From positions 2,908,001 through 2,972,000 of the forward strand of contig NZ_LT703001.1 of NCBI RefSeq assembly GCF_900149705.1: DNA of 64,000 nt, read 5' to 3'. Origin of the DNA: Sphingorhabdus sp. Alg231-15. Lineage in GTDB: Bacteria > Pseudomonadota > Alphaproteobacteria > Sphingomonadales > Sphingomonadaceae. Positions 1 to 64,000 of this stretch are shown one piece after another (the first letter of the stretch is position 1; the number at the start of each line of letters is the position of its first letter). The notes under the pieces are model-generated. The model saw only the letters and a list, made by a program, of their open reading frames with translations, was not told where the DNA came from and did no database searches. Both the position numbers and the translations under genes were made by a program.

Positions 1-966
1 TCTGGCAGCCTTGCTGAACGGCGGATGGCCATGGTTCACTATTCGTTTTTGGTTCAAGCCTATGTTTGGGGCGAAGCAAAACCACCCCAGCATCTACCCA
101 AATGCCTTGCTCTACCAATCTGGCAACTCGGCGCCTCAATCGGGCAGCCCCCTTTACTTACCTATTCCAGCTATGTGCTCGACAATTGGGGACGAATTGA
201 TGCCGCTGGCCCGATTGACCTGTCCAATATATATATGATCCAGCCGTTTCTTGGTGGACAGGACGAAGCGTGGTTTGTCCTGATCCATGTGGCGATCGAG
301 GCGAGGGCGGGAGAGATGTTGGCTACGCTGCCTGCGCTCATTCAGGCGTGCCGGGATCAGGATCTTGAGACATTGGAATCCGGTTTATCGGCGATGACCG
401 CCGTTTGGGAAGACATGAACGATATTTTCGACCAGATGCCAGAGCGCTGCGATCCCTATGTCTATTTCCATCGGGTAAGACCCTGGATTCATGGATGGAA
501 AGACAATCCAGCTCTCGGAAAGGGCTTGATCTACGAAGGTGTCGAAGAGACAAATGGGAAACCGCAAGCCTTTCGAGGGCAAACGGGATCGCAATCCTCA
601 ATCGTGCCATCAATGGATGCTTTTCTTGGCATCGATCATGCCGGCGATCCGCTTCGCGCCTATCTTGACCAGCTGCATATTTACCGGCCGCCCGAACATC
701 GCAGATTCATCGATGATATTCGCATGAATAGTTTATTGCGGCCGTTCATCCAGTCGGTTGATTCCCCGGTGTTAAGCAGTCTTTATAATGCTTGTGTAGA
801 GAACCTGACACGATTCCGGACCCGGCATCTCGAATATGCTGCAAGCTATATCAACAAGCAATCCAAGGGCGGCGCTGGCAATACATCCGATGTCGGAACA
901 GGTGGAACGCCATTTATGAAATATCTCAAGAAACATCGCGATGAAGCGGCAGCCCATATGCTTTAG
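1..966 (+). CDS. Indoleamine 2,3-dioxygenase family protein (5' truncated)
   Basis: Heme dioxygenase that opens the indole ring of tryptophan or a related indoleamine to N-formylkynurenine; cytoplasmic. The frame is open back to base 1. The first ATG is at 25, but comparison with the roughly 400-residue family indicates that about 100 N-terminal residues lie outside the window. Visible family blocks, numbered from base 25, are YVWGE near residue 13, the region ending in NW near 55, GSQSS near 178, RPPEHRRF at 211-218 (its Arg aligns with the substrate-binding Arg of human IDO1), RTRHLEY with His258 as the likely proximal heme ligand, and the closing block GTGGTPFMKYLKKHRDE. The family assignment is firm; the substrate is inferred. 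No other kynurenine-pathway gene is visible here. Confidence 0.9.
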   Translation, partial: SGSLAERRMAMVHYSFLVQAYVWGEAKPPQHLPKCLALPIWQLGASIGQPPLLTYSSYVLDNWGRIDAAGPIDLSNIYMIQPFLGGQDEAWFVLIHVAIEARAGEMLATLPALIQACRDQDLETLESGLSAMTAVWEDMNDIFDQMPERCDPYVYFHRVRPWIHGWKDNPALGKGLIYEGVEETNGKPQAFRGQTGSQSSIVPSMDAFLGIDHAGDPLRAYLDQLHIYRPPEHRRFIDDIRMNSLLRPFIQSVDSPVLSSLYNACVENLTRFRTRHLEYAASYINKQSKGGAGNTSDVGTGGTPFMKYLKKHRDEAAAHML

Positions 967-994
967 ATTGGTGTCATGAGCTTAGGGAAAGGCC

Positions 995-1756
995 CTAGGT
1001 CGGCCATGCAAAAGAGATTGCAGTTTCGCCTGTCGATTCACCGGTATGATCAAAACGCCGTTCGATCGCAGTTCCCTGACCGTGGCTATCGACGGCTACC
1101 ACAGTGCTGCAGCGCGTCCCATAGAGGGGGTTACGGATGAATATCGCCGAACCCCTTGGCTCCAGAGGTGTTCCGGTTCCGTTGTTTGTCAGTGTTTTTG
1201 GTTGGAATGTTGTCTCATCCAATAGTGTATCCAACAAATCCGCCGGATCACTAGATTCTCTCTCGATCCATTGAGCCAATGCAGCATTGAGATGCGCCGA
1301 TTTGGGCCAAGGTCCGTCCAGTGGTCCATTAGACAAACCATGAATTCCAGGCGCAAGAACATTGCTGGCAGAGCCCGGTCGGTTGGAGTGAATAAACGCT
1401 TTGTCTCTGGCAACTGTGATCAGGTTAAATGGATTGAAATCGCCAAACTGACTGGAGGAGAGGTCAGGATAACGACCTTCACCGGACAAGAAATCCTTCA
1501 GAAGGTCACCACGCGAAATCAGATTTGCATCCGGTGTGCCATAGCCGCTGAGATTGGTGATAACGGCAAAGCGTCCCTGTTCCGAAAGGCCCAACCAGGT
1601 GCCACCAGCTAAAGTGTCTCGTCCGGCCAGCATATGGGTCGGCTTTTGCCACCGACCAAGCGCCTCGGCCGGCCGTGCGTGCATTTCATCTCGATTGCCA
1701 ATGGCAATGAGTTTCCAGCGCGGATGCGCCTTCCAAGCGAAGGATACGATGCACAT
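995..1756 (-). CDS. NRDE (TANGO2) family protein
   Basis: A protein of about 253 residues starting MCIVSF, followed by the family-defining NRDE near residue 21 and then RPAEAL, GGTWLGL and an ITNLSGY block, all typical of the NRDE/TANGO2 (formerly DUF833) family. An upstream in-frame ATG at 1765 would add three residues, but the family characteristically begins Met-Cys, so 1756 is preferred. The C-terminal part contains RGSAIFI and a CSTVV motif common in these proteins. The biochemical role of bacterial members is not established; the eukaryotic relative is linked to Golgi organisation and heme or lipid handling. It is convergent with the IDO gene and divergent from fadH. Family call is strong, function unknown. 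Confidence 0.88.
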   Translation of the reverse strand: MCIVSFAWKAHPRWKLIAIGNRDEMHARPAEALGRWQKPTHMLAGRDTLAGGTWLGLSEQGRFAVITNLSGYGTPDANLISRGDLLKDFLSGEGRYPDLSSSQFGDFNPFNLITVARDKAFIHSNRPGSASNVLAPGIHGLSNGPLDGPWPKSAHLNAALAQWIERESSDPADLLDTLLDETTFQPKTLTNNGTGTPLEPRGSAIFIRNPLYGTRCSTVVAVDSHGQGTAIERRFDHTGESTGETAISFAWPT

Positions 1757-1888
1757 TGTGCCCATAATACCGACCGCAACAGGCTTGGCGACCAGTTTCT
1801 GGTGATTGGCAATTTAAGGGATCATCGGATTGGATTGAGCGATCCCGATCTTTTCCGGCTAACAGATAGGATAATAGGATATCGGTGA

Positions 1889-3934
<2,046 letters not shown>

Positions 3935-4057
3935 ACGACCTATCGGCATTGCTCTACAAAGAGGTTTCTGACCTTAACGTGCCTGTTCTCGAGCAACTGG
4001 ACTTTGCAGCGCTATTTCCGCTTGCCTTATTGACAAAATTGGCGAAAACTCTTTGCC

Positions 4058-5236
4058 ATGTCTGGGGAATTCGATGCAGCCGGAACGGCCATTGAAGGTG
4101 CTTTGATTGCGAAGGCAGTCGAAAGCGAAGGCGGTGATGCGACCGGAAACGGTGTCGGTAAATGTCTGAATTGCAATGCAACCGTCACCGGCAGCTATTG
4201 CAACCATTGTGGGCAGCCGCTGCATATCCATCGTTCAATTGGTGCATTCTGGCATGATATTCTCCATGGCGTTCTGCACTTTGAGGGCAAATTCTGGCGA
4301 ACATTACCGTTGCTCGCCTGGAAGCCAGGGGATTTGACCCGGCGGTATATTCACGGTCAACGCGCCCGGTTTATCTCTCCGATGGCATTGTTCCTCTTCT
4401 CGGTCTTCATGATGTTCGCGGTTTTTTCTTTTCTCGGCGATCCGTTTTCGGGCGGTAGCGGCGGATCTGGTACCGATGAGGACATTAGCATGGGCGTGGC
4501 GATGCAGATCGCCGATATTGAAAAACAGATTACGGAAAAAGAAGCCGAACTGACTGCCGCCAATCCGGCTGACCCTGCAAAATTGCAGCAGGAAATTCTC
4601 GACTTGAAGAAAGGCCGTAACGTTATTGCGACCATGACTGGGGAGGAGATACCTTATCCTGAAGTCAAGTTAGGCGATGGTGATATTCAGCTTGGCAATT
4701 TCTCGGAAGAAGAGATCGACCAGTTGCAAACTGGCCTCGAGGATATTCAAGACGGCAATGTACTGAATGATGAAAGCAGCGTGACAACCGGTTCGAAAGA
4801 AGCGGATAAGATGATTAAAGACGCTTTCAAGAGCGTCAACGAAAATCCGGATTTGCTGCTCTACAAGCTAAAGGCCAATGGCTATAAATTTGCCTGGTTG
4901 CTTATCCCGATTTCGCTGCCATTTGTTTGGCTTACCCTAATTGGTCGTCGCGGTTATCATTTTTACGATCATGCCGTTTTCACGACTTATTCGATCAGTT
5001 TCATGTCTCTGCTCTTCATCACTTGTGCCATTCTGGCTGCGCTTGGCGTCTCTGATGGTATTTGGGGAACTTTGCTTGTCTTCTATCCGCCTTTTCATAT
5101 GTACCGTCAGCTGCGCCATGCCTATAAGCTGTCACGGATCGAGGCGCTTCTTAGACTTTTGGCCTTGCTAGTCTTCACTGTCATCAGCATGACATTGTTT
5201 TTCGTCATTCTGTTCGCAGTCGGTATTTTAGGATAA
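4058..5236 (+). CDS. DUF3667 domain integral membrane protein
   Basis: A 392-residue protein of unknown function. An N-terminal zinc-ribbon-like block has two Cys-x2-Cys pairs (CLNC and CNHC, near 34-50), followed by the DUF3667 signature HGVLHFEGKFWRTLPLL and a region ending RYIHGQRARFISP. One hydrophobic segment follows (about 110-127). A long hydrophilic, acidic, partly coiled-coil loop covers about 130-275, and about three membrane segments lie near the C-terminus. The mix of a metal-binding head and membrane segments is typical of the family, whose role is uncharacterised. It ends three bases before the phosphatase start, so the two are probably co-transcribed. No clear Shine-Dalgarno is seen, so the exact start is uncertain. 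Confidence 0.82.
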   Translation: MSGEFDAAGTAIEGALIAKAVESEGGDATGNGVGKCLNCNATVTGSYCNHCGQPLHIHRSIGAFWHDILHGVLHFEGKFWRTLPLLAWKPGDLTRRYIHGQRARFISPMALFLFSVFMMFAVFSFLGDPFSGGSGGSGTDEDISMGVAMQIADIEKQITEKEAELTAANPADPAKLQQEILDLKKGRNVIATMTGEEIPYPEVKLGDGDIQLGNFSEEEIDQLQTGLEDIQDGNVLNDESSVTTGSKEADKMIKDAFKSVNENPDLLLYKLKANGYKFAWLLIPISLPFVWLTLIGRRGYHFYDHAVFTTYSISFMSLLFITCAILAALGVSDGIWGTLLVFYPPFHMYRQLRHAYKLSRIEALLRLLALLVFTVISMTLFFVILFAVGILG

Positions 5237-5239
5237 ACT

Positions 5240-6877
5240 ATGACCATTCAAATTGATCGCCGCCAGTTAATGGCTCTGGGTACGTTCGGTCTTGGTGCAA
5301 TGTCTGCGCCCGCATATGCTTCTATGGCCCATGCGAGAGGATTTACCCATGGCGTGGCGAGTGGCGAGCCCGCGCAAAATTCCGTGCTTCTCTGGACCCG
5401 CTATGCTGGCGGAGGCGAAAGTAAGCTGACGGTGGAAATGGCGCAAACTAGTGACTTTTCCAGAGCAAAAATGGCTGGAGAAGTTACGGCGCTTGCTAGC
5501 CGAGATCATATCGCCAAAATTGTTATTGGGGATCTGGCGCCCGGCCAATGGTATTATTACCGTTTCATCGCACCGGATGGATCAAAATCTGTCATCGGTC
5601 GGACCCGGACCTTGCCACAGGGGACGATCGAGAAATTTAATCTTGGCGTCTTCGGTTGTTCCAATCTGCCATTTGGCTATTTCAACGCTTATGCTCATGC
5701 CGCCGAGCGCCGTGATCTCGATATGGTGATGCACACGGGCGATTATCTTTATGAATATCCAGTTGGTACCTATCCTTCGAAAAAAGTGGCACTAGAAGGC
5801 CGGATGATTGATCCGGGGCATGAGATTGTCCAGCTTGCTGATTATCGTCTGCGCTACGCAGCCTATCGCAGTGATCCGGATCTGCAACGCATTCATCAGC
5901 TCTTTCCAATGGTTGCGATGTGGGACGATCACGAATTTACCAACGATGCCCACATGAGCGGTGCACAAAACCATCAGCCCAAGACCGAGGGTGACTGGGA
6001 AGTTCGCAAAAAAATTGCAGAACAGGTTTATCGCGAATGGATGCCGGTCCGGGATCTCGACACTGGAAAGGGCCGCTGGAGTGAATATCAGATCGGTGAT
6101 CTTGCCACGTTATTCCTGACCGAAAGCCGAATTGGCGGTCGCAGCGAGCCAGCAGATCTCGCGGCGGCATTGCAAGGGCAGGAAGATATCGAAACGGCAC
6201 TGAAGACATTCCGTGACTCGGTCTGGCAAGATCCCGAGCGTCAGATGCTGGGTGCCGTGCAGGAAACCTGGTTGGCTGACGCGATGCGCAAATCACGAAA
6301 TTCAGGCACCAAATGGCAGGTTTGGGGTCAACAGTGCGTCATGGGCAACCTTCGCTTACCTCAAGAAGCAGTGAACTGGTTGGCAGATGATGCACCCGCT
6401 TTTGCGAAAGCGCGGGTTGCGATTGGCGCACTCGCTGCCAAAGTTGGCCTGCCAATCAATCTCGACAGCTGGGATGGCTATCCCAAAGCGCGGGAAAGGG
6501 CGTTGCTGGGCGCGCAAGAGGCAGATGCCGATCTGATCGTGCTGTCCGGCGACAGCCATAATGGCTGGGCGTTTAATCTGGAGACCAGCAGTGGAGCTGC
6601 TGGCGTCGAATTTGGTGGCCACAGCGTGACCTCACCGGGACTGGAATCCTATCTGTCCGGGGCGGATCCCGCGACCGCGGCTCGCACCGTGCAGGAAACG
6701 AACAACCAGCTGCAATGGTGCGATACTTCCAATCGTGGCTATATGACCGTTTCGCTGACACCGGAGAAAGCCACTTCGACCTGGCATTTCCTTGATACCA
6801 TCCGGGCAAAGTCCACCATGATGAAGGGTAGCGAAAGCCGCACAGTGATGCGGGGGCAACGGAGTTTGGCGGTCTAG
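5240..6877 (+). CDS. Alkaline phosphatase D (PhoD) family protein, Tat-exported
   Basis: Phosphodiesterase/phosphomonoesterase of the PhoD metallophosphatase family, probably periplasmic. The N-terminus DRRQLMALGTFGLGAMSAPA is a twin-arginine signal followed by an Ala-rich cleavage region near residue 27. The PhoD N-terminal domain contains FTHGVASGEP and SVLLWTR. The catalytic domain has HTGDYLYEYP, WDDHEFTND and SGDSHNGW, which supply the metal ligands of this fold. Length (545) is normal. It starts four bases after the DUF3667 gene, so the two probably form one transcript. The in vivo substrate (phosphodiesters, teichoic-like polymers or phospholipids) cannot be told from sequence. Confidence 0.9.
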   Translation: MTIQIDRRQLMALGTFGLGAMSAPAYASMAHARGFTHGVASGEPAQNSVLLWTRYAGGGESKLTVEMAQTSDFSRAKMAGEVTALASRDHIAKIVIGDLAPGQWYYYRFIAPDGSKSVIGRTRTLPQGTIEKFNLGVFGCSNLPFGYFNAYAHAAERRDLDMVMHTGDYLYEYPVGTYPSKKVALEGRMIDPGHEIVQLADYRLRYAAYRSDPDLQRIHQLFPMVAMWDDHEFTNDAHMSGAQNHQPKTEGDWEVRKKIAEQVYREWMPVRDLDTGKGRWSEYQIGDLATLFLTESRIGGRSEPADLAAALQGQEDIETALKTFRDSVWQDPERQMLGAVQETWLADAMRKSRNSGTKWQVWGQQCVMGNLRLPQEAVNWLADDAPAFAKARVAIGALAAKVGLPINLDSWDGYPKARERALLGAQEADADLIVLSGDSHNGWAFNLETSSGAAGVEFGGHSVTSPGLESYLSGADPATAARTVQETNNQLQWCDTSNRGYMTVSLTPEKATSTWHFLDTIRAKSTMMKGSESRTVMRGQRSLAV

Positions 6878-6977
6878 GCATATTGTAACAACTATTTGTC
6901 CTGAACCCCTCGACATTCCTATCAAAGTTGCGCAAAGCAGCGGTTCCGTAAAACGAAACACCGGAATGAAAGAAGCC

Positions 6978-8156
6978 ATGTCTGAAGAATTTTACCGCAT
7001 CAAACGCCTACCGCCTTATGTGTTCGCTGAAGTGAACGCGATGAAGGCGGAAGCGCGCGCCCGCGGTGAAGATATTATCGACTTGGGCATGGGAAATCCG
7101 GACGGCGCGCCGGCGCAGCATGTCATCGATAAACTCTGTGAAACCGCCAATGACCCTACGGCGCACCGCTACAGTGCCTCCAAAGGGATCAAGGGACTGC
7201 GTCTGGCACAGTCCAACTATTACAAACGTCGCTTTGACGTGGATCTCGATCCGGAAAGTGAAGTCATAGTGACGCTTGGCTCTAAGGAAGGCCTTGCCAA
7301 TCTCGCACAGGCTATCACAGCGCCGGGCGATGTCGTGCTGGCCCCAAATCCATCTTATCCAATTCATACGTTCGGTTTCATTATCGCAGGAGCAGCGATC
7401 CGTTCTATTCCCGCGGCACCCGGTCCGGATTTCTTCACTCGGCTTGAATATGCGATGAGCTATAGTGTGCCCAAACCATCAGTGCTGGTTATGGGCTATC
7501 CGTCCAACCCGACTGCTTATGTCGCTGATCTTGATTTTTACCAAAAGGTTGTCGATTTCGCGCGCGAGCACAAGCTGTGGGTGATCAGCGATCTTGCCTA
7601 TGCTGAAATCTACTATGGTGATGTACCAACCCCATCGATGCTTCAGATTGACGGAGCGAAGGACTGTGTGGTTGAGTTTACCAGCATGTCGAAAACCTAC
7701 TCGATGCCCGGCTGGCGTATGGGTTTTGCTGTCGGGAACCAGAAGCTGATTGGTGCCCTGACGCGGGTAAAGAGCTATCTCGACTATGGCGCCTTCACAC
7801 CCATACAGGTCGCAGCCACAGCAGCGCTGAACGGCCCGCAAGATATAATCGACGAAAACCGGGCGCTTTATAAAAAGCGCCGCGACGTCATGGTCGAGAG
7901 CTTTGGCCGCGCCGGTTGGGATATTCCGCCACCAGAAGCCAGCATGTTTGCTTGGGCGCCAGTTCCGGAACAGTTTCGCGAACTCGGCTCAATGGAATTC
8001 GCGAAGCGCCTTATTGCGGAAGCGGGCGTCGCAGTTGCGCCTGGGACTGGCTTTGGTGACGAGGGCGAAGGCTATGTCCGTCTTGCACTGGTCGAAAATG
8101 AGCAGCGTATTCGTCAGGCCGCGCGGAGCATGAAAAAGTTCCTCAGCCAAGGCTGA
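6978..8156 (+). CDS. alaC: Class I/II aminotransferase, AlaC-like
   Basis: PLP-dependent aminotransferase resembling E. coli AlaC (glutamate-pyruvate aminotransferase) and LL-diaminopimelate aminotransferase relatives; cytoplasmic. The start FYRIKRLPPYVF followed by GEDIIDLGMGNPDG is the AlaC hallmark. PSNPTA holds the substrate and PLP-binding Asn, SDLAYAE the PLP-ring Asp and Tyr, and SMSKTYSMPGWRMG the Schiff-base Lys239. An ATG at 6966 is in frame, but the ATG at 6978 follows a purine-rich AAAGAAG at good spacing and yields the family's usual N-terminus. The likely role is alanine formation from pyruvate; other amino donors or acceptors cannot be excluded. No gene on either side shares its pathway. 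Confidence 0.85.
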   Translation: MSEEFYRIKRLPPYVFAEVNAMKAEARARGEDIIDLGMGNPDGAPAQHVIDKLCETANDPTAHRYSASKGIKGLRLAQSNYYKRRFDVDLDPESEVIVTLGSKEGLANLAQAITAPGDVVLAPNPSYPIHTFGFIIAGAAIRSIPAAPGPDFFTRLEYAMSYSVPKPSVLVMGYPSNPTAYVADLDFYQKVVDFAREHKLWVISDLAYAEIYYGDVPTPSMLQIDGAKDCVVEFTSMSKTYSMPGWRMGFAVGNQKLIGALTRVKSYLDYGAFTPIQVAATAALNGPQDIIDENRALYKKRRDVMVESFGRAGWDIPPPEASMFAWAPVPEQFRELGSMEFAKRLIAEAGVAVAPGTGFGDEGEGYVRLALVENEQRIRQAARSMKKFLSQG

Positions 8157-8477
8157 TACCGGCCGAAAAACGGCTGCACGTGATCTCGTCAGACCGGTTT
8201 CCGAATCGATCACTGGGTGACGGATGCGGCCATATCCACCTGCGCTACATTGCATTCAGATGAACCAAAAAGCCCCGGTTCATCGGCGATTAACGCAAAT
8301 GTTCAGGTGGCTGTCATCAACATGAAGATCGTGTGAATCCATAATGAAGTTACGCTTAAAGAGCGCCTGACCCGGTTTACAGTCCGGACCCTTTGCCGCG
8401 ATCTGGCGGCGGGGCAATTACTGAGCTGTGATCGCAGGAGGATCAAAGCGGATTGCATTACAAGAAGGGTTATAGAG
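8157..8477. other. Intergenic region upstream of the NTPase/ABC cluster
   Basis: 321 bases without a supported gene. A short GCCG-AAAAA-CGGC hairpin lies just after the aminotransferase stop but has no T-run, so it is not a convincing terminator. The purine-rich AAGAAGGG near 8461-8468 is probably the ribosome binding site of the following gene. No clear sigma-70 promoter or riboswitch was recognised. The region should hold the promoter of the 8478-16540 cluster. Confidence 0.5.
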
Positions 8478-9605
8478 ATGACATTCGACAAAGTAGAGAC
8501 ACTGAACTTCAAGGCCGTGAAGCGGGCTTTTGTTACCCGCAATGTTAACATCGAGGACGCGAAAGGATTTCGGCGTGATTTGAAACCACGCAATGGTGAT
8601 CTTTGCGTTGCTCGGGTGAAACAGCTTGGCCATCACCAAAGAATTGAACAGACCGATGGCCGCCGCGCACGGATGTTCCCGGGTGACCTCATCATCGTTG
8701 CATATTCCAATCGTTACGCCACCGATCAATTTGAAGGCAAAGTGCCTGAAGCGGTCGAGCCATGTTCGCTTGTTGCTGCCGGCGGTATTGCTGCGACCTT
8801 GTTGTCGCGCCACAGCAGTACGAAAAAACCGACGGCGATCGAGCCACTCGGCTTATTATGCCGGGAAGACGGCAGTGCGATCAATGTGATGGATTATGCG
8901 CTGCCAAAGGCTGCCATCGAGCGCACCGTCCGGCCCCATATGGCTTTGGTAGTTGGATCGGGCATGAATGCTGGCAAGACAACGACTGTCGCTGCCATTG
9001 TCCGGGTTGCCAAACGCGCAGGTCTTAAAGTCGGCGCGATCAAGATAACCGGCACAGGTGCAGGCGGGGACCTCTGGTTCTACAAGGACTCAGGCGCCAA
9101 GGTGACAATTGATTTCACCGATGCGGGCCATGCAGCAACGGTTGGCCTCAATCTTTCGCAGCTGCAAAATATCGCCGACACGCTTTATGCCGAGGCTGCG
9201 AAATCCTGCGATATCATCATTGCAGAAATTGCCGATGGCCTGTTTCAGACTGAAACCGACCTATTGATGAAATCACCGAGATTCCAGAACATGGTAGACA
9301 GTGTCCTGTTCGCTAGCGGTGACCCTATGGGTGCGCTCGCCGGTGTGCGTCACCTAAGAGCTTTGGGATTGATCCCAAGCGCAGTCTCTGGTGCGCTTAC
9401 CGCATCGGATTTGGCCGCCAGGGAAGCGGCTGCAGCGACAGGCTTGCCAGCTTTGACCCTTTCCGAGTTCGAGAAGAACGAGAAAGTTCTCAGCCTGATT
9501 ATGAAGCCAGCGAAACCAACCAATGTGACTGAACCTGTCAGCATTAAGTCCGGACTTGGACTTGCAAAGGATTTTTCCCATGAGCAGTTTGCCGCAATTA
9601 TTTAA
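8478..9605 (+). CDS. P-loop NTPase of unknown function, first gene of exporter cluster
   Basis: Soluble 375-residue protein with no signal or membrane segment. The first 150 residues form a domain I do not recognise. Then come a Walker A loop GSGMNAGKTTT (Lys167), a KITGTGAGGD block, a DFTDAG motif and a Walker-B-like strand with acidic end (CDIIIAEIADG). The arrangement recalls the dethiobiotin-synthetase/MobB-like group of P-loop enzymes, where the NTPase transfers phosphate or acts as an ATP-dependent ligase, but the substrate is unknown. The 3' end overlaps the ABC transporter start, implying coupled translation. The neighbours (exporter, hydrolase, porin, two-component system) suggest a role in making or handling the compound that cluster moves. 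Confidence 0.75.
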   Translation: MTFDKVETLNFKAVKRAFVTRNVNIEDAKGFRRDLKPRNGDLCVARVKQLGHHQRIEQTDGRRARMFPGDLIIVAYSNRYATDQFEGKVPEAVEPCSLVAAGGIAATLLSRHSSTKKPTAIEPLGLLCREDGSAINVMDYALPKAAIERTVRPHMALVVGSGMNAGKTTTVAAIVRVAKRAGLKVGAIKITGTGAGGDLWFYKDSGAKVTIDFTDAGHAATVGLNLSQLQNIADTLYAEAAKSCDIIIAEIADGLFQTETDLLMKSPRFQNMVDSVLFASGDPMGALAGVRHLRALGLIPSAVSGALTASDLAAREAAAATGLPALTLSEFEKNEKVLSLIMKPAKPTNVTEPVSIKSGLGLAKDFSHEQFAAII

Positions 9606-11271
9606 TCGCACGCGCGGAACCATACTCTGTCAGCTGGTTCTGAACGGTTTCGCGCAAGCGGTCGCTATTGGCGGCATCGGTCTGGCATTAAAATCGCAAT
9701 TTGATGCCATGCAAGCCGCTGCCAATAGCAATCTCTCCATCCTGGTTTCCCCTGCGATCATCATGGCCGGCCTGGCCATGATGATCGCCATTCTTAAATG
9801 GCGGGAGCGCATCGATATGGAACGGCTCGGTCAGGATTATGTGTTTGAAACCCGGATGCGGATATTCAGTCATATCAACGGTATGTCTGCCCACGGCATA
9901 GAAGAATTGCGCAAGGGTGTCGTCATGTTGCGTTTCGTGAATGATCTCACCGCATTGCGTCAGTGGATCAGTATGGGTATCGCCAGCGGGATCGTTGCAT
10001 TGACCATAATGATCGGCGCACTGACTTTTCTAACCATCATCAATCCAATGATTGGTGTAGCTGCGCTAGCCGTGATGAGTGTCGGGGCGGTTGCGATCCT
10101 GTTGCTTGGCAAACGGGTTGATCACACCATCCGCGAAGCCCGGCGCCGCCGCGGAAATATCGCAGGCAATATCGCCGAAAAACTTAGCAACATGGTTATG
10201 GTCCAGGCATTTGGACAGCGCCGGACGGAGCGTAAGAAACTTCGCCGCCAATCCAAAAGCTTGCAAAAAGCCATGATAAACCGTGCATCAGCAACCGGAT
10301 TGGTTCGGGCGCTAAGTTATCTTGTGGCTAGCATGACATTGGTCGCAGCGATGGGCATAGGCGCCTATGCTATCTATAATGGCGTCGCTACCACGGGCGA
10401 GATCGTGGCTGCTTTTGGTATCGTTTCGCTGGCGGCGCCAGCCCTGAACGGATTTGGCCGCCTGTTTGAATATTGGAAAAACGCCAGGGTTGCGCGCGAA
10501 AAAATCGGTTCTATTTTTCACAAAGGCCCTGCGCTTGCCGCTTCAACAAGCCGAAAAGCCCTGGGTCGGGTCCGCGGTGAACTGCGCTTTGACAATGTTA
10601 GCTCTGGTTCGGTAATCAAAAATTTCAGCGCATCCGCCAAACCTGGCGCTGTGATCGCAATAAAAGGGCATAGCGGTGTCGGCAAGACGACATTGTTGCG
10701 CTTGGCACAGCGGCTGATTGATCCAGATAAAGGCGCCATATATTTGGATGGCCGTGACATTATGTCTGTCCGCACGGGCGAATTGCGCCGGACAATCTCG
10801 CTTGCGTCTTCACTGATGCCGCTGATGCGCGGAACAATCTGGTCTAACATCGCATATGGCTGTTCCAAAGCATCGCAGAGCGACATTCAGGATGCCGCTC
10901 GGATTGCCGGGATCATGATCAACAATCCGCATGCTGCGTTGCATGCAGATCGAGCGGTGCATGAACAAGGCACAAACCTCAGCGCCGGAGAACGTGCCAG
11001 GGTTATCTTGGCTCGCGCGTTGGTCAGTAAACCGAAAATCCTGTTGCTCGATGAACCAGAGCAAAATCTCGATGAACTGGGAATGGCCGCATTGCGCCGG
11101 ATTATCAGCACTTTTTCCGGAACAGTTGTCATGGTGACCCATGATCCGGGCTTTTTGGCGATGGCTGATGACATCTGGGCCCTTGGGGCCGGTCATCAGC
11201 CGGCCCTTTCCCTCATTCACAATAAAAGCGGTCAGCATCTCACCGGTTTTGACCAACGCAATGCAAACTAA
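9580..11271 (+). CDS. ABC transporter, fused permease and ATPase (exporter type)
   Basis: A half-size ABC exporter of about 563 residues: an N-terminal transmembrane domain with roughly five to six membrane segments (to about residue 300), then a nucleotide-binding domain with Walker A GHSGVGKTT, signature LSAGERARVILARAL and Walker B ILLLDEPEQNLDE, then a switch His in VMVTHD. It should work as a homodimer in the inner membrane. An ATG at 9556 gives eight more residues, but the ATG at 9580 has AAGGA nine bases upstream and is preferred; either way the gene overlaps the NTPase gene. The signature reads LSAGE rather than LSGGQ. The substrate is unknown. Confidence 0.88.
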   Translation: MSSLPQLFNRTRGTILCQLVLNGFAQAVAIGGIGLALKSQFDAMQAAANSNLSILVSPAIIMAGLAMMIAILKWRERIDMERLGQDYVFETRMRIFSHINGMSAHGIEELRKGVVMLRFVNDLTALRQWISMGIASGIVALTIMIGALTFLTIINPMIGVAALAVMSVGAVAILLLGKRVDHTIREARRRRGNIAGNIAEKLSNMVMVQAFGQRRTERKKLRRQSKSLQKAMINRASATGLVRALSYLVASMTLVAAMGIGAYAIYNGVATTGEIVAAFGIVSLAAPALNGFGRLFEYWKNARVAREKIGSIFHKGPALAASTSRKALGRVRGELRFDNVSSGSVIKNFSASAKPGAVIAIKGHSGVGKTTLLRLAQRLIDPDKGAIYLDGRDIMSVRTGELRRTISLASSLMPLMRGTIWSNIAYGCSKASQSDIQDAARIAGIMINNPHAALHADRAVHEQGTNLSAGERARVILARALVSKPKILLLDEPEQNLDELGMAALRRIISTFSGTVVMVTHDPGFLAMADDIWALGAGHQPALSLIHNKSGQHLTGFDQRNAN

Positions 11272-11280
11272 GGATCCAGA

Positions 11281-12159
11281 ATGTCTTATGCAGAAAATAT
11301 CAAGTCTTGTGACGACACGCACCAACTGTCTGAAACGGAGAATCCTCTACAAGTGCGTGGACGTATATCGTCGGCGGTGACGCACGGGCCTAGCAAGCTG
11401 TCATATTTTATCTATCGCCCGCGCAATAGAAAAGAACAGGAGCAAGTTGTATTTTCCATTCATGGCTATACCCGCAATGCCCTGCAGCACATGTTTGTCT
11501 TACAGGATTATGCCGAAGAAAAGGGTGTTGCTGTCGTTGTACCCCATTTTACCAAACGGGAGTTCCGCCGATATCAACAGGTCCGTCCGCACCGGAATGG
11601 AGCGTGCCCCAACATCGCTTTTATGGAACTGATTCAGGATTTGGAGGTAACCAATGCGTTTGACCTCTCGACGATCCGTGCAGTGGGTTATTCCGGAGGT
11701 GGGCAATTTTTGCATCGGTTGATGATGTTACAGCCGGATCTGATCGACCGATTGGTGCTGTTTGCGCCTGGTTGGTACACAATGCCTGATCGCGCCCACC
11801 CCTATCCGCTTGGATTGGGCCGATCACCGGCTCTTGGTGACCGGTCGCTGTCCCTCGAAGGGTTTCGCAAAGCAGACGTGTTGGTGTTGGTTGGTGATAA
11901 GGATGTCAGCCGCAATGACTCACTGAACAAACATGAAGATATCGATCTGGCACAAGGCCGGACACGTGTAGCACGAGCGCAAAACTGGACTCGGACCATG
12001 AACGCCAATTTGCCTTTCGATAATCAGATAAAGTTACAACTACTTAAAGGCTTACGACACGGTTTCCGAAGGAACTTCGAAAAAAAGGGCTACGGCCAAC
12101 TTGTCTTCGATCATCTGCTGCGTGACCTGTTGCCGCAGAACGTAAGCCAGGAGAATTAG
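11281..12159 (+). CDS. Alpha/beta hydrolase
   Basis: A 292-residue serine hydrolase without a signal peptide, so probably cytoplasmic. The oxyanion strand reads VVFSIHGYTRNA near 59-70 and the nucleophile elbow is GYSGGGQF (about 139-146). A C-terminal GLRHGFRRN offers the catalytic His, and VLVGDKDVS the likely Asp. The fold resembles esterase/poly(3-hydroxybutyrate)-depolymerase-like enzymes, but the substrate cannot be named. It starts ten bases after the ABC transporter and ends five bases before the porin, so it belongs to the same operon. A plausible but unproven job is hydrolysing an ester or amide of the compound transported by its neighbours. Confidence 0.82.
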   Translation: MSYAENIKSCDDTHQLSETENPLQVRGRISSAVTHGPSKLSYFIYRPRNRKEQEQVVFSIHGYTRNALQHMFVLQDYAEEKGVAVVVPHFTKREFRRYQQVRPHRNGACPNIAFMELIQDLEVTNAFDLSTIRAVGYSGGGQFLHRLMMLQPDLIDRLVLFAPGWYTMPDRAHPYPLGLGRSPALGDRSLSLEGFRKADVLVLVGDKDVSRNDSLNKHEDIDLAQGRTRVARAQNWTRTMNANLPFDNQIKLQLLKGLRHGFRRNFEKKGYGQLVFDHLLRDLLPQNVSQEN

Positions 12160-12163
12160 ATCC

Positions 12164-13327
12164 TTGGCTCGATATTTTTGGATTTTGGGAGCCGGACTAA
12201 TGTCTGGTCTTTCTTGCACGGCTATGGCGCAGGATATCACGGCGGGATCGGATGGGATCGTGGTGCAAACCAATGACGTTCGTCTGACCTTGGGCGGCCG
12301 CGTCCATCTCGATGCCGTGCTATCGGATGACGATGTCACCATGATCAAGGATGAGATTAATCTGCGGCGCTTGCGCGTCGATGCGACGGTCGATGTGGGT
12401 GACGATTGGACAGCCAAATTCGACGCCGATATCGGCGGCATTTCCACTGGCCTGCGTAACGTCTGGTTGGCCTATAAAGGCATCGATGATGTCACTCTAC
12501 GCGCCGGTAATCTGACTACTCCTTTTTCTGGTGAGCGGCAGAAAAGCTCTAATCATCTTAAGTTTTTGGAACGCTCATTAGCCGCAGCATTGGCTCCCGG
12601 ATTTCGGACTGGCGGTGCGGTGACATATAGTGGCGATAATATTGCATTCACTGCCGCTTATGTTGAAAATCCGATTGATGCAGATGATGATCGGCAACCA
12701 CGCGAAGATGGCAGTAGCATCGTCGGGAAAATCGTCTGGACACCGATAAGGGAGAGGAAGCGGGTCCTGTTTGTCGCAGGCGCGATCGATCGACGCGATC
12801 TCAACACAGGCGCTGAAACGCGCGTGCGATCGACACCAGAATTCGGTCTAAGTTTTAGCCGGTTGGTGGACACGGGCAACCTCGATGGTGTTAGTAGTTA
12901 TATCAATCTTGCACTCGAAGCGGGCTATGCCCATGGCCCATTTGCCATAAACGGCCAATATCTTCGCCGTTTCAATGACGCTGCAGCTCTCGGCGATCCC
13001 GAATTTTCTGGTGGATCAATAGAGGCAGCTTATGTGCTGACCGGTGAGAGACAGCGCTTCAGCCTCTCTTCCGGCAGTTTTGGAGCTGTCCGGCCAACCG
13101 GAAAACTGGGTGCCGTGGAAATTGCCGCGAGGGTCAGCTTTCTGGATTTAGAGGATGGCTCAGTCACCGGCGGCAAAGAGAAAAATTTCACTGCCGGGAC
13201 CAATTGGTATATTGGTAAGAACATCAAATTTGCGTTGAACTATATTCACGCAGAGGTAGATCCCGGCCGTTTTGGTTTCTCTGAATCCGTGGACGCCGTT
13301 GCGACCCGCCTGCAGATCGCCTTTTAG
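12164..13327 (+). CDS. Outer-membrane porin, OprO/OprP-like
   Basis: A 387-residue secreted beta-barrel. The signal peptide (about residues 1-22, cleavage after AMA) is followed by a strand-rich sequence with alternating aromatic and charged residues. Features of the phosphate-selective porin O/P family include LGGRVHLDAV, INLRRLRVDATVDVGDDWTAKFDADI, LRAGNLTTPF and a C-terminal Phe (LQIAF). The start is TTG with AGGAG about a dozen bases upstream; an ATG at 12200 would cut the signal short. It probably passes an anion or small metabolite through the outer membrane. Position between the hydrolase and the sensor kinase suggests its level is part of the same response. Selectivity is not deducible. 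Confidence 0.83.
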   Translation: MARYFWILGAGLMSGLSCTAMAQDITAGSDGIVVQTNDVRLTLGGRVHLDAVLSDDDVTMIKDEINLRRLRVDATVDVGDDWTAKFDADIGGISTGLRNVWLAYKGIDDVTLRAGNLTTPFSGERQKSSNHLKFLERSLAAALAPGFRTGGAVTYSGDNIAFTAAYVENPIDADDDRQPREDGSSIVGKIVWTPIRERKRVLFVAGAIDRRDLNTGAETRVRSTPEFGLSFSRLVDTGNLDGVSSYINLALEAGYAHGPFAINGQYLRRFNDAAALGDPEFSGGSIEAAYVLTGERQRFSLSSGSFGAVRPTGKLGAVEIAARVSFLDLEDGSVTGGKEKNFTAGTNWYIGKNIKFALNYIHAEVDPGRFGFSESVDAVATRLQIAF

Positions 13328-13346
13328 GCAATAGCGAGGAGTTACT

Positions 13347-14996
13347 ATGATCAAATCATGGGGTATAAAAATCTGGCGCATGATGTTCGGACCGGGCGCC
13401 CGTACAATATCCTTTCGCACCCGGCTTTTCACGACCTTGGGTGCGCTGCTCATATTGGCGATTTGTGCCAGCGTTGCCAATTTTTATGGAACCACGCGCT
13501 CCAATTTGTTGTTTGAACGTAACCAGCTCGCGAACAATGTGGTGCACAGCTACAGCGAAGCGGCCATGCTAACCGAGCGTTTGGTAAAAAAGATGAATGT
13601 CGCGGTCAATCAGCCGCCAAACAGTTCGATGATCGCCATCACTGAAGTTAAATTGCAGATCCAGGAACAGCTCGATATCGCTCGTCAAAACATTGCACGA
13701 GAAGTCGAGCTGGTCGGGAAAATTGAAGATGAAGCCGCGGAGCTTGAGGAACTGGCTGCATTGGAACGACTGATCGGCCGGGCAATAAACCAGTTTGACG
13801 AAATATTGATACTGCGCGATTCCGGGCAGGTGGAGATGGCACGCGAGCGGTTTCTTGCCGTGGTATCCGAGCAGATAGACGGCCAGTTTTCAGAATCGAT
13901 CAATGCGCTGTTGGCTGAAGAGCGATCAGAAATTGAAGAAGCGCAGCGCAATATCCAGTTTCTTGGCCGGCAGCTGACCGTCTTCGCCGGTGTGATCATT
14001 GTTCTGGCTTTGTTGTTTGTTTCGCCAGCTGTTCTGCGCCTGTCCCACATTTTCAATCGGTCCATGACAGAGCTGCAAGATGGTTTGGACCACTACGGGC
14101 AGAACAAATTTGACTATAGTATTCCTGAATTGCCAGCGCGCGAGTTTGATTATTTAGGACACCGGTTTAATCACATGGCGGAACAAATCGGCTCAGCGCA
14201 GAAGCGGCTGATGTCCGCAAATGCTGGTCTGGAAGAGACAGTTTCATCCCGTACCAAAGAACTGGAGGAAGCGAACAAGGCGTTGGTCGAGAAAGACGAA
14301 GGCCGTAAAAGACTGTTCGCCGATATTAGTCACGAATTGCGCACGCCGCTGACGGTGATCCGTGGAGAGGCCGAAATCAGTCTGCGCGGCAAAAAGAAGA
14401 ACCCTGAGGAATATGAATCAAGCCTAAAACTCATCGCGGATCAGGCCATCCATACAGCTCGGTTGATTGATGACCTGCTGTTTGTTGCGCGCTCACAGGC
14501 CGGCGAACTGAAACTGGTCAAAAAGCCTGTCGATATTGCGGCGTTGGTTGCAGAGAAACGCAAGACCTTTGAAGCGTTGGCAACAAAGAAGAATATCGAG
14601 ATCGTCACCGAGAAAAATATTTCGGATATGGTTGTCGTCGGTGACCGCGGACGATTGGGCCAGGTGTTCGCGATCCTGCTTGACAATGCGATCCGCTATG
14701 CCCCGGCAGATACCGCAATATCGGTCTATTTGAACAGCGCATCTGCTGGTGTCGCAATTACCGTCGACAATGTGTCTGAAGCTGTCAGCGATGACGATCT
14801 GCGTCACATATTCAACCGCTTCTATCGTGGAGACAATGCCGGGCAATTGGATGATGGAACCGGACTTGGATTGCCCGTCGCGAAAGCCATTGTGGAGGCC
14901 CATGACGGCTCCATTGGAATCGCACGAAAAGACAGGGATATTATATCGGCCACCGTAATTCTGGCGGCGGAAAAACAAATGAGGATTGTATCATGA
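13347..14996 (+). CDS. Sensor histidine kinase with HAMP domain
   Basis: Membrane-bound two-component sensor of 549 residues. The first transmembrane helix lies about 31-50, then a periplasmic, mostly helical sensor region of some 160 residues (rich in Glu, likely a four-helix bundle), a second helix about 212-230, a HAMP linker and a coiled coil (about 285-320). The HisKA box is FADISHELRTPLTVI with His329 as phosphorylation site. The ATPase domain has LDNAIRYAP (N box), a diverged G1-like segment at VTVDNVSEAV, FNRFYRGD (F box) and GTGLGLPVAKAIVEAH (G2 box). It overlaps the regulator gene by four bases (ATGA), so the two proteins form a pair. The absence of a recognisable PAS or Cache domain leaves the signal unknown. 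Confidence 0.92.
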   Translation: MIKSWGIKIWRMMFGPGARTISFRTRLFTTLGALLILAICASVANFYGTTRSNLLFERNQLANNVVHSYSEAAMLTERLVKKMNVAVNQPPNSSMIAITEVKLQIQEQLDIARQNIAREVELVGKIEDEAAELEELAALERLIGRAINQFDEILILRDSGQVEMARERFLAVVSEQIDGQFSESINALLAEERSEIEEAQRNIQFLGRQLTVFAGVIIVLALLFVSPAVLRLSHIFNRSMTELQDGLDHYGQNKFDYSIPELPAREFDYLGHRFNHMAEQIGSAQKRLMSANAGLEETVSSRTKELEEANKALVEKDEGRKRLFADISHELRTPLTVIRGEAEISLRGKKKNPEEYESSLKLIADQAIHTARLIDDLLFVARSQAGELKLVKKPVDIAALVAEKRKTFEALATKKNIEIVTEKNISDMVVVGDRGRLGQVFAILLDNAIRYAPADTAISVYLNSASAGVAITVDNVSEAVSDDDLRHIFNRFYRGDNAGQLDDGTGLGLPVAKAIVEAHDGSIGIARKDRDIISATVILAAEKQMRIVS

Positions 14997-15676
14997 GGCT
15001 ATTGATTGTTGAGGATGATCCACGCGTAGGGGATTTTATTGGCCGTGGTCTCCGTTCCGAAGGCTATGCCGTTACCCTAATCGACAACGGCGCAGCCGGC
15101 TATCGGGAAGCGCAGGCGAATGACTATGATGTCGTAATTTTGGATCTGATGCTACCGGACATGTCTGGCACACAGATTTGTCAGGCCTTGCGCAGCGAAG
15201 GGCAAGCGACGCCGATCATGATGCTGACCGCAATGGATTCGATGAACGACAAGATTACCGGCCTGCGCATGGGCGCGGATGATTATATGACCAAGCCTTT
15301 TTCCTTTGATGAACTGGTGGCAAGGTTAGAGGCTCTGGGCCGACGCTCAATTGATTATCGCCAAGGTGACAGTGTACTTGAGATTGCTGATCTGAAATAT
15401 GATCTCAAAGCCGTGCGCGTATGGTGTTGTGGTGAGGAACTGACCCTAACTGATAAAGAGCTCGCCATTCTGGAATTGCTCATGCGCGAGCCGGGAAACC
15501 TGTTCAGCCGCGAGAGGATATTAAGCAATGTCTGGGGTATGCATACCGATCCGCTTACCAATGTGGTTGATGTTTATATTGCGAAATTGCGGAAGAAAAT
15601 AGACAATTGTCGCGAAGAGCCGCTTATCGAAACCGTGCGCGGTCGAGGTTACCGGCTTTCCAAACCGCGCGATTAA
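14993..15676 (+). CDS. OmpR/PhoB-family response regulator
   Basis: Partner of the upstream kinase, with an ATGA overlap. The receiver domain spans residues 1-115 with acidic residues EDD near 7-9, phosphoacceptor Asp51 (VVILDLMLPDMSG), a conserved Thr in MLTAMD and Lys in TKPFSFDEL. A PhoB-type winged helix occupies about 125-225 and ends TVRGRGYRLSKP. Length (227) is typical. It probably controls the operon it sits in and the outer-membrane protein downstream, but I could not identify its direct-repeat binding sites with confidence. Confidence 0.93.
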   Translation: MRLLIVEDDPRVGDFIGRGLRSEGYAVTLIDNGAAGYREAQANDYDVVILDLMLPDMSGTQICQALRSEGQATPIMMLTAMDSMNDKITGLRMGADDYMTKPFSFDELVARLEALGRRSIDYRQGDSVLEIADLKYDLKAVRVWCCGEELTLTDKELAILELLMREPGNLFSRERILSNVWGMHTDPLTNVVDVYIAKLRKKIDNCREEPLIETVRGRGYRLSKPRD

Positions 15677-15718
15677 GCCCTTTCAAAAGCATCCGACAAA
15701 AGAAGCAAAGGAATTTCC

Positions 15719-16540
15719 ATGCCTGAAATCCTGTCTCGATGCCGTCGCTGGCTTGGCATCTGCATCTTTTTTGGACTTCTCGGTATAGCCACGCTTGTCC
15801 CGCAAAAAGCCGCTGCATCAGATACGGAAAACGAATTTGAAGGGCAGGAAATTCTTTTCCTGTTGGAGGAGGCTTATACGCAGGAAAAAGGCGAATGGCA
15901 GATCGGCGCTTCACTCAACCAAAGCCTGGAGGGGCCGGATGAAAGAGCATGGGAGCTGGAGGTGGAATATGGGATTACCAACCGCCTGCAGCTTTTCGTC
16001 GAATTGCCATTCGTTGATAGCGTCAATAACACTGGCGGTATTGGTGATCCTGAAATCGGTCTCGATTATGCACTAATGAAAGATACAGGCGGAAACATCC
16101 CGGAATTCACAGTCGGGGCAGCTATTATGCTGCCCACCGGAGATAATGACAATGGACCGGGCATGGGCGGTTTCGGGTATCAGTTAAGCGCACGGATCAG
16201 CAAGGCGCTGGCTTCCGGTATTTTCGTTCATGGCTTGGCCGAATACGAAGCGGTGCCCGATGCGCGTCAGGATGGTGCAGACCTTTCATTGCGCGAATAT
16301 GGCTTTGGTGCTGGATTTGCCTATGCACCGATTGATGATCTGTATTTAATCACCGAATATCTTTGGGCGAAGGAACGGGAAAAACAAAACGGGTTCACCG
16401 AAACAGAAGTGGAGCAACTGCTGTCTTTTGGCGTCACCTATGAGTTTGCCAACGATATCTCAATCGGTCTGGGCGGTGCTGTTGGGCTGAATAGTGATAG
16501 TGAATCAAAGGCTTTCGCGCTTGCTCAGTGGGAATTCTAG
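15719..16540 (+). CDS. Outer-membrane beta-barrel protein (phenol-MetA/transporter-like)
   Basis: A 273-residue exported protein. Signal peptide about residues 1-34 (hydrophobic FFGLLGIATLVP, cleavage after an Ala-rich stretch). The mature part shows regular beta strands ending in an aromatic terminal residue (AQWEF), with strand patterns like WELEVEYGITNRLQLFVELPF and GDPEIGLDYALM, as in the MetA-pathway/transporter-like outer-membrane family. It starts 42 bases after the response regulator and closes the cluster. It may form a small pore or act as an outer-membrane accessory of the exporter system; ligand unknown. Confidence 0.72.
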   Translation: MPEILSRCRRWLGICIFFGLLGIATLVPQKAAASDTENEFEGQEILFLLEEAYTQEKGEWQIGASLNQSLEGPDERAWELEVEYGITNRLQLFVELPFVDSVNNTGGIGDPEIGLDYALMKDTGGNIPEFTVGAAIMLPTGDNDNGPGMGGFGYQLSARISKALASGIFVHGLAEYEAVPDARQDGADLSLREYGFGAGFAYAPIDDLYLITEYLWAKEREKQNGFTETEVEQLLSFGVTYEFANDISIGLGGAVGLNSDSESKAFALAQWEF

Positions 16541-16633
16541 AAGCCAATGGTTAACAAAAATGCCGCAGTGGATTTTGGGTGGCATCAACAGGCTTCGATA
16601 AATTTTGAACGGAGGTAAAGACACGAAACGCTT

Positions 16634-18214
16634 TTAGAGAGAATGAACTTTGCCGCCAATTGCGAGCACTAGTCCCTCCGTTCCCTCGACGAGTTTGCGT
16701 TGCGCATCTAGCTCTCGCGCAATACGGTTTTCCAATTGGCGTCCTTCGTTTGAAGCCATGAGCGAAGAAAGAAATGGCGATTGCTTTAACCAGTTTATGT
16801 CCCGCCAACCCAGATTGATGGCTTGCGCGACAAGTCGCATGGCTTCTTTCTCGTGCCCCAAAGCTGCGGATACCTCGGCAAGTTGAATGCGCATGTCCGG
16901 GTCAGGATCGGATTCGAGATCAGCGCGTTTCGATGGCAGAAAGAATTCCTCCGCCTGCTTCGTGTCGCCGGAAACTGCGCCAAGCGCCGCAAGTTCGTAA
17001 TGACCCCTCCAACCTGCCGTCTTCAACAGTTTTTGGGCTTCCTCAATACGCCCAAGCACTATATTGGCGCGGGCCCGCAATTGAATTAACTGCGGCGCTG
17101 ACTGGTCATCCCCCTGCGCTTGCGCAAGAGTCTTTAGCGCGGCATTCGGACGGCCATGACGCAGATGGGATCGGGCAATTTCACTCAAAACAACAACTTG
17201 ACCCGGGTTGAGAGAAAAGGCTTTCGCATACCATTCTGATGCTGCTGGATGCCCTAGAAGTTCGAGGCTTTGTGCAATCTGGATCTCAGCATAGCGCGAC
17301 ATTCCTCCCGCCTGCCTCGCCTGAAATTCGAGGCTTAAGGCCTGATGTAGTTCTCCGCGAATGAGATGCACATAAGCAGCACTCGAGACCGCGGGCGCAT
17401 TCTTCGGATTCAGCTGGTATGCATATTGAAAGGCTGACAGACTCTCGTTCATGCGCCCCTGGGAACCGAGCGTATAGCCCAGGGCGGACCAGGCATTGCT
17501 GCTTTCGGGACGCTCACTGATCAAAGCGCGTGCAAGCGCCTCAGCTTCCTTTTTCTCGCCTTTACCACCTCCGAATTTGGTGGCTTTTGTCGAGAGTGCG
17601 AAGCTTAGGGTCATGCGAGCGTCGAAACTATTGGGGTCTTGCGCCAGAGCTTTACGTAACATTGTGATAGCACGATCAGTCTCGCGTGCCTGATGAAGGC
17701 CAAGCTGCTCCTTCGCGCGTGTAATGAGTGTGGTGATCGATGATGCTGGCGCAGAACTTGCCACCGCCGTTGCTGGGTCAGAACCGAGATTGCGAGTGCT
17801 CCAGAACAAAGCCCCAACGAGAAGCAAGATAATCAAGCCCGATGCCGCTGCGATCGCATTGCGGTGGTTCGGAAATGAAAAGCGCTTCGGCGTGGGTTGA
17901 TTTTCCAGGCGTTCAACCACTCCAGCGATCGCATATCCCGAGCCACGTACGGTGCGAATATAAGATGGTTCTTTAGTGTCGTCGCCAAGTGCTTTTCGCA
18001 AAAGGGTGATGCGCTGGGCTACGGTTTCATCGCTGACATGCTCGGTGTGCCAGACTGCGCTGGAGAAGCCCGCAATGCTTAATGGTTCTGGAGCCGTCTC
18101 AATAAGCTTGACCAATGCGTCGAAGCTCAAATCGGGTAGCTTAATATCGGCGTCATCGCGACGAACGGAGCGTGTCTCCGTATCAATCAGCAAATCTTTC
18201 AAAACGTACCGCAT
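16634..18214 (-). CDS. CadC/ToxR-like membrane regulator: wHTH, one TM helix, TPR domain
   Basis: A 526-residue one-component regulator. Residues 1-105 are an OmpR-type winged helix (LSFDALVKLIE, ETVAQRITLLRKALGDD, YIRTVRGSGYAI). A single transmembrane helix lies at about 127-147. The periplasmic part is a TPR solenoid of about eight repeats to residue 480. This is the layout of ToxR/CadC-type proteins, where the DNA-binding head stays cytoplasmic while the outer domain senses a periplasmic signal, probably through protein contact. It is divergently transcribed from the secreted serine hydrolase gene; three TTCAAG repeats lie between them. The likely role is control of that hydrolase and of itself. 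Confidence 0.88.
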   Translation of the reverse strand: MRYVLKDLLIDTETRSVRRDDADIKLPDLSFDALVKLIETAPEPLSIAGFSSAVWHTEHVSDETVAQRITLLRKALGDDTKEPSYIRTVRGSGYAIAGVVERLENQPTPKRFSFPNHRNAIAAASGLIILLLVGALFWSTRNLGSDPATAVASSAPASSITTLITRAKEQLGLHQARETDRAITMLRKALAQDPNSFDARMTLSFALSTKATKFGGGKGEKKEAEALARALISERPESSNAWSALGYTLGSQGRMNESLSAFQYAYQLNPKNAPAVSSAAYVHLIRGELHQALSLEFQARQAGGMSRYAEIQIAQSLELLGHPAASEWYAKAFSLNPGQVVVLSEIARSHLRHGRPNAALKTLAQAQGDDQSAPQLIQLRARANIVLGRIEEAQKLLKTAGWRGHYELAALGAVSGDTKQAEEFFLPSKRADLESDPDPDMRIQLAEVSAALGHEKEAMRLVAQAINLGWRDINWLKQSPFLSSLMASNEGRQLENRIARELDAQRKLVEGTEGLVLAIGGKVHSL

Positions 18215-18247
18215 GCTGCCAGCTTAAACGACTTTGAAATCCCATGC

Positions 18248-18273
18248 TTCAAGAATTTTCAAGTTTCTTCAAG
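18248..18273. promoter_or_regulatory. Three TTCAAG direct repeats at 10-bp period
   Basis: TTCAAG occurs at 18248-18253, 18258-18263 and 18268-18273, each exactly ten bases apart, between the divergent wHTH-TPR regulator and the serine hydrolase. OmpR-type winged helices bind direct repeats on one DNA face at about this spacing, so this is a candidate operator of the neighbouring regulator. This is inferred from position and periodicity. Confidence 0.6.
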
Positions 18274-18329
18274 TGACGTGAAAAGCGGCAACAGCCATGT
18301 CTCTCGGGCCGCTATCGAAGGGAAACAGA

Positions 18330-20147
18330 ATGAACAGAAAATTGAGTGCCACCGTATTTGCTGCTGGGTTACTTGTAGCGTGTTGCACGCAGTCTGGGCG
18401 TGCCCAAGTTGATGCACCGGCTATCGAGCCACCGCTAGGCCTATGGGTGTGGAGTACGGACGGGGCCGCCAGTCTTGTATCGATGTCCATTGAGATAGCA
18501 GGCAATGGTTGGCGCGTGATGGTCGATGGAGCGAAGGCAGAAGCGATGCGCGAAGGCGGTGTGATTTCTGTTAGGAGACCCGACGGTCAAAAGTTTGTCG
18601 GTAAACTGACAGCCGACAAGTCGGAAATTCGCGGCCATTGGTTTCAGCCGCCTTCTCTTCTTGACTATCAATATGTCGCGACCCCGGTCGTCCTATCAGC
18701 CGTCACCAGCGGAAAATGGCAGGCTGAGTTTGCCGTCCAATCGCGACCATATCGAGTATTTCTGGACATATTCCAGGACGAGGGTTCAGAGATTGCCGCA
18801 GTTGTTCGAAACCCGGAAGGCAATAATATTCTGGGCTCAACGCAGTTTCGGTTATTATCCGATGAGAATGACGGTTGGGTCTTGATGGCTGGCCGCGGCA
18901 AGCGAGAAAAGCGGCATCGTCTGGGCGAAGGTGTCGGCAGGCAACTTCTGCTTGACTATGATCGTTTTGACGAACCGATAGCGCTTAAACCGGCAACCGA
19001 TAAAATGGCCGCGGGCTACTATAGCCGCCAAAATCGCGATTTGTCGCAACGCTCTGCGTCGCCGCCCCGGCTTGATGACGGATGGAAGGTCTCTGCGCCG
19101 GAAGGAGTGGGCTTTGACCCCTCTGCATTGCAAGCTTTAACAGCAGAGCTTGCCAGCGCCGATACACGTGACCGGCGCCCCAGAATGATTCACTCCTTGC
19201 TGGTGGCACGCAAGGGGAAACTGGTTTTCGAGGAGTATTTCTTTGGACATGATCGAGAAACCCGGCACGACGTGCGGTCACTTGGGAAGGTTTTCGGATC
19301 GGTGATGATCGGGGCGCTGCAACAACAGGGATATTCAATAGATGCCTCGCTCCGTCCCATCCCTGACCTTTTGAAACGCGCCGGTCGACCGGTTGATGAT
19401 CCGAGGAAGGCAGATGTTTCTCTCGAGCATCTTATGACTTACACCAGTGGTCTGGACTGCGACGTGAATTCCGATTCCGCCGGTTCGGAAATGCGCATGT
19501 GGGAACAGCAGGAAGAAAAGGATTATTGGCTCTACACGGCTGGACTTCGAATGCTTCACGATCCAGGCGAGCGCTATGCCTATTGTTCTGGCAGCGCAAA
19601 TCTTGTCGGAGCCAGTCTGGAATCGGTTGGCGGCGCATCTGTTTACGAGCTGTTCGATCGTCTGATCGCTAAGCCTTTGAAATTTGGACCTTATCATTGG
19701 GCTCTGGCACCGAATGGTGAGGGGTATCTCGGAGGCGGTGCCTATATGCGACCACGTGACATCTTGAAGGTTGGCGCAATGTTCGCCGCCGGCGGCGTAT
19801 GGAATGGCGAGCAGATTGTCGAAAAAGACTGGGTCCGTGAGTCGACAACCGCAAAGGTCGAGATCTCCGCAAAGACGACCGGCATGACCCCTGAGACTTT
19901 CCAGAACAGTTATTTTGGCGGATCCCAAGCCTATATCTGGAGCGTGGGTAAGATTGCCGTCGGGGAACGGAGCTATATGTCATATCAGGCAAGCGGAAAT
20001 GGCGGCCAACTCCTGTTCATCGTCCCAGAACTAGATTTGGTCGTTGGCTTTACTGGCGGCAACTATCGCATGGGCGGGATTTGGGGGCGTTGGCGAAACG
20101 AGATTGTCGGTGGGCATATCATACCCGCAATTATCGATCTGCCCTAG
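18330..20147 (+). CDS. Secreted beta-lactamase-family serine hydrolase
   Basis: About 605 residues from the ATG at 18330; an earlier in-frame ATG at 18297 would add residues that spoil the signal. The N-terminus MNRKLSATVFAAGLLVACC is an export signal with cysteines that could make a lipoprotein. Residues about 30-235 form a beta-rich domain without a name, and about 250-600 the class C beta-lactamase/esterase fold. The SxxK motif is Ser317-Leu-Gly-Lys320; the second motif is Tyr418-Cys-Ser in place of the usual Tyr-x-Asn; a C-terminal GNGGQLLF replaces the KTG-like strand. It is probably a periplasmic esterase or peptidase; real beta-lactamase activity is unlikely to be its role. Transcribed away from the wHTH-TPR regulator. 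Confidence 0.85.
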   Translation: MNRKLSATVFAAGLLVACCTQSGRAQVDAPAIEPPLGLWVWSTDGAASLVSMSIEIAGNGWRVMVDGAKAEAMREGGVISVRRPDGQKFVGKLTADKSEIRGHWFQPPSLLDYQYVATPVVLSAVTSGKWQAEFAVQSRPYRVFLDIFQDEGSEIAAVVRNPEGNNILGSTQFRLLSDENDGWVLMAGRGKREKRHRLGEGVGRQLLLDYDRFDEPIALKPATDKMAAGYYSRQNRDLSQRSASPPRLDDGWKVSAPEGVGFDPSALQALTAELASADTRDRRPRMIHSLLVARKGKLVFEEYFFGHDRETRHDVRSLGKVFGSVMIGALQQQGYSIDASLRPIPDLLKRAGRPVDDPRKADVSLEHLMTYTSGLDCDVNSDSAGSEMRMWEQQEEKDYWLYTAGLRMLHDPGERYAYCSGSANLVGASLESVGGASVYELFDRLIAKPLKFGPYHWALAPNGEGYLGGGAYMRPRDILKVGAMFAAGGVWNGEQIVEKDWVRESTTAKVEISAKTTGMTPETFQNSYFGGSQAYIWSVGKIAVGERSYMSYQASGNGGQLLFIVPELDLVVGFTGGNYRMGGIWGRWRNEIVGGHIIPAIIDLP

Positions 20148-20251
20148 GTCTGATGGTGTTAGCATTTTGAGTCAATTATTGATCTCTCGCGCTATCAACC
20201 TTCCCAGAACTGCATAAATTTTTTGGCATCAGTCCATGGAATCTAGACGAT

Positions 20252-21397
20252 TTAGACATCAATACTGGTGGGGTGATCGGCCTTCTTCAAGACCTCTTGA
20301 CGAAATTCGCCAGGCGTTATTGCTGTCCATCTCTTAAAGGCTCTGGTGAACGATGCGGCATCCGAAAATCCGACCAGATAGGCAACTTCATTGAGCGAGG
20401 CTTTAGAGCCCTTGAGATATTTTTTGGCCAAATCCTGACGAAGCATAGCAAGTATTGTGGTGAAGTCCGTGCCTTCATCATTCAAACGTCTAAACAATGT
20501 CTGTCTGCTCATTCCCATCCTTTGTGCTGCAATATCAGCAGTAACGCCGCCTTCATGGAGGACAGCGGTGAGCAGGTTTTTGAGCTCTCTCGATATTTGG
20601 CCGGGAATTTCCAGTTCGCCAAGCAAGTCTTCAGCTCGATCGATCAAGATACCGAAGACATATTTCGGATTTTGTCGCACCGGCCAGGAAAGCGAATCTG
20701 GCTCCATTTCAAGTGCATTCCATTTGCTCTCGAAATATACCGGGCAGGCGAGTATCCGTTCATAATCTCGCCAATGATCGGGTTTTGACCAAGTCACATG
20801 GGCAGCGATAACCGGGGAGCGCTCCATGTAGCGTCTGGGGCCACAGGCCAGCCAAGAAAATGCGCCCTCTGTTAGCTCAGGATATTTTTGTGAAAGCTGC
20901 TGCTCGTCCACGAGGAACAACCGACCTTCTTGTCTAACTAACTCAAAACGAGGTTCTGCTGTTGGCCCTGCCGATTCAATTGCAAGACGGCCATAGCGGC
21001 GCATCTGGATATAGGCGTCCCCAATGGTTTCCGATGCTTCCATGAGGAGCCCGACGATTGACAGTTCCGACATGGCAGTAGCTTCGCCATATTCGAGAGC
21101 TAGTGCGGGACGGTTTGTTGCGTCGATAGCGATCCGCATAAGGTCAATGTATGCGCTCAAGGCAACGCGCGCATCAGGATTTTCGAGTTCTGCAATTTTG
21201 ATATCAGACGCATCGCAGAGGAATTCAGGTTGGACACCCAATTTCGCACAGAAGGCGAGCAAGCCGGCGACCATACCAGCGGCAACGGTTGAAACATTTG
21301 TGGCTGTGCGATGACGATACGAATGATCAATCACATTGTTACGAAGGGTAATGGCGCTGGTCTCTTGGCTTTGATAAAAATTGCGAAATGATACCAA
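20252..21397 (-). CDS. AraC-family transcription regulator (OruR/ArgR-like architecture)
   Basis: A 381-residue regulator. The N-terminal arabinose-binding-type domain covers about 35-240, and the C-terminal double helix-turn-helix about 275-375 (ADIAAQRMGMSRQTLFRRL, then SLNEVAYLVGFSDAASFTRAFKRW and TPGEFR). The proximal start is unclear; the first 30 residues are not conserved in such proteins and internal starts are possible. It lies divergently beside a small membrane protein gene six bases away at the track-level start, so the intergenic space is very tight unless the neighbour starts further in. The effector is unknown. Confidence 0.88.
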   Translation of the reverse strand: MVSFRNFYQSQETSAITLRNNVIDHSYRHRTATNVSTVAAGMVAGLLAFCAKLGVQPEFLCDASDIKIAELENPDARVALSAYIDLMRIAIDATNRPALALEYGEATAMSELSIVGLLMEASETIGDAYIQMRRYGRLAIESAGPTAEPRFELVRQEGRLFLVDEQQLSQKYPELTEGAFSWLACGPRRYMERSPVIAAHVTWSKPDHWRDYERILACPVYFESKWNALEMEPDSLSWPVRQNPKYVFGILIDRAEDLLGELEIPGQISRELKNLLTAVLHEGGVTADIAAQRMGMSRQTLFRRLNDEGTDFTTILAMLRQDLAKKYLKGSKASLNEVAYLVGFSDAASFTRAFKRWTAITPGEFRQEVLKKADHPTSIDV

Positions 21398-21454
21398 AGG
21401 AATTTGGTTGTTGTTTGCATTTTTTCAAGCAGGCCGGGTTTTACAGTCCGGAAT

Positions 21455-21901
21455 ATGGACCGATCTATGACTAATCCGAGCACTGAATTCGAAGTATCCG
21501 CCATTCGTCGTTGGATAATGCGGATTCCATTTTTTTTCACCGGTGTCCTGTTCACTTTCACGGCCTGGGGCACGCTCATTGAGCATTGGGGGACTTTTGA
21601 GCCGATAGAAGGTGTAGCATTTGCTTTCTGGGGTGCATTGTCACTGCTAGCGATAATTGGGCTGCGGTTTCCGGTAAAAATGTTGCCGATCTTGTTGCTG
21701 CAGTTTGGCTATAAATTGCTTTGGATCGCGGCAGTAGGCTACCCGCTGATGTCTAGAGGTGAGCTAGATTCTTCAGGGCAGGATTTGTTTCAAGCTAACG
21801 CGATGGGGGTTGTGATCGATTTGATCGCAATCCCATGGATCTATGTGATCAGAACCTACGTCGTCGAGGGCTTTTCACGTCGGGATAAGGACTCTGAATG
21901 A
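21455..21901 (+). CDS. Small integral membrane protein, unknown function
   Basis: About 148 residues with four predicted membrane helices (near 22-42, 50-70, 75-95 and 115-140 from the chosen start). The longer open frame starts at 21404, but its leader contains CIFSSRPGF, which looks like non-coding sequence, and 21404 lies against the AraC gene start; an ATG at 21455 or 21467 leaves room for promoters. No motif assigns a function. Divergent position makes it the likely target of the AraC regulator. Confidence 0.65.
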   Translation: MDRSMTNPSTEFEVSAIRRWIMRIPFFFTGVLFTFTAWGTLIEHWGTFEPIEGVAFAFWGALSLLAIIGLRFPVKMLPILLLQFGYKLLWIAAVGYPLMSRGELDSSGQDLFQANAMGVVIDLIAIPWIYVIRTYVVEGFSRRDKDSE

Positions 21902-22156
21902 GGGGTTCGGGATTATTGAGTTCATAGACTATCAATCTACAAAAGGATCGCAGTTTTGTGTTTGCGTGAGCGCAGAAATGGGATGGGCGTGTTCAGGAAG
22001 CGGATATCAGGTCTGTAACAAAAGCTAATTGAAGCCGGTCCGTATGTTCCACACCATTCGAACCCAGTTAAGCCATTTTGTACCTGTGGTATCAACTGTC
22101 GCAGAAATTGTTCAATGATATTTACCAACGACGGATAGAATCAGAAAGTCAATCCT

Positions 22157-22843
22157 ATGAAGAAAGCAACGCTTATAATCGGGGCCGGCTCCGGGCTTAG
22201 CGCATCACTCGCCAGACGGTTTGCAGAAGATGGAAACCGGATCATTTTGGCTGCAAGAAATATGTCCAGTTTAAATCAACTCGCCAAGGAAACTGACGCA
22301 CTTGCGGTCCAGTGCGATGCCACACAGGAGGCCGACATCATCAATCTGTTTAATACAATCGATGATGCCGGGTTTTCGCTTTCAACAATGATCTACAATG
22401 CTGGAGCATATACGCGCGGAGCTGTTACAGAACTGGAATCATCAGACGTTCGGAGACTGATTGATGTGAATGCAGTTGGAGCTTTCCTCGCGGCACGGGA
22501 ATGCACCAATCGGATGCAGCGGGACGGCGGGTCCATGCTTTTCACAGGTGCTTCGGCTGGGATCAAGGGATATGCAAACTCTTCTGCATTTGCGATGGGC
22601 AAATTCGCATTGCGAGGACTTTGCCAAAGCCTTGCACGCGAACTGGCGCCACAAAATATCCATGTTGCGCATTTCGTCATCGACGGGCTGATATATTCAC
22701 CAGATCGAGGCGCGCCATATGATGACCTTCAAAAGTGTCTTGATCCCAAAGCCATTGCAGAAACCTATTTTCAGATTGCTGCACAGGATCGCAGCGCGTG
22801 GACATGGGAACTAGAGCTTCGTCCATGGCTAGAATCGTTCTGA
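22157..22843 (+). CDS. SDR-family oxidoreductase with Phe in place of catalytic Tyr
   Basis: A 228-residue short-chain dehydrogenase. The cofactor-binding glycine motif is GAGSGLSASLAR near residues 8-19, NAG is at 80-82, and the catalytic Ser lies in FTGASAG. The YxxxK position reads FAMGK: Phe replaces the general-base Tyr while Lys stays. I recall a bacterial SDR subgroup having this change with the same flanks (KFALRGL, then SLARELAP and a VAHFVIDG stretch), so it is probably a subgroup trait and not decay. Substrate unknown. It lies one base before the DUF1272 frame, suggesting a shared transcript. Confidence 0.85.
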   Translation: MKKATLIIGAGSGLSASLARRFAEDGNRIILAARNMSSLNQLAKETDALAVQCDATQEADIINLFNTIDDAGFSLSTMIYNAGAYTRGAVTELESSDVRRLIDVNAVGAFLAARECTNRMQRDGGSMLFTGASAGIKGYANSSAFAMGKFALRGLCQSLARELAPQNIHVAHFVIDGLIYSPDRGAPYDDLQKCLDPKAIAETYFQIAAQDRSAWTWELELRPWLESF

Positions 22844-22879
22844 TTGATCACAGCAGAGGCCTTTGAAAGGAACAAGTCT

Positions 22880-23194
22880 ATGCTTCAACTACGACCCAAT
22901 TGCGAATGGTGTGACCGAGATTTACCGCCAGATTCGCCTGACGCTAGGATTTGCACATATGAGTGCACCTATTGCGTCGATTGCGTTGAAACGGTTTTGC
23001 ACAATGTATGCGCTACTTGTGGAGGAGGCTTTGTTCCGAGACCCATTCGACCCAGACGTTCATACCGTAATGAATTAAAACTCGGCTTACGGAACTTTCC
23101 CGCCTCAACCGATCGAAAACACACCAGATGGACCAGAGCGGAAGTTGACAGCCAAGTCGCCCGACTTAAGTCGATCGATCCAAGGGATCGGTAA
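22880..23194 (+). CDS. DUF1272 zinc-ribbon protein
   Basis: About 104 residues from the ATG at 22880, preceded by GAAAGGA at suitable distance; an upstream in-frame start at 22844 lacks such a site. The sequence MLQLRPNCEWCDRDLPPDS, then a CTYECTYCVDCVETV segment and CATCGGGF, is the DUF1272 signature: eight or more cysteines in paired CxxC arrangements that should bind zinc. The basic C-terminal tail (RPRRSYRNELK) is longer than in minimal members. Function of the family is unknown. It follows the SDR gene directly. Confidence 0.88.
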   Translation: MLQLRPNCEWCDRDLPPDSPDARICTYECTYCVDCVETVLHNVCATCGGGFVPRPIRPRRSYRNELKLGLRNFPASTDRKHTRWTRAEVDSQVARLKSIDPRDR

Positions 23195-23245
23195 CTGGAA
23201 GGGCAAGCAGAGGGCACGAAAAGGGCGTCCATAATTGACAGGGAC

Positions 23246-24718
23246 TTACGATCCGGTGATAACTCCCGTTCGGTCACGCTGTTCGACTGTTTGCCAGCCA
23301 CCACCAAGCGCCTTGTAGAGAGCGATGGTGCTGATAAAGGATTCGGTCTCGCTAGCGGCCAGTTGCAGTTCAAGATCGGTAACGCTGCGTTCGGCATCGA
23401 GGACATCAATGAATGCGCCCAATCCGCTGTTGTAAAGGTCGCGGGCAAGGTCTTCCGACTTCCGGCCTGCACTGAGGGCCTCTTGCAGAGCTTCTGTCTG
23501 CTTGTTCGTCTCGACATAAAGAACAAGCGATGCCTCGACATCTTCAACCGCCAACAAGATCGCCTGTTCGAATTGCGCGATGGCCATGTCGTTCCCGGCA
23601 TTTGCGGCCTCAAGCTGCGCCCTAAGCCGTCCTCCATTGAATAACGGAAATGTGATGCTGGGAATGATCGAGAAGACCGAGCTTGTGCCCGACAGCAGGT
23701 TCGAAAATGAAGTGCTTTCCTGACCGGCAGCTCCAGTCAAAGAGAATTTCGGAAAGAATTCTGCTTTCGCAACACCGATCTCTGCGCTGGCAGCAGCGAG
23801 CTCACGCTCCGCACGACGTACGTCGGGGCGCCGTGAAAGCAGATCTGACTGAAGTCCAACCGGCACGATATCCAATGATATAGGGAGCGGCTTGGAGATG
23901 AGGAGGTCGCTCGCGATGACCGCAGGTTGCCGCCCCGTCAGGACAGCGAGCCGGTAAGCCGCCGAGCGTTCTGCCGTGTGCAATCGGGGAAGCTGAGCTC
24001 TGGTGCTTGCCAGATTAGTACGCGCGCGTTCGACATCGAGCTGCGTACCGATTCCAGTTTCAAGCTTGGCTTGCGCTATTTCGAGCGTGTGAACCAGTAT
24101 CACGATGCGGCGATTAGTGATATCGATCTGTAGCTGATTGCCCCGCAATTCTCCATAATTGCGGGCAACTTCCGAGATGATCGAAAGTAATACGTCCCGT
24201 CGACTCTCGATTGCGCTTTCTACTTTAGCGCTGGCGGCTTCGACCCGGCGCTGATTACCGCCAAAGAGATCAATCTCCCATCGGGCGTCGAAACCCACTT
24301 GCATTAAGTCAGTCTCGACATCCGCGACACCAGCTTCGCTTAACGCGCCAAGGTTTGTCTGCCCATTTTCGCTCCCACGTTGGCGCGCATAGCTCGCACC
24401 TGCGCCCAGTTGTGGTAGCAATGTGCTGGACTCCGAGCGCCGCAATGCGCGCGCTAGCCGAACATTAGCAGAGGCAATCCTTAGATTGTGGTTTTCCGCA
24501 ACCGCATGATCGATCAAATCAGTGAGCATCGGATCACCGAATGCCTCCCACCATTTGCTCTCGGCCCTTACGACTTCGGTCGCGTTTGATCGGGGGGCTT
24601 GTTCAACCAGGCCCAATGGTGCCGGAGAACTGAGCGCTGCCGGTGGAGTATAGTCGGGTCCGACCGTACATGCCGACGCCAGTAGTGCTGTTGTGATCGC
24701 TAGGAGTGACTTGGTCAT
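23246..24718 (-). CDS. RND efflux outer-membrane factor, NodT/OprM family lipoprotein
   Basis: Outer-membrane channel of a tripartite efflux pump, 490 residues. The N-terminal signal ends in Cys17 (LLASAC), followed by TVGPDYTPP, the mark of NodT-type outer-membrane factors. Two OEP repeats with long helical hairpins are visible (about 60-250 and 270-460), including NHNLRIASANVRLARALRR and SRRPDVRRAERELAAASAEIGVAKAEFFP. It overlaps the permease gene by four bases (start codon within ATGA), so the two are translated together. It should assemble as a trimer docking to the pump below. Confidence 0.92.
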   Translation of the reverse strand: MTKSLLAITTALLASACTVGPDYTPPAALSSPAPLGLVEQAPRSNATEVVRAESKWWEAFGDPMLTDLIDHAVAENHNLRIASANVRLARALRRSESSTLLPQLGAGASYARQRGSENGQTNLGALSEAGVADVETDLMQVGFDARWEIDLFGGNQRRVEAASAKVESAIESRRDVLLSIISEVARNYGELRGNQLQIDITNRRIVILVHTLEIAQAKLETGIGTQLDVERARTNLASTRAQLPRLHTAERSAAYRLAVLTGRQPAVIASDLLISKPLPISLDIVPVGLQSDLLSRRPDVRRAERELAAASAEIGVAKAEFFPKFSLTGAAGQESTSFSNLLSGTSSVFSIIPSITFPLFNGGRLRAQLEAANAGNDMAIAQFEQAILLAVEDVEASLVLYVETNKQTEALQEALSAGRKSEDLARDLYNSGLGAFIDVLDAERSVTDLELQLAASETESFISTIALYKALGGGWQTVEQRDRTGVITGS

Positions 24719-27700
24719 ACCAATTTTCCTTCCGGTTCCGCTTGGCTGATAGTGCCGGGTTCTTGTGCGCCGCGGCGCTTTTGCAGCAACAGGTAGACAG
24801 CTGGGACAAACAGCAAGGCAAGGATCATCGAGCCGCTCACGCCGCCGGCAAGGACTATTGCAAGGGATGGCCAGAAATCGCCGCCTACGATCAGCAACAA
24901 GGGCAGAAATCCGCCGATAGTTGTTAGCGTAGTTGAGACGATATGGCGTGAGGTGTCCATAATCGCAGCGACGATGGCTTCGGGCTCACCCCTGGCTGCA
25001 TTGGGATTGGCTTTGAGCGCGGCCAGCACGACAATCGAATTGTTGAAAGCCAATCCAATAAGTCCAAGTGTCCCAAGGATTGTGTTGAAGCTGATCGGAA
25101 ATCCGATCGCCCAGGTCGACAGCATGCCAAGTCCGATGGAGAGGAATGCAACGGTTCCGAGAACTCCGGCAATCGCCGCGCTGCGAAACAGCAAGACGAG
25201 CGTGGCTATCGTAAGTGTCAGTAATATTGGGGCATAAACAAGTAGATTACCGCGTGCGGCGGAATCCACCTCGACTGCACCGCCAAGTTCGATGCGATAG
25301 CCGCTTGGCAATGCAAAGCCCTCTGCCTCAAGTTGTTCGAGCACATCATTGGCAATGGTGATCGGCAGCGCGCCATTGGCCGTGAATCCCCGCACAATAT
25401 TTGTCCGCTCCGTATCGAAGCGCGTAATAGCAGTAAGCTCGGGTCTCAGCTCAAAGTCGCCGATTGCTTCTGCCGGCACCCAGCGATCTGTTCCGGAAGA
25501 GACAAATACAGACGATGCGACTGCGGAGAGATTACCGCGCAGCCCGTCATCGTAGCGCACCCTGACAGGCAGCTGTTCTAGCTGTTCGATCACGAAGCCG
25601 CCAACACCGCCTTCGTAATTGTTCTGGAATTGTCGTGAAAGATCCGACAACGAGAGCTTGGCCAACTGGGCCTCTTCTTCATCGGCGTTGAACCAGAGTT
25701 TGGGAGAACCACGATCCATTGAGGCCTGTGTGTGGAGGATCTCATGGTGGCTCTGCATTGCAAGTCGCAACTCATCGCCGATTGCTTGCAGTCTCTCGAC
25801 ATCGGGCCCAAAGACACGATATTCGATATCAGCTGCAACAGGAGGTCCCTGTCCGAATTGGCCGATCACGATCTGTGCTTCAGGGAAGCGAGCATCGAGC
25901 TCGGCCTGGAGCGGTGCGATCATTCGCTTGGCTTCTTCATTGGATGACGCTTTTACTATGGCTTGTGCATAGTAGGCGGCGTTATCCTTGTTCATCACGA
26001 GGTTGTAGTACACCGTGGGAAAGGAGCCCCCAACCAGCCAGAATACGCGTTCCGGTTGTTCGATCTCACGAATGGCGGCTTCTATCTGTTCCGCCTGAGA
26101 GGCGGTATTTTTGACGGAGGAACCGCTCGGCATCCATATCTCGACCGTAAACATGTCGCGGTCAACAGGAGGAAAGAAATCATTTCCCAGCGAGGTCATG
26201 GCTGCAAAACCGCTGAGCGGGAGGGTGACTGAAGCAAGGATAGCGAGTGCGGGTTTGCGCAGGCCAAGGTCCAGGCCCGCCTTATAATATTCTGAGATGA
26301 GGGGTAGGCTAATGCCATCGCGCCACAGACTTTTCTGGGCATCCGCAGGCGCTGGCTTAGCGAACAGGCCCGCCAATGCTGCGGTAATTGTAACCGCCAC
26401 AATAAACGAACTGATCAAGGCGAGTATAACGCTCTGCCCGATCGAACTGACAAAGTCTCCGGCGCTCCCGGGCAACAACATTATCGGGGCGAACGCAAGG
26501 ACAGTCGTAAGCGTGGAAGCGAAGAGAGGAATGAAGAGATGGCCGACTGCCGCTTCGACTGCCTGGGTAGCAGACTTGCCCTGAGCTTTATGCTTGGTGA
26601 CCTCATCTGCCATTACGATGGCATTGTCGATCAACAGCCCAAGCGCGATGATGATTCCGAAAATCGACATCTGGTGGATGGCATTGCCCATCAGCTGTAA
26701 ACCGAACAGCACCATTGAAACCACCAATGGCAGAGCGAGGCCAATGATGATTGCCAGTCTCCATCCCATCATTACCAGCACAACCAAAATCACAACAATG
26801 GCGCCGGCGATAAGATTGCTGACCAGTTCGCCAAGTTGCCCGGACGTATATTTTTCCTGCTCGAAAATGCGGTCAACGACGATACCGGAGCCGACCTCAC
26901 TGGCAAACTGATCAACCGCCGCGTTCGCTTCTGTAGCCCACAGATCAACCCGGCTGCTATTGCCCATCCTGACAGCAACAAAGATCGATCGATCGCCATC
27001 AGCAAAGGCCATTTCCGTGGCCGGTTTGCGCCAGCCACGTTCGACTTCGGCAATGCTGCCCAGGGTAAGCGATTGTCCTGCTTGCCCGGTTGCAATGGGT
27101 ATTTCGGCTATACGGGCTACATCCGATAACTCACCGTCAACTTCAATGGCGACGTCAGACACGCGGCCACGTAAAACTCCTGCAGGTGTTTTTGCGTCAC
27201 TGGCTGCAATCTGCCGGGCAAGCGAGGCCCCATCGAGCGATAGTTCGGCCAGTTCACCTTGATCAACCGTGACCGTGATCTCTTCATCTGGCGCGCCGTA
27301 GAGCCTGACAATCTCTGTTCCGCGCACATTGCGCAAACGGTCCGCGAGATCCTTGGCCAATCGGTTCATCACACCGAGCTCTGGCTTTCCAGGTCCGCTC
27401 CAGTTCAAGCCCATGATTAGCGTGAATGCGGCCGGGTCGCGCTTGTCATCTATCATCGGCTCAAGCGCTTGCGGCGGAAGCAATGGCCTTGCTTCGGCAA
27501 TCTCGTCACGGATTTCAGAAAATATCTCCTGGTTTTCCGAACCAGTCACACTGTCGGCTAGTTCCACCGCAATGACTGAGACACCTGCGCTAGAAGTGGA
27601 CTCAATGTCCTTAATTGTTTCGATCTCGCGCAAAGAGTCTTCCAAAACCTTGGTCACAAGAGTTTCCACCCGCTCAGCTGATGCGCCGGGGACGGGAGTG

Positions 27701-27879
27701 ATGATGATTGGATTGCGATTGACGATCCGCGGATCCTCAAGGCGCGGTAACGCAAAAATTGATGATAGCCCGCTGACTAGAATTAGGAGGATGCCAAGGA
27801 CGAGGAGGTGGCGATTGCGCAGAAACAGGCTGGCAAAGCTTTGTTTCGGCGTCCGATCAAATGAGTCGCGATCAACCAT
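24715..27879 (-). CDS. RND efflux permease (AcrB-like) with altered proton-relay residues
   Basis: Inner-membrane pump of 1054 residues with twelve transmembrane helices and two large periplasmic loops, the normal AcrB-superfamily size. The TM4 motif reads GLLIDNAIVMADEV, so the Asp-Asp pair of AcrB is Asp418-Asn419. The TM10 motif reads LAFNNSIVVL, so the position of AcrB Lys940 is Asn946. I think this belongs to a subfamily in which these changes are common, but the proton path must differ from AcrB. The start overlaps the adaptor gene's end by eight bases. The cargo is unknown; MarR control suggests aromatic or phenolic toxicants. Confidence 0.92.
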   Translation of the reverse strand: MVDRDSFDRTPKQSFASLFLRNRHLLVLGILLILVSGLSSIFALPRLEDPRIVNRNPIIITPVPGASAERVETLVTKVLEDSLREIETIKDIESTSSAGVSVIAVELADSVTGSENQEIFSEIRDEIAEARPLLPPQALEPMIDDKRDPAAFTLIMGLNWSGPGKPELGVMNRLAKDLADRLRNVRGTEIVRLYGAPDEEITVTVDQGELAELSLDGASLARQIAASDAKTPAGVLRGRVSDVAIEVDGELSDVARIAEIPIATGQAGQSLTLGSIAEVERGWRKPATEMAFADGDRSIFVAVRMGNSSRVDLWATEANAAVDQFASEVGSGIVVDRIFEQEKYTSGQLGELVSNLIAGAIVVILVVLVMMGWRLAIIIGLALPLVVSMVLFGLQLMGNAIHQMSIFGIIIALGLLIDNAIVMADEVTKHKAQGKSATQAVEAAVGHLFIPLFASTLTTVLAFAPIMLLPGSAGDFVSSIGQSVILALISSFIVAVTITAALAGLFAKPAPADAQKSLWRDGISLPLISEYYKAGLDLGLRKPALAILASVTLPLSGFAAMTSLGNDFFPPVDRDMFTVEIWMPSGSSVKNTASQAEQIEAAIREIEQPERVFWLVGGSFPTVYYNLVMNKDNAAYYAQAIVKASSNEEAKRMIAPLQAELDARFPEAQIVIGQFGQGPPVAADIEYRVFGPDVERLQAIGDELRLAMQSHHEILHTQASMDRGSPKLWFNADEEEAQLAKLSLSDLSRQFQNNYEGGVGGFVIEQLEQLPVRVRYDDGLRGNLSAVASSVFVSSGTDRWVPAEAIGDFELRPELTAITRFDTERTNIVRGFTANGALPITIANDVLEQLEAEGFALPSGYRIELGGAVEVDSAARGNLLVYAPILLTLTIATLVLLFRSAAIAGVLGTVAFLSIGLGMLSTWAIGFPISFNTILGTLGLIGLAFNNSIVVLAALKANPNAARGEPEAIVAAIMDTSRHIVSTTLTTIGGFLPLLLIVGGDFWPSLAIVLAGGVSGSMILALLFVPAVYLLLQKRRGAQEPGTISQAEPEGKLV

Positions 27880-29029
27880 CGATTAATCCTCCATTGCTGG
27901 TATGATTTGCAGTCGAAGGCTTGGCTAGTTCAACAACTTGGCCGGGACTGAGGCGCTGCAGGCCGCCTGTAACAACCCGATCACCCGCCTTGAGCGTACC
28001 TCGCACGAACACGCGGTCGGTTTCTTGGTGGATAATCTGTAATTGGCGACGCTCAAGGCGGATCATCCCTTTGCTGTCTTGCTTGGCAACATAGGCAGCC
28101 CAGATGCCACGCGAATTTTCTGTCAGTGCAGTGAGAGGCAGCCAGATGCCCGTTTCTTCACGTTCGAACGGCACGTCAAGACGAGCAAGGTCGCCATGGC
28201 GAATGGACGGATCTTGTTCAGGCAACTTGACAATCACATCCACGCTGCGGGAATTGCGATCCTTGAGCGGTAAAACAGACTTTACGACTCCGACCATCTG
28301 TTTGTTGCCAACCCTAATCGTCGCCTGACGTCCGCGTTGCAGCGTATCAGCGGCCGGTCCGGTCAAACCGAAACGGGCATCAAATAATCCATCCTCGAGC
28401 AAATTCAAAACTGGCGTTCCGCTCGCAACAACCGTCCCTTCATCAACCAATCGCGAGACGACCACAGCGTTGAAAGGAGCGCGTAAAACTGACTTGCGGA
28501 TCTGGACATTGAGCGAGCGAATTGCCGCATTGGATTGGGCGAGTGCGGCTTCTCCCGCCCGTATTGTACGAGCTGCCTCGTCCACCGCCTGCTGAGAGAC
28601 CGCGTCCCGCACGATCGCTGCCTTGAGTCGATTGAAAGTGGATCGGGCAAGATCTCGGTCGGCGGCGGCACGATTTCTAGCAGCGATTAGCTCGCTTCGG
28701 CGCGCACGGAGGATATCGGTGTCGAGCTTTGCCATTGGAGAACCCTTACGGATTTTCTGACCTTCTTCGACCGAAACTGCATTGATGAGGCCGCCCAGTT
28801 CGAAACCTGCAGCGGCTTCTCGATGAGCCTCTATTCTACCGGCGAAGGAACGAGTGATTGCGAGTGACTTTTCCTGCTGCGCCACTTGGGTGGAAACGCG
28901 CAGCGGTTTTGCGGCTTTTAGTTCGCTGTTGCCGAACAAACCCAGTTGGACTGACAGAACGGCAAGCGCGAGCACAGCCGCGATGATGGCAACGGCGGTC
29001 ATGATTTGTCGTTTGTTCAAGCTATTCAT
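27872..29029 (-). CDS. RND periplasmic adaptor (membrane fusion protein)
   Basis: A 385-residue adaptor linking pump and outer-membrane channel. One N-terminal membrane anchor (about 10-31) without a lipobox, then a half lipoyl domain (AGFELGGLINAVSVEEGQKIRKGSPMAKLD split for length: about 75-105), a coiled-coil hairpin (about 110-175), the second lipoyl half (VLRAPFNAVVVSRLVDEGTVV) and beta-barrel domains to the end. First gene of the three-gene operon adaptor-permease-channel. A 12-bp palindrome at 29049-29060, 20 bases upstream of the start codon, is shared with the marR promoter. Confidence 0.92.
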   Translation of the reverse strand: MNSLNKRQIMTAVAIIAAVLALAVLSVQLGLFGNSELKAAKPLRVSTQVAQQEKSLAITRSFAGRIEAHREAAAGFELGGLINAVSVEEGQKIRKGSPMAKLDTDILRARRSELIAARNRAAADRDLARSTFNRLKAAIVRDAVSQQAVDEAARTIRAGEAALAQSNAAIRSLNVQIRKSVLRAPFNAVVVSRLVDEGTVVASGTPVLNLLEDGLFDARFGLTGPAADTLQRGRQATIRVGNKQMVGVVKSVLPLKDRNSRSVDVIVKLPEQDPSIRHGDLARLDVPFEREETGIWLPLTALTENSRGIWAAYVAKQDSKGMIRLERRQLQIIHQETDRVFVRGTLKAGDRVVTGGLQRLSPGQVVELAKPSTANHTSNGGLIDG

Positions 29030-29048
29030 AGCGATTATCTTTCACGAT

Positions 29049-29060
29049 GTGCATATACAC
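29049..29060. promoter_or_regulatory. Candidate MarR operator upstream of the RND operon
   Basis: GTGCATATACAC, a near-perfect palindrome (only one central base pair off), lies just upstream of the adaptor gene. The same 12-mer appears twice more, in opposite orientations, in front of the marR operon. Shared sites beside a MarR gene and its neighbouring pump are the standard signature of local repression. Confidence 0.7.
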
Positions 29061-29102
29061 TATAGAGTTGATATTGGTTTCGATGGAGATATTACTGAGC
29101 GC

Positions 29103-29582
29103 TCAGCTCAATTCATCCGATAGAGAGCGAAGGCCGTTCATCAGGGGACTTAACTGGTCTGCAGCAAGCAACGAGATCATTTGCTTCTGGGTTTGTCGCC
29201 AGGAGGGTGCCGCTTCGGCGAATTTGGCGAAGCCTGATTCTGTTAGACGGACGGTTTTCGTGCGGCCGACATTTTCTTCGTCTAGAATGTCAATCATTCC
29301 GTCACGTTCAAGTGGCTTCAAGTTGCGGCTCAGCGTCGTGCGATCCATCCCCAAATGTTCAGCAAGCTCAGAAATGCTTACACCGCCATCGGCCTGGGCC
29401 GCTGCGGCAAGAAGAGTGAACTGGGTACCGCGCAAACCAAAGGGGCGTAGTGCATCGTCATAAGTCTTGGTGACGAGCCGAGCGGCTTTGCGCGTGCGCT
29501 GGCAAATACAGCCTTCACCTGCTTCACGAGCCAAGTGGCGAAGTGACTTTTTGTCAATTGAGGTCATCGGGACGGCTTTCAT
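29103..29582 (-). CDS. MarR-family transcription regulator
   Basis: A 159-residue winged-helix regulator: LRGTQFTLLAAAAQADGGVSISELAEHLGMDRTTLSRNLKPLERDGMI is the DNA-binding core (about 48-96, quoted here only to locate it in short pieces: GTQFTLLAAAA, SELAEHLGMDRTTLSRNL), and VRLTESGFAKFAEA forms the wing end. The N-terminus holds two cysteines (GCICQR) that could sense oxidants. Its first 28 bases overlap the end of the small gene 29554-29748, so they are co-translated. Likely represses itself and the RND operon through the GTGCATATACAC sites. Confidence 0.9.
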   Translation of the reverse strand: MKAVPMTSIDKKSLRHLAREAGEGCICQRTRKAARLVTKTYDDALRPFGLRGTQFTLLAAAAQADGGVSISELAEHLGMDRTTLSRNLKPLERDGMIDILDEENVGRTKTVRLTESGFAKFAEAAPSWRQTQKQMISLLAADQLSPLMNGLRSLSDELS

Positions 29583-29748
29583 TTTTGAGACTCGCTATCT
29601 CGGCTTCGAGTTGGGTGATACGCAAGGACTGATTTTGCAAAATCGCGGCTGGATAATCGTCTCCCGACCCATGGATCACTTCATCGAGTGCGACAAACCA
29701 GTCTGATAGCCGTTTTCGAAAGGATTGCTTTGGCCCGATATCCGACAT
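29554..29748 (-). CDS. Small coiled-coil protein upstream of marR
   Basis: 64 residues from the ATG at 29748 (a GTG one codon earlier is possible). AAAGGAGAAA lies at ideal distance upstream, strong support for translation. The sequence has a hydrophilic first half and a C-terminal heptad stretch (LRITQLEAEIASLKNE) predicted to form a coiled coil. I do not recognise a family. It overlaps the MarR start and shares its promoter, so it may be a partner or antagonist of the regulator, or merely a leader cistron. Confidence 0.65.
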   Translation of the reverse strand: MSDIGPKQSFRKRLSDWFVALDEVIHGSGDDYPAAILQNQSLRITQLEAEIASLKNESRPDDLN

Positions 29749-29764
29749 CACTTTTCTCCTTTAC

Positions 29765-29797
29765 GTGTATATGCACTTTATGGATGTGCATATACAC
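29765..29797. promoter_or_regulatory. Paired inverted 12-bp operators of the marR operon
   Basis: GTGTATATGCAC (29765-29776) and its exact reverse complement GTGCATATACAC (29786-29797) start 21 bases apart, two helical turns, directly upstream of the ribosome binding site of the small gene preceding marR. The right-hand copy equals the site at 29049-29060 by the RND operon. Candidate autoregulatory MarR sites. Confidence 0.75.
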
Positions 29798-29925
29798 TAC
29801 ATGCAGTGTTTGTCAAACTCCATTCAGAAAATTGCAGTTATGTAGTCAAAACGGGAAAGGAATTTCATCAAGCATGAAAGTGCAAGAGAGTTTGCTTCAT
29901 TCAACAATTTTTGGGATATCGCAGC

Positions 29926-30333
29926 TTAGTCCAGATTAGTTCGGACCGCTGCAATCATCTGTTCTCGGTCATTCTCGTAATCGCGAAGGAATGTAGCAGG
30001 TGCGTTGGACTGAATGTCATGCCTTGCGCTCCACGCCGTCACTTCAAGCATGATAGGGATCAAGTCCTTTCCTTTATCGGTGAAGCGGTAAATCAACTTG
30101 GATCGATTATCCTTTGCCACTGATTTTTGAATAATCTCGTGCTCCTCCAGGCGGCGCAACCTATCTGCCAGAATATTGGTGGATATTTGCTCTTCCGATT
30201 CCAGAAACCCACCATATGTCTGCTTACCTTTAAACATCAGATCGCGTACAATGAGCAGCGTCCAACGATCACCGAATGTCTCAAGGACAAAGTTGATCGG
30301 GCAGTGTGAACGACAAAGGTCAGAATTTCGCAT
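29926..30333 (-). CDS. HxlR-family transcription regulator
   Basis: About 135 residues starting MRNSDLCRSHCPINFVLETF; an upstream frame extension to 30372 overlaps the operator repeats and is unlikely. The HxlR core reads GDRWTLLIVRDLMFKGKQTYGGFLES in pieces (GDRWTLLIVRDL, TYGGFLE), followed by ISTNILADRLRRLEEHEII and the wing DNRSKLIYRFTDKGKDL. Two N-terminal cysteines (C7 and C11) could be redox-sensing, as in related HxlR proteins. Divergent from the membrane-anchored DUF1330-like gene, with repeated palindromes between them. Confidence 0.9.
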   Translation of the reverse strand: MRNSDLCRSHCPINFVLETFGDRWTLLIVRDLMFKGKQTYGGFLESEEQISTNILADRLRRLEEHEIIQKSVAKDNRSKLIYRFTDKGKDLIPIMLEVTAWSARHDIQSNAPATFLRDYENDREQMIAAVRTNLD

Positions 30334-30355
30334 GATGCCGAGAATGTTACAGAAA

Positions 30356-30410
30356 GTACTTGCATAATGCAATCACTTTACCGAAGAGAGTACTTGCGAA
30401 ATGCAATTAC
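30356..30410. promoter_or_regulatory. Two repeated palindromes, candidate HxlR operators
   Basis: Two 21-bp direct repeats begin at 30356 and 30390 and differ at only a few positions. Each contains a palindromic core: TTGCATAATGCAA (30360-30372) and TTGCGAAATGCAA (30394-30406). They lie between the divergent HxlR regulator and the gene starting at 30430, where an autoregulator would bind. Confidence 0.7.
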
Positions 30411-30429
30411 ATTCGGCGGAAGGTGGATT

Positions 30430-31071
30430 ATGAACTTCATCAAACGAATTGGTTTAAGTGCGGCTGCCGGTGGAGCGATTTTTCTGGCTCTGATGTATTG
30501 GTACCAATGGAATGCCAGTCCGCTGACGGATGCGGAAGTTGATGATTACATGAACCGTATCGAAGCTCAAACACAGAGTCCTGGCGGTCGTCATGACCTA
30601 CCAGCATTAAGAAAATTTCTGAGCCAAGATGACGGCCGTCCCATCTATACAGTAAACTTGTATGAGTTTCGCGATGTGGCAGACTATCCTGCAGCTCTGG
30701 ATCTAACTGGATCAGGCGAAGATGCTTATGAACGTTTTAGTTCGGTAATGATTAAGTTGATGGTTGTGCGAGGTTCTCATCCGATCTTCGGAAGCAGTTG
30801 GTCAGATAAGGTGAATGGCAATTGGGATCGCATTGTGATTGTGCGGTACCGAAGTCGTCGCGATCTTGTCGATCTATTTGCAGCACAAGAATTTGCGGAT
30901 GCATCCTTGCACAAATGGGCCAGTATCAAGAAGCATGATCGAATGCTGGTCCAAGCGTTGCACATTCCCGGAGGAGAAGTGCTAATCTTCATATTGGCAC
31001 TAATCGTAACTTCAATTGTGTTCGCCTTCAGGCTGAAAGGAGGATCTTTTTGGGGCGATCAGTTTCAATGA
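30430..31071 (+). CDS. Membrane-anchored DUF1330-like protein
   Basis: About 213 residues from the ATG at 30430 with purine-rich GGAAGGTGGA upstream; the longer frame from 30367 runs through the operator repeats. A transmembrane helix near the start (about 10-27) and another at the end (about 183-203) flank a soluble domain. That domain reads IYTVNLYEFRD, DAYERFSSVM, RGSHPIFGSSW and RIVIVRYRSRRDLVDLF, which resembles the dimeric alpha+beta fold of DUF1330 proteins, usually found without membrane anchors. Likely under the divergent HxlR regulator. Function unknown. Confidence 0.75.
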   Translation: MNFIKRIGLSAAAGGAIFLALMYWYQWNASPLTDAEVDDYMNRIEAQTQSPGGRHDLPALRKFLSQDDGRPIYTVNLYEFRDVADYPAALDLTGSGEDAYERFSSVMIKLMVVRGSHPIFGSSWSDKVNGNWDRIVIVRYRSRRDLVDLFAAQEFADASLHKWASIKKHDRMLVQALHIPGGEVLIFILALIVTSIVFAFRLKGGSFWGDQFQ

Positions 31072-31282
31072 TCGTTGGTAGGTACTCATAATGTACCGTC
31101 GAACGGATCAGACTATGTTTTGCCAAAGATATCTCAGTTGTGGTTCTATCGAATAGCACACATGGTGCCGCCAGTTAGCGTAAGCAGAACTGCGCCAGGC
31201 TGGGATTTTGTTGGGGTGCGAAGCATTTTTCAGCCGGTGTTGTCTGCGCTAGGAGGCTTTCCGAGATTGCGGTAAATTTCAT

Positions 31283-31531
31283 TCAAATGCACCATTCCAG
31301 TTCAACTTCAGGAGACTCGCCTTCCGGTTGCTTAATCCGATGTGTTACCATTCGGCCGTAGAGTTTTCGCACCAGATTACTCCCCGTTTTTTCAAACAGG
31401 AATGGGAAGAAACCGTGAAGCAGACAAGCAAAGCCGGCTAGAATCATCGGGATGCCAAAGCTGGAAGCCATGGCAAAATGTTCACCATAGGTTTCGCCCA
31501 CTTCCTCTGGATGTTCAGTGAAAAGTCTCAT
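31283..31531 (-). CDS. DUF6356 family protein
   Basis: An 82-residue protein with one or two membrane segments (about 25-50). The signature FTEHPEEVGETYGEHFAMAS, then GIPMILAGFACLLHGFFPFLF and KTGS, fits the DUF6356 family I recall from sphingomonads and other alphaproteobacteria. GAGGAGATAAG precedes the ATG at good spacing. Function unknown. The 163 bases between it and the YeiH gene are AT-rich and hold no obvious gene. Confidence 0.8.
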   Translation of the reverse strand: MRLFTEHPEEVGETYGEHFAMASSFGIPMILAGFACLLHGFFPFLFEKTGSNLVRKLYGRMVTHRIKQPEGESPEVELEWCI

Positions 31532-31693
31532 CTTATCTCCTCAGTTACCATGATTGGAAATTAGAGAGGCACGATGAAAAGTCTTCGTCAAATATCTGGA
31601 TGAAAATATAAATAATAGATATTTATTCTATCTTCTGAAAGCTAATCAGAAAAATATTTTGAATTTCAGGATGTTTCGATCTGCTCCCGATGT

Positions 31694-32842
31694 TCAAAGC
31701 ATCTGTACAAATAGCAAGGACAACACAAAAGCGACGAAGGTGGTCATAACCACCGGCCCAAATGAGCGCCAACCGTGAGACATTAAACCCGCAAGATTGG
31801 ATTTCATCGCCGCGGCTATAACGGCGAAGAGAAGGAGTGTCTTTGCTGCTTGACTGCCGAACTCGACCACGGTCTCTGGCAGAACAACCACGCTGTTGAG
31901 TATTACCAATAGAATGAAGCCAATTATAAACCAAGGCAGTCCTTGCCTCAAACTGACATTCTGGCCGCTATGCTGAGCGCGTTCTGTCGTTGATCTCTGC
32001 AAGATGAAAGCCACTATTATCAACACCGGAGCAAGCAAAGTCACACGGGATAGTTTTACCACCGTTGCGACCTCACCAGCTTCAGCAGAATAGGAAAATC
32101 CGCCACCTATTGCCTGTGCGACATCATGAACGGAGGCTCCGATCAGAAAGCCAGCCTGTTTGTCATTCAGCCCAAGAAATCCTGCTATCGCTGGATAGAA
32201 AGTCATGGCACAGGCACTGGCGACTGTAGTTCCGAGCAATATGATGGTGAAACGAGACTGGCTGATCCGATCTTTTCCGATGATACTCCATAAGGCCAGG
32301 GCTGCCGAAGCGCCGCATATCGCGGTTGCCCCGCCGGCCAACAGTCCGAAAAGGACGTCTTGTCTAAAAAGCCGGGCAGCCAACAGGCCCGTAACGATCA
32401 CGGAAGACATGATTCCTATAAGCGCGATGAATGGCAGGAAACCAAGACTGGAAATCTCCGCAAAGCTGATGCGTATTCCGATCAGAACAATACCAATGCG
32501 CAATAGCGTTTGTGATGAGAAATCTAGTCCCACGGACAATCGCTTGTCAGCGCTCACAAAATTAAGAGCCAACCCAATCAGCAGTCCCATGATAATCGCT
32601 GGAGGTCCATAATGTTCGCTCAGCCACAAGGCGGCACATGCAACCACCGAGACCAGGGCCAAGCCAGGAAAATAGGAGCTGAGCGTCTTCTTTGTAGAAG
32701 GCGCTGCGAGTTGTAGTTCTCCATAAAGGTCTGCCACCCGAGGTAGCTCGCGATTAAGATCGGACAATTGGTTTTCCCGGAATTTGGATACAAGGATTAA
32801 ACAATTCCAGTAACCTCTGATGAAAAGCCGGTGAGTTTGCAA
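31694..32842 (-). CDS. YeiH/UPF0324 family membrane transporter
   Basis: A 382-residue inner-membrane protein with about ten to eleven helices of the YeiH (UPF0324, putative sulfate exporter) family. Marks are a GPPAIIMGLLIGLALNF stretch, LLRIGIVLIGIRIS, GLLAGGATAICGASAALAL and a GASVHDVAQAIGGGFSY segment. The annotated start is TTG with a long hydrophilic leader of some 60 residues, so a later GTG or other start is possible. Actual substrate is unverified in the family; sulfonate or sulfite export has been proposed. No sulfur-metabolism gene is adjacent. Confidence 0.85.
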   Translation of the reverse strand: MQTHRLFIRGYWNCLILVSKFRENQLSDLNRELPRVADLYGELQLAAPSTKKTLSSYFPGLALVSVVACAALWLSEHYGPPAIIMGLLIGLALNFVSADKRLSVGLDFSSQTLLRIGIVLIGIRISFAEISSLGFLPFIALIGIMSSVIVTGLLAARLFRQDVLFGLLAGGATAICGASAALALWSIIGKDRISQSRFTIILLGTTVASACAMTFYPAIAGFLGLNDKQAGFLIGASVHDVAQAIGGGFSYSAEAGEVATVVKLSRVTLLAPVLIIVAFILQRSTTERAQHSGQNVSLRQGLPWFIIGFILLVILNSVVVLPETVVEFGSQAAKTLLLFAVIAAAMKSNLAGLMSHGWRSFGPVVMTTFVAFVLSLLFVQML

Positions 32843-33080
32843 TCTTCTTTATTTCTAATTGTAGCTACGAAAGGCTCGTTAACTTGGTTTCACCGAGCAG
32901 TTATGGTGCCTGAACGTGATGTGTTTTCAGAAGGTGACAATGCCATATTGGTCGCCGGGCGAGCACCGGAAGCTTGTTCTATCGTTCGAAGGCAGTCGTA
33001 GTTTTTTACCTTCGTTATCAAATGTTCTTTCCAGAAATTGTTCAATATTCTTGATCCTCTGCAAAGAAAGGAGATGCATT

Positions 33081-33581
33081 ATGCGTCGTATGATAGCTTA
33101 TCTTGGTGCAATCCTTCTAGGATGTACTGCCAGCGCCGCGACGCCGCTGAAGCAACAATCGATAACTATGGACCAACAAAAGTTTGAACAATTACTATCC
33201 AAAGTTTCAGACGGTTGGAATGCGAAGAATACGGAACTTGCCCTAAACGCATTTGCTGATGATGCCTTATACACGGAGCCGCCTGACCGTCAGATATACC
33301 AAGGTACAGAAGAGCTTCGTATCTTTTTCGACAGGATAACGCCCGGCGCAACAATGATCTGGCAAAACATTTGGTTTAATTCGGATACCGGCTATGGTTC
33401 CGGTGAATATTCCTTCAAAAATGGTGGTCGCAAGACCGCCGTGCATGGAGTTGCTGTGATCAAGCTAGAACATGGAAAGATCAAAATCTGGCGAGAGTAT
33501 CAGCAGCGTGGTGACATTAGCTTCGAATCCTTCCACAATCCCAAAGATAAAAATTGGCAAACGACGGTAGATGATCTTTAG
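33081..33581 (+). CDS. Exported SnoaL-like/NTF2-fold protein
   Basis: A 166-residue protein starting at the ATG at 33081, which follows GAAAGGAG; the open frame continues upstream but without coding character. The signal peptide MRRMIAYLGAILLGCTASAA contains a Cys within a possible lipobox. The rest is an NTF2-like cone fold: VSDGWNAKNTELALNAFADDA, YQGTEELRIFFD, and HGVAVIKLEHGKIKIWREYQQRGD in short form. Such proteins are enzymes or ligand-binding scaffolds; no catalytic residue pattern is clear. Convergent with the Lrp gene, leaving three bases between stops. Confidence 0.78.
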   Translation: MRRMIAYLGAILLGCTASAATPLKQQSITMDQQKFEQLLSKVSDGWNAKNTELALNAFADDALYTEPPDRQIYQGTEELRIFFDRITPGATMIWQNIWFNSDTGYGSGEYSFKNGGRKTAVHGVAVIKLEHGKIKIWREYQQRGDISFESFHNPKDKNWQTTVDDL

Positions 33582-33584
33582 AGT

Positions 33585-34058
33585 CTATCGATCAATTGGA
33601 AAGGCTGGCAGCCGGTACGGAACCGGCGTTGACTGAATGACTGAGGTATCAGTCATTGCGAAAGGAGATAGCTCATCAACAAGTGCTTCCAGATCACCAA
33701 CAGACTGAACGTGCGCGCGTGCAATATAGCAATCACCGCCCGTAACGCGGTCGCAACGGACTATTTCTTCTAAGCCTTCGACAATGGCCAGGACCTCTTT
33801 CATCTTCCCAGGCACTGGTTGAATTCGAATATAAGCCGAAACTGATAGTCCTATGGCAATGGGATTCATGATTGCTGTGTAGCTCTGGATGACGTCCTCT
33901 TCTTCCAGCCGTTTCAATCGTTCAGACACACTTGGGGCAGAAAGCCCGACTTTTCGGGCAAGCTCCGCCAAGCTCAATCGCGCATCACCGACAAGTAGTT
34001 CAAGGATTTGAGCGTCCGTCGCATCCAAAGGGCCTGTCTGATGTCTTTGTCGTTTCAA
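33585..34058 (-). CDS. Lrp/AsnC-family transcription regulator
   Basis: A 157-residue regulator. The N-terminal helix-turn-helix reads LDATDAQILELLVGDARLSLAELARKVGLS with SAPSVSERLKRLEEEDVI, and the C-terminal RAM ligand-binding domain covers about 75-150. It is divergent from a LysE-type exporter gene 115 bases away, the classic pairing in which an amino acid effector switches on its own export. The intergenic DNA is AT-rich (TATATATC stretches near 34100), as expected for Lrp-type sites. Confidence 0.92.
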   Translation of the reverse strand: MKRQRHQTGPLDATDAQILELLVGDARLSLAELARKVGLSAPSVSERLKRLEEEDVIQSYTAIMNPIAIGLSVSAYIRIQPVPGKMKEVLAIVEGLEEIVRCDRVTGGDCYIARAHVQSVGDLEALVDELSPFAMTDTSVIQSTPVPYRLPAFPIDR

Positions 34059-34172
34059 CGATAGCCTCCGGATCCAAGGGTAAGTCGGAATAATACCTTT
34101 ATATATCTATATATCATACAATTAATATCGATAAAAAATAGAGAAATAGTCCCTTGTACCTGTGAATAAGAA

Positions 34173-34799
34173 ATGATGAGCACTGATCTATGGATCGCAT
34201 ATTGCGTCACCAGTTTTTTGATAACGGCTTCTCCTGGGCCGATTGTCTTGTTCGCGATTCAGTCAGTACAAGCTCATGGGCTTAGTGTTAGTATTATCCT
34301 GATCCCGGCAATCATCCTTGGAGATGCAACCGTCATGCTTCTCTCGCTCTCAGGCCTTGGTGTCTTACTCGATGCTGCACCTGGGATAGCTACAGCGGTC
34401 AAAATTCTTGGTGCGGCTTTTCTGATCTGGATCGGGATTCAAGGATTGCGGAAGTGCAATATCGATTTCGATCCGCCGTCTCGAACTGGATCACGTTCTC
34501 TCTTCCTCACAGCTTTTGGCCTCGCGGCTCTTCACCCTGGAGCCTTTGTTTTTTACGCCGCCTTCTTTCCTCAATTCCTTGTCTTGGCAGACAATCTTCT
34601 CATCCAGGTGGTCTTACTAAGCGCGGTGTTTTTGACTATAGCGGCATTCACGCTTAGCCTATGGATGGTCTCGGCGGCCGTCTTGATCAACTCACTCGCC
34701 CAATGGTCGATACAAGCGCACTTACAGCGCATTTCCAGTGTGTTGATGATCGCCATTGGAGTTATTGGTGCTGTGGCAGCTTTAAGGAATATGCTTTGA
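34173..34799 (+). CDS. LysE/RhtB-family amino acid exporter
   Basis: A 208-residue inner-membrane protein with six hydrophobic segments. The family mark SPGPIVLFAIQSVQAHGL lies after the first helix, followed by GDATVMLLSLSGLGVLL and GAAFLIWIGIQGLRK. Two adjacent ATG codons (34173 and 34176) are possible starts. It should export an amino acid or homoserine-lactone-like compound by proton exchange. Control by the divergent Lrp-type regulator is likely. Confidence 0.9.
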   Translation: MMSTDLWIAYCVTSFLITASPGPIVLFAIQSVQAHGLSVSIILIPAIILGDATVMLLSLSGLGVLLDAAPGIATAVKILGAAFLIWIGIQGLRKCNIDFDPPSRTGSRSLFLTAFGLAALHPGAFVFYAAFFPQFLVLADNLLIQVVLLSAVFLTIAAFTLSLWMVSAAVLINSLAQWSIQAHLQRISSVLMIAIGVIGAVAALRNML

Positions 34800-34881
34800 T
34801 GAGGGCAACGCAAGCTGATGGCGCTCAGGAGCCGGCCCGATGTTCTGAGAGCTCGTCAACATGATATATAAGGACTAGAAT

Positions 34882-36147
34882 ATGACTGCCGATGTTGCTC
34901 ACTACTGGAATACAAATCGTGTTGTGATGTTCCTCATGATGCTGTTTTTTTTAATGTATGATTCAGTAGCTGCAGCGAAGCCGACAGAGCAACAAAAACT
35001 GCTCGCTGACGATGGCGCATCGGAAGATTTTTTAGGCTTCAGTGTAGCGATCTCGGGTGATACCGCAATGGTCGGGGCTTTCAGAGCTGACAATGAAGAT
35101 GTCGGCGTAGATGCCGGTGCAGCCTATATTTTCTCACGCAACGAAACCACCTGGCAGCAACAAGCCAAGCTCACCGCCAGTGACGGGGCGGCAAACGACA
35201 CGCTAGGAGGTAACGTCGCGATTTCGGGAGAAACGGCAGTAGCTGGCGCGATTGGTCATGACCAGAATGGTGATAATTCGGGAGCTGCTTATGTGTTTAC
35301 TCGTTCCGGGACGACCTGGAGCCAGCAAATGAAACTCACTGCTGCAGATGGTGCTGAGGGCGATGCATTTGGCCAGAGCATCGCACTTTCCGGCGATACC
35401 CTTGTTATTGGTGCTCCGCATGATGATGATAAAGGTAACGGCTCTGGTTCAGTCTATGTCTTCACACGCTCCGGAACTACTTGGAACCGACAAGCAAAAC
35501 TTACTGCCGCTGATGGTGCAGATGGTGACCTTTTTGGGATCAGCGTGGCCCTTTCTCATAACACGATCCTTGTTGGCGCGGATTTGAATGATGAAAAAGC
35601 CATTGATGCGGGCGCCGCATATGTCTTCGTTCGCTCAGGAGACAGCTGGAGACAGCAGGCCAAGCTTACCGCTGCCGACGGCGCACAAACCGATATCTTC
35701 GGCGTAAGAGTTGCCTTGTCCGACGATACCGCCTTAATCTCGGCTCGCCGAGATGATGACGAAGCGATGGGTGTTGACGCGGGTTCAGCCTATATTTTCA
35801 AGCGTACGGGCAACATCTGGCGCCAGCACGCTAAGCTCACTGCCCCTGATGGAAAAGCGGATGATAGATTTGGCCGCGATGTTGGGCTCTCTGGGGATAT
35901 GGCATTAATTGGCGCTATGCATCGAGACGATCAGGGTGATAATTCGGGATCAGCCTATGTCTTCAAACGCACCGGGAATAGCTGGAACTTTCAGACCAAG
36001 CTTACAGCCGCCGATGGCGCGGCTGGTGATCTGTTTGGTTGGAGCGTTGCCCTCTCAGAGAATGCTGCACTAATAGCGGCCACCCGTAATGATGATAAAG
36101 GCAGTGAAGCAGGCTCAGCTTACGTATTTGATATTGATCGCGATTAG
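34882..36147 (+). CDS. Secreted FG-GAP repeat protein (seven repeats)
   Basis: A 421-residue exported protein. A signal peptide (about residues 15-34) is followed by seven repeats of about 50-57 residues, each with KLTAADGA.GD.FG, a VALS.DTALIGA-like strand and SAYVFKRTG..W. These FG-GAP blades suggest a beta-propeller, possibly calcium-binding through the DDD-rich loops (PHDDDKGNGSG). The repeats are similar to one another, indicating recent internal duplication. Located in periplasm or on the cell surface; adhesion or ligand binding is plausible, but no catalytic domain is attached. AAGGACTAG lies upstream of the ATG. Confidence 0.85.
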   Translation: MTADVAHYWNTNRVVMFLMMLFFLMYDSVAAAKPTEQQKLLADDGASEDFLGFSVAISGDTAMVGAFRADNEDVGVDAGAAYIFSRNETTWQQQAKLTASDGAANDTLGGNVAISGETAVAGAIGHDQNGDNSGAAYVFTRSGTTWSQQMKLTAADGAEGDAFGQSIALSGDTLVIGAPHDDDKGNGSGSVYVFTRSGTTWNRQAKLTAADGADGDLFGISVALSHNTILVGADLNDEKAIDAGAAYVFVRSGDSWRQQAKLTAADGAQTDIFGVRVALSDDTALISARRDDDEAMGVDAGSAYIFKRTGNIWRQHAKLTAPDGKADDRFGRDVGLSGDMALIGAMHRDDQGDNSGSAYVFKRTGNSWNFQTKLTAADGAAGDLFGWSVALSENAALIAATRNDDKGSEAGSAYVFDIDRD

Positions 36148-36262
36148 AGCACTAGTGAAAATCAAGAATCTGTCCGGGTATCAATGAGCTCCCTTGGTGA
36201 CCCTATGCTGCCGTAAGTATCCAGTTCAGGCCGACTAAGTGGTCATCCACTATCGATCCAAT

Positions 36263-38302
36263 TTATTTGGGCCTGAGGTTTTCGATGACCTGGGCATCGA
36301 CCCAGAATATATCCCCCTCGTCAGGGCTTACAGTGCGATTGAAAAAAAGATACTTTCCATCTGGGGTTACGTATGCACTGGCTTCCCGGGCTTCGGTATT
36401 TATCTCCGGGCCCATATTGATGGCCTCACCCCAAGAGCCATCTTGCTGCTTGAAACTAATCCAGAGGTCAATCCCGCCAACTCCTTCATCTCTTTCTCCA
36501 TCCCAGATCAAATAGGAATCATCAGGTGCTATGAAGGGGTGGGCATTCAACCTTCCGGTATTTATCTCCTTACCGAGCGCTCTGGGTTCTTCGCGTTTGC
36601 CATCCTGGAGCGTCGAAATGCGAATGACATTGTCTCCTTTGTAGTCGTCAAGGACATAGGTACCGCTGGCGGATGCTGATAAACGCATGATACCCAAGTC
36701 TTCCCGGTCAAACATCGGGCCAAGGCTTTTTATTTCTGACCAACCATCGTCGGTACGCTCCATATAATATTTACCCAAATGCATGGTCTTGCCGTCTGGC
36801 GAGATGTTCGGGCGCCACACTCTTGGCCTTATGACAGACTCGCGCCATCGATTATTTTCTGATCTGTAAGAAATGAGCGACCATTTGTCAGACCCGAGAT
36901 TCTTCCTTGTAAAATAAAATTCCTTCATATCGGGAGAGAAAAAAGGGCTAAAATCACGATGCTCTGTCGAGACAATTCCGGGAGCAAAAACTTTGGGCGT
37001 TGAACCTGGAGGTATCTGCCCGAGATACGGCCCCCTGAGTTCTGTAGCTTCAGTCATTGCAAGATCTGCGCGAGATTTGGCAGTCTGGTTGATAAAGGCG
37101 GGCAGGATCCTGTCTGCCGTAATCTGCATGGTTTTGTCATCTCTTTCATGGCCGGTGGTAACTACCATCAGATCCAGCGCATCAATCAAAATGATATATT
37201 GGCCGCCACCGCCTTGCGCCGATCTGGTGAAATAGATCCTGTCGCCGACTTTCATTTCTGCCTGCCACCAATAATATCCATAGCCAGGGTTGGAGACATT
37301 GTTTCCGGTGAAGAAGATGTCATCATTGCCGATGCGGACAATGCTGTTTGTTGATCTGGCGATAAACCTTTCTGGAATGAGCTGCTCGCCATTCCATTTG
37401 CCCTTATTTCTGGCCAGCATTCCCCACTTGATCATGTCGCGTGATGTCATTCTTGCGCCGGAAGGCCCACTCGGTAAACCACTTACATCCGTGCGCCAGC
37501 CATGATCTGCGATGCCCACCTTGTCCAAAAGTTCAGTCTTGATGAAGTCTTTGGCCGTGCCTGGCACCACGGCGTCGAGGACCTGCATGACTAGTTGCGG
37601 GTCACGTCCTTGATAAAGAAAGCTCTGAGAATCTTCTGAGATTGGCGCGCTGCGCTCAAGATATGCTTGAACCTGGCCCTGACCCGCTAGCTGGTCGGGA
37701 TTTTGGTTGAGTTCTTCCCTCTGTTCTTCACTGATGCGCATTCCGGAGCGCATGGTCATCGCCTTGTGAAGGGTGATCTTGTTAGCGCCTTCGACAAATC
37801 TCGTTGAGTCCAGATTGTTCAGAAAGCCGATAAGAGGCTTATTCAGATCCGCCATTGTCAGATAGCCCATCTGAATTGCGCGGCCGATAGCTAGATTTGT
37901 GTATGCCTTGGTTGTCGAAGCTTGAAAGTGGGGCAGGTCGACACGTCCGCGAGCGTAGTAAGATTCAAACAAGAGCTTGCCTTTGTGGGCAATAAGCAGG
38001 CTGTCATAGCTACCGTGCTTGCCCGCAGCGATCTCCTGAGCCAACTTGTTGATAACATCCCTGTTGCCGCCATCGACACCCAATTTTCCGACGACAATAG
38101 TGTCTTTTCTATCGGCTGGCGCTGTATCGATATAAGCTTTCTCCAGATAAGGAACATCTCTGAATGAGAGCTTGGTTTCGGCCGCTGTGGCCGTGGGTGC
38201 AAGTCCATTATTCTCTTTGGTACTTGCCACGGCAGAGCCGCCAAAACTGCTTAACAATAAAGTGATTGCGAGTGTAGTTTTGAACGTCAAGCCGATAGTC
38301 AT
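36263..38302 (-). CDS. Serine hydrolase fused to a PD40 beta-propeller, secreted
   Basis: A 679-residue exported protein with two modules. The signal peptide covers about 1-26. Residues about 85-405 form a class C beta-lactamase/esterase domain with nucleophile motif Ser129-Thr-Thr-Lys132 and a Tyr-Gln-Gly in place of Tyr-x-Asn. Residues about 430-679 contain WD40-like PD40 repeats: EHRDFSPFFSPDMKEFYFTR in part, PNISPDGKTMHLG, HPFIAPDDSYLIWDG and ASAYVTPDGKYLFFNR, as in TolB-like propellers. The pairing suggests a substrate-recruiting propeller on an esterase or peptidase. Followed 51 bases later by a secreted esterase gene on the same strand, in front of it in the transcript. Confidence 0.87.
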   Translation of the reverse strand: MTIGLTFKTTLAITLLLSSFGGSAVASTKENNGLAPTATAAETKLSFRDVPYLEKAYIDTAPADRKDTIVVGKLGVDGGNRDVINKLAQEIAAGKHGSYDSLLIAHKGKLLFESYYARGRVDLPHFQASTTKAYTNLAIGRAIQMGYLTMADLNKPLIGFLNNLDSTRFVEGANKITLHKAMTMRSGMRISEEQREELNQNPDQLAGQGQVQAYLERSAPISEDSQSFLYQGRDPQLVMQVLDAVVPGTAKDFIKTELLDKVGIADHGWRTDVSGLPSGPSGARMTSRDMIKWGMLARNKGKWNGEQLIPERFIARSTNSIVRIGNDDIFFTGNNVSNPGYGYYWWQAEMKVGDRIYFTRSAQGGGGQYIILIDALDLMVVTTGHERDDKTMQITADRILPAFINQTAKSRADLAMTEATELRGPYLGQIPPGSTPKVFAPGIVSTEHRDFSPFFSPDMKEFYFTRKNLGSDKWSLISYRSENNRWRESVIRPRVWRPNISPDGKTMHLGKYYMERTDDGWSEIKSLGPMFDREDLGIMRLSASASGTYVLDDYKGDNVIRISTLQDGKREEPRALGKEINTGRLNAHPFIAPDDSYLIWDGERDEGVGGIDLWISFKQQDGSWGEAINMGPEINTEAREASAYVTPDGKYLFFNRTVSPDEGDIFWVDAQVIENLRPK

Positions 38303-38353
38303 GTTTGTCTCCTAGAACTCTTCATCAACCTGCATTGTTGTGAGCGCGAAAAA

Positions 38354-39187
38354 TCACTTACTTGTTAGCTGTGATAACCATTTTATGCTGCGTATTGCGG
38401 TCGCCGGAAATGCGGCGCCATGGTCAGAATCTTCAATTATCTCTAGCCCGGTAAGCTTTAAACCTGACTGACTTCTGCGCTGAAGCACCGACACAAAGTC
38501 TTCCACTGTCCCCATTTCGCTTTCTTCCAATTCACCAAGCGAGACAAAAACATTTGCGTTCAGTATTGGTTGACGGGGTGCCATTTTGGCTTCGAGTTCA
38601 TCAATATATTTGCCGCTTCGCTCGCTGAAAGCTGGACTACCAAAAATATAGTTTTTAAAAGTATCGGGCTGCGCAAACAGGATATACGCACCTAATTGTA
38701 CCCCTAGAGAATACCCGAAAAAGGTGCGTTCGTCAGGGTCGGCCCGGTAGTTAGTCTCGACAAATTTGACGATGTCATCACGAATGAACGACAGATGGTT
38801 GCTAGCTTGGCCTCTCGGATTTTTTGAGCCAGCACGCTCAACAAGCGAATAATCGCGAAATCTGCTGACGTGTTCCCGCTCTTCGTCGAGGTCTTTCTGC
38901 CAGGATATTCCAACCAAAATAACATTTGGCATCAGATACTCTGTGGAACCGGACAACATATCCATGTGCCACTTGGCGTCCACGGTATAAATTACCGGAT
39001 GTTTTTGGTCTGGATTTTTTCCATAATCTTCTGGCAGCTTTATATACAACTCATACTGCCTATCCGACTTTGTATCGAGGATCGGTACTACTTGTGTTCT
39101 CGGCATTTCGTAGGGCTTTTGCGCGATGGCTTCGGCGCCGATGAAAGGTAGCAAAAGCACGAAAACCAAAAGCACATTTTTCTTCAT
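38354..39187 (-). CDS. Secreted alpha/beta esterase (enterochelin-esterase-like)
   Basis: A 277-residue hydrolase with signal peptide (about 1-22, ending AIA). The fold is esterase-D/Fes-like: HPVIYTVDAKWH, then FVETNYRADPDERTFFGYSLGVQLG with nucleophile Ser in GYSLG (near residue 160), an acidic residue in VFVSLGELEES and His in DSDHGAAFP. Such enzymes hydrolyse siderophore or other acyl esters. It directly precedes the serine hydrolase-propeller gene on the minus strand, so both are probably expressed together; substrate unknown. Confidence 0.85.
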   Translation of the reverse strand: MKKNVLLVFVLLLPFIGAEAIAQKPYEMPRTQVVPILDTKSDRQYELYIKLPEDYGKNPDQKHPVIYTVDAKWHMDMLSGSTEYLMPNVILVGISWQKDLDEEREHVSRFRDYSLVERAGSKNPRGQASNHLSFIRDDIVKFVETNYRADPDERTFFGYSLGVQLGAYILFAQPDTFKNYIFGSPAFSERSGKYIDELEAKMAPRQPILNANVFVSLGELEESEMGTVEDFVSVLQRRSQSGLKLTGLEIIEDSDHGAAFPATAIRSIKWLSQLTSK

Positions 39188-39225
39188 GATTTTTCCTCGC
39201 AGATCTGGAACAAAGTATCCGATGA

Positions 39226-39244
39226 AACCTTAACGGGTAAGGTT
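39226..39244. promoter_or_regulatory. 19-bp palindrome upstream of the esterase operon
   Basis: AACCTTAACGGGTAAGGTT has 7-bp arms around a five-base centre and lies 39 bases upstream of the esterase start (minus strand). Position fits an operator or a leader hairpin. No neighbouring regulator can be assigned to it. Confidence 0.35.
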
Positions 39245-39422
39245 CAACAATTGTGCCAAGCTTGTTCGATCAAATTCCTCTGTGTTTCGATGAACTACAT
39301 AGGCAACGAGCCTATTGGCCATTCCATCGGTTGCGTTCATGTTGTCAAACAACAGTACAGCGATGGGATGGTTGATCGATCAAATCTCAGGCGTTGCCAA
39401 TAGCCCAGTTCTGTCAGCCGGA

Positions 39423-39902
39423 TTACACTTGTGAAACCTCCGCTGGTGCACGGTGGGGACTTCCTGTGCCGGTATCCAGAAAGGTTTTCAGGCTATTGGC
39501 AAAGAAAATGTCCCACCCGGCTTCGCAGATTTCATAGCAATGCAAATCTGGCACCAGACCATGATGCTCAATCGTGATTTCGGTTTTATCGCCGTTCGAG
39601 TGAATGTCCCATCGAACACGCGTACCCAGCCATTCGGCCTTAATCTTCTCTGGCATGCCCTCATGCAGATGGAGCGCCTCAACGCAGACCATTTCAACAT
39701 ATTTACCGGGTTTGAGGGCGGTTGCTTCAAAGGTCCAGTGACCGTTTCCCGGTGGGAAGGTGAACTTTGACCGATCTCCGATTTTCCTCATCGTGGCGTC
39801 TGGTGTTGTCCACCATTTGTGCATTCCCTCTGTTAATGCCCAATAGGATTTATCGGCGTTAGCATTTACCGTGATCGTGCGCGTGTAGTTTTGCTGTGTC
39901 AT
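39423..39902 (-). CDS. SRPBCC (AHSA1-like) domain protein
   Basis: A 159-residue cytoplasmic protein of the START/SRPBCC superfamily: TITVNANADKSYWALT at the start, WWTT, KFTFPPGNGHWTFEATALKPGKYVEM in short form, and EITIEHHGLVP before a C-terminal helix with CYEICEAGWDIFFANSLKTFL. The fold makes a hydrophobic cavity; typical members bind lipids or aromatic ligands. Stand-alone on the minus strand between the esterase and DUF1330 genes. No function can be assigned beyond fold. Confidence 0.85.
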   Translation of the reverse strand: MTQQNYTRTITVNANADKSYWALTEGMHKWWTTPDATMRKIGDRSKFTFPPGNGHWTFEATALKPGKYVEMVCVEALHLHEGMPEKIKAEWLGTRVRWDIHSNGDKTEITIEHHGLVPDLHCYEICEAGWDIFFANSLKTFLDTGTGSPHRAPAEVSQV

Positions 39903-40038
39903 GATTTGATATCCTTAGGATGACTATGTGTAGTTTGATCAATTTTCGATAATGGTCTCAAAAATCTGAACTCATTGAAACAACTCGAGAAATCAGCGAT
40001 CGAAATTGGCCAGAGCGAGGCGGATATGATCGACCCAT

Positions 40039-40485
40039 CTAACCCGCAGCGATGATAACCTTTTGGTTTGCGCAAGCTGCGGTTCGATGCACGAAAGCGG
40101 ACTGGTATCCTTCATCTGAGTAGAGCGAAATGAGGGAGCGCAAGTCGGGATATGCGCCAATAGCGACAATATCCCAATGTTCTACTTCGCCAATGAACAT
40201 CCCGGAAAATGGTCCAACATGGTGAAATTTGCCCCCAACGCGTTCCATAGTTGGCACACTGATTTCAGCATATCGATTGAACGCTTCCTCACCAGAAACA
40301 TCGGTTTCGAAGGTGCTGGACGGAGTGTTATACTTTGCGCGGTGATTCAGCTTGAAGAAGTTGATCAAAGTAAGTGGTTCATTCTCCGGAAGTCGCAGAA
40401 TGTTTGTCCACTGTGCAATAGTGGGAGAGGAGCCACCTGACCCGTCTCCAAACCATTCCAGAAATTGTTGAGAGTTTGCATTCAT
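40039..40485 (-). CDS. DUF1330-like protein
   Basis: About 148 residues from the ATG at 40485, preceded by GGAG at eight bases; a longer frame from 40527 overlaps the SDR gene end. The text WTNILRLPENEPLTLINFFKL, RYAEISVPTMERVGG and HWDIVAIGAYPDLRSLISLYSDEGY fits the dimeric alpha-beta barrel of DUF1330-type proteins. It starts 39 bases after the SDR gene on the same strand, so the two are probably co-transcribed with the GST gene upstream. A second DUF1330-like protein lies at 30430-31071. Confidence 0.78.
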   Translation of the reverse strand: MNANSQQFLEWFGDGSGGSSPTIAQWTNILRLPENEPLTLINFFKLNHRAKYNTPSSTFETDVSGEEAFNRYAEISVPTMERVGGKFHHVGPFSGMFIGEVEHWDIVAIGAYPDLRSLISLYSDEGYQSAFVHRTAACANQKVIIAAG

Positions 40486-40523
40486 AGTGATTTCTCCAGC
40501 AAGTTTGAGATGCTTTTGATTTA

Positions 40524-41324
40524 TCATTGAAGAACATGACCACCGGAATGATTGAGCATTGTGCCGATCATGTAACTCGCAAGGTCTGAGGCCGCAAAAG
40601 CTAGGACATTGGCGGTTTCAGATCTTGAAGGAAGGCGACCCAGCGCGACTTTGCTTTGTTCGACAGCGCTCTGCATTTCTATTTGCGAGAGACCCAGATT
40701 TTCACCCATCGTGCGAAAGGTGTACTCGATTGTTGGTGTATCTGGCATCGCTTCGGATCGGACACCCAGCACGCGGATGCCCTGAGGGCCCCATTCACTA
40801 GCGAGCGATCTCATCAAACCCTCAATTCCCGCATGCGTCGCGGAAAGTGCTGCACTCCACGGCGATCCCACAACAGCGAGGGTCGAAGTGATGAAAAGTA
40901 TAACCCCCGAGCGCTGGCTTGCCATGTGCTTTTGTGCGGCCTTTGCCGTCACAAATTGTGGGCCCATTGTCGAGCGCGCCGGAATCAGCAGTTCTTCCAG
41001 CGATGTTTCATTGGCAGGCCTGCCGTGGTTGAAGGCGGCATGATCCGATGTTGCCAGATTCAGAACAATATCGATCCTGCCATGGGCTGTAACAATCTCA
41101 TCGAGATATTGAGTGACCGCTTCTTCATCAAGTGCATCGATCGCACGGAGTTCCTGCACTCCAGATGGTAACGGTTTGGCGTTGGTAGATCGTGTGGATG
41201 CAAAAACCGTTGCACCCAATTCGACAAATTTTTTCGTTACTTCGGAGCCAAGACTTCCGCCGGCACCAAATATGACGGCGACTTTATCTTTCAGGAGTGA
41301 ATTGGGCATTGGGGGATTTTCCAT
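40524..41324 (-). CDS. SDR-family protein lacking the YxxxK catalytic pair
   Basis: A 266-residue short-chain-dehydrogenase fold. The cofactor motif GAGGSLGSEV is intact near 20-29, and the Ser of the catalytic region is present (FITSTLAVVG). The position normally reading Tyr-x-x-x-Lys is LSATHAGIEG: Leu replaces Tyr and His replaces Lys, so classical hydride-transfer catalysis is doubtful. The remainder (SLASEWGPQGIRVLGV and the C-terminal SGGHVLQ) is normal for length and fold, so the gene is not obviously decaying. The start could be the ATG at 41324 or at 41309. Likely co-transcribed with the DUF1330-like gene. Confidence 0.85.
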   Translation of the reverse strand: MENPPMPNSLLKDKVAVIFGAGGSLGSEVTKKFVELGATVFASTRSTNAKPLPSGVQELRAIDALDEEAVTQYLDEIVTAHGRIDIVLNLATSDHAAFNHGRPANETSLEELLIPARSTMGPQFVTAKAAQKHMASQRSGVILFITSTLAVVGSPWSAALSATHAGIEGLMRSLASEWGPQGIRVLGVRSEAMPDTPTIEYTFRTMGENLGLSQIEMQSAVEQSKVALGRLPSRSETANVLAFAASDLASYMIGTMLNHSGGHVLQ

Positions 41325-41360
41325 TGGTAAGCTTTCAAAAAAGGGAGGTGGTATAAAGTC

Positions 41361-42041
41361 TCAAACAGTCCAATGTGGGGGCATGGTCCTATGCATGCCT
41401 GGCAAGGCTTCCACGCGGGATTTCCAGGATTCAAGTTTGGGAAAATCCTCGTTCAAACTATCGAGCCCTAGCATCGCCATCTCATCGGGCTTGATATCCA
41501 TCGCGCGTTGTGTGAGCCGGATATCAGGAAAAGCGACCGCATCTGCTGCGGTTGGGCTTTCGCCACATAAATATTGGTTTTGAGTTAGCAAAAGCTCCAG
41601 CCGTTCACATTCAGATCGCAAGCGATCTGCGGCCTCTTCTTTCACCTTTCGCTCCTCTGACGGAGCATCTGCGACCGAAATACCCTGCACGAGAATAGAA
41701 AAGAAAACGCTATTGTGGGCGGCACGTAGATAATCTGCCGTTTCCAGCACATTCTGCCAAATTTGGGCAGCCTCTTGGGCATTCGATCCGAAAAGTGGCT
41801 TGTCTGGATATTCCCGGTCCAGCCAAGCCAATATCCCTATAGAGTCGCGAAGGGTAAGATCGCCTTTGACCAAGGAAGGGACAGTTCCGCGGGGATTGAT
41901 TTTCAGATATTCGGGGGCTTTATGTTCGCCTTTTGAGGCCTCCAGATAATGGATGTCATATTCAAGTTCTTTGAATGTTAAGCCTGCCAAGACCCTCCAA
42001 GGTCTCGGTGCGCCTGATACGGCATAAACTGTCATGGTCAT
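41361..42041 (-). CDS. Glutathione S-transferase family protein
   Basis: About 226 residues starting MTMTVYAVSGAPRPWRVL; the open frame reaches 42137 but the extra 32 residues are not GST-like and cover the promoter. N-terminal thioredoxin fold with the PRGTVPSL motif (cis-Pro) and DSIGILAWLDREYPDKPLF, then a helical C-domain with LCGESPTAADAVAFPDIRL. Ser9 or a near residue could be catalytic. Probably conjugates or reduces an electrophile. It faces an HxlR regulator gene across 129 bases, with an inverted repeat between. Confidence 0.88.
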   Translation of the reverse strand: MTMTVYAVSGAPRPWRVLAGLTFKELEYDIHYLEASKGEHKAPEYLKINPRGTVPSLVKGDLTLRDSIGILAWLDREYPDKPLFGSNAQEAAQIWQNVLETADYLRAAHNSVFFSILVQGISVADAPSEERKVKEEAADRLRSECERLELLLTQNQYLCGESPTAADAVAFPDIRLTQRAMDIKPDEMAMLGLDSLNEDFPKLESWKSRVEALPGMHRTMPPHWTV

Positions 42042-42129
42042 AAGGGGTTCTTTCTTTGGTAATTGACGGTGATTGCAAAGAAAGTAGAGCTTTAGTATTC
42101 TTTCGCAAGAAGGCAGAAATAGTGTGTAT

Positions 42130-42147
42130 AGTATCAAAAAAGATACT
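42130..42147. promoter_or_regulatory. Inverted repeat AGTATC-N6-GATACT, candidate HxlR operator
   Basis: AGTATC (42130-42135) and GATACT (42142-42147) surround six A residues between the divergent GST and HxlR genes, 24 bases before the HxlR start codon. The position is right for an HxlR autoregulator also acting on the GST gene. Confidence 0.55.
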
Positions 42148-42170
42148 TACTCGGCTTTTTGGAGTTTAAA

Positions 42171-42530
42171 ATGAACAAACCTGCATCAATAGAGAAGCGA
42201 CAGTTTTCTGAAGATGAAGACGGGCTTTGTCCGATGCCCGATATCGCCAAGCTGATCGGCGGAAAATGGAAACTCATCATTCTGCAAATTCTGATTTTTC
42301 GCGGTATGAAACGCTTCAACGAACTGCGTCGAATGATCGACGGCGTCACGCAGACAATGTTGACGAAACAATTGCGTGCGCTGGAGGCTGACGGTCTGGT
42401 TGAGCGCAAAGTATACGCCGAAGTGCCACCCAGAGTGGAGTACCGGGCAACCAAACGCGCGCATGAGCTGCAGGAAATGTTCTTGGCCATGCACGATTGG
42501 TGGGTAAAAGATAATCCTCCGGAGGAATAA
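42171..42530 (+). CDS. HxlR-family transcription regulator
   Basis: About 119 residues from the ATG at 42171, which has GGAG at 42161-42164. The HxlR core is CPMPDIAKLIGGKWKLIILQIL, RGMKRFNELRRMIDGVTQTMLTKQLRALEADGLV in parts, and wing VPPRVEYRATKRAHEL. A single N-terminal Cys (GLCPM) is the family's common redox or ligand residue. It probably represses itself and the divergent GST gene, and maybe the GST-SDR-DUF1330 run, in response to an electrophile. Confidence 0.9.
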   Translation: MNKPASIEKRQFSEDEDGLCPMPDIAKLIGGKWKLIILQILIFRGMKRFNELRRMIDGVTQTMLTKQLRALEADGLVERKVYAEVPPRVEYRATKRAHELQEMFLAMHDWWVKDNPPEE

Positions 42531-42762
42531 TAGCGGCCCTATTGCGGATCGTTTTTTTGATTTTCTGACCGGCGTGCAGAAATATGATTATTCTTAAACT
42601 TGTCAAATTGCCCGCCCGATAGATTCCAACCATCTGCCCTCACGGCATTGTTTCGCGTTTTACAGGTCGTTGGTCAAAGCTTCTGAAGCACGGACTGAAA
42701 AGGTTCCGGTTCCCGACACGATATCTCAATGCAACTTGATGAGGCGATGCTTGACAATCTTT
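42531..42762. other. Intergenic region before the amino-acid module
   Basis: With the inverted repeat and leader that follow, about 300 bases separate the HxlR stop from the GTG start at 42834. No coding frame, RNA gene or T-tailed hairpin was recognised here. A possible promoter for the next operon lies close to the inverted repeat (TTGACA at 42751-42756), but a convincing -10 box was not placed. Confidence 0.45.
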
Positions 42763-42815
42763 CAGTTCAGTGATTGTATTCAATATAACATAAATTGAAT
42801 ACAATCACTGAACTG
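42763..42815. promoter_or_regulatory. Perfect 22-bp inverted repeat before the Tat-PLP operon
   Basis: Arms at 42763-42784 and 42794-42815 are exact reverse complements separated by nine bases. Each arm holds a smaller near-palindrome, ATTGTATTCAAT (42773-42784) and ATTGAATACAAT (42794-42805), whose starts are 21 bases apart. The repeat ends six bases before the AGGAG ribosome binding site of the gene starting at 42834. The GntR regulator encoded two genes downstream is the obvious candidate ligand; as RNA it would also form a strong hairpin masking translation. Confidence 0.75.
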
Positions 42816-42833
42816 GTTCTAGGAGTGTATGCG

Positions 42834-44057
42834 GTGGACAAGACGAGGCGCAATTTACTGACAGGAATGGCGGTTTGCGCCAGCGGTGCCGCAAATGTTG
42901 GATATGCCGCCGGTCTTAATGCGCCTTTGAGCGTTGGCGGCGATCGCGATTCGAACAAAATTCGAACTGGTGGTGAAGCGACAACCAAAGCGGATTTAGC
43001 GATCAAGCATGACCTTGCCTTTCCCTTTCAACATTTCGGGAAGTCGTTTTCCGATCGGTTGCCACTTATCCAAGAATATATGCGGTCCGAGGGTTTGAGT
43101 GAGGAATATTATTGTAAAGGAGAAGCGATCTCTCGATTGGAGCACAAAGTGGCTGCTCTGCTTGGTAAGCCGTCGGCATTGTGGTGTCCGACTGGAACAC
43201 TCGCCCAAGGTATTGCCATTCGGATCCATGGCGAACGGACCGGAAGAAACATTTTGCAGATGCACCCAACATCGCATTTGGTTCTCCACGAAGAGGAAGG
43301 TTACAAACATGCCCATGGTTTTGAGCCGTCAATTGTTGGAGAGTGGCGAGACCCCTTAGAAGCTGGATCAATGGATAAAGCGGCGGCATGTATGATTGTT
43401 GAAATGCCGCAGCGCCATAGTGGCGGTGTATTGCCGACTTGGGAAAAGCTTGAAGCCCTAAAACACAAGTCCCACGCGCTCGATGTTCCACTCCACATGG
43501 ACGGCGCCAGGATATGGAGTTGCCGCCCGTTTTACGATCAGCGAACGTTCGCTCAGATCGCTGACGGGTTTTCGTCCGTATATGTGTCTTTCTATAAAGA
43601 TATTGGCGCTTTTGGCGGCGCTGCTCTTGTTGGCGATGAGGATTTTATCGAAACAGCAAGGGTTTGGCGGTCCCGGCTTGGCGGCGTGGTGTCAGAACAC
43701 TGGCCGGTTGTATGCGATACACTACGCTTGCTTGATACCAAGCTAGCGCAAATAGACGGGCTTGTGGAAATGACCCGCAGCTATGCCTCGTTTGTTGACG
43801 AAACAAGCCAATATCCGGTCTACCCCAATCCGCCGCAATCGAATTTCTTCCATGTTCTTTTGCCGGTTCCAGCACATGTTGCTGAAGCAGCCCAAATTGA
43901 AGCTGCAAAGGAGACAGGCGTTTGGTTCACAAATGTATTTTGGAACTACGAAAGCGAAAATACATGCGCAATGGAGGTGAAATGCAGTGAGACGACAGCT
44001 GCAATACCCAGAGAGCTATTGGAAAACGCATTCTCCAAGTTTTTTGCGCATATTTAA
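42834..44057 (+). CDS. Threonine-aldolase-like PLP enzyme with twin-arginine signal
   Basis: About 407 residues from the GTG at 42834, supported by AGGAG eight bases upstream; the longer TTG-started frame would run through the inverted repeat. The N-terminus DKTRRNLLTGMAVCASGAA is a Tat signal, almost the same as in the next gene. The rest is a beta-eliminating lyase/threonine aldolase fold (PF01212-like): LWCPTGTLAQGIAI, HLVLHEEEGYKHAH, HMDGARIW (PLP Asp) and SFYKDIG with Schiff-base Lys255. Expected reaction: retro-aldol cleavage of beta-hydroxy amino acids, or beta-elimination, in the periplasm. Usual threonine aldolases (about 340 residues) are cytoplasmic, so the export signal is unusual. 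Confidence 0.85.
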   Translation: MDKTRRNLLTGMAVCASGAANVGYAAGLNAPLSVGGDRDSNKIRTGGEATTKADLAIKHDLAFPFQHFGKSFSDRLPLIQEYMRSEGLSEEYYCKGEAISRLEHKVAALLGKPSALWCPTGTLAQGIAIRIHGERTGRNILQMHPTSHLVLHEEEGYKHAHGFEPSIVGEWRDPLEAGSMDKAAACMIVEMPQRHSGGVLPTWEKLEALKHKSHALDVPLHMDGARIWSCRPFYDQRTFAQIADGFSSVYVSFYKDIGAFGGAALVGDEDFIETARVWRSRLGGVVSEHWPVVCDTLRLLDTKLAQIDGLVEMTRSYASFVDETSQYPVYPNPPQSNFFHVLLPVPAHVAEAAQIEAAKETGVWFTNVFWNYESENTCAMEVKCSETTAAIPRELLENAFSKFFAHI

Positions 44058-44104
44058 TTTGACCAATCAGTACGCGGGTCTCGCGGCGTAAGGAGTATTT
44101 TAGG

Positions 44105-45358
44105 ATGGATAACACAAGGCGTAGTCTTTTAACGGGCATGGCTGTTTGTGCCGGGGGCGCTTTAAGTACTGGCTGTGCGACCGCTGCTGCGTTGCCCCAA
44201 AACAAACGCATTGAGCCGGCTGTGTCGGGCATTTCACGTCTACGATCAGGAGGTAGCGTCAATAGTAATGACCCTTGGGTCGAAATCGATGCTGAGGCGT
44301 TTCGAAATAATGTTCGTGAAGTGTCGCGTATGGCGGGCGGGACGCCAATTATGGCGCCCGTTAAGAACAATGCTTACGGCCTGGGTGATACTGTCGTGGG
44401 GCCACTTCTTGCGAGCATGCCGGAAGTGTCCAGACTGGCCTGCGTTCGAGTTTCGGAAGGGCTCGCCCTCAGGGCGGCTGGGGTGAAGAAACCGATCTTA
44501 AATATGAGTGAAGTCACCGAAGAGGAAATTGAAGAGCTCGTCTTGAATGATATTGAAGTGACATGCTGGCTCGACGATGCGGGCGATAAGTTAGATCGTG
44601 TTTCCAAACGGCTCGGCAAACCTATTCCGGTACACTTCTTCATCGATACAGGGCTCAATCGCGAGGGAATGCCTTACAACCGGGCGCTGCCATGGATGAA
44701 GGATCTAGCGCGACGGCCATCAGTAAAGGTCGCTGGCATCTACACGATGTTCATCCATGATATTGAGCACGATAAGGCGCAGTTGGCCCGATTTAATCAA
44801 CTCATTGCTGAAGCCCGAAAAGAAAATATTCCACTGGGATTAATCCACGCATCACCTTCCTACACCACTTTCTATCTTCCAGAAGCGCGTTTCGATTCAG
44901 TTCGATCCGCGACCGCGTTATTTGGACTGTATCCCGATGCGAATGCCGTTTCGATGGCAGACTTGAAATATGTTTGGCGATTGCGGGCGCGCATTGTCAG
45001 ACTAGAGCAGCTTCAGCCCGGTGAAACGGTCGGTTTCGGGCCCAAATACTCTGTGGAGAAGCCGACAACACTTGCCTTGCTCCCAGTCGGATCAACCGAT
45101 GGTTATCCAAGCTCTGCCGTTAATAATTGTAAGATTCTGATTGGTGGCCATCTCTACCCGGTCGTTGGCTCCATTAGCTCGGCGCATACGATCATCGATG
45201 TAAGCGAAAAACCGGACGTGAATCTTGGTGATATCGCTACATTGGTCGGACCAGACCATCAGGAAATCGAACCGAGAGCCGTAGCGAAACAGGCTGGCAT
45301 CGGTCACTATGCGCTCATGAGTCGTCTCAATGCGCTCTTGCCAAGAAAGCTAGTATAA
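44105..45358 (+). CDS. Alanine racemase family protein with twin-arginine signal
   Basis: A 417-residue PLP enzyme. The start DNTRRSLLTGMAVCAGGAL is a Tat signal matching the preceding gene, ended by a Cys-containing TGCATAA segment. The alanine racemase N-terminal barrel follows: WVEIDAEAFRNNV, then APVKNNAYGLG with Schiff-base Lys87, and HFFIDTGLNREGMP. The C-terminal domain includes ARIVRLEQLQPGETVGFGPKY and the DVS/GDIATLVG end. The expected role is racemisation of amino acids, perhaps broad-spectrum, in the periplasm. It starts 47 bases after the aldolase-like gene and ends two bases before the GntR gene. Confidence 0.88.
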   Translation: MDNTRRSLLTGMAVCAGGALSTGCATAAALPQNKRIEPAVSGISRLRSGGSVNSNDPWVEIDAEAFRNNVREVSRMAGGTPIMAPVKNNAYGLGDTVVGPLLASMPEVSRLACVRVSEGLALRAAGVKKPILNMSEVTEEEIEELVLNDIEVTCWLDDAGDKLDRVSKRLGKPIPVHFFIDTGLNREGMPYNRALPWMKDLARRPSVKVAGIYTMFIHDIEHDKAQLARFNQLIAEARKENIPLGLIHASPSYTTFYLPEARFDSVRSATALFGLYPDANAVSMADLKYVWRLRARIVRLEQLQPGETVGFGPKYSVEKPTTLALLPVGSTDGYPSSAVNNCKILIGGHLYPVVGSISSAHTIIDVSEKPDVNLGDIATLVGPDHQEIEPRAVAKQAGIGHYALMSRLNALLPRKLV

Positions 45359-45360
45359 TC

Positions 45361-46041
45361 ATGAAAGATCAGAACGAAAATCTCAGAAAGCCGCGAGGTA
45401 CGGAAGCGTACGAACTGATCTTGAACAAGATCCTTGCTGGCGAAATCCAGCCAGGTGCGCCGATTGTCGAGGCGAGATTGGCAGAAACACTCGGGGTCAG
45501 TAGAACGCCGGTTAGGCAAGCGCTGTTCAAACTGGAGCAAGAAGGGTTCGCAACCAGCTCGTCGGGGTCGGGTTTTTCAGTGTCCTCCTTGACCGAGCGG
45601 GAGGCGCGAGAGGTTTACCCTCTGATTGCGGGTCTCGAAGTCATTGCAATTGAAGAATCTGGGCCGCTGCTTCCGACAATTGTTGATAAACTCATAAGCT
45701 GTAATGAGAAACTTGCAGGGGCAAAGGATATTGCCGCTGGTATTCAAATCGATTCCATGTGGCACGATACTCTAATTTCTTGCTGCGGAAACAATCGACT
45801 TCAGTCATGGGTCAGCACTTTGAGGTGTACAGTTTATCGCTACGAAACTTACTATATGTCGGATACTGCGCTGATTGCAGAATCCGTGAAACAGCATGCC
45901 AAACTCATAGAACTTCTCCGCGATGCCGACTTGGATGAACTCAGCAGCGAGTTAAAGCGCCACTACAAATTCGGTATGGAAGCTGTGGTCCTCAAGCTTA
46001 CTGCAGAATGCGCAGCAATTGGCGCAGGAAAATTGCACTGA
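45361..46041 (+). CDS. GntR-family transcription regulator (FCD domain)
   Basis: A 226-residue regulator: winged helix at about 10-75 (AYELILNKILAGEIQPGAPIVEARLAETLGVSRTPVRQAL in parts: ILAGEIQPGAPI, AETLGVSRTPVRQAL), then a helical FCD effector domain with a metal-type pattern (MWHDTLISCCGNNRL, HAKLIELLRDADLDELSSELKRHY). Cotranscribed with the PLP genes, two bases after the racemase. It probably responds to an amino acid or keto acid and controls the operon through the inverted repeat at 42763-42815. Confidence 0.92.
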   Translation: MKDQNENLRKPRGTEAYELILNKILAGEIQPGAPIVEARLAETLGVSRTPVRQALFKLEQEGFATSSSGSGFSVSSLTEREAREVYPLIAGLEVIAIEESGPLLPTIVDKLISCNEKLAGAKDIAAGIQIDSMWHDTLISCCGNNRLQSWVSTLRCTVYRYETYYMSDTALIAESVKQHAKLIELLRDADLDELSSELKRHYKFGMEAVVLKLTAECAAIGAGKLH

Positions 46042-46043
46042 AA

Positions 46044-46994
46044 ATGAAGAGCGCCAATGTTCAAGATCAAATCCTTGCGGCTCGTTCCCTAATAGATTCG
46101 GTGTTTCTGGATACACCGCAGTTTAAAGCTGAAGCCTTGTTTCCTCGGTTGGGAAAAGCGCCTGTACTGAAGATCGAAACGGTCAATCCAATCAGATCCT
46201 TTAAGGGGCGGGGGGCTTGTCTTCTCGTTGATGCCGCAGAATCAAATATGTCACTGGTCTGCGCAAGTGTAGGAAATTTTGGTCAAGGCATGGCCTACGC
46301 AGCGCGTGTTCGCGGGGTGCCGATGACGGTTTTTCTGGCCGAGAATGCAAATCCACTGAAGGTAGAACGGATAAGATCGCTCGGTGCAGCGGTTGTAAAA
46401 TATGGCGCTGACTTCGATGCGGCCAAATCTGCCGCCAGAGAGTTTGCGCGCGCCAAAGGACATGTGTTTGTTGAAGACGGGGCCGCATCTGCGATCACTA
46501 TCGGGGCGGGAACGATCGGAATGGAAATGCTCGCCGGCAAAGAAAAATTTGGAGCAGTATTCGTTCCCGTGGGAAATGGTGCGCTGCTCAATGGCGTAGC
46601 TTCATGGATAAAAACGCATCAGCCCGACATTCGCGTTATCGGCGTTTGTTCGCAAGCTGCGCCAGCCATGGCCATGAGCTGGAAAGAGGGCAGGTCGATC
46701 TCAACAGCTGAAACATCGACTGTGGCGGAGGGCATTGCCGTTAGAGAGCCGGTGCCCGAAGCTGTTGAGTTAATGCAGGAGCTCGCCGACGATATCCTAT
46801 TGGTTAGCGACAAATCGATGATCCAAGCCGTTCAGCTTTGCTTCAAAGAACTAGGTTTGCTCGTTGAGCCGGCGGGTGCAGCCGGATTGGCGGCACTCAT
46901 CGAACACCCGGATGCGATCCCTGAGGCAGAAGTAGCAACGATACTCTGCGGCGGAAACGTATCGGAAGCTCAGGTTAAAGCATGGATTCCATAG
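46044..46994 (+). CDS. Serine/threonine dehydratase-like PLP enzyme
   Basis: About 316 residues from the ATG at 46044, two bases after the GntR stop; a frame start at 46008 overlaps that gene. Fold-type II PLP enzyme: RSFKGRGA holds Schiff-base Lys54, CASVGNFGQGMAYAARVRGVP the phosphate- and substrate-binding loop, VFVPVGNGALLNGVA the glycine-rich PLP phosphate loop, and EPAGAAGLAAL the C-terminal stretch. It probably deaminates a hydroxy amino acid such as serine, threonine or hydroxyaspartate to a 2-oxo acid in the cytoplasm. No signal peptide, in contrast to the two Tat-bearing partners. Confidence 0.87.
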   Translation: MKSANVQDQILAARSLIDSVFLDTPQFKAEALFPRLGKAPVLKIETVNPIRSFKGRGACLLVDAAESNMSLVCASVGNFGQGMAYAARVRGVPMTVFLAENANPLKVERIRSLGAAVVKYGADFDAAKSAAREFARAKGHVFVEDGAASAITIGAGTIGMEMLAGKEKFGAVFVPVGNGALLNGVASWIKTHQPDIRVIGVCSQAAPAMAMSWKEGRSISTAETSTVAEGIAVREPVPEAVELMQELADDILLVSDKSMIQAVQLCFKELGLLVEPAGAAGLAALIEHPDAIPEAEVATILCGGNVSEAQVKAWIP

Positions 46995-47090
46995 CAATCC
47001 GCTATTTGTTGATGGCGTATGCCAATCAGAATCTGTCGATTGCGGCGAGACGAGCTAGCGAATTTTGTAATCTTGGAAGCCGAGACAATT

Positions 47091-48881
47091 ATGAAACATA
47101 GATTGCTAATATTGTGCGTAATCATCTCTGTCGCACTTAGTTGGAGTGACGGGCTTCGCGCACAAAAACCAGAAGCGGACCATCGGCCAGTTGATGTTCT
47201 CCTTCATGAAGTAGTTGCCGCTGCAGATGGAACGCCGCTTGCCATAACGGTTTGGAAGCCTGAGCCGGAAAATCGGCGCTATCCAACCGTGCTTGTCGCC
47301 ACGCCCTATGTTTCCGATGAAGCGCACCCGCGTGCCCGTAAATATGCCGATCGAGGATATGCAATGGCGAGCCTGGATGTTCGCGGACGTGGCGGATCGA
47401 AAGGCGAGTTTCTCCCATTCAGCGACCATGGTCCAGATATCTGCAACGCAGTTTCTTGGATCAAGGCGCAGTCCTGGTCAGACGGCAATGTTTTGATGCG
47501 TGGTGGCTCTTATCGCGGTATGACCCAATGGATGGCCGCGCGGTCATGTCCTGGTGAGATTGGGGCGATGATCCCCACTGCCTCTGTTTACCCTGGGTAT
47601 GATTTTCCCATCGTCGCTGGCCATCGCAGTCAAAAATATACCGCAGGATGGCTCGGTTTTGTGGCGGGTTCTGCGATGAATCCAAATTTCTATACAGACA
47701 GTCAGTATTGGCGGGAGCGGGAGCTTACATCCTACCGTGACCATATTCCCTTCAATGATTATGATTCCTTTGTCGGTATGCCGTCCGAACAGTTCCAGGA
47801 ATGGGTGAAGAGGCTTTCAGAGCCGGAAGCTTGGGCTTCATCAGCATGGAATCCAAACGACTATGCTCAAATGCATATGCCGGTCCTGACCATTACCGGT
47901 CATTATGACGGCGACCAACCAGGCGCACTTCGCTATTTCCGTGAACATCAAGCAGGCGCTTCTAAAAGTATCACGAAAAATCACTATCTGGTCATAGGGC
48001 CGTGGAGCCATGGCGGAACGCGTGAGCCAAGGCAGAAGTTGAGCGAGGGTGTCGAATTTGGACCGTCTGCGGTCTTTGATATGGACCAGTTTAACTTGGA
48101 CTGGTTCGATTGGCGCCTCGGCCGCGGTCCAAAGCCCGACTTACTGAAGCGCCGGATCGCTTACTATGTGGGGGGCGCGGAAGAATGGCGGTATGCAAAC
48201 GCGCTGGAAGAGATCGCTAACGAGCTACGCATGTTTTATCTTTCTGCGATGTCGGATGAAGCCTATGATATGTTCCGGTCGGGGCATCTTGTCGATGCCC
48301 CAATAGGCGGTGAGACACCGCACCGTTTCAAAAGCGATCCTCTGGACACCAGTCCTGCAGACCTCACAGATATCGATTGGAATGCTATTCGCGATGGCGC
48401 CCTTCGATCGACGGCGCCGGCGTATATGCCCGAAACGCTGGTTTTTCATTCACCTCCCATGGTGGACGGACTGACCTTGGCAGGTCAAATGCGCCTGAAG
48501 CTCTATCTGGAAATGGATACGCCGGATGCTGATATCTTCGTGACGGTTTATGCCATTTTCCCGGACGGGGAGCCGCTTTACCTGGGCGGAGACGTCGTGC
48601 GCGCGAGGTTTCGCGATGGCCTAAAACCGATGCTGGTTAAACCAGGTGAGGTGCAGGCTTACAAATTTGAGAATTTTCTCTGGAATGCCTGGGCGTTACC
48701 TGCAGGAACCCGTCTGCGTCTTACTGTCGGACCCTATAATGATCCGTCCGCACAGAAGAACTATAACTCTGGCGGCAAGCTCGGATTTGAAACCGGTGAC
48801 GATGCACGTGTGGCGCACATCAAACTTCATCACAACGCTGAGTATCCAAGTGTTCTGGAACTACCAGTCGTTACCGATTAG
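47091..48881 (+). CDS. Secreted CocE/NonD-family (S15-type) hydrolase
   Basis: About 596 residues from the ATG at 47091 (GAGA in a purine-rich stretch upstream); the longer frame lacks a signal. The signal peptide covers about 1-24. The S15/CocE fold follows: YPTVLVATPYVSDEAHPRARKYADRGYAMASLDVRGRGGSKGEF in parts (ATPYVSDEA, LDVRGRGGSKG), nucleophile Ser140 in GGSYRGMTQ, Asp in TGHYDGDQPGA and His in GPWSHGGT. A C-terminal jelly-roll (PPMVDGLTLAGQMRLKLYLE in short) is present. Such enzymes act as X-Pro dipeptidyl-peptidases, amino acid ester hydrolases or acylases. The position after the PLP enzymes suggests it releases amino acids or peptides for them. Confidence 0.87.
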   Translation: MKHRLLILCVIISVALSWSDGLRAQKPEADHRPVDVLLHEVVAAADGTPLAITVWKPEPENRRYPTVLVATPYVSDEAHPRARKYADRGYAMASLDVRGRGGSKGEFLPFSDHGPDICNAVSWIKAQSWSDGNVLMRGGSYRGMTQWMAARSCPGEIGAMIPTASVYPGYDFPIVAGHRSQKYTAGWLGFVAGSAMNPNFYTDSQYWRERELTSYRDHIPFNDYDSFVGMPSEQFQEWVKRLSEPEAWASSAWNPNDYAQMHMPVLTITGHYDGDQPGALRYFREHQAGASKSITKNHYLVIGPWSHGGTREPRQKLSEGVEFGPSAVFDMDQFNLDWFDWRLGRGPKPDLLKRRIAYYVGGAEEWRYANALEEIANELRMFYLSAMSDEAYDMFRSGHLVDAPIGGETPHRFKSDPLDTSPADLTDIDWNAIRDGALRSTAPAYMPETLVFHSPPMVDGLTLAGQMRLKLYLEMDTPDADIFVTVYAIFPDGEPLYLGGDVVRARFRDGLKPMLVKPGEVQAYKFENFLWNAWALPAGTRLRLTVGPYNDPSAQKNYNSGGKLGFETGDDARVAHIKLHHNAEYPSVLELPVVTD

Positions 48882-48886
48882 CCAAT

Positions 48887-48964
48887 CCAAACTTGCTGAT
48901 TATTCTCTGGCCTTGGGCAGACGTGTGCTTTCCGCTTTTTGGACCGAACAATCAGCAAGTTTGG
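48887..48964. repeat. 15-bp inverted repeat with 48-base loop between convergent genes
   Basis: CCAAACTTGCTGATT (48887-48901) and AATCAGCAAGTTTGG (48950-48964) are exact reverse complements just after the CocE-type hydrolase stop and before the GST gene end. A long hairpin this close to two convergent stops could protect or terminate transcripts, but there is no T-run after the second arm. It could also be the ends of a very short mobile remnant. Confidence 0.7.
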
Positions 48965-49020
48965 GAGGATGATCAGACAAGCATCTGGGAGGGATACTCT
49001 TCGAGCCTGATCTGCTTAGT

Positions 49021-49629
49021 CTACACTGGCCATGATGGTCTTTCGCGAAGCGCAGTTTCCCAACGTTTCACATTCTCAAATTCTTCCGGAACCGGCATTT
49101 CGGCAAACTGGCAGATCATTAAAGCTGCCATGCCAGTTATGTCAGCGACGGAAAAATTGTCTTCACACACATAAGTGCGCCCATCTGACAATTCCATATC
49201 CAGCCATGCCCATCTCTTGTTTTGGAGTCGCTTTTGTGTCTCGGCATAGGCCGGAATCTGTTCAAACTTATCGGCGAAAAACGGAAAGCTGTGGCGACCC
49301 ACTTCGCCAACCGGCCCCATTATCTGCTGCTCCATTCGGCGAGACCACATATCTACTTTGGCGGTCTCCAAGGCATCCGTACCCATGAGCGGAACTTCTG
49401 GATGAAGCGCTTCGAGATAGCGGCAGATCGCGAGGCTCTCTGTTAAAATTGTGCCATCGTCTAATTCGAGAACCGGTATCTCACCGAGTGAGTTTTTCTG
49501 CAGAAACTCTGCTTCCCGGGCTTCGCCTGCAGGAACATCGATGTTCTCGCTGGGAATTTCGATTCCTTTCTCAGCAAGAAATACGCTGACGCGGAGACCG
49601 TTGGGTGATTGACCATTATACAATTTCAT
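49021..49629 (-). CDS. Glutathione S-transferase family protein
   Basis: A 202-residue GST. N-terminal thioredoxin domain: MKLYNGQSPNGLRVSVFLAEKGIE, NSLGEIPVLELDDGTILTESLAICRYLE in pieces (LGEIPVLEL, LTESLAICRYLE), C-terminal helices with RTYVCEDNFSVADITGMAALM. Ser8 or Asn10 may act on glutathione. Divergent from the ArsR-SRPBCC pair; the 98 bases between include TTGGTTGACTAATTC and AGTCAACCATTAAGT, an inverted TGGTTGACT/AGTCAACCA pair that may be an ArsR site. Confidence 0.88.
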   Translation of the reverse strand: MKLYNGQSPNGLRVSVFLAEKGIEIPSENIDVPAGEAREAEFLQKNSLGEIPVLELDDGTILTESLAICRYLEALHPEVPLMGTDALETAKVDMWSRRMEQQIMGPVGEVGRHSFPFFADKFEQIPAYAETQKRLQNKRWAWLDMELSDGRTYVCEDNFSVADITGMAALMICQFAEMPVPEEFENVKRWETALRERPSWPV

Positions 49630-49664
49630 CTTGTCTATTCCTTTGGATTAACTGAACCGATTGG

Positions 49665-49698
49665 TTGACTAATTCAAAGGCATGTCTATAGTCAACCA
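49665..49698. promoter_or_regulatory. Inverted repeat between GST and ArsR genes
   Basis: TGGTTGACT (about 49663-49671) and AGTCAACCA (about 49690-49698) form a 9-bp inverted repeat around 18 bases in the divergent GST/ArsR intergenic DNA, about 30 bases before the ArsR start codon. ArsR-type repressors bind such dyads over promoters, so this is a candidate operator for both genes. Coordinates may be off by a base or two. Confidence 0.5.
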
Positions 49699-49727
49699 TT
49701 AAGTTGAGTAAATATCTGGAGATTGAA

Positions 49728-50042
49728 ATGCAGCAGCTTGATGTGGTTTTTACTGCGCTCGGTGACGGTACGAGGCGGGCAATTCTCGCACGTCTTGCAA
49801 ACGGCGAAACACCGCTGTCTGAGGTCGCGGAACCATTTGACATGTCTCAGACCGCCGTTTCCAAGCATGTCAGAGTATTATCTGACGCCGGTCTGGTCGA
49901 AGTAAAAAAAAGAGGCCGAACGCGTTACTGCAGCCTTCAGGCTGAGCCGATGAAAAATGCCGCTGCATGGCTGGAGCATTATCAGCAATTCTGGAGCAAT
50001 CAGTTTGCTAATCTTGCTGAACATCTGGAGCGTGATCAATGA
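49728..50042 (+). CDS. ArsR-family transcription regulator
   Basis: About 104 residues from the ATG at 49728, which follows GGAG at six bases; a TTG at 49704 would add eight residues. Winged helix: QQLDVVFTALGDGTRRAILARL, SEVAEPFDMSQTAVSKHVRVLSDAGLVEVKKRGRTRYCSL in pieces. It lacks the CxC metal site of ArsR proper and belongs to the group paired with SRPBCC proteins. The stop overlaps the start of the SRPBCC gene (ATGA). Effector unknown. Confidence 0.9.
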   Translation: MQQLDVVFTALGDGTRRAILARLANGETPLSEVAEPFDMSQTAVSKHVRVLSDAGLVEVKKRGRTRYCSLQAEPMKNAAAWLEHYQQFWSNQFANLAEHLERDQ

Positions 50043-50533
50043 ACCTATCTTTCCTGCAATCACCACATGGCGAGGAGCCGGTTATAGTTGCTGGACTTTT
50101 CAAAGCCTCGCCAGACCGTGTATTTCGTGCATGGACGGACGAGGGTGAAATCAAGCAATGGTTTGGTCCTGGCCCAGGAGGGGTGCAAGTTGCAGAAATT
50201 GATCTTCGCGTCGGAGGGAATTGGCGTTTTGATTTTGGATTGGATAGCGGGAGACGTGATGTCTTGTTCGGTCAGTATCTTGAGATCGAAATCGGACAAC
50301 ATCTGGCGTTCAGTTATGCGCATGAACGGACGCTTGAAAATGGCCATGTGGAAACAACGCAGGCGTCCCAGGTTTCCATCACTTTCGAACCTTCCGGTAA
50401 GGATACGTTTGTGCGCTTGAAACATGAACAGATCGTTCGTCTGGAAGGTCGTCTGGGTGTTGGAGAAGGTTGGTGCGGGACTTTTGCCAATTTGGAAAGG
50501 CGGCTCATTTCTGGTGTTACGACAATATCTTGA
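50039..50533 (+). CDS. SRPBCC (AHSA1-like) domain protein paired with ArsR
   Basis: A 164-residue protein: ASPDRVFRAWTDEGEIKQWFGPGPGGVQVAEIDLRVGGNWRFDF in pieces (RVFRAWTDEGEIKQWFGP, DLRVGGNWRFDF), then HLAFSYAH, VSITFEPSGKDTFVRLKHE and a C-terminal helix. It overlaps the ArsR gene by four bases, a very common ArsR-SRPBCC pairing in which the ligand cavity may bind the signal or a reaction product. The molecular role is not established. Confidence 0.9.
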   Translation: MNLSFLQSPHGEEPVIVAGLFKASPDRVFRAWTDEGEIKQWFGPGPGGVQVAEIDLRVGGNWRFDFGLDSGRRDVLFGQYLEIEIGQHLAFSYAHERTLENGHVETTQASQVSITFEPSGKDTFVRLKHEQIVRLEGRLGVGEGWCGTFANLERRLISGVTTIS

Positions 50534-50691
50534 CTTGGAAAGTTACCGCGCAGTTTGTGGTCATCTTTTACTCTAGAATTTTCTAAAGACATCGAACCTG
50601 TAGCAGTGCCCAATCCTGAAGAATCGAGAAGGAATGTGGGCTGTGGGCGTCAGATTTGAGTGAGCGGGACAATTTCAATAGCGCCACCCGT

Positions 50692-50738
50692 CGTAAGAGA
50701 TCCCAACTGAAGAATTTTTGCAGTTGGGATCTCTTGCG
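50692..50738. repeat. 18-bp hairpin between convergent genes
   Basis: AAGAGATCCCAACTG (50695-50709) and CAGTTGGGATCTCTT (50721-50735) are exact reverse complements around an 11-base loop; three more pairs, one a wobble, extend the stem to 50692-50738. It lies between the convergent SRPBCC and old yellow enzyme genes. No T-run follows on either strand, so it is not a typical intrinsic terminator; it may still act as a bidirectional transcript end or RNA stabiliser. Confidence 0.75.
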
Positions 50739-50788
50739 AGGCAATGCGGATTTTACGAAAACAACACAATCAACGAACCAAAGTCACT

Positions 50789-51898
50789 TTACATAGCCAC
50801 AGCTGTTTCTGAGCCAAATCGCGGGTAGTCAGTGTAGCCCGTAGCTCCACCGCCGTAGAAAGTTGACTTGTCGACCCTGTTCAGTGGAAGGTTTTCCTGG
50901 AACCGACGGACCAAATCTGGATTTGACAAGAACGCGGCCCCGAAGGAGATCAAATCGGCATGGCCACTTTGGATGGCTTCCTGAGCCCGTTCTTTGGTGT
51001 AACCATTATTAGCGATATAGGTTCCCTGGAAAAGCTTGCGCAGCCGGACATAGTCTATAGTCCGAGGCGCTCCCACAACATGGCCAGCGATGTCCATGCT
51101 TGTTTCCAGCACATGAAGATATCCAAGGCCATGGTTGGCTAGGCCTTCAACAATTTTTTCGAAGTGCGACTGCGGATCGGAATCTGACATGCTGTTGAAT
51201 GAGTTTTCAGGCGAAAGTCTTAAACCTATTCGGTCAACTGGATAGACCTCTGCTACCGCGTCCAATATTTCGTTGAGGAAGCGCATTCGGTTTGCAACAT
51301 TTCCACCATATTCGTCGCAGCGTTGGTTGGTCCCATCCCTGAGGAACTGATCAATCAAATAACCGTTTCCACCATGCACTTCGACACCATCAAAACCGGC
51401 AAGCAAGCAATTTTTAGCCGCCATGCGATATTGTTCCACGACGTCCTTGATCTCAGAAGTCTCAAGGGCACGAGGGCTCTCAAACGGTTTATACCCTTCA
51501 GCGGTGAACGCTACTCCGTCCGGCTGAAGGGCCGAAGGGGCGACGGGAAGCCCGTCGTCCGGCTGGTGGCTTCTGTGAGAAATGCGACCGCAATGTTGCA
51601 GTTGGGCGAAGATGTGCCCGCCTTGCGAGTGAACCGCGTTAACAACGCGCAGCCACCCAGCCATTTGCTCCGGCGTAAATATCCCGGGTGTGCTTGGGTA
51701 GCCGATGCCTTGATGCGACACAGGTATTGATTCCGTGATGATCAAGCCCGCAGAAGCGCGTTGCTGATAATGTTCGGCCATCATCGCCGTTGGCACGCCC
51801 TCGGGTGTCGCCCTGCTACGCGACAAGGGCGCCATTACCATACGGTTTGAAAGCTTGAGATCACCGATCTGGCCGAGGGAAAATAGATGTGAGTTCAT
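50789..51898 (-). CDS. Old yellow enzyme family alkene reductase (NemA-like)
   Basis: FMN-dependent NAD(P)H reductase of about 369 residues, starting MNSHLFSLGQIGDLKL at the ATG at 51898; the ORF extends seven codons more. OYE barrel motifs: NRMVMAPLSRSRATPEGVPT, RISHRSHQPDG, GFDGVEVHGGNGYLIDQFLRDGTNQRCDEYGG in pieces (VEVHGGNGYLIDQFL, DEYGG), and a His-x2-His-like loop with HVLET. It should reduce activated alkenes, quinones or nitro compounds. Three copies of an 18-bp operator lie between it and the divergent TetR gene, as in NemR/NemA pairs. Confidence 0.92.
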   Translation of the reverse strand: MNSHLFSLGQIGDLKLSNRMVMAPLSRSRATPEGVPTAMMAEHYQQRASAGLIITESIPVSHQGIGYPSTPGIFTPEQMAGWLRVVNAVHSQGGHIFAQLQHCGRISHRSHQPDDGLPVAPSALQPDGVAFTAEGYKPFESPRALETSEIKDVVEQYRMAAKNCLLAGFDGVEVHGGNGYLIDQFLRDGTNQRCDEYGGNVANRMRFLNEILDAVAEVYPVDRIGLRLSPENSFNSMSDSDPQSHFEKIVEGLANHGLGYLHVLETSMDIAGHVVGAPRTIDYVRLRKLFQGTYIANNGYTKERAQEAIQSGHADLISFGAAFLSNPDLVRRFQENLPLNRVDKSTFYGGGATGYTDYPRFGSETAVAM

Positions 51899-51910
51899 AG
51901 CATAATCCTT

Positions 51911-51954
51911 ATAGGTCAAATGTCCTAAAAATGCAATTAGGACGATTGTCCTAT
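51911..51954. promoter_or_regulatory. Two candidate TetR operators at the old yellow enzyme promoter
   Basis: ATAGGTCAAATGTCCTAA (51911-51928) and TTAGGACGATTGTCCTAT (51937-51954) are matching near-palindromes starting 26 bases apart just upstream of the old yellow enzyme start. They fit wTAGGwCnnwTGwCCTAw, shared with the site at 51999-52016 near the TetR gene. Confidence 0.75.
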
Positions 51955-51991
51955 TAAGTCAAGTTACTTTTATTGATAGGTAAAATCACAA

Positions 51992-52020
51992 TTGACAAAT
52001 AGGACATATGACCTATTATA
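51992..52020 (+). promoter_or_regulatory. TetR promoter with operator filling its spacer
   Basis: TTGACA (51992-51997) and TATTAT or ATTATA (52014-52020) are spaced 16-17 bases. The palindrome ATAGGACATATGACCTAT (51999-52016) fills the spacer, so a bound repressor would exclude RNA polymerase. This should drive the TetR gene at 52177, whose leader is about 150 bases. Confidence 0.7.
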
Positions 52021-52176
52021 TACAGATGACAATGCGACGTGGAACTTTATCCATCCAAAAGTAAGGGGCTCGTCGAAGGATTTGTTTTAACAGCCGGAGC
52101 TAGTGGGATGTTAATGCATCACCTGACTTCTTGCTGGTCGGCGATATTGTGCGGTGCGCTATTGAAAGGGCAGGAC

Positions 52177-52761
52177 ATGAACAGCTCTGAAACACGAGAG
52201 AAAATTATAACCGCTGCAGACAGGCTTTATTATGAGCGTGGTTTCGACGCTACATCCTTCGCAGATGTAGCGGAAGTTGTCGGCATCTCGCGCGGAAATT
52301 TTTACTACCACTTTAAGACAAAGGACGAGATGCTGGATGCAGTGATTGAACGCCGTATCTTGGAAAGAGCTGCAATGCTGGATGGGTGGATCGATGCTGG
52401 CCAATCCCCGAAACAATGCATCGCCAGCTTCATCCGTATCTTGCTAATGAATAACCAAAAGATTCGATCCTACGGGTGTCCTGTCGGAACGTTATTTTCA
52501 GAATTGTCGAAATTGAACCATCCCGGTGAATCTGGTGCGCGTGCACTCTATGATCTTTTTCGCGTCTGGCTGAAACGACGCTTCGAAGCGATGGGAAATA
52601 GCGATGATGCCGATTCTCTGGCCATGCATATCCTGGCGCGAAGTCAGGGCGCAGCAAGCCTCGCCAATGCTTATCCTGACGAGCCGTTCCTGGAACAGGA
52701 GGTCCAGCAAATGCTGGCCTGGCTGGACGCAATTGCGGACGGACTGCAGATCAAGACTTAG
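52177..52761 (+). CDS. TetR-family transcription regulator
   Basis: About 194 residues from the ATG at 52177 (GCAGGA upstream); the open frame runs from 52039, but the extra part covers the leader. N-terminal helix-turn-helix: TREKIITAADRLYYERGFDATSFADVAEVVGISRGNFYYHFKTKDEML in pieces (ITAADRLYYERGF, VVGISRGNFYYHF). The C-terminal domain has cysteines (YGCPVG), which in NemR-like proteins react with electrophiles. Probably represses itself and the divergent old yellow enzyme until an electrophile appears. Followed by YciI-like and tag genes in the same direction. Confidence 0.92.
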   Translation: MNSSETREKIITAADRLYYERGFDATSFADVAEVVGISRGNFYYHFKTKDEMLDAVIERRILERAAMLDGWIDAGQSPKQCIASFIRILLMNNQKIRSYGCPVGTLFSELSKLNHPGESGARALYDLFRVWLKRRFEAMGNSDDADSLAMHILARSQGAASLANAYPDEPFLEQEVQQMLAWLDAIADGLQIKT

Positions 52762-52773
52762 AAGGAAAATACA

Positions 52774-53070
52774 ATGTTTATCATCACTCTCAATCTGACC
52801 GAGAAAAAAAGTAGCGCCAAAGAGTTCATGGCCGCCCACAATGATTGGATAGCCCAAGGATTCGAAGAGGGCGTATTTCTCGTCGTGGGTAGCCTTAAAC
52901 CTCAGGCTGGGGGAGCAATTATAGCAATCGCGAATGACCGAGATCAATTGGCGGCGCGGGTTGCTGCTGATCCTTTCGTTCGCGAAGGCATCGTCGTACC
53001 GCATATTCAAGAAGTGGCCCCCGCTCGTACCGATGCGCGGCTTTCGTTCTTGCAAGACGCTGTTGCATGA
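52774..53070 (+). CDS. YciI-like protein
   Basis: A 98-residue ferredoxin-like dimeric fold: MFIITLNLTEKKSSAKEFMAAHNDWIAQGFEEGVFLVVGSLKP in pieces (AAHNDWIAQGFEEGVFL, GSLKPQAGG) and ADPFVREGIV near the end; a conserved His and Asp are in the expected places. Family members are small enzymes or accessory proteins, function mostly unknown. Starts 12 bases after the TetR gene (GAAGGAAAA upstream) and overlaps tag by four bases, so the three genes form an operon. Confidence 0.85.
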   Translation: MFIITLNLTEKKSSAKEFMAAHNDWIAQGFEEGVFLVVGSLKPQAGGAIIAIANDRDQLAARVAADPFVREGIVVPHIQEVAPARTDARLSFLQDAVA

Positions 53071-53675
53071 GCGACCTGTTTGTTGGCTCCGACGGCCGGC
53101 CACGCTGTCGGTGGTGTGGTGCGGCACCTGAGTTCCTGGACTATCATGACCGCGAGTGGGGATTTCCGGTTGCCGATGATATTCGTCTGTTTGAGAAACT
53201 CTGCCTTGAGAGCTTCCAATCCGGATTGAGCTGGCGAACAATCTACAACAAGCGCGAGGGTTTCCGGGCTGCATTCGACGGATTCGATTTTAATATGGTC
53301 GCTCACTATGGAAAGGAAGACGTAGATCGCCTGCTGGCCAATGAAAATATCGTTCGGCACAAAGGTAAAATCGCTGCGGTCATCAACAATGCTGCTCGCG
53401 CTGTGGAAATGGTCGAAGCAGAAGAATCGCTTGCCGCCTTCTTCTGGCGATTTGAACCAAGTCCGGACGAGCTTGGTCCACCACAATCCCAATCGACGAG
53501 CAAAAGCTCTGTGGAACTGGCCCGTGAACTGAAAAAACGCGGTTGGAAGTTTCTAGGACCAACGACTGTTTTTGCATTCATGCAGGCAATGGGCCTCATC
53601 AATGACCACAGTGAAGGATGTGCATTGAGGCCTGACGTGGATATGGCAAGGAACAATTTCAAACGACCGAGTTAG
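53067..53675 (+). CDS. tag: DNA-3-methyladenine glycosylase I
   Basis: Base-excision repair enzyme removing 3-methyladenine from alkylated DNA; 202 residues. The Tag signature is clear: RCRWCG, YHDREWGFPV, LFEKLCLESFQSGLSW (with the catalytic Glu in CLE), NIVRHKGKIAAVINNA, KKRGWKFLGPTTVFAFMQAMGLINDH and EGC. The zinc-binding Cys and His residues at both ends are present. ATGA overlap with the YciI-like gene. Sharing an operon with an electrophile-type TetR regulator makes sense: alkylating compounds would induce both detoxification and DNA repair. Confidence 0.95.
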   Translation: MSDLFVGSDGRPRCRWCGAAPEFLDYHDREWGFPVADDIRLFEKLCLESFQSGLSWRTIYNKREGFRAAFDGFDFNMVAHYGKEDVDRLLANENIVRHKGKIAAVINNAARAVEMVEAEESLAAFFWRFEPSPDELGPPQSQSTSKSSVELARELKKRGWKFLGPTTVFAFMQAMGLINDHSEGCALRPDVDMARNNFKRPS

Positions 53676-53835
53676 GCAAGGGCGAAATATTTAGTTTTCT
53701 GTGTTGGAAGCTGACCAGCAATGGACATTATTCAGAAGGCACACAGCAGTATTTCGGGTAGTTTTGCATGCTCTACATACGAATACAACCGACCCCAATA
53801 TTGCGCTCGAGCCAGAATTGCTCGAGGTTCAGTTT

Positions 53836-54384
53836 ATGAAAACTGAAAAAGAAAAAATGCAGAACGGTGATCTTTACGATCCCGGCGATCCCCAACTTTG
53901 TACTGATAGGGCAACCGCGCAGCGGTTCTTGCGGACCTATAATGGCACGATCGTTGGAGACGATGACATCCGACGCCCACTGCTAATGGAGCATTTTGGC
54001 GCAATTGGTGATCGCGTAGCCATACGCGCGCCATTCTACGTTGACTATGGCTACAATATTTTCATCGAGGATGATGTCTTCATGAACTATGGCTGCGTCC
54101 TCCTCGATGTTTGTAAGATAAAGATCGGAGCAAAAACGCAAATCGGGCCCGGCGTGCAAATCTACACAGCCGACCATCCACGCGATGCTCTTGAGCGCCG
54201 TGCCGGAATCGAGTTCGGAAATCCTATCTTGATTGGTACAAATGTCTGGATAGGTGGAAACGCAATCATTCTGCCGGGCGTTTCTATCGGTGATAATGCC
54301 ATCATCGGAGCTGGAAGTGTCGTAACGCGCGATGTCGCAGCGGGAACAAATGTTGCCGGCAATCCTGCGCGGGTGATCCGCTAG
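53836..54384 (+). CDS. Sugar O-acetyltransferase (maltose/galactoside acetyltransferase type)
   Basis: About 182 residues from the ATG at 53836 (CGAGGTT upstream). N-terminal cap: EKEKMQNGDLYDPGDPQLCTDR. Left-handed beta-helix hexapeptide repeats run from about 65 to 180, with DYGYNIFIEDDVFMNYGCVLLD, the catalytic His in TADHPRD, and IGTNVWIGGNAIILPGVSIGDNAIIGAGSVV in pieces, ending NVAGNPARVIR. It transfers acetyl from acetyl-CoA to the 6-OH of a sugar. Length matches Maa/LacA. Role in the operon, if any, unknown; it stands about 160 bases after tag. Confidence 0.92.
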   Translation: MKTEKEKMQNGDLYDPGDPQLCTDRATAQRFLRTYNGTIVGDDDIRRPLLMEHFGAIGDRVAIRAPFYVDYGYNIFIEDDVFMNYGCVLLDVCKIKIGAKTQIGPGVQIYTADHPRDALERRAGIEFGNPILIGTNVWIGGNAIILPGVSIGDNAIIGAGSVVTRDVAAGTNVAGNPARVIR

Positions 54385-54613
54385 TGCTTTGACTCGTTTT
54401 TCTATTCTTACCGTCCGTCCGTATCTTTAGTTGATCTACCAAAACCTGTTTGTCAGCTCACACCGTTCAACTGCAGGCACTCATATCGACAGAATCCAAT
54501 GTCCTCTTTCAGGAACGAGCCGACACTGTGTTGGACTGATAAGTTCCAGCACGTGTTTGCAGTCTCTGGCGAACTGGTCTCTGCAACGGATTTCCTTGTT
54601 TGACGGGAATCTA

Positions 54614-54760
54614 CAGGGAATTTTGTAGGTTTCGTACCATTCGACCGAATTTACTGTGATCAAGGCCAGCGTTTTTGCGGGATGCGGTAGTGAATTCCCT
54701 AAGCCATTGAACAGGGAGTTAAATTCGTGAAACAGGGAAATAATCTGATCGAGCAGGGAA
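54614..54760 (+). repeat. CAGGGAR motif repeated four times, three at exact 21-bp period
   Basis: CAGGGAA or CAGGGAG is found at 54614-54620, 54712-54718, 54733-54739 and 54754-54760; the last three start exactly 21 bases apart. The context (AACAGGGAATAA-like) is reminiscent of AT-poor intergenic sequences I recall from other alphaproteobacteria, often mis-called as small proteins. It may be a remnant of a dispersed element or a protein-binding array. Confidence 0.6.
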
Positions 54761-54767
54761 TATCTTT

Positions 54768-54796
54768 ATGTCTGCTTTGGGCGCAAAAGCGGATAT
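54768..54796. repeat. Small palindromic intergenic element, copy 1
   Basis: ATGTCTGCTTT (54768-54778) pairs with AAAGCGGATAT (54786-54796), eleven pairs including two G-T wobbles, around a seven-base loop. The core GGGCGCAAAAGCGG (54779-54792) recurs at 57501-57514. Elements of this type (TGTCCGCTTT...AAAGCGGACA) are, as I recall, dispersed in many proteobacterial genomes. Confidence 0.6.
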
Positions 54797-54893
54797 ATTC
54801 CATGCGAGTATGAATGTCGCAGCGATGTTGTGAAGAGATTGCATCTAGGCTACCCTACTATGGAGGTTGATAAAAGCGACTAGGGAGGAAGAG

Positions 54894-56072
54894 ATGACAT
54901 ATGTACCTGAAAACAGGGCGATCTATGACGCAGATAGCCACATCATGGAGCTCCCCGACTTTCTGAAATCATATGCTGACCCTGGTTTGCGAGATGAAAT
55001 TCCAGAAGTCAGTTATAGTGCGTCGCTTGTCACTGACGACGAAGTTTCGATTATAATGGAACAAGGCGGTCAGCATAGCGAGGATCACAAAAATTCTATG
55101 ATCGCCCTGGGTGATGATTTGATCAAAACTTCCAAAGAAATTCAGGCCCTGGGTGCGTTTAACTCCTCCGATCGTTCAAAGGCGGTTGATCTTTTAGGGT
55201 TTCGCAAGCAGCTGGTATTCGCCACCCATAGCGTAGCGTTGCCCTTTCACCCAAGTTCCAAAACCGAAGCGCGACTCCGCTACGGCGCGACACGTGCGCA
55301 TAACCGGCATATGGCAGATTTCTGCGGCGATGATGAACGATTGCTCGGCGTAGCGATCGCCCCTCTGGATGTTCCTGAATTGGCAATCGCAGAACTAGAT
55401 TTCGCGATTGAGGCCGGACTCGACGCGGTCTGGGTTCCACATAGGGCACCCATTGGCTTCTCGTGTGGCCATGTCGATCTTGAACCATTCTGGGCTAGGC
55501 TTGCAGAGGCGGGAATTCCGTTTCTATTTCATGTCGGTGGCTCGCCGCTTCAAGCAATGAAGTCGTGGAGTAACAATGGCCGTGCAGCTGTCAAAGACTG
55601 GATGGGTGGTGGGGAGAATGTACGTACCAAAGACGCGTTCGTTCTGCACCAGGCGGTTGAAACCTTTATCAGCATGATGGTTGCCGAAGGTCTATTTGAA
55701 CGCCATCCAAGTCTGCGCGGAGCAGCCGTGGAACTGGGTGCAGGTTGGGTACCGGAATTACTCCGCCGGATGGACGATTTAACCCGCATTTATAGCCGTG
55801 CAGATAAAAGCGTGCGCTTTGACCGTACACCATCGGAACAGATCACGGCACAAATGGCTTTTACCCCATTCCCACATGAAGATGTTGCCAATATGATCAA
55901 TCAGTCAAAGCCTGACCTCTATTTATTCAGCAGCGACTATCCGCATGTCGAAGGTGGTCGCGATCCACTCGCGAAATTTGACGGGCATCTGGCCAACGCT
56001 GATGATGCAACCAAGGAAGCATTTTTCACAGAAAACTTTCTTCGGATTTGGCCCGAAGCCCGAGCTCATTAA
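54894..56072 (+). CDS. Amidohydrolase-2 family metal-dependent hydrolase/decarboxylase
   Basis: About 392 residues starting MTYVPENRAIYDADSHIMEL at the ATG at 54894 after GGGAGGAAGAG; a TTG at 54867 is less likely. TIM-barrel amidohydrolase-2: DADSHIMEL replaces the usual DxHxH metal motif (one His, as in several subgroup members), then DFCGDDERLLGVAIAPL, FLFHVGG, AVELGAGWVPELLRRMD and FSSDYPHVEGG, whose Asp and His belong to the active site. Members include aromatic acid decarboxylases and hydrolases. The next gene, an amino acid permease, suggests import of the substrate or of a related compound. Confidence 0.87.
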   Translation: MTYVPENRAIYDADSHIMELPDFLKSYADPGLRDEIPEVSYSASLVTDDEVSIIMEQGGQHSEDHKNSMIALGDDLIKTSKEIQALGAFNSSDRSKAVDLLGFRKQLVFATHSVALPFHPSSKTEARLRYGATRAHNRHMADFCGDDERLLGVAIAPLDVPELAIAELDFAIEAGLDAVWVPHRAPIGFSCGHVDLEPFWARLAEAGIPFLFHVGGSPLQAMKSWSNNGRAAVKDWMGGGENVRTKDAFVLHQAVETFISMMVAEGLFERHPSLRGAAVELGAGWVPELLRRMDDLTRIYSRADKSVRFDRTPSEQITAQMAFTPFPHEDVANMINQSKPDLYLFSSDYPHVEGGRDPLAKFDGHLANADDATKEAFFTENFLRIWPEARAH

Positions 56073-56108
56073 GATACAGCGTCCTACTGCTCGCAGCTGG
56101 CATCGTCG

Positions 56109-57479
56109 ATGACAGCCAAAAACCTCTCCCGAATTCTCGGTTTTTGGGATGTGTTTTTCATCGCCGTTGGACAAGTAATTGGCGCTGGCGCGGTCGCGCT
56201 GACCGGTGTTGCCATCGGAATGACCGGTCCAGGAGTATTCCTGGCCTATCTCTGTGCGTCGCTATTGGCTTTGCTGACCAACATATTGGCAATGGTTGCC
56301 GGGTCCGCCTTGCCGACTATCGGCGCTTATTATGTTTGGCCATCACGCCTTTGCGGAGGATGGATTGGGTCCGTTTCCCTGTTTCTGATATTGATGGTTT
56401 CGGTTGTCAGCATAAGCTTGTTTGGCAGCGCGTTCGGGCTATATCTGCAACCCATATTTCCAATCCTTTCCCAGAATGTCTGGGGAATGATTATGATAAT
56501 TTCAATTTTTCTGATCAACTTCATGGGTCTACGGCTGGCCAGTGCCTTACAAACGACCCTGGTTTTGATCATGCTTTCCGCTTTTGCAATCTATATTGGA
56601 TTTGCTGCGCCAGACATGCAGGTCACTGACCTAACGCCGATAATGCCAAATGGAGCAATGGGCTTCCTCACCGCAGTTTTCATCTTGAAATTTGCAACAA
56701 CGGGTGCTTCGACAATTGTATCGCTTGGCGGAGAAATGAAAAATCCGCGTCGCGATATTCCCCTGGTTATGATCAGCGCGACGTTATTTGTAGGTCTGAT
56801 ATATGCGTTCATATCCTTCGCTAGCATCGCAGTTCTCCCGTGGCGGGAAATGATTGATCAACCACTGACCATCGCTGGCGAGGTTTTTCTGCCCAATTTG
56901 GCACTATCGTATTTTCTTTTGGGAGGCGCAGCGGTTGCGCTTGCGACAACCCTGAATGCTTCAATAATTCAGGTGCCGCGGAATTTCATGGTCGCGGCCT
57001 GGGATCAGTTGATTCCCGAACGGCTGGGCAAGTTGAGCAAAAACGGCGTGCCCTATAATTTGCTTGGCCTAGTTCTCGCGCTCGGTATCATTCCTCTCGC
57101 ATTGGGTCTCGAAATCGGGGCCATTGCAAGAGCAGTGGGAATCATAACGGCACTGCCTACAATATTAATATTATGGTCGGTAACCCGCATCCCCGGAAAA
57201 TTCCCCGATGCCTATGCGCAGGCACAGTTCAAGCTTGGGTCGTTTTGGATTTGGGTGGTCTTTATATTGTCGGCCATCAGTGTGCTGATCGGCTTGGTTA
57301 TCCTCGCACAGGGACTTACCCAATCGGTTCTGTGGACGATAATATTCTGGGTTGGGATTTCTATTGCCTATTATCCTATTCGGCGAGCCTATCTGAATGG
57401 CAAAGGTGTCAATCTGGATAGATTAACAACTGACTCGGACATTTTTCAGATGAAACAAATATCACGGCCAGTACGTTAA
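56109..57479 (+). CDS. APC-family amino acid/polyamine permease
   Basis: A 456-residue inner-membrane protein with about twelve helices. The APC signature in the first helix is FFIAVGQVIGAGAVALTGVAIGMTGPGVFLAY in pieces (VGQVIGAGAV), and the helix-6 region has FVGLIYAFISFASIAVL. It probably imports an amino acid or related amine by proton symport. It starts 37 bases after the amidohydrolase on the same strand, so the two are likely co-transcribed. Substrate unknown. Confidence 0.88.
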   Translation: MTAKNLSRILGFWDVFFIAVGQVIGAGAVALTGVAIGMTGPGVFLAYLCASLLALLTNILAMVAGSALPTIGAYYVWPSRLCGGWIGSVSLFLILMVSVVSISLFGSAFGLYLQPIFPILSQNVWGMIMIISIFLINFMGLRLASALQTTLVLIMLSAFAIYIGFAAPDMQVTDLTPIMPNGAMGFLTAVFILKFATTGASTIVSLGGEMKNPRRDIPLVMISATLFVGLIYAFISFASIAVLPWREMIDQPLTIAGEVFLPNLALSYFLLGGAAVALATTLNASIIQVPRNFMVAAWDQLIPERLGKLSKNGVPYNLLGLVLALGIIPLALGLEIGAIARAVGIITALPTILILWSVTRIPGKFPDAYAQAQFKLGSFWIWVVFILSAISVLIGLVILAQGLTQSVLWTIIFWVGISIAYYPIRRAYLNGKGVNLDRLTTDSDIFQMKQISRPVR

Positions 57480-57491
57480 GGCTTCTATGGA

Positions 57492-57516
57492 GTCCGCTAC
57501 GGGCGCAAAAGCGGTC
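57492..57516. repeat. Small palindromic intergenic element, copy 2 (degenerate)
   Basis: GGGCGCAAAAGCGG at 57501-57514 is identical to 54779-54792. The flanking CCGCT (57494-57498) pairs with AGCGG (57510-57514). It lies between convergent genes, after the APC permease stop. The two copies bracket the amidohydrolase-permease pair. Confidence 0.55.
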
Positions 57517-57525
57517 GCTGTAAGA

Positions 57526-58233
57526 TCAGTGTTGCTGGTTAGTTTCTGATTCAATTGAAGTATGTGCGCTGGCAGTATGAGCGGGCTTATGGCCTAAATC
57601 TGTTTCGAAGGCATTGATGGTATTTAGGTCACTTTTATTTTCCCAGATCGAAACGGCTGCATGTGTAATGGCGTATTGGAATCCCCCAAGGATCCGAGTG
57701 AAGGCAGCTGTTCCGGCAAGCTTTTTGCCGCTTGATCTAACATTGTATTTCCCGTTGCAATGGGCTCCAGGGACAAAGCCAATATCGGCATCTAATCCCA
57801 GTTCACGAAGAACTGGAATCAGATAGTCAATCACCGGACGAAACAGCTCTTCTGTGTTGCAGCGTTCTATTTGCTGGGCGAAGCTGATATTTAGGATATG
57901 AGATCCGTGGACTACCGCGCTGCCACCTGAAATGCGAAGAGCCACAGGAATTGGGCAACGCCTTTTTGCTCGTTCAAAATGCGGGTTCACTTGCCAACGT
58001 TTTGGTACCACTAAACAGTTATGGTTTTGCCAGATTCTAAGAGTTGTTTCTGCGCAACCACGTTCGGACATTCGATCAAGCAGAATGCTGTCTGCGTCAA
58101 TCTGGCGCTGAGTAGAGTTGATGTTCTTGTCCCAATAAGCGCCGGAGTGGCGATCTAGAAAAGATGTAATGATTCTGTTCCGAAAGGAAATTCGACTACA
58201 ATCAGGCGCGACTACCTTTGCAGACTCACCCAT
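57526..58233 (-). CDS. Lipoate-protein ligase (LplA-like)
   Basis: About 235 residues from the ATG at 58233, eight bases overlapping the lipoyl-domain gene; the longer open frame to 58446 is only the shadow of that gene. Lipoate/biotin ligase fold: RISGGSAVVHGSHILN is the substrate-adenylate loop (usual form R..GGG.V.H), and CNGKYNVRSSGKKLAGTAAF holds the catalytic Lys in GKKLAGTA. This points to an ATP-dependent ligase or transferase of lipoate, not the Cys-dependent LipM. The gene next to it encodes the only candidate substrate in the operon, a free lipoyl domain. Dedicated lipoylation is the natural reading. Confidence 0.85.
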   Translation of the reverse strand: MGESAKVVAPDCSRISFRNRIITSFLDRHSGAYWDKNINSTQRQIDADSILLDRMSERGCAETTLRIWQNHNCLVVPKRWQVNPHFERAKRRCPIPVALRISGGSAVVHGSHILNISFAQQIERCNTEELFRPVIDYLIPVLRELGLDADIGFVPGAHCNGKYNVRSSGKKLAGTAAFTRILGGFQYAITHAAVSIWENKSDLNTINAFETDLGHKPAHTASAHTSIESETNQQH

Positions 58234-58462
58234 CAATGATGCGTCCAATGCATTGACCTCGCGCGACTTCTTCTTCAGTTTGCGCCAGAATTGACAACAC
58301 ACCATCAGCGGGTGCGGCAATTTCGAAGCTGGTCTTTTCATACATAATTTCAACGATGATGCTTCCTGCCCCCACGCGGTCACCGTCGTCATAAAGCCAG
58401 CTGGAAATGACCGCTGGTCCATCTTCTGTATATAGATCTTCTGCAACGACGATATCAGTCAT
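58226..58462 (-). CDS. Free-standing lipoyl-domain carrier protein
   Basis: A 78-residue protein that is a single lipoyl/biotinyl domain and nothing else: VAEDLYTEDGPAVISSWLYDDGDRVGAGSIIVEIMYEKTSFEIAAPADGVL in pieces (GPAVISSWLYDDGDRVGAG, IMYEKTSFEIAAPADGVL). Lys43 in the hairpin turn (YEKT, where E2 proteins have DKA) is the expected lipoylation site. There is no subunit-binding domain, no acyltransferase domain and no linker, unlike normal E2 chains of 400 residues or more. Start overlaps the E1-beta stop by eight bases, and its stop overlaps the ligase start. It should act as a mobile swinging-arm carrier. Confidence 0.88.
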   Translation of the reverse strand: MTDIVVAEDLYTEDGPAVISSWLYDDGDRVGAGSIIVEIMYEKTSFEIAAPADGVLSILAQTEEEVARGQCIGRIIDG

Positions 58463-59483
58463 ATGCGAGTTCCATCATGTCTGTGACGGCGGCGACGATC
58501 TTATCATCATTGGGCAACACAAAATTCTCCATAGCTGGCGAAAAAGGAATTGGAATGTCAGGATGAGAAATGCGTACCGGGGTGTTTTTGAGCGGTACGC
58601 CCGCTTCGCACACGCTAGCGATCACCTCGCCAGATACACCATAGCTGTGATAATCGTCATCCACTGATAGCAGGCGGCCGGTTTTTTGAACCGATTGGAT
58701 AATGCTGTTGCGATCCAGTGGCGCAATAGTCCGGAGATCGATCACCTCGGCGGAGATATCCTGTTTTTCCAGTGCTGTTGCAGCAGCCAAACAATGATGC
58801 ACCGTCAGACCTAGACCGACTAGTGTCACATCATCACCCTGTCTTGCAAGGGCAGCCTGGCCAATGGGAATTTCATAGTCGCTTTCAGGGACGTGGGTAA
58901 TTGCTCCTTTTTCGGTACCCAGCCATCCCATGCCCTGCAGCGCCTTGTGGAACATGAAGATCACAGGGTTTTCGTCACGAATGGCTGCAAGCATAAGCCC
59001 TTTTGCGTCATGCGCATTCGATGGGATGACAACTTTCATGCCCGGTAAATGGCCAAAAGTGGCATAAAGGCACTGCGAATGTTGTCCGGCATCACCATAA
59101 CCGCCGCCAACTGAGGTCATCAACACCATGGGGCAGGTAACATTTCCGCCGGAAAAATAGCTTTGTTTCGCTGCAAGATTGTAGATCGAATCCATGCAAA
59201 CGCCGAAAAAGTCGACAAACATCAGTTCCACAATCGGTCGCATGCCGGCCGCTGCCATACCAACTGCCGTACCGATAAAGGCAGTTTCCGATATCGGTGT
59301 GTCGCGTACCCGTTCCGGCCCGAAGCTGTCCAGCAAACCAATAGTGTTGCCAAAAACTCCGCCAAGCTTTGCGATATCTTCTCCCATGACGATAACATCA
59401 TCATTTCGTTCCATTTCCTGAGACACAGCTTCGGCCATGGCCTTTGCGATGGAAAGTTTGCGATCTGCAACTTTTGTGTTCAT
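58455..59483 (-). CDS. 2-oxoacid dehydrogenase E1 component, beta subunit
   Basis: A 342-residue beta subunit of a thiamine-diphosphate dehydrogenase (pyruvate, acetoin or branched-chain type). Motifs: VIVMGEDIAKLGGVFGNT (cofactor-activating Glu), RVRDTPISETAFIGTAVGMAA, GYGDAGQHSQCLYATFGHLPGMKVV in pieces, and the C-terminal transketolase domain with DLRTIAPLDRNSI. AcoB-like in overall look. ATGA overlap with E1 alpha upstream and eight-base overlap with the lipoyl gene downstream show coupled expression. Confidence 0.92.
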   Translation of the reverse strand: MNTKVADRKLSIAKAMAEAVSQEMERNDDVIVMGEDIAKLGGVFGNTIGLLDSFGPERVRDTPISETAFIGTAVGMAAAGMRPIVELMFVDFFGVCMDSIYNLAAKQSYFSGGNVTCPMVLMTSVGGGYGDAGQHSQCLYATFGHLPGMKVVIPSNAHDAKGLMLAAIRDENPVIFMFHKALQGMGWLGTEKGAITHVPESDYEIPIGQAALARQGDDVTLVGLGLTVHHCLAAATALEKQDISAEVIDLRTIAPLDRNSIIQSVQKTGRLLSVDDDYHSYGVSGEVIASVCEAGVPLKNTPVRISHPDIPIPFSPAMENFVLPNDDKIVAAVTDMMELAYD

Positions 59484-60487
59484 GCGTTGGTCCTCTCGAC
59501 AAATACGCGCTCAAAGGCTTCTTCGGCATCGGGAAGGTTGGAATTCCGAGCCTGTGCAAATGCCTCTTCAACGGCATTGCGGCATTTTTCTTCGCATTCC
59601 TCTATCTGGTCTGGCGCCAATCCCGCCGCTATAAGAGTTTCACGATAAGCTGGAATTGGATCCAACGCGCGTAGACGGTCCACCTCTCCCTCTGGCCGAT
59701 ACCCTTCAGCATCGCCCATAAAATGGCCTTCCAGCCGAGTGGTTTCTATCTCGATCAGAGATGGGCCGCCGCCAGACCGTGCCCGCATGATCGCTTCACC
59801 AGCGGCATCATAAATTGTATCCGGATCGTTTTTTTCGATATGGATGCCGGGCATTCCATAGCCAGCAGCACGGACCGCGTTGCGCTCAACGGCTGTGCAA
59901 TCCGACTTGGAAACTGATATACCATAGCTGTTATCTTCAATGACAAACACCACCGGAGCCCTCCAGACGGCAGCCAGATTCAACGCCTCATGAAAGGCAC
60001 CTTGATTGGCCGCACCGTCGCCGATGAAAGAAACCGCAACATGGTCCTGCCCTCTTAATTTTGCTGCCATTGCTGCGCCAACTGCAGGCCCCATGCCTTG
60101 AGCAATAATACCCGAGCAAGCGAAGTTAACATCCGCATCGAACAAATGCATATGGCCACCGCGTCCACCGGATAATCCGCTATCTTTGCCAAAAATTTCC
60201 GCCGCCATGGCGTTCATATCGACGCCTTTGGCAATCGCTATATGATGCGGACGGTGGGTGGCGGTGACGGTATCTTCTCCGCGCAAATGAATGCAGACGC
60301 CTGCTGCGCACGGTTCTTGCCCGTCTGACAAATGCATTTCGCCCGGGATTGGACCTTTGGCCATGTTAAACAGCGGCTGCTTGCCTTCCAGATATGCCGT
60401 CTTCGTGGCCGCTTCGAAACAGCGGCTTGTAAACATCATCTCATACATTCTTATACGATGCTGCTGATTATCATGTGCCTCCGTCAT
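59480..60487 (-). CDS. 2-oxoacid dehydrogenase E1 component, alpha subunit
   Basis: About 335 residues from the ATG at 60487, which overlaps the SDR stop as ATGA; an upstream start at 60499 is in the SDR gene. The thiamine diphosphate motif is GDGAANQGAFHEALNLAA ending in EDNSYG. GGRGGHMHLFD and SGIIAQGMGPAVGAA are AcoA/PDH-like. The active-site His region reads TATHRPHHIAIAKG instead of the HRGHGH common in pyruvate and acetoin enzymes, suggesting a distinct substrate class. Catalyses decarboxylation and transfer of the acyl or aldehyde unit to a lipoyl group. Confidence 0.92.
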   Translation of the reverse strand: MTEAHDNQQHRIRMYEMMFTSRCFEAATKTAYLEGKQPLFNMAKGPIPGEMHLSDGQEPCAAGVCIHLRGEDTVTATHRPHHIAIAKGVDMNAMAAEIFGKDSGLSGGRGGHMHLFDADVNFACSGIIAQGMGPAVGAAMAAKLRGQDHVAVSFIGDGAANQGAFHEALNLAAVWRAPVVFVIEDNSYGISVSKSDCTAVERNAVRAAGYGMPGIHIEKNDPDTIYDAAGEAIMRARSGGGPSLIEIETTRLEGHFMGDAEGYRPEGEVDRLRALDPIPAYRETLIAAGLAPDQIEECEEKCRNAVEEAFAQARNSNLPDAEEAFERVFVERTNA

Positions 60488-61254
60488 TGCGCAGTCCACC
60501 CACCGTCAATCACCAGCTCACTTCCGGTTACAAAGTTTGACTCATCCGACGCGAGATAGACCGCACCCATTGCAACATCGGCCGTCGCACCAATGCGCTT
60601 GACTGGCGTCATATTGGCAAGGTCGCTCCACGGGTCATCAACGCCCAGCAGGCCGTTTTCGACCCACATATTAACTGCCTCTTCCAGCATCGTAGTGCGG
60701 ATGCAGCCTGGGTGGATAGTGTTCGCCCTGATAGGTTTTTCATGCGCCGCCCATTCAATGGCCAGGCTTTTACTCAAATGGCGAACCGCGGCTTTGGATG
60801 TGTTATACGCGATTTGGTTGGGTAGGCCGACCAATCCTGCGATAGAGGACATACTGATCACTGATGCCGGACGAGGAGATGAAGACCCTGCGATCAACAA
60901 TTCCTCCAGCAATTTACAGCCCAGAAAGATACTATCAACGTTGATAGACATCACTCGGCGCCATTCGTCCAGTGAAGCCTCCTGAAGAGGTTTCAGCAAT
61001 TCGACACCGGCATTGTTGACGAGAATATCCAACCGACCATCACGCTTTGCAATCGCCTGCTTGGCTTGGCTCCAATCATCACTGCTGGTTACGTCTAACC
61101 TCAGTGTTCGGCCATCATCGCTTGTCTGCGGCTCGACATCACTCAGCCAGACTTTTGCACCTTCATTGATAAAAGCAGCGACGATTGCGGATCCAATCCC
61201 ACCGGCAGAGCCTGTAATAAGTGCAATTTTTCCCTCTAGTCTTCCCGACGCCAT
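60484..61254 (-). CDS. SDR-family dehydrogenase, first gene of the E1/lipoyl operon
   Basis: A 256-residue classical SDR with all catalytic features: TGSAGGIGSAI (cofactor), NNAG, Ser in SMSSIAG, YNTSK (Tyr and Lys), and a C-terminal SELVIDGGW. It probably oxidises a secondary alcohol to the keto acid or hydroxyketone taken up by the E1 enzyme. Members close to this type include acetoin/diacetyl and 3-hydroxyacyl dehydrogenases; the real substrate is unknown. Its stop overlaps the E1-alpha start. The promoter must lie in 61255-61352, after the AraC gene. Confidence 0.9.
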   Translation of the reverse strand: MASGRLEGKIALITGSAGGIGSAIVAAFINEGAKVWLSDVEPQTSDDGRTLRLDVTSSDDWSQAKQAIAKRDGRLDILVNNAGVELLKPLQEASLDEWRRVMSINVDSIFLGCKLLEELLIAGSSSPRPASVISMSSIAGLVGLPNQIAYNTSKAAVRHLSKSLAIEWAAHEKPIRANTIHPGCIRTTMLEEAVNMWVENGLLGVDDPWSDLANMTPVKRIGATADVAMGAVYLASDESNFVTGSELVIDGGWTAQ

Positions 61255-61352
61255 GCTTTCTCCCCTTCATCTTTGTGAAGAAGGTTAGCCTGAATAAAAT
61301 ATGAGAGCTTGTCCTGAGGTGTATCTATTCTTGTATATCAGGGAACGCAGGA

Positions 61353-62324
61353 TCAACTGAGCCGCAAGTTATGCGCCTGGTTGCGATAAGCACGCGGGCT
61401 CATACTAAATTCCTGTTTGAATACCCGGCTAAAATGGGAGGAATCCTTGAAGCCATTTTTCATTGCAATTTGCGTTATCGACAACCCGTCCAGATACGGT
61501 GTTTCCATATCGGAACGGCTGCGAAATAGCCGGCTGCGCTTAATCCAGTCAGACACTGTCATATCAAATTGATTGAACAGGCGGTGCAAATAACGCGGGC
61601 TGAAACAGAAGGCAGCCGCAATATTTTGCGGCCCAAGATCAGGCTCGCCCAAGTTTTCGATAATATGTTCCTGAACACGGGTCAGCAGCGCCCGGCGAAA
61701 CGCAGTTCCCCCAATTTTCTCTTCGCTTGGTCGAAAGGCCGCAGCCATTAAATCCACCGTTGCGCGCAGAATAGCTGGGCGATCTTGAGTATCAATCGTA
61801 TCGATCGTGTCATGTAATTGCCGAAGGTGGGATAGCAATAAGGCCCCCGTACCCTCATTACCGTCCACATTCAAACCACATAAGTCCTCAATGCCGGGTA
61901 ACGATTGCAGCGCAACTTCATGCGGTATCAAAAGAGAAAATTGATGGAATTGACTGTGAGTACCAAAAAATGCGGGGCGGGTGCTATCCCACAAGGCGAT
62001 TGATCCCGCGGCTGCTTTGGATTCATTCGGACCTTGTCGCAATACCCCGTCACCAGCTTCCAGATAAAGTAGACAAAAATAGTGATGATCCGATTGGCGG
62101 ATATCGCTAATCGTCCTATTTCCGGTCAATGGATCTGCGGCAAGTTCCGTAAAGACAAAGTCATTGACCGTGTGACGTCTCACTTCGGCAGTATAGTGGT
62201 CATCGTTGGAATTCTTCAGATCCCAATGCGAATGAGTGCGGTCCAAAACTTGTTGGAACGCCCGAAACTGCGACATTCTCGGGACCATTTTTGTGTCCCA
62301 AATTTCTGTTTTTTGTACGTCCAA
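61353..62324 (-). CDS. AraC-family regulator, FeaR-like
   Basis: A 323-residue regulator. An N-terminal AraC-binding-2-type domain (about 20-190) as in FeaR is followed by a C-terminal double helix-turn-helix at about 220-318 (LGPQNIAAAFCFSPRYLHRLFNQF, then SITQIAMKNGFKDSSHFSRVFKQEFSMSPRAYR in pieces). It is transcribed toward the SDR-E1 operon and away from the TonB receptor, so it sits between its probable targets. The signal is likely the substrate or a product of the operon. Confidence 0.9.
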   Translation of the reverse strand: MDVQKTEIWDTKMVPRMSQFRAFQQVLDRTHSHWDLKNSNDDHYTAEVRRHTVNDFVFTELAADPLTGNRTISDIRQSDHHYFCLLYLEAGDGVLRQGPNESKAAAGSIALWDSTRPAFFGTHSQFHQFSLLIPHEVALQSLPGIEDLCGLNVDGNEGTGALLLSHLRQLHDTIDTIDTQDRPAILRATVDLMAAAFRPSEEKIGGTAFRRALLTRVQEHIIENLGEPDLGPQNIAAAFCFSPRYLHRLFNQFDMTVSDWIKRSRLFRSRSDMETPYLDGLSITQIAMKNGFKDSSHFSRVFKQEFSMSPRAYRNQAHNLRLS

Positions 62325-62597
62325 TGCTCTCTCCTATCCGCCAAAATAGGGGACTATTCGCAAAAGTCAAAGTGAGGAGACCCGCTGTCACACAGGAACA
62401 ATTTTTTAGACCCTTACGGACTAGATTATGCTTTAATCTACTGAATTAAAAGCATTTTATATATCACCTCGGTTTCTAACCAGTTCTCCCAGAGACTTTA
62501 GATTGGTCCGCAAAGGACAAGTTTGCTGCCACCACCTTGCTTTAGAAAAAAGCATAGGCGGCTGAACAAATAATAATAGTCGCTCGGGAGGATTACG
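62325..62597. promoter_or_regulatory. Divergent promoter region between AraC and TonB receptor
   Basis: 273 bases, AT-rich in the middle. TAGATTA (62422-62428) and TAATCTA (62434-62440) form a seven-base inverted repeat, overlapped by a second near-palindrome joining ATGCTTTAAT to ATTAAAAGCAT (about 62428-62455). GGGAGGA (62586-62592) is the receptor's ribosome binding site. Either dyad could bind the AraC regulator; neither is proven. Confidence 0.45.
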
Positions 62598-64000
62598 ATG
62601 AAAAAATACACAGCAACTTGGGTTATAGCGGTCGCGCTTTGTCAGGCCACACCTAGCTTCGCACAGAATGATTCGCGGGCCGCGGCAGAAGAAGAGGGTG
62701 AATCGGAGAGCGGAGTTCCCGTGATCGTTGTGACTGCACAACGCCGCGAGCAAAGCCTTAATGATGTTCCAATTTCGATTTCAGTGTTGGATGCAAAACA
62801 GATCACTGCAGCCGGTTTTTCAAACAGCCTTTCGATCGGCGATTATGTACCAAATGTCGAATTCAAAACTTTCGCCGGCGTTCCCAACATCTTCATACGT
62901 GGGGTAGGCAATAACGATTTTAACTCATCTTCGGTTGGTCCGATCAGCATTTATCGGGACGATGTGGTGGTGGCATCCACCGGCGGCCAAGCTTTTGCCC
63001 TGTTCGATCTGGAGCGGATAGAGGTCCTGCGCGGTCCACAGGGAACGTTATTTGGTAAGAACACCACAGGCGGTGCCATTCAATATATATCCCGGCAACC
63101 CGGTGACGAATTTGAAGGCTATGCAAAGGTGGGATATGGCCGGTTTGATCTTGTCGAAGCTGAAGGTGCGGCAACAATTCCCTTTGGTGATGGTCTCAGT
63201 ATGCGCTTTTCCGGCCTATTGCGCCGGCGCGACGGGGAACGGCTCAACCTTGCCACCGGCGAGGACGCTGTGAACATCGATGAATCGGCAATCCGTACGA
63301 TATTGCGCTACAATCCGGATAGCGCCGTCGATATCCGGCTGAGCGGCGGATATGGCCGGGACCGGAGCGATTATCATCAACCAAAACCATTAGGAACCAT
63401 CAATGGGGCCGATGCATTTGGCTATAGCGATCCTGCACCGGACGATATCCGAATATTGAATTTTGATGGTGCCAGCAGAACATTCTCAGACAATTACTGG
63501 GTTAGCCTCAACGCGTCTTTCGAACTTGGCGATGATCTGACTCTGCGATCTATTACCGGATATGATGAGGCTGAGGTCGACAATCGCCTCGACGTTGATG
63601 GCAGCCCATTACGGCTCGACCAGATCGCATTTTTGACAGAGACGGATCAATTCTCGCAGGAGCTGCAACTGCTCTTTGAGGGTAACGGTTTTAACGCGCT
63701 ACTGGGTGCATATTATTTCCAAGAAAGCTTGGTTTCGCACAGTGAAACCGATGCTGTGGGAGAGGTTCCTTTTGGTTCCGGTGCCATCCCCCTCATCACC
63801 GACTCAGCTCGTGACAATGAAAGTGTTTCCATATTTGGCCAGACCACTTTTGATGTAACCGATCGGCTGTCACTGACGGGCGGACTACGCTATACATGGG
63901 ATGAAGTCACAGCGGAACATCGCGGTTTTCTTGTACCCAATTTCTTTGATCCCGCTACTCCCAACGGGCCGGAAATTGATCTTGTGCCTTTTGGCCAGTT
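62598..64000 (+). CDS. TonB-dependent receptor (3' truncated by the window)
   Basis: Outer-membrane active-transport barrel; 467 codons visible and the frame stays open to the window end, where about 250-300 residues are probably missing. Signal peptide MKKYTATWVIAVALCQATP, cleaved near FAQ. TonB box region VIVVTAQRREQSL near 43-55, plug domain with FIRGVGNNDF, SIYRDDVVV, FDLERIEVLRGPQGTLFGKNT in pieces and GGAIQYIS. Barrel strands follow. The DVPISISVLD start after the box is typical of sphingomonad receptors used for aromatic, terpenoid or other carbon sources, so it may import the compound degraded by the neighbouring E1/lipoyl operon. Confidence 0.95.
   Translation, partial: MKKYTATWVIAVALCQATPSFAQNDSRAAAEEEGESESGVPVIVVTAQRREQSLNDVPISISVLDAKQITAAGFSNSLSIGDYVPNVEFKTFAGVPNIFIRGVGNNDFNSSSVGPISIYRDDVVVASTGGQAFALFDLERIEVLRGPQGTLFGKNTTGGAIQYISRQPGDEFEGYAKVGYGRFDLVEAEGAATIPFGDGLSMRFSGLLRRRDGERLNLATGEDAVNIDESAIRTILRYNPDSAVDIRLSGGYGRDRSDYHQPKPLGTINGADAFGYSDPAPDDIRILNFDGASRTFSDNYWVSLNASFELGDDLTLRSITGYDEAEVDNRLDVDGSPLRLDQIAFLTETDQFSQELQLLFEGNGFNALLGAYYFQESLVSHSETDAVGEVPFGSGAIPLITDSARDNESVSIFGQTTFDVTDRLSLTGGLRYTWDEVTAEHRGFLVPNFFDPATPNGPEIDLVPFGQ

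What the first reader, a model, noticed from the sequence alone, without database searches (positions are those of the whole stretch)
57526..61254. E1/lipoyl-carrier operon with its own lipoate ligase but no E2 or E3
Five genes (SDR, E1 alpha, E1 beta, a 78-residue lipoyl-domain protein, LplA-like ligase) run on the minus strand and each start overlaps the previous stop. Normal 2-oxoacid dehydrogenase operons encode a full E2 acyltransferase; here the lipoyl part is a free carrier with Lys43, and the neighbouring ligase is the obvious modifier. Known: E1 needs a lipoyl domain as acceptor, and free lipoyl carriers with their own assembly enzymes exist (glycine cleavage H protein, sulfur-oxidation LbpA). 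Inferred: this is a dedicated decarboxylation module where the acyl-lipoyl carrier passes its group to an enzyme encoded elsewhere.
Basis: partly seen in the sequence, partly recalled or inferred. Interest (0 to 1): 0.8.

Follow-up and report, generated by a model that had tools for sequence, protein, structure and literature searches.

The report
E2-less E1 and lipoyl-carrier operon
A sphingomonad-type bacterium carries a compact operon that makes a thiamine enzyme, a tiny swinging-arm carrier protein and the enzyme that probably arms it, but not the usual partner that unloads the arm; related bacteria repeat the arrangement, so the unloading partner would have to come from elsewhere.

Summary
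Five overlapping minus-strand genes (SDR, E1 alpha, E1 beta, 78-residue lipoyl carrier with Lys43, LplA-fold enzyme) form an operon without E2 or E3. The genome has three E2 genes, all fused and full length. Related modules mostly have a split E2: a free lipoyl carrier plus a separate catalytic E2 gene of about 225 aa. The window lacks that gene, but this is no isolated loss: 17 of the 80 named loci kept have E1 beta, carrier and transferase without it, in several clades of the E1 beta tree. The 'ligase' is closest to LipL, an amidotransferase that moves octanoyl/lipoyl groups between proteins; an invariant Cys159 aligns with a cysteine of LipL-type BH3822. The E1 resembles acetoin-cleaving AcoAB more than the genome's own 2-oxoacid E1s by BLAST and motif, though trees do not resolve this. 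Most likely the module cleaves an acetoin-like hydroxyketone (or decarboxylates a 2-oxo acid) onto the lipoyl carrier, and an acyltransferase in trans, probably a housekeeping E2, makes the acyl-CoA. The trans step, the substrate and lipoylation itself are inferred. A new variant of a known kind; I found no description of it in the open papers searched.

The parts
60484..61254 (-). SDR oxidoreductase (256 aa), first gene of the operon
   Evidence: Pfam adh_short_C2 174.8 bits; none of the 25 best NCBIfam models shown is over its cut-off, BudC 2,3-butanediol dehydrogenase 158.6 of 270; a similar SDR (292-323 bits with the window SDR as query) precedes E1 in L079, L081, L082, L083, L085, L100, L134; another lies in L027
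59480..60499 (-). E1 alpha (ThDP-binding); start GTG 60499 or ATG 60487
   Evidence: Pfam E1_dh 231.8 bits; His259 aligned with the GH(S)M(S)D histidine of human E1 alpha; THR motif as in the AcoA of L049 where the own 2-oxoacid E1s have Tyr
58455..59483 (-). E1 beta
   Evidence: Transket_pyr 147.2 bits, Transketolase_C 112 bits; Glu66 and His135 aligned with E59 and H128 of the Geobacillus PDH beta chain 1w85_B
58226..58462 (-). free lipoyl carrier, 78 aa, Lys43
   Evidence: Biotin_lipoyl 37.6 bits; best NCBIfam neighbours are lipoyl parts of AcoC and SucB, below cut-off; Lys43 invariant 95 of 95
57526..58233 (-).
   Evidence: LplA-B_cat 52.1 bits (scanned as the longer ORF); family profile best against BH3822 2p5i, E 8.3e-31; W68, R100, G103, G104, C159, G161, K171, G174 invariant in 91 of 91; model pLDDT 93.4, best folds 2p0l and 2p5i
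61353..62324 (-). AraC-family regulator (FeaR-like) upstream of the operon
   Evidence: HTH_18, AraC_binding_2; FeaR model 157.4 bits, cut-off 199; a profile made from four such regulators, the window's among them, hits 14 of 94 loci

Best explanation
A self-contained acyl-generating module of the acetoin-dehydrogenase type that lacks its own acyltransferase. (1) The SDR oxidises or reduces a vicinal diol, hydroxyketone or related substrate (inferred). (2) E1 alpha-beta with ThDP cleaves an acetoin-like alpha-hydroxyketone, or decarboxylates a 2-oxo acid, and passes the acyl group to lipoate on Lys43 of the 78-residue carrier (E1 catalytic residues shown to be kept; reaction inferred). (3) The carrier is armed by the last gene, a LipL-like Cys159 amidotransferase that takes octanoyl/lipoyl from a lipoylated protein such as GcvH (homology and conserved residues shown; donor and activity inferred). 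(4) The acyl-dihydrolipoyl carrier visits an acyltransferase encoded elsewhere, most likely the catalytic core of one of the three housekeeping E2s, which makes acyl-CoA; a housekeeping E3 reoxidises the carrier (inferred).
For: Operon and domains. E1: the PDH residues H128-beta, E59-beta and H271-alpha (roles from PMC2663715, passages) correspond to H135 and E66 (aligned to 1w85_B) and H259 (aligned to human E1 alpha; its identity with H271 is inferred), kept in 96 of 96, 95 of 96 (one gap) and 93 of 93 rows. A Tyr of 2-oxoacid E1 alpha (human AYRAHG; I take it for Y102-alpha of PMC2663715) is His in 85 of 88 rows with a letter, including the AcoA of L049, whose AcoC passes its NCBIfam cut-off (462 against 307 bits); it is Tyr in three, the own presumed PDH, presumed BCKDH and second module. 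Window E1 alpha/beta score 226/247 bits against L049 AcoA/AcoB, 168/213 against own PDH, 163/212 against the second module, 124/209 against own BCKDH. Transferase: 49 of 50 rows hit the octanoyl-GcvH:protein transferase model, 44 of 50 LipL, 17 of 50 lipoate ligase TIGR00545; the window row is below every cut-off. PDB profile search: 2p5i 8.3e-31, 2p0l 7.4e-25, next chain 4.5e-12. No LplA accessory domain PF10437 in the genome (0 matches at E<=1); GcvH is present. Trans partners: three fused E2, an E3 beside sucAB and an E3-like gene beside another E2 (the second by eye). No split-type E2 in 23 E2-less genomes.
Against: Nothing shows that a housekeeping E2 accepts this carrier. In the E1 beta tree the own PDH E1 beta joins the family more closely than the L049 AcoB, on very long branches that the program flags as unsure, and the E1 alpha tree does not resolve it, so the acetoin reading rests on BLAST scores and one motif against few references. 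The small sulfur-oxidiser LplA enzymes are true ATP ligases without the small domain (PMC6067878, passages), so its absence does not exclude a ligase. By Foldseek the gap between LipL-type chains and LplA is small (9.8e-15 and 8.4e-13 against 2.6e-12). The window transferase is divergent (19-35% identical to the 49 relatives aligned). Three of the other E2-less genomes do hold a lipoyl-less E2 of another clade.
Confidence: 0.55

Rival explanations
1. The acyl group does not go to an E2 at all: the acyl-lipoyl carrier feeds a different acceptor (a thiolase-type or alpha/beta-hydrolase-type acyltransferase, a hydrolase, or another biosynthetic partner), so the module is an E2-independent use of an acyl-lipoyl carrier.
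For: The E2-less state recurs (17 of 80 named loci; 6 changes on the E1 beta tree). In the acetoin AcoC of L049 the part after the lipoyl domain matches alpha/beta-hydrolase models. L098, an E2-less locus, has a thiolase and a ChsH2-type OB/zinc-ribbon protein upstream. In relatives that keep a catalytic E2, the DHRxxDG motif reads DHRxxNG in 24 of 71 and DPRxxDG in 1.
Against: No candidate acceptor was seen in all of the 20 E2-less loci compared, within the stretches held. In 63 of 80 named loci a catalytic E2 is in the same locus as the carrier, which points to E2 chemistry as the family's norm. The window's surroundings hold no obvious acceptor (by eye).
Confidence: 0.22
2. The last gene is an ATP-dependent lipoate ligase of the small, single-domain sulfur-oxidiser type that salvages free lipoate onto its own carrier.
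For: Such single-domain ligases specific for their own carriers exist (PMC6067878, passages); the cores of the two LplA motifs, R..GG and GKK..G, are present in the window protein (motifs from PMC3904984, passages); LplA folds rank just below the LipL-type folds.
Against: Profile and family scores favour LipL; the invariant Cys159 sits where the LplA chain 1vqz shows a gap.
Confidence: 0.2
3. A decayed remnant: the operon lost its E2 and no longer works.
For: The window lacks a gene that 63 of 80 named loci have and its E1 beta sits on a longish end branch (0.33 against a median of 0.039).
Against: All five frames are intact and overlapping; E1, carrier and transferase residues conserved in the family are kept; the same E2-less order is kept in six other named loci.
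Confidence: 0.06
4. A canonical 2-oxoacid dehydrogenase that simply uses a split, lipoyl-less E2 encoded elsewhere in the genome.
For: Relatives carry a split E2; three other E2-less genomes have a lipoyl-less E2 of another clade (L191, L193, L194).
Against: In the window's genome all three E2 are fused frames of 422-440 aa with a lipoyl match in the same frame; no other E2 was found.
Confidence: 0.04

Closest known systems
Acetoin dehydrogenase enzyme system (AcoA, AcoB, AcoC, AcoL)
   Same: E1 alpha-beta nearest to AcoA/AcoB of L049 among four comparison loci by BLAST, with the THR motif; lipoyl acceptor; lipoate-assembly genes inside aco clusters are known (acoS and lipB in Pelobacter carbinolicus, PMC3543383, passages; a putative lipoyl synthase in Acinetobacter, PMC6595428, passages)
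   Different: No AcoC acyltransferase and no AcoL in the operon; the lipoyl domain is a free 78-aa protein; the modifying enzyme is a LipL-like transferase; an AraC-type regulator beside the window operon, whereas a sigma-54 regulator profile hits 44 of 94 loci of the family
Split-E2 modules (E1a-E1b-lipoyl protein-separate E2 catalytic protein-transferase) of Alpha- and Gammaproteobacteria, annotated gene by gene; I found no paper on them
   Same: Same E1s, same free carrier, same transferase family, same gene order
   Different: The separate E2 catalytic gene is absent in the window and in 17 of 80 named loci
LipL amidotransferase (lipoyl/octanoyl-GcvH to E2)
   Same: Closest family by profile; aligned Cys and conserved GG and Lys motifs
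   Different: Far below the curated cut-offs (28.5 bits against 400); encoded in an E1 operon of a proteobacterium; LipL had been identified only in Firmicutes according to PMC3904984 (passages)
LbpA lipoate-binding proteins with their own LplA (sulfur oxidation)
   Same: A free lipoyl carrier with its own dedicated maturation enzyme in one operon (PMC6067878, passages)
   Different: LbpA is GcvH-like and serves an Hdr-like system with an ATP ligase; here the carrier is an E2-type lipoyl domain beside an E1
OdhA/AceF hybrid complex of Corynebacterium (PMC7568260, start of abstract in a listing only; the use of a lipoyl domain in trans is recalled)
   Same: Suggests that lipoyl domain and acyltransferase can be on different proteins
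   Different: There the lipoyl domain belongs to a full E2 (recalled)

Membership tests
2-oxoacid / acetoin dehydrogenase E1 (alpha-beta ThDP type) | E1_dh and transketolase-type domains with the catalytic residues | tested here: met
   Pfam over cut-off; E66, H135, H259 kept
Acetoin dehydrogenase system | E1 closest to AcoA/AcoB | tested here: inconclusive
   Best of four comparison loci by BLAST and one motif, but the trees do not support it
Acetoin dehydrogenase system | Its own lipoylated acyltransferase (AcoC or E2) | tested here: not met
   None in the operon; only three fused E2 in the genome
Acetoin dehydrogenase system | Cleaves acetoin | not testable with these tools
   Needs enzymology
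Complete 2-oxoacid dehydrogenase operon | E2 and E3 encoded with E1 | tested here: not met
Lipoyl domain (not biotin carrier) | Lipoyl-type domain with a conserved Lys, nearest to E2 lipoyl domains | tested here: met
   PF00364 over cut-off (this family covers biotin carriers too); nearest NCBIfam models AcoC and SucB, a biotin enzyme at 7e-4; Lys43 in 95 of 95
Lipoyl domain (not biotin carrier) | Lys43 actually carries lipoate | not testable with these tools
   Needs mass spectrometry
LipL amidotransferase | LplA/LipB fold with the active-site Cys | tested here: met
   Fold; Cys159 in 91 of 91, aligned with a Cys of BH3822; that BH3822 is LipL-type and that this Cys is catalytic are recalled
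LipL amidotransferase | Score over the curated LipL-type cut-off | tested here: not met
   28.5 of 400 bits for NF053589; NF047857 not hit by the window row at 1e-3: a relative, not filed as LipL
LplA lipoate ligase | Small accessory domain, fused or separate | tested here: not met
   235 aa, no PF10437 in the genome at E<=1; single-domain ligases exist, so not decisive

The most novel reading that the evidence does not exclude
A recurring E2-independent acyl-lipoyl system: E1 loads a free, dedicated lipoyl carrier that delivers acyl groups to a non-E2 acceptor, with an in-operon LipL-type transferase arming it, so that the lipoyl carrier works as a diffusible acyl carrier much as ACP or the glycine-cleavage H protein does.
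Probability: 0.25. Interest if true: 0.85.

Novelty: new variant of a known kind. Interest (0 to 1): 0.62.

Why it matters
The textbook E1 works with an E2 that owns both the swinging lipoyl arm and the acyltransferase. Here the arm is a free protein and the acyltransferase is absent from the operon, yet the set is kept in several lineages. If the acyl group is unloaded in trans, different E1s may share one E2 core; if it is unloaded by something else, this is a new use for lipoate. A LipL-like transferase in a proteobacterial operon also bears on the point raised in PMC10332631 (passages) that unknown amidotransferases may replace LipL.

Tried and rejected
Rejected: E2 just outside the window (L030 has no hit; genome-wide). 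Rejected: an assembly or annotation quirk of one genome (23 E2-less genomes searched, the window's included). Rejected as stated: 'LplA-like ligase'.

Led nowhere: a shared non-E2 acceptor near the E2-less loci (20 loci, mostly 6 kb to each side, clusters of at least 3 loci printed: judged from coordinates, clusters shared widely are the operon genes, other frames over them, or the AraC regulator; the rest are lineage-specific). The first genome-contig scan with the transferase alone (20 pattern matches, no relative). A regex slip, redone. A substrate from context (AraC/FeaR-like regulator, TonB receptor, permease, amidohydrolase: suggestive only; a Cupin_7-type neighbour in L027, L102, L195, L196, 4 of 94 loci).

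Results against my reading: E1 trees with outgroups do not group the family with AcoAB. Of the 23 E2-less genomes, G968, G974 and G982 hold a lipoyl-less E2 of another clade (L191, L193, L194) that could serve there; G976 has a fragment at a contig end (L192). I inspected these four; other frames under 400 aa (for example G977, 353 aa; G968, 372 aa) were not checked for a lipoyl domain. The look for E3 was a motif scan of seven fetched stretches, not a genome search.

Literature: nine searches were answered; none listed a paper that I could recognise as describing a split-E2 or E2-less E1-carrier-transferase operon. I opened passages of six papers only, and the library lacks most subscription papers, so this is weak evidence of absence.
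Full report
WHAT IS THERE. The window lies at G000:C1:2908001-2972000 of a 3.62 Mb genome, 99.99 per cent complete. On the minus strand five genes overlap: SDR, E1 alpha, E1 beta, a 78-residue lipoyl-type protein and a 235-residue LplA-fold protein. An AraC-type regulator lies upstream on the same strand and a permease converges from downstream; a TonB-receptor-like gene (by eye) points away. G188, of the same family, has a contig of the same length as the Sphingobium wenxiniae contig of L087 (242,380 bases), so I take the organism for a sphingomonad (inference).

IS E2 REALLY MISSING? The E2 catalytic family PF00198 has three matches in the genome, in open frames of 422, 438 and 440 aa. Each has a lipoyl match in its frame. 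A profile built from five stand-alone E2 catalytic subunits of related modules (A1) finds the same three, at most 161.5 bits, and nothing else at E<=10. In the stretches fetched, an E3 gene lies beside sucAB (L075) and, by eye, an E3-like gene beside another E2 (L076); no genome-wide E3 search was run.

RELATIVES. The transferase is sparse: 5 of 246 genomes of the order match at E<=1e-8, 12 of 398 of the phylum at E<=1e-12, the window's own counted. Of 385 genomes of the class, 31 match the carrier profile at E<=1e-12; only five (the window's, G926, G766, G856, G546) score over 85 bits, the others listed under 60, mostly in long frames. Plasmid records annotated by others show the common form: E1 alpha, E1 beta, 'lipoyl domain-containing protein' (about 234 bases), '2-oxo acid dehydrogenase subunit E2' (about 680 bases), 'hypothetical protein' (the transferase) in Paracoccus, Phaeobacter and Roseibium; without an annotated E1 alpha in Aminobacter, where IS elements lie nearby; and with the transferase some 7 kb away in Sphingomonas paeninsulae. 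A scan of genome contigs with twelve carriers matched 281 stretches; 152 encode a relative and the best 80 were kept. Annotated with profiles made here, 63 of 80 have a catalytic E2 in the locus and 17 of 80 do not; all 17 have E1 beta and the transferase, and 16 of the 17 show E1 alpha, the contig of L080 being cut. By record title the 17 are Sphingopyxis (L080, L083, L100, L134), Sphingosinicella (L081, L082, L085), Rhodobacterales-type genera (L084, L089, L096, L097, L098, L105, L116, L119, L120; L084 and L097 lie in one genome) and a Rhodospirillaceae (L102, transferase about 2.4 kb away). Six of them (L081, L082, L083, L085, L100, L134) also have the SDR directly upstream, the window's order. 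Five of 80 show no transferase in the stretch held (L087, L110, L114, L141, L156); L114 and L156 have under 0.9 kb downstream, and in L087 it probably lies further off on the contig (G188, L026).

GENOME-WIDE TEST IN RELATIVES. The split-E2 profile gives 318 and 230 bits for true split subunits in G188 and G076, and at most 148 bits in the E2-less G562 and G594 and 159 bits in 20 further E2-less genomes. With the window's that makes 23 genomes without a split-type E2. The lipoyl-less E2s of another clade in three of them, and the frames not inspected, are told in Tried and rejected.

EVOLUTION. On a tree of 96 E1 beta sequences the presence of the catalytic E2 changes 6 times (three outgroups and L025 not counted), with E2-less and E2-bearing modules mixed in the window's own clade. 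The E2-less state is thus repeated and stable, not one accident. In the 71 catalytic E2 frames of relatives the motif is DHRxxDG in 43, DHRxxNG in 24, DHQxxDG, DHAxxDG and DPRxxDG once each, and one is truncated. That HxxxDG is the catalytic motif is recalled; if so, the acyltransferase itself is under relaxed or changed demand in this family.

E1. PDH residues H128-beta, E59-beta, H271-alpha and Y102-alpha are described in PMC2663715 (passages). The first two align with window H135 and E66; H259 aligns with the corresponding histidine of human E1 alpha (that it equals H271 is inferred). They are kept in 96 of 96, 95 of 96 (one gap) and 93 of 93 rows. The tyrosine that I take for Y102-alpha is His in 85 of 88 rows with a letter, as in the AcoA of L049, but Tyr in the genome's presumed PDH (L077), presumed BCKDH (L031) and second E1 module (L025). 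L049 is a fair acetoin reference because its AcoC passes the curated cut-off; the rest of that AcoC matches alpha/beta-hydrolase models (same call), so acetoin systems already differ in their acyltransferase. BLAST scores point the same way. The trees do not. A sigma-54 AcoR-like regulator profile hits 44 of 94 loci, the AraC profile 14 of 94, the window among the latter.

THE 'LIGASE'. Its family, 50 rows of 91 found, matches BH3822 (2p5i) at 8.3e-31 and 2p0l at 7.4e-25, the other chains from 4.5e-12. 49 of 50 rows hit the octanoyl-GcvH:protein transferase model, 44 of 50 LipL and 17 of 50 lipoate ligase; the window row is far below each cut-off. W68, R100, G103, G104, C159, G161, K171 and G174 are invariant in 91 of 91. 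C159 aligns with a cysteine of BH3822 and with a gap in the LplA 1vqz. The predicted structure (44 rows, pLDDT 93.4) matches 2p0l and 2p5i first, LplA folds close behind and LipB further down. I read it as a LipL-like amidotransferase serving its neighbour carrier; the genome has GcvH as a possible donor. PMC3904984 (passages) says LipL had been identified only in Firmicutes; PMC10332631 (passages) says Proteobacteria contain LipB and never LipM, and leaves room for unknown amidotransferases.

HOW IT WORKS. Shown: gene set, order, conserved catalytic residues, absence of an own E2, recurrence. Inferred: lipoylation of Lys43, the donor, the substrate (acetoin-like hydroxyketone more likely than a 2-oxo acid), and unloading by a housekeeping E2 core in trans. 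Unloading by another acceptor is the main rival and the more novel reading.

VERDICT. Observation confirmed; interpretation partly supported; new variant of a known kind; interest 0.62.

Noticed in passing
G000:C1:2833560-2835780 (L025 11560-13780): A second E1 alpha-E1 beta-free lipoyl protein (77 aa) set without E2 nearby in the same genome, without a transferase, beside a Rieske-type oxygenase, acyl-CoA dehydrogenase-like and enoyl-CoA hydratase-like genes (identities by eye). Its E1 alpha has Tyr where the family has His and is a distant relative.
   Followed up: partly
24 of 71 catalytic E2 frames (listed), L086: Catalytic E2 subunits of relatives carry DHRxxNG instead of DHRxxDG in 24 of 71; L086 has DPRxxDG.
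   Followed up: partly
L098 484-3794: E2-less module preceded by a thiolase, a ChsH2-type OB/zinc-ribbon protein and an FmdA/AmdA-type amidase; a possible alternative acyl acceptor.
   Followed up: no
L193, L194 (G974, G982): E2 proteins in frames of 310 and 338 aa with no match to the carrier profile in the frame, in E2-less genomes.
   Followed up: no
L027 3400-9513; L102, L195, L196: A Cupin_7-type protein lies near some modules (4 of 94 loci); L027 also has an acetyl-CoA-synthetase-like AMP-binding gene between SDR and E1.
   Followed up: no
L029, L047, L048, L051-L054, L056-L059: Transferase relatives that stand alone, with no E1 or carrier in the stretch read; what they modify is unknown.
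   Followed up: no
L113 (Neptuniibacter marinus): Two lipoyl carriers with a partial E1 copy between them, apparently a tandem duplication.
   Followed up: no
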